Source: Paralvinella palmiformis (taxonomy: Eukaryota; Annelida; Polychaeta; Terebellida; Alvinellidae). From it: a DNA stretch of 64,000 nt. Made by a program: the position numbers and the translations under genes. The stretch is from contig JAODUP010000467.1 in assembly GCA_025642065.1 (NCBI GenBank), positions 491,001-555,000 on the forward strand. The letters run 5' to 3'. The notes beneath the pieces are model-generated. The model saw only the letters and a list, made by a program, of their open reading frames with translations. It made no database searches and was not told where the DNA came from. Of this stretch, positions 1-64,000 are shown in pieces (position 1 is the first letter of the stretch; every line of letters begins with the position of its first letter).

Positions 1-419
1 ATCTACTTTTCCAGGATCCTATCAATATTTTCCAGGAGTATTTGATTAACGGAACAGATACGCGATGCCATTTTTATATGTGAATGTAAGATACAAAGTA
101 TGCAGAGATCGACGAATCTCATTTTACATCAGCAACAACGGTTAACAAGTTCGTTTCAAAGACAAATTTATCATTGTATATGTAAAAGTGAAAATAAAAT
201 TACGTCAATTTAATCCATTAACACAGTAAGAGTAACAATGCTAACTAAGCAGCATACACCGATCTGGGTGCAGTGGGAAAAAGGTAAACCCCTGGGTGGC
301 TATTAGTATAAGATAAATAAGCACAGTTTGTGTGTGTGTGTGCACTACATTTGATCCTGTACTACATTTGATCCTGAATTTGTGTAGTATCCTGTAACAT
401 GCTGTGATTTTAATCTTTT

Positions 420-760
420 GTGGCCCCCAATGCTATATAGATTCCCGGTATTTTCCATACATGACGCCACTCAGGAAAAAAAACAGGGATAGAGTGACAT
501 ACTGTTTGGAATACCAGGCTTCAAGGTTGTACCGTATAAAATAATCACTTGGTTTGACAGTTATACATGCTACTTGTTACATCTAAGCTCCCAGCCTGAT
601 AAGTCAGAATTTTCAAAATGTTTATGGTGAATTTCCTTTTCATGGGTTTTTTTCCAGGGGTGTACTGAAAAATGAGAACTATTCCAGAACTTTCCAGGAT
701 GTGCTATTAAAATCATGTACATTCCAGGAATTCCAGGATGTGTGCGAACCCCAATATATA
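420..760. repeat. Diverged relative of the 'ttccagga' repeat
   Basis: Contains GATTCCCGGTATTTTCCATA at the left and repeated TTCCAGGA elements ending CCAGGATGTGTGCGAACCCC at the right, similar to the right end of the 15.4-kb copy. The opening 40 bp of the window also hold TTTTCCAGGA elements. Confidence 0.4.
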
Positions 761-1969
761 AAAGCCAAAATATTTTGAAATGAAGAATGATCAAGCATGC
801 ATAGATTTGTTACCCTTTAACACAAACATTGGAATGAAGAGATGCTTCTAAATCTTGTAACTATTCCACAAAAAGAGACGAATTAGGATAAAATTAATCA
901 TTTTAACAATTTAGCAAATGCTTAGTATTAAATAGTGACATTAATCATGATGGTAAATTTCTGAACAAGAGTAATATTCCCACCATCTAGAACACTTTGA
1001 ATACTGACAAATGATGTTATATTTCTTCAAAATCAATCGTTTCATATTTTTAATAATAAAATAAACCAAGAAAAAAATTAGGGGCTTCTACGAAGAATAC
1101 CACCAAAACCACAAACTAAGATGTGTACGCCATGTTTATTTTATTATTCTGCAATACCAAATACAATCATTACATTTGGGTTGAGAAATCTGAAGCATGT
1201 AATGCTATTTGAAAAATAAAACCCGTCTCAAAGGGACACAAAATGATAATAATAATATGTGAAAATACATCATCTGTGATAACGATGATGATGGTACTAA
1301 ATGTTGAAGTTATTAACAGCAAGGTGTCTTTTGTGTGACCCCTCAAGAAGTACGAAATGTAAAAGATGATCCATAAAAATTGTAATCTAGATAGATAATT
1401 ATCAATAAACCAATAATAAGCCATCAGTACATATGTTTTGTTATCAAGATGATGTCAGTGTTTGATAAACACACACATGAACGCATGCACAAACACACAC
1501 ACACAGTCTGTCTATGTGGGTGTAAGTTGCATAAATGTACACAATACACTACATATTCATTAGTTTGATACACTGTCGGAACAAAATGGTAATTCACATT
1601 GTTTTCTTATTTCAATATTCCTTGATTTGCATAAATAAAAAAAGGGCACAACTAGGTCAACATACCTATTTAATGACTCTCTAACAACGTCATGCTTACA
1701 ATAATGACTAAGCACTGTGATGTAACGGCCATACGATAATATAAAATTAATTAATAATTATAAAATAAACCGTTATGATTATTAAATTCAGTCAACAAAT
1801 ACCAGGTGGAGCAAGATTTGATCAGTTTTAAGCGTTGTATCAATCTTTCGGCAATTAATTCGATCTATATTCACCTTTAAATTCACCTAAAATATCAAAA
1901 ACTGGGGTAAGAACAAACGTTCTACTAAACCGTATATTAATTACAAGATGACAGACATTAATAGCAACA

Positions 1970-3427
1970 TTAATAATAATCAGGTGGCGGTATGGGGACG
2001 TGTTCTACATCAGTCACTACTGCGTCAAATCGCCGTCTGGTATGCTGGGACTGATTAATCCCAGAGGCTTCATTTTCAAGTCCAACTGAATATACTCCTG
2101 ACGATCCGGAGCTGGCAGTGTACCAGGAGTGATCCACTGCCTTCGGTGCCTGTTCATGTGAATTACGCCCTCTTTTGCCGACCTCAGTGGCAACAAGATG
2201 TGGGAGACGAACTGCTCGGCCGTCTAATGCCGTGTGCAGATTCAGCAAGGAGCCGGTTACATGACCACGAAACGACACCCCATTCAAGCGAACGCTGCTA
2301 GACCTTTCATCGGAATCACGCTGCAGAGTACAACACCTCAGACGCCTGTAGCCGTACCGCAACGGCTTCAGCGAGAAGAACAACACAGCGGGATTGATGG
2401 AGCAGTGCAATAGTCCGAGAACGAGAAGAATCTCCTCCACAAAGGTAGTAACCGTAGTACGAGCCGCCATTGTGTGCAGCAGACAGAGTGCAACATGTGG
2501 ACTCCAGAACACCAAATAGAGGACAGATGAGAATATGATGGCTATGGCGTGCTGACCCGCTCTCTGGTGGATCTCCTCGTACCTCTGTCGCAGACCCTGA
2601 CGCACGCGACAAACTGCCGCCAGTGCCCTCTTCTGCCAAATCTCGAAACTCACGGACACATAAAGCGCAACGTTAGCGATGGCAATGAAGATGAAGTGAA
2701 TGAAAGTGAAGACGTTATAGGTGTGTTCCAGTACTCGCTCTCTGTTACACGATGCCGAGTTCTGATCCGTCCACTGGTTGAACCATATAATGGGCAGAAT
2801 GGACAAACTGACGGCGTACAGCCAAAGAAGCAATATGGCGGTGGTCACTCTCTGACGTAATGCCATCAGTGGGTATCTAATGGGATACCCGAGTGCTGCT
2901 GAACAGTCTAACAGCGCCAACAGAAGCCCTCCCTGGCCGGCTATCTGGACGAACGTCAAATAACCATGGTAACCGAGACAGACGTATTTAAGATGCCAAT
3001 GGGAAGCGCTAACGTCCAGCACCATGTAGAAGATGGCAAACGTACCAGTCAGAATGGCGACCAGAGAGATGCTGACGACGTGTTGGTAGATGTTGTCCGA
3101 ACACAGCTTGGACGGCCGTCTTGGGCGACTCGTTTGTGCGAGTATCACTATCACGTTGCCGCTGATTGCGGAGACGGCCAGCACCAACAGCAGTACCACC
3201 TTCACTATAATCCATGCGGTGATGGTGAGAAAATCATCCGAATACCAATTTATCCGTGTCCCATTCTGTGTTGACGTGCTGCCCGCCGATTCGCCGGGAA
3301 GCTTCATTCCTGACGTCAGATTGTGATTAAGAAACACCTGACGCCAATCTATTCTGTAAGCAACTGTTGAAGACGGATCCGTATTATCCAAAAAAATGTC
3401 TGATAGCAACATTCCAGATCCCTCCAT
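1970..3427 (-). CDS. Single-exon class A (rhodopsin-like) GPCR, divergent orphan receptor, 485 aa
   Basis: An uninterrupted ORF encodes a seven-helix receptor expected in the plasma membrane, probably signalling through a G protein; the ligand is unknown. Helices by hydrophobicity: TM1 about 70-98 (SGN at 89-91), TM2 113-138, TM3 150-174, TM4 194-216 (Trp202), TM5 238-262, TM6 293-318 (FWSP at 307-310), TM7 328-352 (NPAVLFF at 345-351). Cys150 and Cys227 can form the TM3-ECL2 disulfide. The N-terminus has N-glycosylation sequons NLT (36) and NGT (55) and no clear signal peptide; the tail is about 130 residues and Ser-rich. Odd points: the E/DRY motif is replaced by DCS (174-176), TM2 lacks the usual LAxxD aspartate, and NPxxY ends in Phe. 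The ATG at 3427 is followed by a second Met at residue 6, so the start is not certain. The class is clear; the subfamily is not assigned. Confidence 0.88.
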   Translation of the reverse strand: MEGSGMLLSDIFLDNTDPSSTVAYRIDWRQVFLNHNLTSGMKLPGESAGSTSTQNGTRINWYSDDFLTITAWIIVKVVLLLVLAVSAISGNVIVILAQTSRPRRPSKLCSDNIYQHVVSISLVAILTGTFAIFYMVLDVSASHWHLKYVCLGYHGYLTFVQIAGQGGLLLALLDCSAALGYPIRYPLMALRQRVTTAILLLWLYAVSLSILPIIWFNQWTDQNSASCNRERVLEHTYNVFTFIHFIFIAIANVALYVSVSFEIWQKRALAAVCRVRQGLRQRYEEIHQRAGQHAIAIIFSSVLYLVFWSPHVALCLLHTMAARTTVTTFVEEILLVLGLLHCSINPAVLFFSLKPLRYGYRRLRCCTLQRDSDERSSSVRLNGVSFRGHVTGSLLNLHTALDGRAVRLPHLVATEVGKRGRNSHEQAPKAVDHSWYTASSGSSGVYSVGLENEASGINQSQHTRRRFDAVVTDVEHVPIPPPDYY

Positions 3428-6400
3428 CTCTTTATTGGATGGTAAGAGATTTGATACAGAGCGAATAAGGAAAGAGATCGGCGTGATGTATACTGGGTCT
3501 TATCTTGGTGACGAGTGTTATAATAAGCCGGCTAAGGCGGTGTATCTAACTAAAAGCCATTGTATAACAACACAAAATGATAGTTCCTGTGAATGGTCAC
3601 CTTTTATTTGCAATACAATAATTAAATGAGATCATCATCCAATAATTAGTCATAATTAATAACCGCGACGAACAATAGTACAGATGCACAATTAGTACAA
3701 TAAGAGAATATCACAGCTGCTAAATATCACCGCAACAATTGTCATCAACTGGCTCTTCAAACGAAATAACTTAAATTCTGTTACTCCATCATGCAGTAAC
3801 TTGTCATTTGGCCAATTCAGTTTCTGGCAGTATCTAGTCCATCCTTGGCAGTCTATTCTCGAATAACAACAAACAATGAACGGTTTTAATCCAACTGAAC
3901 TTCACGCTACGCATCAGACTGTTATTAAACATAGCATAAAACGTCGTTAACGGTGACATCACAACAAACAGGTAACGTACATGACTGATGGTGATATTTC
4001 TAAAAACAGATAGGCACTCGATGAGAAATCGACACCTTGTATGATGCTGATCAAGGCCTGGCAAGGATCATATACATGGTGGCCATTTGTTTATTACTAT
4101 CATTGGCTGGCTAAACTGGTGACCGGACAAAGGAGCTGTCACCAAATGTGATGATACATGGTGGCGACATCTGGTTGGTGAACACAAAAAACAGACAAAG
4201 TAACCCATTCTCTGGTCAACAAATAACAGCTTGGTTATGACAAGACGATATATCACTTAGCGAAATAAAGTCATCCTATTGATTAGCCATTTGTCTCTCT
4301 CTACGGCTAATAAATTGGCCAACAATATTTATGATTAATATTTTTACTTTATGATGTAAAATAATTCAAACATCCAAAAAAATCATTTCTGGCGATCTGA
4401 ATGATATTTTTACTTTATAAAAATCATATCTGATGCACTGCTTGTGAATATAATTATACAAACAGAACTAGCATTCATTTTTGTAGCAAATCTTCAAACT
4501 AGAAAGTAAAAAACAAACTGATCTGTTCCTTGTACCAGAGTCGAAATATATCATAGGGATGTGCGTATTGGAGAATCCACTATATGGACTGTATAAGTGA
4601 AAGATTGAAACGCAAACAGTGAGATTCTTAATTCCAGCAAGATGACTGACAAAAGTGTCTACAAACATCTTAAATACAAGCATACACAAAGTACTGAACA
4701 TCTTTATAGGAAAAGAATTTGTTTTAAAATCCATGACACAAAACAGAATTGTCTCTAAAAACTACCATTGAATGATAACAAACAAGAAAACATACATTTG
4801 TATCCAAATTATTATGCTAAAACAAAAAGCTATATTTTATTCAACCATTTAGCAGATACATACACAAACCAGTTTTTTTTATCATAATCAGACAGAGAGG
4901 AGAAAAACATGTGCGCCAAACTGGTCATAAAAACTATTTATTCTTCATCGCCAGAATTGTTTGCATCATAAACAACTAATTATAGAATGTCTGTCAATAA
5001 ACTATATCACATTAGTACGAGGCCAAACAAGAGGATATCACATTAATAAACAATTTTCATCATCTGTCGCTGTATTAATACATAACATTATATTACTACG
5101 ACAAGAAACGTTACATTACAACAAGACATTGTACAGCTCCTTATAAAGCTTAATAACAGATGTAGCAGCCTTTTGTCTCTGGAAATGTTTTGTTGGTGTC
5201 AATTGGACAGATAATTAAATATAGCATTCCCAGCATGCCATTTTCCTCCCCTGACGTTTTGGCAAAGTATACATCATGTTCAGATTGTAGAATGGGTCAA
5301 ATACATGAAATATTTTCATAAAATATCTGATTTATAATTTACCTTCAAATTGTTATACGTATTGATCTGAATATTTTAATGCCAACATGATTTGTTTATA
5401 GAAATAATTTGATAACTGTATTGCATATATCATCCCATGAATATTTCATCACTTTAATGTACTGGTTTCTCATGACCTCCCTCTAAGCACTGGCAAGATT
5501 CTCCTCAGTTATATCAGAAGATATCAGACAACCGATACAATTTTAAGCGATTTCTTAGAAGATTCCAAGTGAAGATAAATTCTTTCAAAAAAGGCTTACA
5601 ATCCAGCACAAGCACACACACACACACACACATACAAATTTTAAATTGTAAACTGTACTCAAGCTGATATACTACACTGCACTGTGCATGCATGGACACA
5701 TGAGCATGTATGTATGCACACATGAGCATGCATGCATGCATGCACACACACACAGGGACACACACAAATCATAGACTGTACTCCAGCTGTTAAACTGGCA
5801 TTGCTACAACTCACTGCAGATGTAAAATATCTTAGATTTTTATTTGGAGACTGATCAGTATTCTATCTCCATGTAAGAGTACAACCTTCAGTGTTATCTC
5901 TGCCTTAATTCCTCTCATCCGTGACAAAACAATGTAAACACGCGGATTAATAATCACCGGCCTATATCTTTATTGATGGAAATGAATCAGTCCACCAAAA
6001 AATTAGTTCTTATCAGAAGAGACCACCCGAGACATTAGCCATATCTGTGTTATATCTGACCAGAGGCGTTCGTAATCAATGGCTATCCATATTTATTTAC
6101 GGAATGATGTCGACGAACGTATCTTAATTAATATGGGTTACTCTATTATAATTAAATGCTAATATACGCTGAACTTATGGGCTCTGTTAAGTCAGAGAAG
6201 AGCAGGCTACCATTCTAAAATAACCAAGAGGCTGTTACTAATTACGTAGGTAGGCTAAATGAACCATCATGCATCTGTTGATGCACGTGTATACGCGTGC
6301 ACACACACACACACACAGATTTTATGACATGCCATTGTGACATTTGTTTAGACAAATTTTTGTCTTGAAATAACACATGTCTGTTTTCAAGCTATTCTAA

Positions 6401-7124
6401 AGAGGTTTGATGTATATATTTCCTATTATAATATTATTATCATATAATCTTATACGAGGCTCATTCAACAGTAGATCATCTAAAATGCCCCAAGCACAAT
6501 GTCACACACAATGTTTTAATGACATAAACGTGAACATTCTGATGTTATATCTGGCACGTTCATTCTCACATACAGCTGACAAGTATATATTACCAATTTA
6601 CTCAACGAGGGTCTCAAATTACCTCTCCTGCCATTCCGTTGACCAAGAAACAGTACGGAAAGGTTGGACCAGTGCTTTATAATTATATTCTTGGTTGGCT
6701 TTTAACTTCCCATTTTAGTATATATATCTAACTGAGTGTGAGCGACAAGCACCATTTAATCGGGCACAATGTTGTCAGTTGAGAAATGAATTTAAAAATT
6801 ACACTGGCAGTTAGCTGGATATACGTGAAAGAGTTTCTGACAACATAATTAAAACATTATCTATTTAAAAACCTGAAAGATAATACACTGACTAAACCAA
6901 TTTGTTTCCAATAGAACCGAACAACACCTCGGCACCAGGCTGAATCCGAGACGAAAGATGCTTAATATTTGCATCACAGCGACGGGAAAAAATTACGACA
7001 GCAATAAAAACCTAGTAAATTCAGACTTTATATGACACGGAAGATTGATTTCATAACTTTGAAAGGTACTCACAAGGTGCTAGCACCAGGTGATTATCGC
7101 TGAGAAGCACGAACAGCAATAGTT
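3428..7124. other. Intergenic region between the two receptor genes
   Basis: No credible coding sequence. Contains short CA runs near 5611-5632 and 6299-6318 and a CATG-rich patch near 5690-5745. The ORFs here have no family features. Any promoter of the 1970-3427 receptor should lie at the left end, but no motif is identifiable. Confidence 0.6.
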
Positions 7125-7448
7125 TATCTATAATAATAATGCATGTTTATATAGCGCCAGAACCGGGTAACCCTCTTCTGAGGTGCTGTACAGTATTAGT
7201 ATCCCCGACTCAGACCTGTTTCCACCCAGCACACATCTCAACTCCCAACGGAGCATACAACGCATGCTGCCATTATAGGCGCAAATCGTTACTCAAACAA
7301 ATAGCCATCGCGTCCTGGCAGGCACTCATTTTTATGGATGAGTGAACTAGTCGCCACATGACAACATTGCAGCTCCCGGAGATTTGAACCCGCGACACTT
7401 CGGCTACGAGTCCTATGCTCTAACTAACTGCGCTATCACGGCTATCCA
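7125..7448 (-). repeat. Second tRNA-derived SINE family, apparently full length
   Basis: Minus strand: head GGATAGCCGTGATAGCGCAG (A-box region TAGCGCAGTTAG), B box GGTTCAAATCTCC at about 7385, then about 230 bp of body and a tail GCGCTATATAAACATGCATT with ATT repeats. The acceptor ends do not pair, so it is not a tRNA gene. The tail resembles the 3' end of the LINE at 17 kb, which would fit mobilisation by that LINE. It lies 120 bp from the stop codon of the receptor gene at 7570. Confidence 0.65.
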
Positions 7449-7569
7449 AACAACACGCAATGTTTTACAGCTATACCTTTTACAATGGAAAGCGTTAATC
7501 ATAGGGTACTTTTTACACTGGGCTGAGTAATGGATACTGAGGTCGACAAGGATAAGAACGCAAATATTA

Positions 7570-8601
7570 CTATGCTGTGAAGGCTGGATTGGAAATGATG
7601 CTGGAGCGTCTTCTGTGAAGGAACTCGGGTGACCCTCGCATGTCCATATATAGTAACCTCTTAAAGGCCAGCCTGAAGTCTCTGTTCTTGCCTGCATAGA
7701 TCATGGGATTCCACATGGAATTGGCAAGGCCGATGATGGACGTCATCATGCGCAGGTTGATGAGCAGTCGCTGCAGGCTGGGATCGATGCCGCCGCGAAG
7801 ACGGCGAACTTCGTATGCTACGATAGTGACGTAGAATGGCAGCCAGCTGAGAATGAACACTCCAAGTACAAGGCACAGCGTCATGGTTGCCTTGCTCAGA
7901 CGGGTCTTATACTTCAGATTGCTGCAGTAACCGTTGCACTCCAGCCTGATGCGCTGCGCATGCCGTCTGGCCAGGATGAACACGCGGGCGTACAGGCAGA
8001 CCATGATGAGCGAAGTGGCGAAGAAGTGTAGCGTCAGGGTAAGTGAATACGGTGCCGGTAAGATGTTCTCAAGTTCACACTTCGCCCAAGAGTAGCTCTG
8101 CCACTCATTCATGCCAAACATTGGAATGACCGCAATTGCAACGCTGTATATCCATACAGATACTATCATGGCCGTCACCCGATTCCGCGACAACAACGCA
8201 TGGTATCGTAGCGGAAAGTGGATGGCAACAAAACGGTCTACAGAAACAAGAACCAACGTGAACTGTGATATCGAGACCATGCAGATGATGAGTTGGTAGC
8301 GGAAGATGCAGGCCATTCTATGCTCCTTTATTTGTGGCAACAAGTTGAAAAGGATGAGAAATGGAAAACACAGTCCGACGCCGATGTCTGACAATGCAAG
8401 ACTGCAGACCAATTTGTTTGTCGTATTTCTCAGTCTGCGATACCTGTGAACGGCAGCAATGACGAGTGCATTGCCAAACAGCGAAATGACCATTATGATC
8501 AACTCACCTATCACAACGACAATGTCAATCTTTGTCAAAGTGTTCAGGCCAGTTGTCTGATTCTGATAACACATGGAGAGCGTATCCGTAGCAGATTCCA
8601 T
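7570..8601 (-). CDS. Single-exon class A GPCR, adenosine/MECA-like, 343 aa
   Basis: An intact intronless ORF encodes a compact rhodopsin-family receptor. Landmarks: GN at 43-44 in TM1, LALSD at 68-72 in TM2, Cys98 before TM3 and Cys175 in ECL2 (disulfide pair), DRF at 122-124 in place of DRY, Trp150 in TM4, SWLP at 252-255 in TM6 and NPMIY at 298-302 in TM7 followed by a helix-8 sequence KNRDFRLAFKRLL. An NQT sequon lies at 14-16. The spacing, the 'HFPLRYHALL' second loop, the 'ARRHAQRI' start of the third loop and the short tail resemble adenosine and other MECA-cluster receptors, so that grouping is inferred; the ligand is unknown. The start is a normal ATG preceded by AT-rich DNA. It lies about 4 kb upstream, on the same strand, of the other receptor, but the two proteins are not close paralogues. 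Confidence 0.88.
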   Translation of the reverse strand: MESATDTLSMCYQNQTTGLNTLTKIDIVVVIGELIIMVISLFGNALVIAAVHRYRRLRNTTNKLVCSLALSDIGVGLCFPFLILFNLLPQIKEHRMACIFRYQLIICMVSISQFTLVLVSVDRFVAIHFPLRYHALLSRNRVTAMIVSVWIYSVAIAVIPMFGMNEWQSYSWAKCELENILPAPYSLTLTLHFFATSLIMVCLYARVFILARRHAQRIRLECNGYCSNLKYKTRLSKATMTLCLVLGVFILSWLPFYVTIVAYEVRRLRGGIDPSLQRLLINLRMMTSIIGLANSMWNPMIYAGKNRDFRLAFKRLLYMDMRGSPEFLHRRRSSIISNPAFTA

Positions 8602-11154
8602 TTTCTGTTGGCTTTATGTACACAATCCACACAAGACTCCTCTTCTTTCTCCTTCATACAAGCTAGTTATACAACATGATAATACTAGTCCACGGTATTC
8701 TATCATTGTTAGACATTAAGATTTTCCACATGTTTGCATACATGAAGTTGAAACAGATATTTGACTATTACCCCAACTGTGTAATTCAGATAAAACAATG
8801 TTAGCTCTATTTTCTTCCTCGCGTGTCCATTCGTTGCCACCTTAGTGAGAGCTGGCAAATGGATACAGCCAGTATGTTAGTTTAGTGGATTTACAGTGAT
8901 GGAGGCCTTGTATTTCCCCAAGTAAGGACAGTCTCGATGGCTCTACAGTAACTACTTCATACCACTCCATGGCACTATACATGTCTGAGTCTTATGCTGA
9001 TTGTAAAAGATATTTTTTAACCTCCACCATGCCTCCTCCTGTGTCCCATGAGTGTGTGTGTGTGTCCTTGCTATCTTCGGTGACAAGGTATCATAATCCC
9101 ACGTGAACCTGTCTTTGCTTTTAGGTAAATGCGCCAACTGTTCACTGTAAGCTGATCACTAATGATAAAGCTTAGTGGAGAGGGGTCAGTGATACCCTGA
9201 TATTACCGTATACAGACAAAATCACGAGACATTCACATAAAGAAATGAACCATCAAAAACATACGCGACCAAAACAAATAAAAATAGCAATTTTATCGCA
9301 GAATCACTCTCTGCCACAAGGACATCTTCAATGAATGTTTGCTAGTCAAAAATACCTCTTCGTCCATTAATAATAAATGACGAAGTAATTATGCAAATCA
9401 ACCCTATACAACTCAGCCATATCTGACACATAATCAGATAAAACAATTTGCTACTCACAAACTGTCACCAGCAAACAAAGGAGGACTACATATAATTATT
9501 AATATTGTGCCACAATGTGATTATCTATTGACTGAGCTGAATGATATAATCAAATGTGTTAACAAATGATGCAGGATATGACAAGAAAAAGGTTTTTTCC
9601 TTCAAAATCAGAATATATATAAATCAGGGTAAATATTTACAGCATAGTCATGTAACCACATTAAAGTCCTCATGGGTGACTGAGTTAGTGCGTGAGTAGA
9701 TTATAATGATAACCCAGCACAGAAAGGTCATTTAGTGTCCCGATGTTTTAGTCACCTTCTATGATAATTGATAAGCACTGGTCAAGTTAAGTTCAAATAA
9801 TTCAATCCAATAAAGACATCTGATGACAAACATCTGTATCAAATGAAAGTCATCAAAGCAAATATGACACCTAATTATGATGATAATTTTAATAACAACA
9901 AAGGGCAGATTTAATAAAACACCTTTACTGGCTAATAAAGAAAATACAAGAATTATCTATACTTTATAAATGGAATTAATATATTAGTTATGATTAATAT
10001 ATATCCATAATCAATACAAGTTAATTAAAAGTACTTCACATTGAAAGAGTGAAGAATTTTTGTAACCAGGTATATTATAAATGGTTTGACTGATTGATGT
10101 TTTACGGCTACTTTTGTGCACATGGTAGGCTAAATGGGTCATACAAGTGAAAGGATTATTATACTCTGTAATGGGATGGTGTATCTGTAAGGGTTTTGTT
10201 TTAATCCAATAGGGTTCCTCAAAGAGTACTAGTACACTGAATGGCGCCGTGATCCAACTACAGTCTGGTTATATTATAACGCGGTCCAGTATGTCGTGAA
10301 AGCAGATATAACGTGATGGTACCTGGCTCCCAATTATCTGGACTGGAAAATATTAATTTCCCGTGTTTGTCTCTCTCTACAACACACACACACACATCTA
10401 ATTTCCCAGCAACAAATCTTTCCCTAATCCTGATTTCAAAGACAAATGAGAACATTGAACAAGGAACCTGAAGACAGCAATGGACATTTAAAGCGATGCC
10501 ATCAGGCCATAAAAACGATCTGAACAAGAGCAACCATCAATATCTTAAAACTCTCTGATTTTTTAAATGATTGAGAAGAATTATGCTTAATTGTTCTGTT
10601 GTTATATCCCTTCTCTCTTGAAGTAATCACTAAAAGTGCATACATTAGAAATGATTCCAAATTGTGATATTTAATAATTTGCATATATATGGGCATTTAC
10701 AGTATTGGAAAAGTCAGATCTTGCACTAGACTTCTATTGCCACCTTTTAGCGATGTGAAGATGGTAAACGTCTGATTACATCATCTAGCCTGTTATCTTG
10801 TTATCTGACTGGAGGTTTGTTATCTATGACAAGAGTTTGTTATCATTCAGGTGACAGGCTGTGGCACTAACTTCCGCATTTCTCAGCCATGCAACCACTC
10901 AACAATCAAGCTATTGCCTCTCCACTTGTCATCCTGCCTCCAATATGTAGCCATGGTGACAAATCAAACCTATCTTTTCCATGTGATGACCAATTAGTTC
11001 GTTCAGGTACACTTAACTGACAGACCAGTAACTAAAGCTTGTTGTCCTGAGATACGTTTTAATGGTTAGAGATACAATATGTCGCAACAATATACTCTTC
11101 AGCACAAATTAATAATTGTAACCTAATATAATTAAGGACCCAATCAGCTGGTGT
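8602..11154. other. Intergenic region upstream of the adenosine-like receptor
   Basis: Apart from one SINE fragment (10080-10150) and short GT/CA runs I see no gene, RNA or repeat. The left few hundred bases would include the promoter of the receptor. Confidence 0.55.
10080..10150 (-). repeat. Short fragment of the same tRNA-SINE body
   Basis: GATGTTTTACGGCTACTTTT followed by GTAGGCTAAATGGGTCA matches the 3' body of the family; nothing of the tRNA head is left. Confidence 0.55.
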
Positions 11155-11185
11155 GACACACATACACACACACACACACACAGAG

Positions 11186-11252
<67 letters not shown>

Positions 11253-11325
11253 AACACATATATTCAGCAGCAAATTGAACATAGTACATATGTATGTAAC
11301 ACACACGCACGCACGCACGCACACT
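11155..11325. repeat. (CA)n, (TA)n and (GCAC)n compound microsatellite
   Basis: (AC)n at 11158-11216, then (TA)n to about 11250, then CGCACGCA repeats near 11304-11322. The ORFs on it are low-complexity artefacts. Confidence 0.95.
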
Positions 11326-11793
11326 GGAAAATGTTTCTGAAAAAGGTTAAAGGCAATGAAAAATATTACCAGAAAATGTAACGCACTGCAGTTAACTATC
11401 AAAGTAAGCCACCATCACTGCCAGTGCAGGTAATATAACACACCTGCAGCTGTAGTGTCGTGCGTACCTATACCTTCACGCTAACTACGAAATAGACCAT
11501 GATGTGAGTAGGCCTGTCCCACACTGGACGATCTTTACTCATTGATAAATCCGGAAACGGTGTAATATCAGAGAACCAGATCGTAGTTGAAACAAAGCGT
11601 CATAACATACTAGCAGACCAAAACGTTGGCTAAACCTATATATGGCGATTACTTCATATCTCATTTGATAAATATAGAAAAAGCTAATTGTGCTTAAGGT
11701 TAAATTGACACGCATGAGGTGACCATAATTTATAGGTTACTTCCTTTGATAGGCGACGGTCGTCCATTGATGCTGATTGTACATAATCGCATT

Positions 11794-12389
11794 GCCAGAT
11801 TATGAAATATCAGTCGGCTCTGACTGCAGTTGACCATTGTCTGCTGCGCCACTAAACGCCCCCCCAAAAACCCTAACAAACCCAACCCACAACTGGCCCA
11901 GTGTTGTCGGAAGAAACCAGTACTAATTTAAATCCTCCCATCACACTTACAATTAGCACAGCACGTCCTCAGTTGAAGCTATACCTGCCAGATTATGAAA
12001 TATCAGTCGGCTCTGACTCGGCAGTTGATCCATTACGTCTGCTGCGCCACTAAACGCCAAAAAAAACCCCAACAAACCCAACCCACAACTGGCCCAGTGT
12101 TGTCGGAAGAAACCAGTACTAATTTAAATCCTCCCATCACACTTACAATTAGCACAGCACGTCCTCAGTTGAAGGGCTTAATCCCCTTGACAAAGATTTT
12201 GGGGAAAATCGCCCAAGTCACGCTCGAGACTCGGCGGGGGTTGACCTTTAAACGTTGTGCGCCACTAAACGCCAAAAAAAACCCCAACAAACCCAACCCA
12301 CAACTGGCCCAGTGTTGTCGGAAGAAACCAGTACTAATTTAAATCCTCCCATCACACTTACAATTAGCACAGCACGTCCTCAGTTGAAG
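11794..12389. repeat. Three tandem copies of a 130-190-bp unit
   Basis: Copies at 11794-11978, 11987-12174 and 12258-12389 (partial) share GCGCCACTAAACGCC, CCCACAACTGGCCCAGTGTT and GCACAGCACGTCCTCAGTTG. Copies 1 and 2 also share CCAGATTATGAAATATCAG. The C-run in copy 1 is an A-run in copies 2 and 3. The spacer after copy 2 resembles the sequence after copy 3, so the true unit may be about 270 bp. The ORFs across it are repetitive and not credible genes. Confidence 0.75.
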
Positions 12390-12675
12390 GTTCGGTTGCA
12401 ATCACTTGACGAAATATTTGGGCATAAATCGTCCTGAATGTAACACGACTCGAGCGGCTCGACGAGACAGGTCTGACATTAAGTTGTGTCCAGAATGATG
12501 TAACGATGTTCCCGATTGTACTTTGCTTTGGGGGGGGGGATTTTATTCATTTATCAGGCCGAGGAGCAGAAACTGGCGTGTTTTTGTTCGCTCCATATGT
12601 AATTTGTGAGTTGACTTTAACACCCAATCTTCCATCGAGGTCATAGAGTATAGGTGCATGTGCAGGCATGTGTGT

Positions 12676-12800
12676 GTGTGAGTGAGTGAGTGTGAGTGAG
12701 TGTGAGTGAGTGAGTGAGTGAGTGAGTGAGTGAGTGAGTGAGTGTGAGTGAGTGAGTGAGTGAGTGAGTGAGTGAGTGAGTGAGTGAGTGAGTGAGTGAG
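12676..12800. repeat. (TGAG)n microsatellite
   Basis: About 125 bp of GTGAGTGAG repeats with a few GTGTGAG breaks. It creates long His/Ser/Leu/Thr-rich shadow ORFs on the minus strand, which are artefacts. Confidence 0.95.
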
Positions 12801-13789
12801 CAATACCGAAAGCAGAATAGAACAAGCTCTAAATCTATAACCATCTGTTAACAATGTCTACATTAAATGGCTTGTTTAGTGGATTCCAGCAATTAATTGA
12901 CGCACAAATGTAGAAAACTAACAACTTCCACAAACTTAATCTTGTTGTATCAATTATGTTAGCTGACATTTGATGAGCTATATCAGTATAAAAACGTATA
13001 TTTGGAAAGTATGATATATATCAAGGTCTCTGGCTACAATTTCTTGGACAACTGATCATCTGAACGATTGGTCATCTGATCAATTGATTAAGTGACAATT
13101 AATTCCCACAGACTGACACAAGGGTCTTTTACTTGGACAAAATCTGTCTCAAAACTCGTAGCAGGAAAGAAAAAAAATCTTAAGTTATTTGTCAGAGAAT
13201 CTGTACTTAAACTTACCATGCTGGCTAATTGTATTAAAAATATCATTATAGAAATTAAATAAATTTAGTAAAATTGTAAAACGTCAAATGGAAATACGAG
13301 GTGGTACTAATGATGATGATAATGATGATAAGACAGTTAAATCTGAGGGTTATTCAATAACTTCAATATTTACAGAATATTAACATTCCTTGGTATGATT
13401 TTTTACTTATCAAATCTTATTGGCAGATTATTCACATGTAGTGGATTGATTTAATGTCTGTGTACTACAATATCTATTAGCCATAGTCGGGTGTTGATAT
13501 TAGCAGTGATAAGAACAGACACTAAGCTTGAAAATGGTCAGTTATTAGGATCAAGGGTTTTATTTGGATCTTGTAAGCGGCATTCAGTCAGTCTCACACT
13601 TTTCTGCCTCTTTCTGTGTTCCTTTCTACAGAATTTATCTCATGGAATCAGTTCTTATGATGAAAGGTCTCTCCTTCCTCCCCAAATATTTATCCTTTCA
13701 TCGTGTCTTTAAGTAAATCACGTTATTAAACAGAGAATTTAGTGGTCTTGACACAGACCATTTGTAATACTTAAATCACTTGTGATCAG

Positions 13790-14070
13790 ACATGGGGTCA
13801 ATTCCATTTTGTCAATTCCAATTCCACTCAATTCCATTTGGTCCATGCCTATTCCAATTCTCACCTCAAATTTATCAATTCCAATTCAATTCCCAAATTT
13901 TCAATTCCAATTCCGGTTTTTTCCGACTCTCTTTTTGTCTCATATTTTTTTACCATGAGTAGATGCTCCGAGTAGCTACTTGGAATACATACTCCGAGTA
14001 AATTATATTCCAAGTAGGATTATCATGGAAGAAATATTTCTGAATTAAAAAATTCAATGATAAATTAATA
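13790..14070. repeat. Dispersed 'ggggtcaattcc' repeat, copy 1
   Basis: Starts GACATGGGGTCAATTCCATT, has many ATTCCAATTCC units and ends with GAAGAAATATTTCTGAATTA. A same-orientation copy lies at about 41980-42245 and the left end recurs at about 48676-48720. Confidence 0.55.
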
Positions 14071-14561
14071 TGTGGATTTAAAATAATTATGCTTTTAGCC
14101 CAAGAGGTATTATATCACGTGGTGGATCATGGTATTGGGTGCCTCCCCATGTAAGAGTATATTTTCTAATCAGCAAAGGTGTGTTTATATTCCACTGCCC
14201 AGTATGAACCTTGAAACAAATGTATTTGCTTAGCTCCGCCCAGCAGGGGTCAGACCCTGTATTTACTTTCACAACCCTGCTGGGTACTAAACCAATGACA
14301 TATGGTAAGTTTACAAAATCGCTCAAATGGTTATTAAACAGTTAGGTCTGGGTACAGGCTATAGTAATCAGAGTTTGAGGAGAGGAGGGGAAATCTTTGG
14401 CTCCAGATTGGCATTCCCGGTGAGATAATAAAATTAATTAATTCCTAAATAGCAATATCTCTATATAGATTACAGGTATGCTATGTGGTGGTGTCACAGT
14501 GGTATCCAGACCATTTTAATTGGTTAAATGCTCACTTGGGTGCCACAGTTGGTGTGCATAA

Positions 14562-14563
<2 letters not shown>

Positions 14564-14601
<38 letters not shown>
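14564..14601. repeat. (TA)n microsatellite
   Basis: An uninterrupted TA run of nearly 40 bp in intergenic DNA. Confidence 0.95.
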
Positions 14602-14605
<4 letters not shown>

Positions 14606-14905
14606 GGAACCAAAGCTCTGGATCATTATGGTTCTAGTACATTGGTAACACCACATGAAAGTGTTAACATTGTAAAAATGGTATATTAATTTTTGGATTA
14701 AATTTTTTTGTAGGAAACTTCTATCTATTCAAATTTCATATGTATTTTTAGTTACCGATCACCTGAACCTTCTTTATTGTGCCAACCACAATCATAACTG
14801 TCATTATTATTATTATTGTGATAAAACAGGGAATAACAAAACATAGTATAACAAAATAATACTATAACAAAACATATCATAACAAAATATCTTTTAACAT
14901 AGTCT

Positions 14906-14956
14906 ACAGTGTGTGTGTGTGTGTGTGTTGTGTGTGTGTGTGTGTGTGTGTGTGTG
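14906..14956. repeat. (GT)n microsatellite
   Basis: GT run with one TTG break. Confidence 0.95.
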
Positions 14957-14989
14957 ACAAGTTATGTTTTATTAATAGAGTATTTGAAT

Positions 14990-16984
14990 AGCATCACAAG
15001 TATCTGTAGTAATGTGTAGTTTTGGTGAAAGAAAGGGAAATATTAACTGGTTGGTAAATACTTGTCGAGTTCACTCATTTAACCTCATCACTCCTCACAC
15101 ATGGAACATACGACCAAGAGGTGATCATCTATGGACATTCTAGATTATAATAAGATTAACGTAAGACATGTTCGGAAGAGAGGAAGTTTTCCGATGATTA
15201 AAGTAATTAATTGTAAAATTTACTGACGATTTGATCTAACAATAATTAAAGAGACAAACAACCAATTCATTAATAACACTACCATCTGGACTTAATGAAT
15301 TTTTTCCCACTGCATACATATCTGATAGACTATAATTTAGTTTTTATGTTATATAACATGTACATCCATTTGTATCTGTATAATGTATGCATGGTTCCCA
15401 CAGCCAAGGAAATATTATTTTCCAGGACATTTGATTTCCAGGACAAAATTACCATTTTCAAGGACAAAATATACAAGATTTAAATCAAGATATGTGTAAA
15501 AAAATATTTGTTCAATGTAGGATTGATTGTTGACATTTTATGGTACAGCCTCCTCCTCAGCCCTTCTAGCTGTCTGATCCACCCACTTTTATTTAAATTT
15601 TAACTGACATGGGATATCAAGCCAACGTACTAGTATTCTTTTTCTTCTACAATCAAAGTTTTCTTCAACAGTCATAATATTTTTTCATGCGCTTTTTGTT
15701 CTACAAGGATTTTTCACAGGAAATATATTTCCAGGCCATTTCCAGGAGATTTCCTGATTTTGTAAAATCCAAGGATATTTCAACGTCCTGGAAAATGAAT
15801 TTGTTATTTTCCAGGTTTTCCAGAACACATGGGAATCCCTGTGTATGATATTTTATTTAATACCATCTATCTTTCATACTTTGTACACAACACATTATAT
15901 AAAACACATGGTTCAGTCATAGATAATCAGGATCTCATTTAATGACAACAAACAATTACCACATCTGATAACATTTAACCAGCAGGTCACAATATTCATA
16001 CTGAGTAGTCATTACAACCATTATTATTCTACTGTTTCTATTCTTCATTAGGCCCTACCCATCTTCAATACCAAACATTGTGTTCAATTCAGACTATACT
16101 TTTACTTTAATACACTAATTTGCTTTATAAATGTAGGTAGTCAAAGTAGGCAAATCATTTTATCAATTGACACAAATCTAGCTAGAGGTTGACATTAAGT
16201 TTTAACATTAACTTGCCATGTCGGGCAAATAATGTAAAAGTAAAAATAAAGATCCCCCCAAAAAGTTGTCATACATCTGAAGCTGCCATGATTACCAGGC
16301 TGTTGGCTTTTACACAAGTCAGCTGTATGATGACTTCTGGGAAGCATGTTGTGAATTGTTGCATCACCTTTTGGTGCAAGTGCACTGACATATGTCAACA
16401 AGCTACATGTTTTACCAGACAAGATGACAACTTCCTGTTTTATTGACCAGTGTCAATGTTGAACATAGGAATGAAATCACAGCAAAATCTCAAACCTTGT
16501 TGCTGCGTCAGACAACCAACAGTAGCTTTTATATTGTCAGATATCATAATAAAACTGTCAGTGGCAATTGGAGAAGTTTTAATATTGAACCCTGATAGTT
16601 TTACTCATTCCACCATATTTATTATAGATAATGTCAAAAGATACTTAACTGTACACGTATCAAAGTTCTATTTATACCAAATTAAGAAACTGGTAATGGT
16701 TAACAGTTAAAACCACATCCATATATAGCCAGTTTCAAAATATAAGCTATAATACTATACACCTATATATATATTCCAAGCTGTGATATATCTACTGATA
16801 TACTTTTTTTACTATGTTTTACCAAACAGTATACAGAAAACTCCATTAGCTAGAGAAGACACAGAGAGAAGAAATCACCTAAAACATATTACTTATAAAT
16901 ATCATTACATTATGATGATAATTAACCCAAACCTTTTCTTGTATCATAATGTAATCTGTGAGTATTAAGCAGAGCTTCTGTCTG
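14990..16984. other. Intergenic stretch with one dispersed repeat
   Basis: Outside the 15385-15845 repeat nothing is assignable. Overlapping ORFs on both strands at 16189-16446 are open but have no recognised motif and no supporting splice context. Confidence 0.5.
15385..15845. repeat. Dispersed 'ttccagga' repeat, copy 1 (likely MITE)
   Basis: Starts GGTTCCCACAGCCAAGGAAA and ends CACATGGGAATCCCTG, so the outer ends are loosely inverted (TTCCCA / TGGGAA). The interior is rich in TTTCCAGG. A matching truncated copy lies at 39870-40249 and a related stretch at about 420-760. Confidence 0.6.
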
Positions 16985-18345
16985 TTTCTATTTTGTAGAT
17001 AATGATAATAATGTATATTTAATAAAGCGCCCTTACTAGCAGGAGCCATTCAAAGGCGCTGTACAATTAATATGTAATATATTAATAACCCAAATAATAT
17101 GTCTGTAAAAACCCTGTAAATGATTTAAAAGATAACAATTATTTATCTGTGAAAGCAACTTTGAACAGGTGTGTTTTTAGAACAGATTAAAATTTTTCAA
17201 GAGAAAGCGCATTTCTAATATCTGCCCGCAACCTAATACACAAAGTGGGGGCTGCAACACTAAACACAGAATCAACATATGACTTGAGCCAAGACACTGG
17301 CACCTGCAATAGTACCTGATTAGATGATCTGAGTTTTCGCGATGACTTTCTAATGGACACCAGTTCACATAGGTATTCTGGTGCCATATTATTAATAAAT
17401 TTATAAGTTATTAATAAAATCTTGAAATGGATATGCTGTCTAACAGGTAGCCAATGTAGTTTTTGAAGAATTGGGGTGATATGATCATATTTTCTAGTAT
17501 TTGTTACTATGCAAGCTGCACTATTCTGAATTCGCTGAAGGCAATTAATGTTATAATCAAATATGCCATATAAAAGGGAGTTACAATAATCTATACGAGG
17601 TGTAACAAAGACATGGACTACAGTTAAAAGTGCTTCTTGTGTCAAGAATGCTTTTAAACAGTGGGTGTTCTTAAGATGGTAATACTGATGTGATATTTTC
17701 ATACATGTTAATACATTGGTCAAAAATAACCCCCAGATTTTTTACTGACTCATTAGGGGTAATCAAAGATGCACCCATCTGTAATGCTGGTGTCTTTAGG
17801 GGATTTAACACAATGAGGTGATGCCAAATATATAATATTTGTTTTATTATCATTTAGTTTTAGAAGATTTTGAGTCATCCAAAGTCGAATATCAGCAATA
17901 CAATGTTCTAAGTTCTTCAAGGAAGAGGAGAAATTTAACTCATTGTCAGGATCCAGTGATATATACAGCTGTGTGTCATCAGCATACAAGTGATATTTAA
18001 CCGCATATCATTGCACAATGATTCCAAGAGGACGGGTATACATTGTGAAAACCAGAGGACCAAGAACTGAACCTTGTGGTACACCAGATAACAAAAACTG
18101 AGCGTCAAATAAAATACCATGAATAGACACTCTCTGGGAGCGGTGTTCCAGATAGGATCAAAACCATTCAAGTACTTACCTGACAGACCAAACAGGTCTT
18201 TTAATCTAGAGAAAAGTACATTATGGTCAACGGTATCAAATGCAGCAGACAGGTCCAGAAGAACAAGTATTACTGGCTTACCTTGATCAATTGACATCAT
18301 AATATAATTTTTCACCCGAACCAAGGCTGTTTCAGTGTGTGACCA
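16985..18345 (-). mobile_element. Decayed CR1/L2-like LINE, RT C-terminal half and 3' tail
   Basis: Reverse-transcriptase motifs occur in order on the minus strand in several frames: LLDLSAAFDTVDHNVLFSRL (about 18235-18300), GVPQGSVLGPL (about 18070), YADDTQLYISLD (about 17960-17990), then the CR1/L2-type C-terminal region with RIDYCNSLLYG and KLHWLPVRQHI (17187-17723). In-frame stops and frameshifts between them show the copy is dead. The 3' end (about 16985-17060) carries a tail with 'gcgcctttgaa' and 'gggcgctttat' followed by an ATTATC-type repeat. A second copy of that tail lies in a SMG1 intron near 22130-22215. The 5' end, including the endonuclease, is absent (5' truncation). Confidence 0.85.
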
Positions 18346-19158
18346 CTTTTATAGCCAGATTGTAGTGATTCATTAAGGTTATTATTGATTAAATATTTGT
18401 TTAGATCTATCCACCCACTGGTTAAAAAGTAACTATTTCCACAGTAAAACCCTCTTTTAGCTTCTGTAAAGGCATACAGTAATTAATACTATCTACAGCT
18501 GAATAAAAACAACTGCATAGACACTGAATTCTGGACATCTTGATATCACAAAGAAAGATAATTCCTTTCTTTAACAAGGAACTACCAGTTTCAAGTGTTT
18601 GTGTTACATCCGAAATGCAATATAATTATCTCATTATCATCCATTTCACCCATAAATTTATATTTCACTTAAATATCATTTCAGTTAATTTACTTCCTGT
18701 AAATATCCATGGCCAGAAACGATGTTCCACGACCAATTTCAAACACAAACAAAACATCCCAGACAAACCAAAAATACGAGACTACACAATCACATCTATG
18801 AGGAGTTCCCGGTAAAGCTGAGCAATACAGCTGAGGTGGAGTCACCGACTTGGCTGGAGAGATTATACTCTCAAACTAGCTAACTAACTAACTAACTACT
18901 GTGGTCATTTTTAGTTTCTCACACAGCATACATTATAGCAGAAATATTAAGATAATAATACTTAAATTCATCCATCAGACAGACATTGGTGTTATACTGT
19001 TGAATGTCAACTATGTAAATATTTTCACAAGAAGATATACGTGGACACTTTGAGTAAACTTCTCCTTTTTGATTATATTTAGATATTATACAAGTTTATT
19101 TGAAAATAGTAAATAAATTAAGAAACAATCAGAAAGGAAATAATAACACCTCATATTC

Positions 19159-19794
19159 TTAAAGGGATACACCTTCATTTCAAATTTCCGGGACTAATAC
19201 AGCTATACTCACAAATATCATAAATACTGTCAAAATGTGTAAACGATCACCCACATATTAAATAATCCAGTTCAAAGTGCTGATTGATAGACTTTTTATG
19301 ACCTGTGAGCGCCCCCATTTTGAAGCTAGATAGTGACCGGAAGCTCCTGAATGCATATCCAGTTGACCTGAAGTCTGTAGAGCTGTACAACGGCATGTAA
19401 ATAAGTGTGAGCAAAGAATTATTCCAGAACTAAACGGCATTATCTTGTTAAAATTGCATCATGAATGACATACAACCATATCAATTTGAGCCAAAAGGAA
19501 CCTTACAAGAGGAAGATGATTAAGAATGGCTCAGATATTAATGCTCAAGAGAAATTATAATCTGAGTCAGTCTAGACAGCGCCGATGTGACGGCACAGCA
19601 TGTCAGTTTGCTCCTTCCCGTCTTCGAATGTGGTTTCCGGTGCAGCCATAATGGCGGCCCTCCAGTGATTTGGATTATTTCCCTATATCTATGATATCAG
19701 GTACATTTCGTGATTATTATAGCAGAATTTTTGGTTACTGTTCTAAGCATTACATATTTTTGAAATATTTTCTGAGGGTGGACTGTCCCTTTAA
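19159..19794. mobile_element. TTAA-ended MITE, copy 1 (636 bp)
   Basis: It begins TTAAAGGGATACACC and ends GGTGGACTGTCCCTTTAA, giving imperfect terminal inverted repeats with TTAA at both outer ends, as in piggyBac-type insertions. No coding capacity. It is highly similar over its length to the copy in SMG1 intron 1, in the same orientation. Lies in the DNA just downstream of the last SMG1 exon found. Confidence 0.75.
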
Positions 19795-20244
19795 GTTAGG
19801 ATTTAACTGGATCAATATTAAATCATAACTTTCTTCCGGTTGTTTCCTATGACTAAGTCTAAAATATGTTACAAATGATTAAAAACTAGCTAAAAGTTGA
19901 CAAATTGAAAATTCAAATGAAGGCAATATCTGAAGTGAGAATAGATTTTAACAGCATCTCAGTACAAAGATATGGTGTAACACACTTTTAGTTACCTACT
20001 ATGACACATGGCAGGTTGTTGTACGCTAACGCTGACTGCTAAAACCCACAGGAAACTCAGATAATATGATAATACATGAGTCAAAGTAGAAAGTGGAGTT
20101 GACATGTGTTCTCAATTCTAAGGTTTTTCATGCTGGTTTAGAATCCATTAAATTCCTAGACCTACTACAGCTTAAGTTAACACAACAGATGTACAGATTT
20201 GTGACTATTATGTATCTGCCTTTACATGTAAATGTTGAAGAATA

Positions 20245-20365
20245 ATGTTGTGCACATGATAGGTTAAATGGGTCAAGTGGCCATCAAAAGATAGTGAAGT
20301 GAAGTGAAAGATGAAACACTCTTTAGATATAGCTTAGTCACGGTTTTAACCCAGGTGGCTCACCA
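20245..20365 (-). repeat. Diverged copy of the same tRNA-SINE
   Basis: Contains GTGCACATGATAGGTTAAAT, GAAAGATGAAACACTCTTTA and GGTTTTAACCCAGGTGG in the order seen in the full copies. Older and more mutated. Confidence 0.6.
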
Positions 20366-20427
20366 TCTTACAATACTATCCATGGAGACACCCTAAAAGC
20401 AACTATGTGAGTGACTGAGTGAGTGGA

Positions 20428-20458
<31 letters not shown>

Positions 20459-20646
20459 GCATGTGAGTGGGTGTTTGAGTGGGTTTGAATGAGCAAGCAG
20501 GTGAGTGCAATGACTAAATGATAAGTAACCATGTACTTTGGTACGTATTTGTACATGATCCAAATTTGTGTATGAAATGTGTACAGTAAAATCTCTCCTA
20601 TTATATACCATAGAATATTTAGGCCAGCAACCAAATGTGGACATTA

Positions 20647-51424
<30,778 letters not shown>

Positions 51425-51529
51425 CCCCTTTTCCTTCTCAAATTCATCAAACTTCCGTTGTCATTGTACGATTGTTTGTTAACAGTTCAAACGCAGCCGA
51501 TAACAATCCACACTATTTTACAGTAGTAG

Positions 51530-52740
51530 GTCAATCCGGCCCACTTCTAATTCGGCCCCGTGAACTCGTCCGGTATCCAGTCAATTCACCCCACGGGACA
51601 TTCGCCTCAAGTCTATTCATCCCGGTGTCGGTTGAATCGCCCCGCTCCAAGTTTGGTTCATTCGCCCCGGTCTTAGTGCATTCGCCCCGCCAGAAATTGC
51701 CGTGAAGCCGTGAACCTGCTTATATACGTAATAGACTAAATAATCCAAAATAAACGTTTGCAATAAATTGTGTTCTGTTGTATTTCATTAGATATTAATG
51801 TGAATGTTTTGATAAATAAATACATGATGTGAAGGAATATAAGCTTTTCGTGATATGCTACAATAATACGTCCCGCTCCAAGTTTGGTTCATTCGCCCCG
51901 GTCTTGAGGCATTCCCCAAAATAAACTTTTGCAATAAATTGTGTTCTGTTGTATTTCATTAGATATTAATGTAAATGTTTTGATAAATACATGCATGATG
52001 TGAAGGAATATAAGCTTTTCGTGATATGCTACAATAATACGCCCCGCTCCAAGTTTGGTTCATTCACCCCGGTCTTGAGCATCCTCCAAAATAAACGTTT
52101 GCACTAAATTGTGTTTTGTTGCATTTCATTAGTGTGAATGTTTATTCAATTGACCCCATCCCTCTCCCAATAATATTATTATATTTATTCACTCCAAGTC
52201 GTTCATGGAGCAAATATGTAAGAATAAAAAGCGTATATTGCAATTGAATCTCACACCAAGAAATCTTCAAACGCTACAGTTTCAGAAAGTTTCTTATCTT
52301 AATTAATCTTTGCCATTCCTGCCGCACGAACACATTGAACCAGTATTTAATATACTTCCTGGGAAGGCTTCAAACCCACTACTGTGCGACCATGTAGAAT
52401 ACCTGCGCTCAACATGGATTAATAGCGCCACCTGATCCCCAAAATCATGGTCCGTCTTTCAACACGGGATTAGAACAAATAATGACGTCAAGGGATACCA
52501 TAACCGCCTTAATCACCGCGGCCGCGAGAATCTGCCCTTTTATTTAATAATGGAACTTCTTCACAGAGAGTATCGGTTTGTCAGTGTCCAGGCCCGACTC
52601 CTATCAAACAACAACTTAATTCGATACCGGAAAAAGAAATATACAGCCACACACGCCAAGTACGCCCAGTACTGGGAAGATTATTCAAACAGTCAAGTCA
52701 TTACTAAATGTGCCCACATAAACGGCCCTGTTATATAAAC

Positions 52741-52783
<43 letters not shown>

Positions 52784-53155
52784 TATACTAAACTCATAAA
52801 ATGAATTTATTTTCATAATAAACTTGAAATGACGCATGACATGCACTCGTTTAATCACTGAACTACAACTTTATGTAAACAAATCCAATATATGAACTTC
52901 AAATGTATTCCATAAACTGTCTCACTCTGAAAGAATCTCTTTGGTAAAACACTTTAAACAGTTTCAAACACTAAAATTAATATGGGGCGAATGAACTTAA
53001 GATAGAGAGGCGAATGAACTAAGACCGGAGCAAATGAACCAAACATATTGAGGCGAATCAACTGAAACCGGGGCGAATAGACTTGAGGCGAATGTCCCGT
53101 GGGGTGAATTGACCTGGAACCAACTCGTCCTAGTCCAAGGCGAAGTCGACTGGCT
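51530..53155. mobile_element. Long-inverted-repeat DNA transposon with internal tandem units, next to the SMG1 start
   Basis: About 150 bp at each end are inverted copies built from a motif like GGCGAATNNACC: left CAATTCACCCCACGGGACAT, right the same read on the other strand near 53090-53115. Inside, 51745-52140 holds about 2.4 direct copies of a 171-bp unit (starts at 51745, 51916, 52086) containing CCAAAATAAACGTTTGC and GCTCCAAGTTTGGTTCATTC. A (TA)n tract lies at 52742-52780. No transposase was found, so it is non-autonomous; the superfamily is not assigned. It starts about 100 bp upstream of the SMG1 ATG. Confidence 0.75.
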
Positions 53156-54286
53156 TCGATGAAAAGCTATTAACCAATAGGCCTTGTATATATAGCTTAT
53201 ATTTATCATCAATATTATTATTATCAGCAACAGCATTTTTTTTCTATTCATAACAATATTTGAAAAATACAAGCAAAAATACAAACAAAATTGATTCTAA
53301 AAACTAGGAAGTAACATAGGTCTATGCCTAGGCTATGGCTATGGCCCTATATAACATTAATACGTGCTAGTACGTGCACACATGTGTAAGAAATATTATA
53401 AACTAAACTATTATCATTGACTTATAACCATTAATTTTCACCATGTAACTTCATTTCAACGAACATTTGAATCGGGCGCATAAGTTGGTTTGATGATTAA
53501 ACGATAAAGCATTAATTTAAGTACGCTCTTAAAGCATTATAAGTACTCCTGACTCAGGAATAGAAACACTCCATCGCATCTCGAGCGGTGGCATTGGACA
53601 CAGCTCGTGTGGTTGGTGTGTTTTACATAACAAGTTTACTTGTATATATAATTCACCTTGGTTGTATGTGGGAATAGATTTATCTTTCCTAGGTCCAGTT
53701 ATGTCCAGTTTGTACTATGACATTCAAGATTAGCTCTAATCTGCTTGTCATAAATAACATTTAAGAACTACAATAGTTAGAATAGCATAAATTAGGTCAG
53801 GTTTGAAAATGATAACATAGTTCAAACAGTATCGAAGCTATGACGCGCTAATACGGTCTGCTTCAGCGCAGATGTCAGTCTTTTAATAGCAATTAAGCTA
53901 AATAGTTTTAATAGTAGTCGCTTCGTGACGCCTGCCCGTTGTAAAAACTGATCTTTGAAGAAGGTAACAATTGGGTTATATAGTTTATATAGTATTGCTT
54001 TGAAGAAAGATACAGCAATTGAAAAATAACTATAAATAGGGCTGCTTAGATAATTAAGCTAAACATTCTCACTACTGCCGTGATCTGACTTGGGTGTTTT
54101 ACACCCAAACTCCACGGCTGTAGGTGATTCGTATTTTGATTATGCTTGGCGGCTTAGGGACTGGTGAGACATTACACATGTCTCAGCAAGAAAAGTCGCC
54201 ACTCTGGATTCATTCCCTGAAGAAACGTCCAGAGTTTGAATTCACGGTTCGAGATTCTCTGTGCCTGTGCCTTATTATACACAGCT

Positions 54287-54289
<3 letters not shown>
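53156..54289. other. Intergenic stretch without identified features
   Basis: AT-rich with short patches such as GTGTTTTACACCCAAA near 54090 (a small inverted repeat). No coding signal. Confidence 0.5.

Positions 54290-54356
<67 letters not shown>
54290..54356. repeat. (AC)n microsatellite
   Basis: A pure AC run of more than 60 bp, the longest of its kind in the window. Confidence 0.97.
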
Positions 54357-54357
<1 letters not shown>

Positions 54358-54756
54358 ATATTAAGTAGATATCCAAATAATATTCAAAGATATATTCAGT
54401 ACAAGCGGTGAATTAAAACATGAATCCAGCAAAAGTGAAATGTGTGTGGGTCCACACAATGTCAAATGATAGGTGCACACTTATTAAGGCAGTTGGTATC
54501 CATACTGTTTAAACCTGGATATAAATACATGTAATACACTAACCTTGAACGGCAGTTTGTGAACCTGATACAGTTATAAGCAATGTCATTGATGAATTAC
54601 AGCATACATAGATTACATCAGCTAAAAATAATTACTAATTCATGGATGTGTGATGATAAAATAAAAGTTTCATGTCATACATGAAGTGAAATATGTTTGA
54701 TAGTCAATCAATAGTTTAATGTTAGTATCGAAACACATTCATCAGAAATATATTAA

Positions 54757-56006
54757 CTAGCATTGTGTTTTTAGCTCAGCCCTTACTCTCATCAATAAAT
54801 CACCCATGAAATTTTTACCTGACGACATGTTCTGGTCATGTACATTAGGATTCTCTAGACGGAGTCCTATTCCCCAGAGTCTGTCGGTGGAAGCCACACC
54901 TAGCACCTTATCACCGGTAACTAACAGGTAGGACAGCATCTTTAGATTCTGCCGAAACTTTTCTTTTAGAGCTGGGAGAGCTAGTTCCTTGGCTTCTAAG
55001 AACCACTGTTGAGTATTACCTTTGATGGACTTGCCCATTTGCTTGATGACACTTGGATTCTGCTGAGAGCGAATTCCTGCTGCTGTTACATCATCACCCA
55101 TAACCTCGGCCTTACTGTGCTGGATAAATTGTTCCATATTAGTGTAGGTCGTGTTGTTGATCCTGAACATGGTGTAGAAATTGCTTAGGAGACTGTATCG
55201 ACCAAAGAAGCACAGTTAATTTTTATTTTCTTTCACACATGCCAGTTCAGGATTACAGTTGCATGGTAGCTCTTTCCTTTGATCAACACTGTATAATCGA
55301 CTATCAATTTTCACTTTATTTGCTAACATTGATGCCTGGGCTCCTGATGCTCTGGCTGCTTTCAAGACTGTCATTAAGACCCCTCTATTTTTTTTTCTTC
55401 CTCAGGCAGGTCTTCATTCAGGGAGTACTTCTTACCCTTCATTTTCCTCCTGGCTTCCCAAACAGTTTGTCTGTCAGACAGATATGGAAACCGGATAATG
55501 ACTGGGCGTGGGCGGGTTATACTGGATTTGTCCATTCCGTGGATGGTTTGGAAGATCATTTTGTCAGAATCTGGTACTCCTAGCTCACTTATAATGGTTC
55601 GCATTTTGGCTTCTAGAGGCTGCTCATTTTCTTCGATATTGAAGAAGATGAGATTACTGCATCTGGAGTAGCACTCAATCTGGTTTACCTTATCGATAAG
55701 TGTTTTGTTGGACTGCTGTAAATATTGGTTTTGGACTTTAAGGCGTTCCACGTCATCTTTCACGCCTCTCAGATCGTTAGATATAGCACTGATTTTATGA
55801 TTTTGTTCTTCTCGCATGGCGCGCGTTTCCGATTGGACATCTTTGACTTTCTCTTTGATAGAAGCAATATCAGGTTCAAGTCGCTTCAACATCTCGGTGA
55901 TGAATGTCAATTTATCCTCACCATCACTTGTCTGAGACACATTTATGATGTCACTGTCCATTTGAGATGATCGCGTTTTTCGTGGCGAAAAATTACTAAA
56001 AGACAC
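54757..56006 (-). pseudogene. LINE ORF1-like coiled-coil/RRM protein leading into a NADAR (YbiA-like) domain, broken frame
   Basis: The 5' part (55374-56006) encodes an L1-type ORF1: a heptad-rich coiled coil (roughly residues 25-115), an RRM-like segment containing NLIFFNIEEN, then a basic RPRPVIIRFPYLSDRQTVWEARR block. The first ATG in frame is at 55961; nothing upstream before a stop supplies another. After a run of nine A residues (55388-55396) the frame shifts and the ORF1 C-terminal domain continues (RGVLMTVLKAA). A TAA then precedes FFGRYSLLSNFY. This opens an essentially complete NADAR domain ending at 54757, with conserved MEQFIQHSKAE, KFRQNLKML, WGIGL and KNFMGDLLMRVR. NADAR enzymes hydrolyse riboflavin intermediates or ADP-ribosylated guanine; activity here is not shown. 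No reverse transcriptase follows downstream. It may be a decayed copy of a fused gene, or an active one with sequence errors. Confidence 0.75.
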
Positions 56007-57047
56007 TGTGCTTGGGTCGACGATGTCGGTTTAAGTTGAACGCGAGTGAGCGATAATAGGGTTGATATAACAGTATACCTTTTGACCGTTCTGCAACTGT
56101 TACACAATATATACGCAGCTTATTACAAGCTCCGTTCAAAGCATAACGTTTATCCACAGAATCTGTTTAGTCCGTGATCACAATAACATTGTATTTGTCC
56201 ATAAATTGGCATTGATTTGCAGAGAATTTTGAATTTGTTTACTAGGTGTCCATGTTGATCACGTGGAATGATCTGTGTTCTGGATGAACGACAGTTAATT
56301 ATTATTACAGCCTTAATGACAAAGACACAGACGGGCCCATTGGCTTAAAAGAAAACTAGACCGAACACGACCGCCGACTTGATGGCAAACAGGTCCCAAC
56401 TTCCGGTCGAGGAAATAGGAACGCAGACTGGAAAAATCATGTTTATAAACGTGGTGAATTATTGTTGTAACGCTGGTTGCATAAGCCATGTTCGTGGAAG
56501 TAATACAAACTTTTCATCGGTAAGTTTAAGGAACACATTTAAAATAGCTGTTAAAGCGGGGTTTTTTTTGGCGGGAAATTAAGCTTAACTGTTATTCTAT
56601 TTAGCCTGTACGACAACCCCGGCCTATCTCTGGCGTTTGATCCCAATTAAACTAGATCTACGGACTTGAATAAAACGACTTTTACATATTTCATGGCATA
56701 TAATAGGAGAGGAATAATACAGATTGTCTGCTCACACAAAATTATAATGCACACATCACAATAAATGTCCGTATTCGTAGGTTCAAAACTCGAAGCGCAG
56801 CCGCTTCAACGCTGCTTTTTCCTTGCCGGAAGTCAGAGCTGTTTGGTCATGGCGGCCAATTCAAACGCTACTGACTGCTCGGTTTAGATTTATATTTAGG
56901 TCAATGGATGGGCCATAATGTAATTCTTCTCCACGGGAATGGTCTTAGATAAGATCTGGATAGCACAGTTGTGCCGTGCCACTATAGCGTGCGGTCTACC
57001 GGCACAATCACACAACTACACTCGAGGTTGACAAAAACAAATTTGTG
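56007..57047. other. Relatively GC-richer region upstream of the ORF1-NADAR frame
   Basis: Several CpG-bearing patches (for example near 56290-56420 and 56780-56880) contrast with the AT-rich surroundings, and could hold a promoter for the ORF1-NADAR frame. No exon or motif was identified. Confidence 0.4.
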
Positions 57048-57165
57048 CTAACCCTAACAATAACCATAACCCTAACCCTAACCCTAATCCTAACCCAACC
57101 GTAACTCTAACCCTAACCACAACCCTAATTCTAACCCGAACACTAACCCTAAAATTATCCGCAAC
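57048..57165. repeat. Interstitial telomere-like (CCCTAA)n tract, degenerate
   Basis: About 115 bp of AACCCTAACCCTAACCCTAA-type repeats with many variants (ACAATAACC, CCGTAACT, CCGAACACT). The orientation is C-rich on the plus strand. The hexamer fits a TTAGGG-type telomere, as in most lophotrochozoans. Confidence 0.85.
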
Positions 57166-57549
57166 CCTTAGAGTACCTTAGATTACTGGGGTAGGCCGCA
57201 TGCTATGTAGTAGTGTAATGTTTGCATTTATTCCTGGCCAAAATAGTATCTCCCTCGCTATCCACATGTACTTTAATTTCACTATTTCAAGGTGAGATAA
57301 GATATATGTAGAGTTTTCAATATTTCACTCCTTAAACTTAGTGGTATGCACTGTCTTTCACCTCTGTACACTACATCCTCATAGGTGCACAATTCATCCC
57401 GATGATCCTAATATGCAGCAATTTCCGATTCAATTGATCTTCTGCGTTCTGGTTATTCTTCCATAATCATCTTTTTTACCAATTAAGTTCTCGACACCAA
57501 TTCGATCGTTGCTTCTGCTAATCTATTGTGATAAGTATCTACTCGACAT

Positions 57550-57960
57550 ACCATCAAATCTTCCTCAATTCCATCCGATCATTAATGTGTGGTCGTGGTA
57601 AACGACTCAAACAATTTGGTAATCCTATCTCCGTTCCTTTCTGGTACTGCAATTTGTATGTATATGGTTGTAATTTTAGCATGATTCTCTGAGTGATTTG
57701 ACTTTTTATATAGGGTTTCAAGGGGTTTGTGGTCACTTTCCACTGTTAATTCCTTCTTGCCATATACCATTTTATGGAATCGTTGGCATTCAAAAAGTAC
57801 AGCTAACATTTCTAACTCTATTTGGGCAGATCTCTGTTATGTAGGCGTTAAATCCCTTGAAGCATAGGTGACGATTCCTGTATCTTGAATAATTGCTGCT
57901 CCAAGCCCTTTTAACAGTAGCACCAATTTTGCTTTTGGACCTTTAGATTTGTTATCGAAA
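57550..57960 (-). mobile_element. Ty3/gypsy retrotransposon fragment, RT end and RNase H
   Basis: In two frames the minus strand gives LGAAIIQDTG and YASRDLTPT, a stop, then IELEMLAVLFECQRFH, ESDHKPLETL and, after a frameshift, a segment with LQYQKGTEI and CLSRLP. This order (RT thumb end, RNase H core, 'DxLSR'-like end) is typical of Ty3/gypsy polyproteins. No LTR, protease or integrase was recognised nearby, so it is an isolated, dead fragment. Confidence 0.75.
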
Positions 57961-58829
57961 AAGATTTCGCCTGAAAATTGTTAAGATATACAGACAATTA
58001 AGCCTGGATATAAAGTACATGATACTTGATGCATGTAGGTATTTATTCACACAATTTGTACAGTAAAATGGTTTGGTCAAAGGCTGCAAACGTCTTGCAA
58101 AATTGAAAAAAGTGCAATACGTTTATATTTTATTTTGCGCTCTAGTAAAGGTAGTATCCAAACTTTCAGGAGAATATTTTAACCTGATTAAGTGTTGCTC
58201 TTCAGTGACATTTAATTTAGTTGTTACCTTATAATACGTGTAACTTTGCTTGTGGTAGTGAATTAATAAACTAAATATAGTATCTTATATCCGGAAGAGA
58301 AAACCTTGTCATCCAGTGACAATTAAACAGTAAAATCAATGGTGTACGTCATGCTTAATTTTAAAAGAAATGTCTGCCACTGGAAATGTATCCTAATTAA
58401 TTTTAGTTTCGGATGCATAATTAAGTGGGCCGAGTTAACCAGATCGAATCGGTAAAGCAGAGAACTTAAATATAAATAGTCTTTGGGTAAAGCATCGAAT
58501 TCAAAGGAAGCACTATTTTCCACATTTAAGCAGAACTGTTCTGGTTCAGATCAAGGCCAATTACATTTTATCCGATTGTGAAATATCCCCTAGATCCCTT
58601 CCCTGTTCACTTTCATCCACAGAAATCTGTGTTTGTGTAATTTTTATCTCTAGACAACACACATCGGCTAAACAACTCTTCTTTCTAATGAATCTCGGCG
58701 TAGATATGTCTGAAGGGTGTTTCATCTTTGACTTCCCTTCATTACCTTTGGAGGTAGCTCGGCCCATTTTTAGGGGGGGGGGTTCCAAATAGTGTTGGCA
58801 TATTCCATGATCGGTCTTACGAATGTGGA

Positions 58830-61250
58830 ATAGCATTGGTCCTTAGTGTCCCTTTGAATGCTCCAATATTTCTATGGAGGAAAGCAGGAGTGACATCTGC
58901 CTTCCGGGCTGTGCTGTGAATGTGCTTCTGCTAGCTAAGCTTGTTGAGCAGCTAGACGCCAAGGTATTTGGCGGTTTCAGCGATTTTCAGGGTATAACCA
59001 TAGATAATCTTCTTCAATGATATTGCACTTGTTGGCGACTCGCAAAAGGTGACACTTTTCGGGTGAAATTCCATGAGCCATTGTTTCTCCCAGCAATGTA
59101 GAGTGTTGAGGTCATCTTACAGAAGGGCTGAGTCAGTGGAGCTCTCTATATTTCGATAGAATATAGAATAATCTGCAAACAGCCTAGCGCTTGAGGTGAC
59201 GCGTTGGGAAGGTTATTAATGAACAGTAAGAAAAGTAATGGCTCCAGTACCGTTCCTTGGGGGTACTCCTGTTCTGAAGTCTGTGGTGTTTGAGTGTTCG
59301 TTGTTCAGGATAACGTTTTGATGTCTTCCTTTCAGGAATTGCTCAATCCATCCAAGCGTGAGTCCTGTCACACCATAGTGTGCGGTGTTCAGTAATATAG
59401 TCTAGCACGTGGGAGCTTGTCGAATGCACTGGAGAAATCGAGAAGGATGACGTCCAGCTGCGATTTATCCTCCATACTCGTTGTTTGTGAAATCCGTGTT
59501 GTGCTTCTGTCAATATTGTATGACGTTCGAAGTGTTTCATGGCTGAGCTGGTGATAATGTGCTCTATCGGCTTACAAACATATGCAGGTAAGAGATACAG
59601 GTTCCTTCTGTCAGCGTTCTTGAAGATTTATGGAACAAAATCTTCCTTTTAATCATCTGGCAATGTGCTTTGTTTAAGCGAGGCTTGAAATATCAAGGAT
59701 AAGGGTTGGTGCTAACTCAGCCATTTCCTTCATAAATCGTGCCGAGATGCTGTCCCGTCTAACTGCCTTATAAGGACTGGTGTTTCTCAGGAGTTTGACC
59801 ACTCCAACCACTTACACTATTATTTCTGCCATAGGAGGGTTAGACTCTGTCCTAGGCCTAATTTGTTATCTGTACTCTGAATACTCTCATTTGTGAAGAC
59901 TGAGGTAAACTGTTTGTTTGGTTTGTTCGACTTGTTACCTGGGCCACTGTATCCCAGGCCGTCTTCTGCTCTTAGCAGAGCAACACTATTGTTGTCACGT
60001 CTCTTGCTTTTGCCAAAGCTCCAGAAGAGCTTCGCGTCTTGGTTAAGTTCTCTGGGTTTAATGTCTCTGACGTAGCTGTTGTATGGATTTCTGCATGATG
60101 TACAGTTGGTCTTCATTAGGTACGTAAAGCGGTTCCAGTATGCTGAATCTTTCATAACCATTGCCTTGTTTCAGCCCCTTTCCTACATCATTCTAGTTTC
60201 TCAATATTTTTTATCATCTATGGAGGGATGAAGCAGGTGTAAAACATTTTATTCGAGATTTCACCCTTACTGTTCCCTATACCCTGCTTGAACATATTCC
60301 AAAGCTTGTTAACCGGAGCGGTCTCAGAACAGTTGTGAGAAATGCCTTGATGGACTTGTTGTTACTCTGACCGAACTGATGATCTTCCCATTGAGTATCA
60401 GGATGAGTTCAACTCTGCTCCTATCCAATTGTTAAATGACAGATTCTGTTTTGTGATACTGGGAATGTTATTTGTAAGTGAATTCGCATAGGTAAAGTCC
60501 AAGCTCGGTGATCTGTAGCAGCAACTTTGCATTATAGAACCTTTTCCATATCCTTGATTTAAAAAAATATTATGTCTGTATCTGGAGCTTCATGGTGTAC
60601 GTCTTTTGTCCCGTTCACATTTTGGCTGTTCAGATCCTTTTGGCTGCAAGAAATACCCATCCATGAACATCATTTGGCCAATCTTAGCGATGGACTTCAT
60701 TGGCGTCGGGTAGGAATTCGCTGTTTTTGATGTTATGATGCAACCAGGTTTCTGTGAACATGATGCCATCTGGTTCTGAAGAGTCAATAATGGTTGCTAT
60801 CTCATCTTTCTTGCATTTGGTGCTCTGGCAATTCATGATTAATATATGGATGCCATCTCTGTTATGTTTGGAGTCAGAGTTTTTGTCATTAGCATTGCGG
60901 TTCGCTGCCTTATGAAAGGATGCCCCCGATAAATATTCACCAATAGACGTGCTTACGTTCAAGGAAGAGGTGTCTGCTGACCAGTTGTGCGACTCTTCTT
61001 TCTCTGAGAGTACACTGTCTTTGTCGGTGGATGCATGAGCGACTGTCAATGCAAAGAGTGTAGTGGAGTGGTTTCTCACAGTTATCATCAAGCCACGTGA
61101 TGTTGGAGTTGTCTGCTAAACGTGTGTATTCCTCTGTATTCATGTCAATAAATGCCATGCATAGCCATGTGGAATAGTGGTCGCAAGTGACTCCAAGTTG
61201 GTTCCATCTCAATCCTTTACTGCATAACTAGCAGGGGAATTCGAGTGTCC
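58830..61250 (-). mobile_element. Decayed non-LTR retrotransposon with endonuclease and RT remnants
   Basis: A degraded LINE, readable in pieces on the minus strand. Near 60750-60860 an apurinic-endonuclease-like start contains LIMNCQSTKCKKDEI and MFTETWLHHN. About 59820-60160 is the linker typical of CR1/Jockey-type elements (FWSFGKSKRRDN, then KQFTSVFTNE). At about 59500 is ILTEAQHGFHKQR. Near 59260 is a frame-shifted GVPQGTVLEPL-like block, at about 59150 LFADYSIFYR (RT active-site region with the second Asp changed), and about 58900-59080 the YLGV-type segment. Multiple frame changes show that it is inactive. The clade within the Jockey/CR1 group is not resolved. Confidence 0.8.
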
Positions 61251-62229
61251 TAGGTCCAGGAATGAACTCTGTGTCAGCGGATTGCAATATAAGCAATGCA
61301 CAGATATATAGTAGGAACTGTGTTAGTCGATTTCCTGCTGCCTTTGAGGTTGATGGCAAGGCAGGCTCGAAGGAACAAATTAATGTCGTTCCTATTTGGT
61401 GTTGTTAGGTTTAGTGCCAGATACCACACAGAGTGATCACGATGGGGTTAGTTCATAATTTTATAGGGCTGATTATACTTGTCATCTATAACAAGGCATG
61501 ATGAGAACACCACAAATACAGTTAATAATGTCAGAAACATTCGCATACCAGCTTTTCAGTTGTAGACCCGCTTTTTAAAATATGTTTTGTGATATTTTGG
61601 TTTGTCACTCATTATTAATGGTATCATGCATTGGCGCCGCCACGTTAGCCGAAGTTACCTACTTGAAACCAGCAATACACTAGATTTGCGGACGAATGTG
61701 ATAGAATGGTAAAATATCGTTTCATCTAATAACACTGCACCAAAATCCAGGAGATGATACTCTTATAAGATATTGGTCCTTCATACACGATTTGTGTTTG
61801 CTTGGTGGATGGAAATAGCTCTGACTGGTGCAAAAAGTAGATAATGCACTCAGATAATGTTTTCAACACTCTCACTAGACCGGAGTGTTTTTTGCTCAAC
61901 TAATCCATAGAAAGCATTCATATTTTAAATAAGTCCTAGTTTCTTTGGAAGATTTGACCTAAATGGATCAATAATGACATCAAATGCACAAAGAATGTTG
62001 AAAAGGAGGATGCTTAAAGCATTGCTTAAATAATGCATTCCCCCTTAACATAACATTAAAAAATTGATGACAAATTAAGTTTTTTAAATGTAGAATAGAC
62101 TTAATTATATATTAATGAAACAACAACAAATCCATATAACTTATATAATGTATTTTGAATTTGAATAGTAAATAAAATTACAGACATGCCTCAGCATCGA
62201 TATCAGTCATATAAAAAAATAAACATATT
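61251..62229. other. Gap between two decayed LINEs
   Basis: No gene or repeat recognised; ORFs here are short and without family features. Confidence 0.5.
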
Positions 62230-62960
62230 CTTAATTATGTGTTTAAAAATGGAACCTTGTGGAATTCCACATAGCATAATTCTATAATCTGAACAAATAC
62301 CACCATAAACAACAAATTGCTTTCTGTTAGTTAAATATTGTTTAATCCAACTTAAAACAATACCTCAGCTACCATAATGGCATAGTTTCTTAATCAAAAT
62401 GGAATGATCTATGGTATCAAATGCTTTCTTCAAATCAATAAAAACACCAGTTGTTACCAAATTATTATCTAAATTGCCATAGTAATATCTTTGATTAATT
62501 CCATAATTTCCAATCCTATAGAGTGGGCTTTTTTACATAAGATACTAGTGTGTTATAGAACAATTTTCAAGAATGTTTGAAAATTGAGGCAAAATTGACA
62601 CATATCTATAATTAAAAAATTCCTTACGATCCCCATTCTTAAATAAAGGTACAATTTTGGCAATATTCATCTCATTGGAAATGTATCAGATTCAAATGAT
62701 TTGTTATAGATATAAGTTAAAGATTGTACAATATTGGTGGAGGATATTAATTACTTAACTAGAGGCATATTGATACCATCATAACCACAAGATTGTTTAT
62801 TTTTTAAATTGGACATAATTTTTAAATTTTCTTCGTAAACAATTGGTTTGAGAAATAGATAATTTTGTACACTATTACTCATAAAGTCAGAGAAACTTGT
62901 ATTAGGATAATGTTCAATTTTTTTGCCAACATCGGACCAATATTTATTTCCTCAAATACA
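62230..62960 (-). mobile_element. Decayed LINE fragment, RT fingers/palm
   Basis: The minus strand encodes RT pieces: SCGYDGINMPLVK (about 62790), NIAKIVPLFKNGDRKEFFNYR (in part, about 62620-62670), FIDLKKAFDTIDHSIL (about 62400-62450), then LSWIKQYLTNRKQFVVYGG and CGIPQGSIF (about 62240-62340). Stops interrupt it. It resembles CR1/L2/Rex1-type reverse transcriptases and is more AT-rich than the LINE at 17-18 kb, so it is probably a different family. The catalytic YADD region is missing at the 3' side. Confidence 0.75.
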
Positions 62961-63594
62961 CATATTGCTTAAATAAAAATACCAGACATTCGTTTTATTC
63001 TTATGCAATTTTAGCGTATTTCTATTCATCAAAATATTTCATTTTGTCTGCAGTACAATTAAATTTTGAATCACTTTGCTTTAATGTTCTGTACGTCTGA
63101 GTATCATTGACATAGAGAGATATTTGATATCATGTCTTTTGATAGTTTCATCAACTGCATGTATAGGAAGTTCATTATATGCAGTACTTCTTTGGCTTTA
63201 GACGTATATCCGCAGTACATCATCATGAATAGGCGCATCTATTTTGTAAGTTGCTTGCAGATAAATATAAGGCGTACTAGATTCCAATCCCAGGTTTATA
63301 GTCATAAAAACAAGATGTCCTGCACAATTTGTTCCAAAAAGCATCTCATATTTATTCGTCCATATAAGTTTTGTAACTTATAATAATGTTCATGGAACTT
63401 AGTATCACTCTAGTACCAAATTTAGTAGGAGCAAAAGTTGCTAAATAGTAAAATTTTCTTTTTGCAAATATAATTATTCTTTGGAATAAGCCAATTTTTA
63501 CCGTAAATAATATTCTGAAATTTGGTTCAACCTTGTTTTTATAGTTGGTAAACATTGCGTTGTACTGCAGGGTTTTGGCCGAATATATGGGAAT

Positions 63595-63690
63595 GTACTC
63601 AAGTACAAGTACGAGTACATGTTTTCATGAGTACAAGTACGAGTACTTATTTTACCAATGTACTCAAGTACAAGTACAAGAACATTTTAA
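63595..63690. repeat. Degenerate ACTCAAGTACAAGTAC repeat
   Basis: Three or four spaced copies of TACTCAAGTACAAGTACGAG-like units. Such motifs often make up the ends of hAT-type MITEs, but no partner end was found. Confidence 0.5.
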
Positions 63691-63914
63691 ATCACATTTA
63701 CTCAAATATAACTACTATGTAATGTGAATGGGGGGACCACTAATTTATTTGAAGTTTGCTATTTCATAATGGTTCATATTGACGCGCAGAAGGTGGTAGA
63801 TCTACATGGACATATGCAGTAGCTGGTTTAATAAATGTAGACAATAACATTAGAACACCCATCAAGTAAAATTATTCAGTAATTAACAAATATGCAAACA
63901 TTATTTCAATCTTT

Positions 63915-63998
63915 ATTTTATTCTTTTATTTAACGATGTTCAATATATTATGCAGCCTGCATAACATATTGAACATAGTTAAATGAAAAGAATAAAAT
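63915..63998. repeat. 41-bp near-perfect palindrome (hairpin) at the window edge
   Basis: Left arm 63915-63955 and right arm 63957-63998 are reverse complements with two mismatches and a one-base gap, around a single central C (TATGCAG-C-CTGCATA). AT-rich, with no T run or terminator context. It may be the joined ends of a fold-back element. Confidence 0.8.
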
Positions 63999-64000
63999 GC

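Follow-up and report, generated by a model that had tools for sequence, protein, structure and literature searches.

On the minus strand of the window (the whole 64,000-nucleotide stretch of Paralvinella palmiformis DNA analysed here) lies a decayed LINE copy that runs from 56264 to about 54289 and carries an ORF1 followed by a NADAR domain (Table 1). A sequence-only reading had placed this arrangement at 54757..56006, which is the right region but slightly short, and had described an ORF1 with coiled coil, RRM, and C-terminal domain (CTD), a Cys-containing linker, and an essentially complete NADAR domain, all on one strand and interrupted by two breaks. That description is borne out by the match to the Pfam family PF08719, by fused homologues, and by the predicted fold of one of these, P0009.

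Table 1. Features of the ORF1-NADAR locus in the window.
Feature	Position	Strand	Remarks
Jockey-like LINE copy, family A	54289..56264	-	5' end complete, ORF1-NADAR present, 3' part gone; blastn
Element 5' end ACGTGATCAACATGGACACC	56245..56264	-	common to four loci; flanks unrelated
ORF1, first frame	55374..56030	-	candidate ATG at 55961; ORF listing
Coiled coil (predicted)	about 55922-55662	-	limits carried over by alignment from the P0009 model
RRM (predicted)	about 55653-55411	-	limits carried over by alignment from the P0009 model
ORF1, second frame: CTD and Cys-containing linker	55216..55401	-	ended by TAA at 55216-55218
NADAR domain	54757..55215	-	Pfam PF08719
ORF1-ORF2 spacer remnant	54289..54635	-	follows internal deletion
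Young neighbouring repeat	53520..54356		96.9% over 839 bp to L024; outside the LINE

The ORF1-NADAR copy in the window

The copy matches loci L019, L027, L032, and L034 at 83-94% in pieces (blastn). It is complete at its 5' end, because the window, L019, L027, and L032 begin at the same place and have unrelated flanks; its low end is uncertain between 54289 and 54356, inside a (CA)n tract. Past ORF1, the copy is shorter than L019, L032, and L034 by an internal deletion of roughly 550 bases, and the young repeat overlaps or abuts its broken 3' side at the (CA)n tract, which is common to both. The same repeat is also matched in L016 and L027. Other decayed EN-RT LINE remnants at window 62975-59216 (minus strand) lie upstream of ORF1-NADAR on the same strand and belong to a different element. 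The minus-strand ORFs at 51460-21085 resemble, by eye, exons of what we take to be an SMG1 kinase gene.

The NADAR domain belongs to the NADAR superfamily: it covers positions 9-163 of the 163 in the PF08719 profile (E 2.9e-29; 102.9 bits, where the cut-off is 35.1), and its best matches among solved structures are 8bau (E 2.3e-12) and YbiA, 2b3w (E 0.0002). It keeps Glu28 and Lys35 (numbered along 54757..55215), and the third catalytic residue, a Glu, is Val107 (codon 54897-54895); in the numbering of the P. nicotianae NADAR, E43 and K50 are kept and E125 is Val, so that the window domain itself lacks the full set of residues that marks the YbiA subfamily, a set complete in 13 of 13 fused relatives. 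The Pfam models for L1 ORF1 gave no match to the window ORF1 at E 0.1, and it is identified through the fused homologues and the fold predicted for one of these. Judged by that fold, it is a type II (L1-like) ORF1 with coiled coil, RRM, and CTD, extended by the C-terminal NADAR.

One of the two breaks is a frameshift at an A-run; the other is a lone in-frame TAA (55216-55218) that parts the second ORF1 frame from NADAR in a frame otherwise common to both. Programmed frameshifting at the A-run, which lies between RRM and CTD, was considered and rejected: family-A copies set side by side differ, some being in frame there and others not. Because only some of them read through in frame, the A-run looks like a mutation hot spot. 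Downstream of the copy blastn found no ORF2 match; its Jockey-like assignment comes from related loci. With a frameshift, a stop, Val for the third catalytic residue, and ORF2 absent, the window copy is dead.

Copies and families in the genome

The window's genome (594 Mb) holds at least 150 NADAR matches, each of which passes the curated cut-off (150 of 364 candidates were scored). Matches to P0009 number at least 112 (104 of 482 candidates scored). Besides the window, 27 loci were examined: the 20 best-scoring others of the 150 listed (L009-L028), and seven more (L029-L034 and L036); L035 is the continuation of L031, and L001-L008 are shorter extracts of the loci represented by L009-L016. 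Among L009-L028, tblastn places ORF1 upstream of NADAR in 9 of 20 loci, and some others look ORF1-like by eye. EN or RT homology lies downstream on the same strand in 15 of the 20 (tblastn, with queries drawn partly from the same loci), a count from which L028 should be taken out since its NADAR is of host type. The five loci with no such downstream homology are L017, L020, L022, L024, and L027, the last having a short match to one query's tail only. At L027 (2033-3707, oriented as the reverse complement) ORF1-NADAR is joined to a probable element 3' end and ORF2 is absent; this locus is possibly a non-autonomous derivative or a deletion.

A downstream RT, which the sequence-only reading had proposed to look for, is present in two loci of the window's family, L019 and L034: both EN and RT homology follow ORF1-NADAR on the same strand, and the two loci align collinearly from where ORF1 ends as far as RT, with insertions. 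Collinear units recur in five families, namely family A (window, L019, L034), family B (L012, L013, L016, L029), family C (L011, L021), family D (L009, L015, L025), and an L1-like family (L010 and L014, which align collinearly across 5.7 kb at 78-87%).

With at least 150 NADAR matches and the same collinear unit at independent loci, the fusion is not a product of chance, and we regard its reality and the anatomy of the element as nearly certain. A chance neighbourhood, in which an ORF1 remnant happens to lie beside a host NADAR exon, or a domesticated host gene, is scarcely credible. Host material for such an arrangement does exist in this genome, in the form of host-like tandem NADAR domains (L033, C1470) and a 936-aa ORF with NADAR at L028; however, the joined unit is collinear with ORF2 at independent loci and also occurs as single ORFs, and the host-like NADARs of L028 and L033 fall into a separate clade in the NADAR tree (97/93). 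The unrelated 5' flanks likewise speak against the copies being segmental duplications of one locus.

Fused proteins and catalytic residues

A protein search with the window read-through returned five proteins. P0008 (337 aa, 69%), P0009 (398 aa, 61%), and P0010 (312 aa, 50%) combine ORF1 parts with a whole NADAR; P0012 stops inside NADAR, and P0011 is an ORF1 without NADAR, yet it is 95% identical to P0009. A profile search returned 30 proteins, including P0013 (401 aa), P0014 (419 aa), P0015 (487 aa), P0018 (486 aa), P0019 (445 aa), P0021 (505 aa), and P0020 (538 aa, with 36 member sequences). Intact fused homologues are thus found (P0009, P0013, P0014, P0015, and P0018-P0021), and these single-ORF fusions support the earlier supposition that ORF1 and NADAR were once one protein. 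In fold, the structure model of P0009 agrees with both human L1 ORF1p and the NADAR of an oomycete.

P0002 recurs unchanged as a stretch of L034, as do the last 120 residues of P0008 in L019, and both proteins therefore probably stem from the window's own species. Searches with P0009 patterns found no relatives in the viral and prokaryote contig collections. A different layout was seen in P0034, where a Cys-rich part, zinc-knuckle-like by eye, is followed by NADAR and by a GDSL match below its cut-off; P0031 has a comparable make-up, with a Cys-rich zinc-knuckle-like part joined to NADAR and a GDSL-like part.

An alignment was made of thirteen fused proteins, 12 of the 30 profile matches and P0010; eight have a long N-terminal part, and in the other five (P0008, P0010, P0016, P0017, and P0022) the coiled coil is wholly or largely missing. 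Of the 18 profile matches outside the alignment, eight were examined (P0011, P0024, P0026-P0029, P0031, and P0034). All 13 aligned proteins keep Glu275, Lys282, Glu354, and Asp358 of P0009, and the first three of these residues align with E43, K50, and E125 of the P. nicotianae NADAR, which are tied to catalysis (PMC11543638). Of 23 LINE rows from the window's genome, 15 have the full catalytic triad; the other eight include two (L022, L025) where sequence is missing.

The dN/dS ratios vary by family and domain. NADAR of family A gives 0.41-0.75 in 10 of 10 pairs, and NADAR of families C, D, and the L1-like family gives 0.42-1.00; in family B, ten NADAR pairs divide into four at 0.47-0.74, five above 1, and one undefined. 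ORF1 gives 0.50, 0.77, and 1.18 in family A and 0.86 in the one pair of family B, and EN and RT range from 0.49 to 1.43. Because the copies are young and decaying, dN/dS is weak evidence here, and invariance across distant fused proteins is the better argument.

That invariance bears on whether NADAR acts in these proteins as an enzyme or as a binding or assembly module that does not catalyse. The second reading would accommodate the absence of the catalytic Lys from both L1-like loci (L010 and L014), the replacement at L030 of Lys by Arg and of the second Glu by Gly, and the His in the Penelope-like NADAR described below; against this, the three catalytic residues are unchanged in every one of the aligned fused proteins, and a purely structural role appears improbable.

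RT lineages and the NADAR tree

In the RT tree, the RTs of L019 and L034 fall in a non-L1, non-R2 clade (99/98), which places family A on the Jockey-like side. Families A-D all lie in this clade, with other LINEs among them. The RTs of L010 and L014 cluster with that of human L1 (95/90), an L1/Tx1 assignment (L1 and Tx1 being not separated) that applies to these two loci and not to the window's family. "Jockey-like" is our presumptive name for the families, taken from sequence motifs; the RT tree holds no named Jockey, CR1, or L2 RT. The comparison LINEs labelled "no NADAR" in that tree have none beside them among the matches listed, with the exception of L022, where a NADAR follows about 2 kb downstream of the RT. 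Against solved structures, the L014 RT scores 76.1 bits to L1 ORF2p and 17.8 to R2, the L012 RT 51 and 40, and the L011 RT 41 and 50, respectively. Judged by RT sequence, the NADAR-bearing ORF1 travels with two kinds of RT in the window's genome, Jockey-like and L1/Tx1-like.

The NADAR tree, another check that had been suggested, puts the window domain in a clade with P0009. It was built without L022, L017, P0008, L021 (the NADAR of which was unmatched by the tblastn queries), and the duplicate rows of L031 and L033. Its deep branches are weak (57/75) and there are long branches, and they favour neither one origin nor several for the NADAR of Jockey-like and L1-like ORF1s. The presence of NADAR in both kinds of LINE may reflect transfer of a whole ORF1 or repeated capture; for Jockey-group elements, reticulate evolution with possible whole-ORF1 transfer has been described (PMC4120745).

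Penelope-like and host-like NADARs

An apparently intact element of another kind lies at L036:143-4437 (plus strand), with a 662-aa first ORF containing NADAR (66.8 bits) and a 792-aa second ORF matching RVT_1 (41.1 bits). We take it to be Penelope-like from putative motifs of a Penelope-type RT and a GIY-YIG endonuclease; the Pfam GIY-YIG model gave no match to the 792-aa ORF at E 0.1. At least four 662-aa open frames with NADAR occur among the matches listed, and those of L031 and L036 differ at 4 of 662 residues. At L035:928-4845 (plus strand), an intact 1306-aa EN-RT-RNase H LINE ORF is inserted within a Penelope-like copy. Host-like ORFs at L033:2-1931 (oriented as the reverse complement) contain three tandem NADAR domains of near-identical appearance.

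The Penelope-like NADAR groups with the host-like NADARs (99/97) on a long branch flagged by the tree, and this grouping suggests that it was captured separately. It has His at the position of E125, the second catalytic Glu; His at this position has been reported for phage NADARs (PMC11125620).

A proposed function in removing ADP-ribose

Packaging of element RNA is an established property of L1 ORF1p. The proposal made here draws on published observations: L1 ORF1p packages the RNA of its element (PMC5940361); NADARs hydrolyse guanine-ADP-ribose in DNA (PMC11543638) and in RNA (PMC11833690); some clams have an activity that ADP-ribosylates guanine on DNA (PMC11209040), on the products of which NADAR action is assumed, not shown, according to PMC11543638; and a NADAR protein takes part in nematode trans-splicing and depends on its catalytic-site residues (PMC9303266). 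We tentatively propose that the NADAR borne by ORF1p removes guanine ADP-ribose from element RNA or nascent cDNA and so undoes a host modification. As in human L1, ORF1p would trimerise and coat the element RNA, and the coat would therefore place NADAR domains on the ribonucleoprotein. There they would hydrolyse ADP-ribose off guanine bases of the RNA or nascent cDNA; modification by host guanine ADP-ribosyltransferases would be reversed, and the template would stay readable. For the statement as a whole, anatomy together with this counter-ADP-ribosylation function, we put the probability at about 0.5. Points that weigh against it are the dead state of the window copy, the weak dN/dS evidence, the missing catalytic Lys of L010 and L014, the LINE rows with an incomplete triad, and P0011, so close to P0009 but devoid of NADAR.

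The same catalytic residues would serve equally if the domain acted on small molecules, either soluble ADP-ribose immune signals or harmful riboflavin intermediates, with fusion to ORF1 merely ensuring co-expression. For viral NADARs a preference for soluble ADP-ribose derivatives has been proposed, and riboflavin intermediates are substrates of YbiA (PMC9503650; PMC11543638). However, co-expression alone needs no fusion, and the joining of NADAR to an RNA-binding protein, with two kinds of LINE RT and in distant proteins, suggests action on nucleic acid; we consider small-molecule substrates unlikely. Broader than ADP-ribose removal by ORF1p, and doubtful at present, is the notion that NADAR is, in this animal lineage, a recurrent counter-defence module of retroelements, found in the ORF1s of Jockey-like and L1/Tx1-like LINEs and, by separate derivation from a host-like NADAR, in ORF1 of a Penelope-like element, where it would erase host guanine ADP-ribosylation of retroelement RNA or DNA. 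Such a module would bring to light an animal defence against transposons that works by ADP-ribosylating nucleic acid.

Relation to known systems

NADAR in a LINE ORF1 is already known: PMC12477816 reports it in ORF1s of Tx1 LINEs of Crassostrea gigas (from Repbase), as well as in Ectocarpus Gypsy elements. The oyster case occupies one sentence and a supplementary figure there, with processing of RNA intermediates suggested, and in the text, supplement aside, neither Jockey-like LINEs nor Penelope-like elements appear as carriers of NADAR. No other paper on NADAR in retrotransposons was recognised among the PMC papers listed. The probable addition made here is the Jockey-like carriers, family A among them, and the Penelope-like one. 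The oyster elements, from a mollusc, resemble the window element in combining a LINE ORF1 with a YbiA-family NADAR (PMC12477816), but the RT of the window's family lies outside the L1/Tx1 line. The Ectocarpus elements likewise pair a retroelement with NADAR; they differ in being LTR elements with NADAR at the N-terminus of Pol, possibly acquired by horizontal transfer according to the authors (PMC12477816).

Type II ORF1s of L1, CR1, L2, and R1 elements have a coiled coil, one RRM, and a CTD (PMC4120745), a layout also seen in the window's family. The family differs by adding a C-terminal enzyme domain; PHD and esterase are named in that paper as extra domains, and the word NADAR is absent from its main text. 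The DarT1-NADAR toxin-antitoxin system and the P. nicotianae NADAR have the same fold and catalytic residues but no retroelement RNA-binding partner (PMC11543638). SNA-3, a nematode trans-splicing protein with three NADAR domains, is likewise an animal NADAR acting with an RNA-protein complex, but it is encoded by a host gene, has no ORF1, and is described as nematode-specific (PMC9303266).

The physiological role of animal NADARs has been described as unclear (PMC11125620). Their presence on proteins that coat the RNA of retroelements from several lineages, and the retention of catalytic residues there, points to a concrete and testable role, in which ADP-ribose is taken off element RNA or DNA. 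If this is true, animals would use guanine ADP-ribosylation to defend themselves against transposons, and the guanine-ADP-ribosylating enzymes of clams would gain a purpose.
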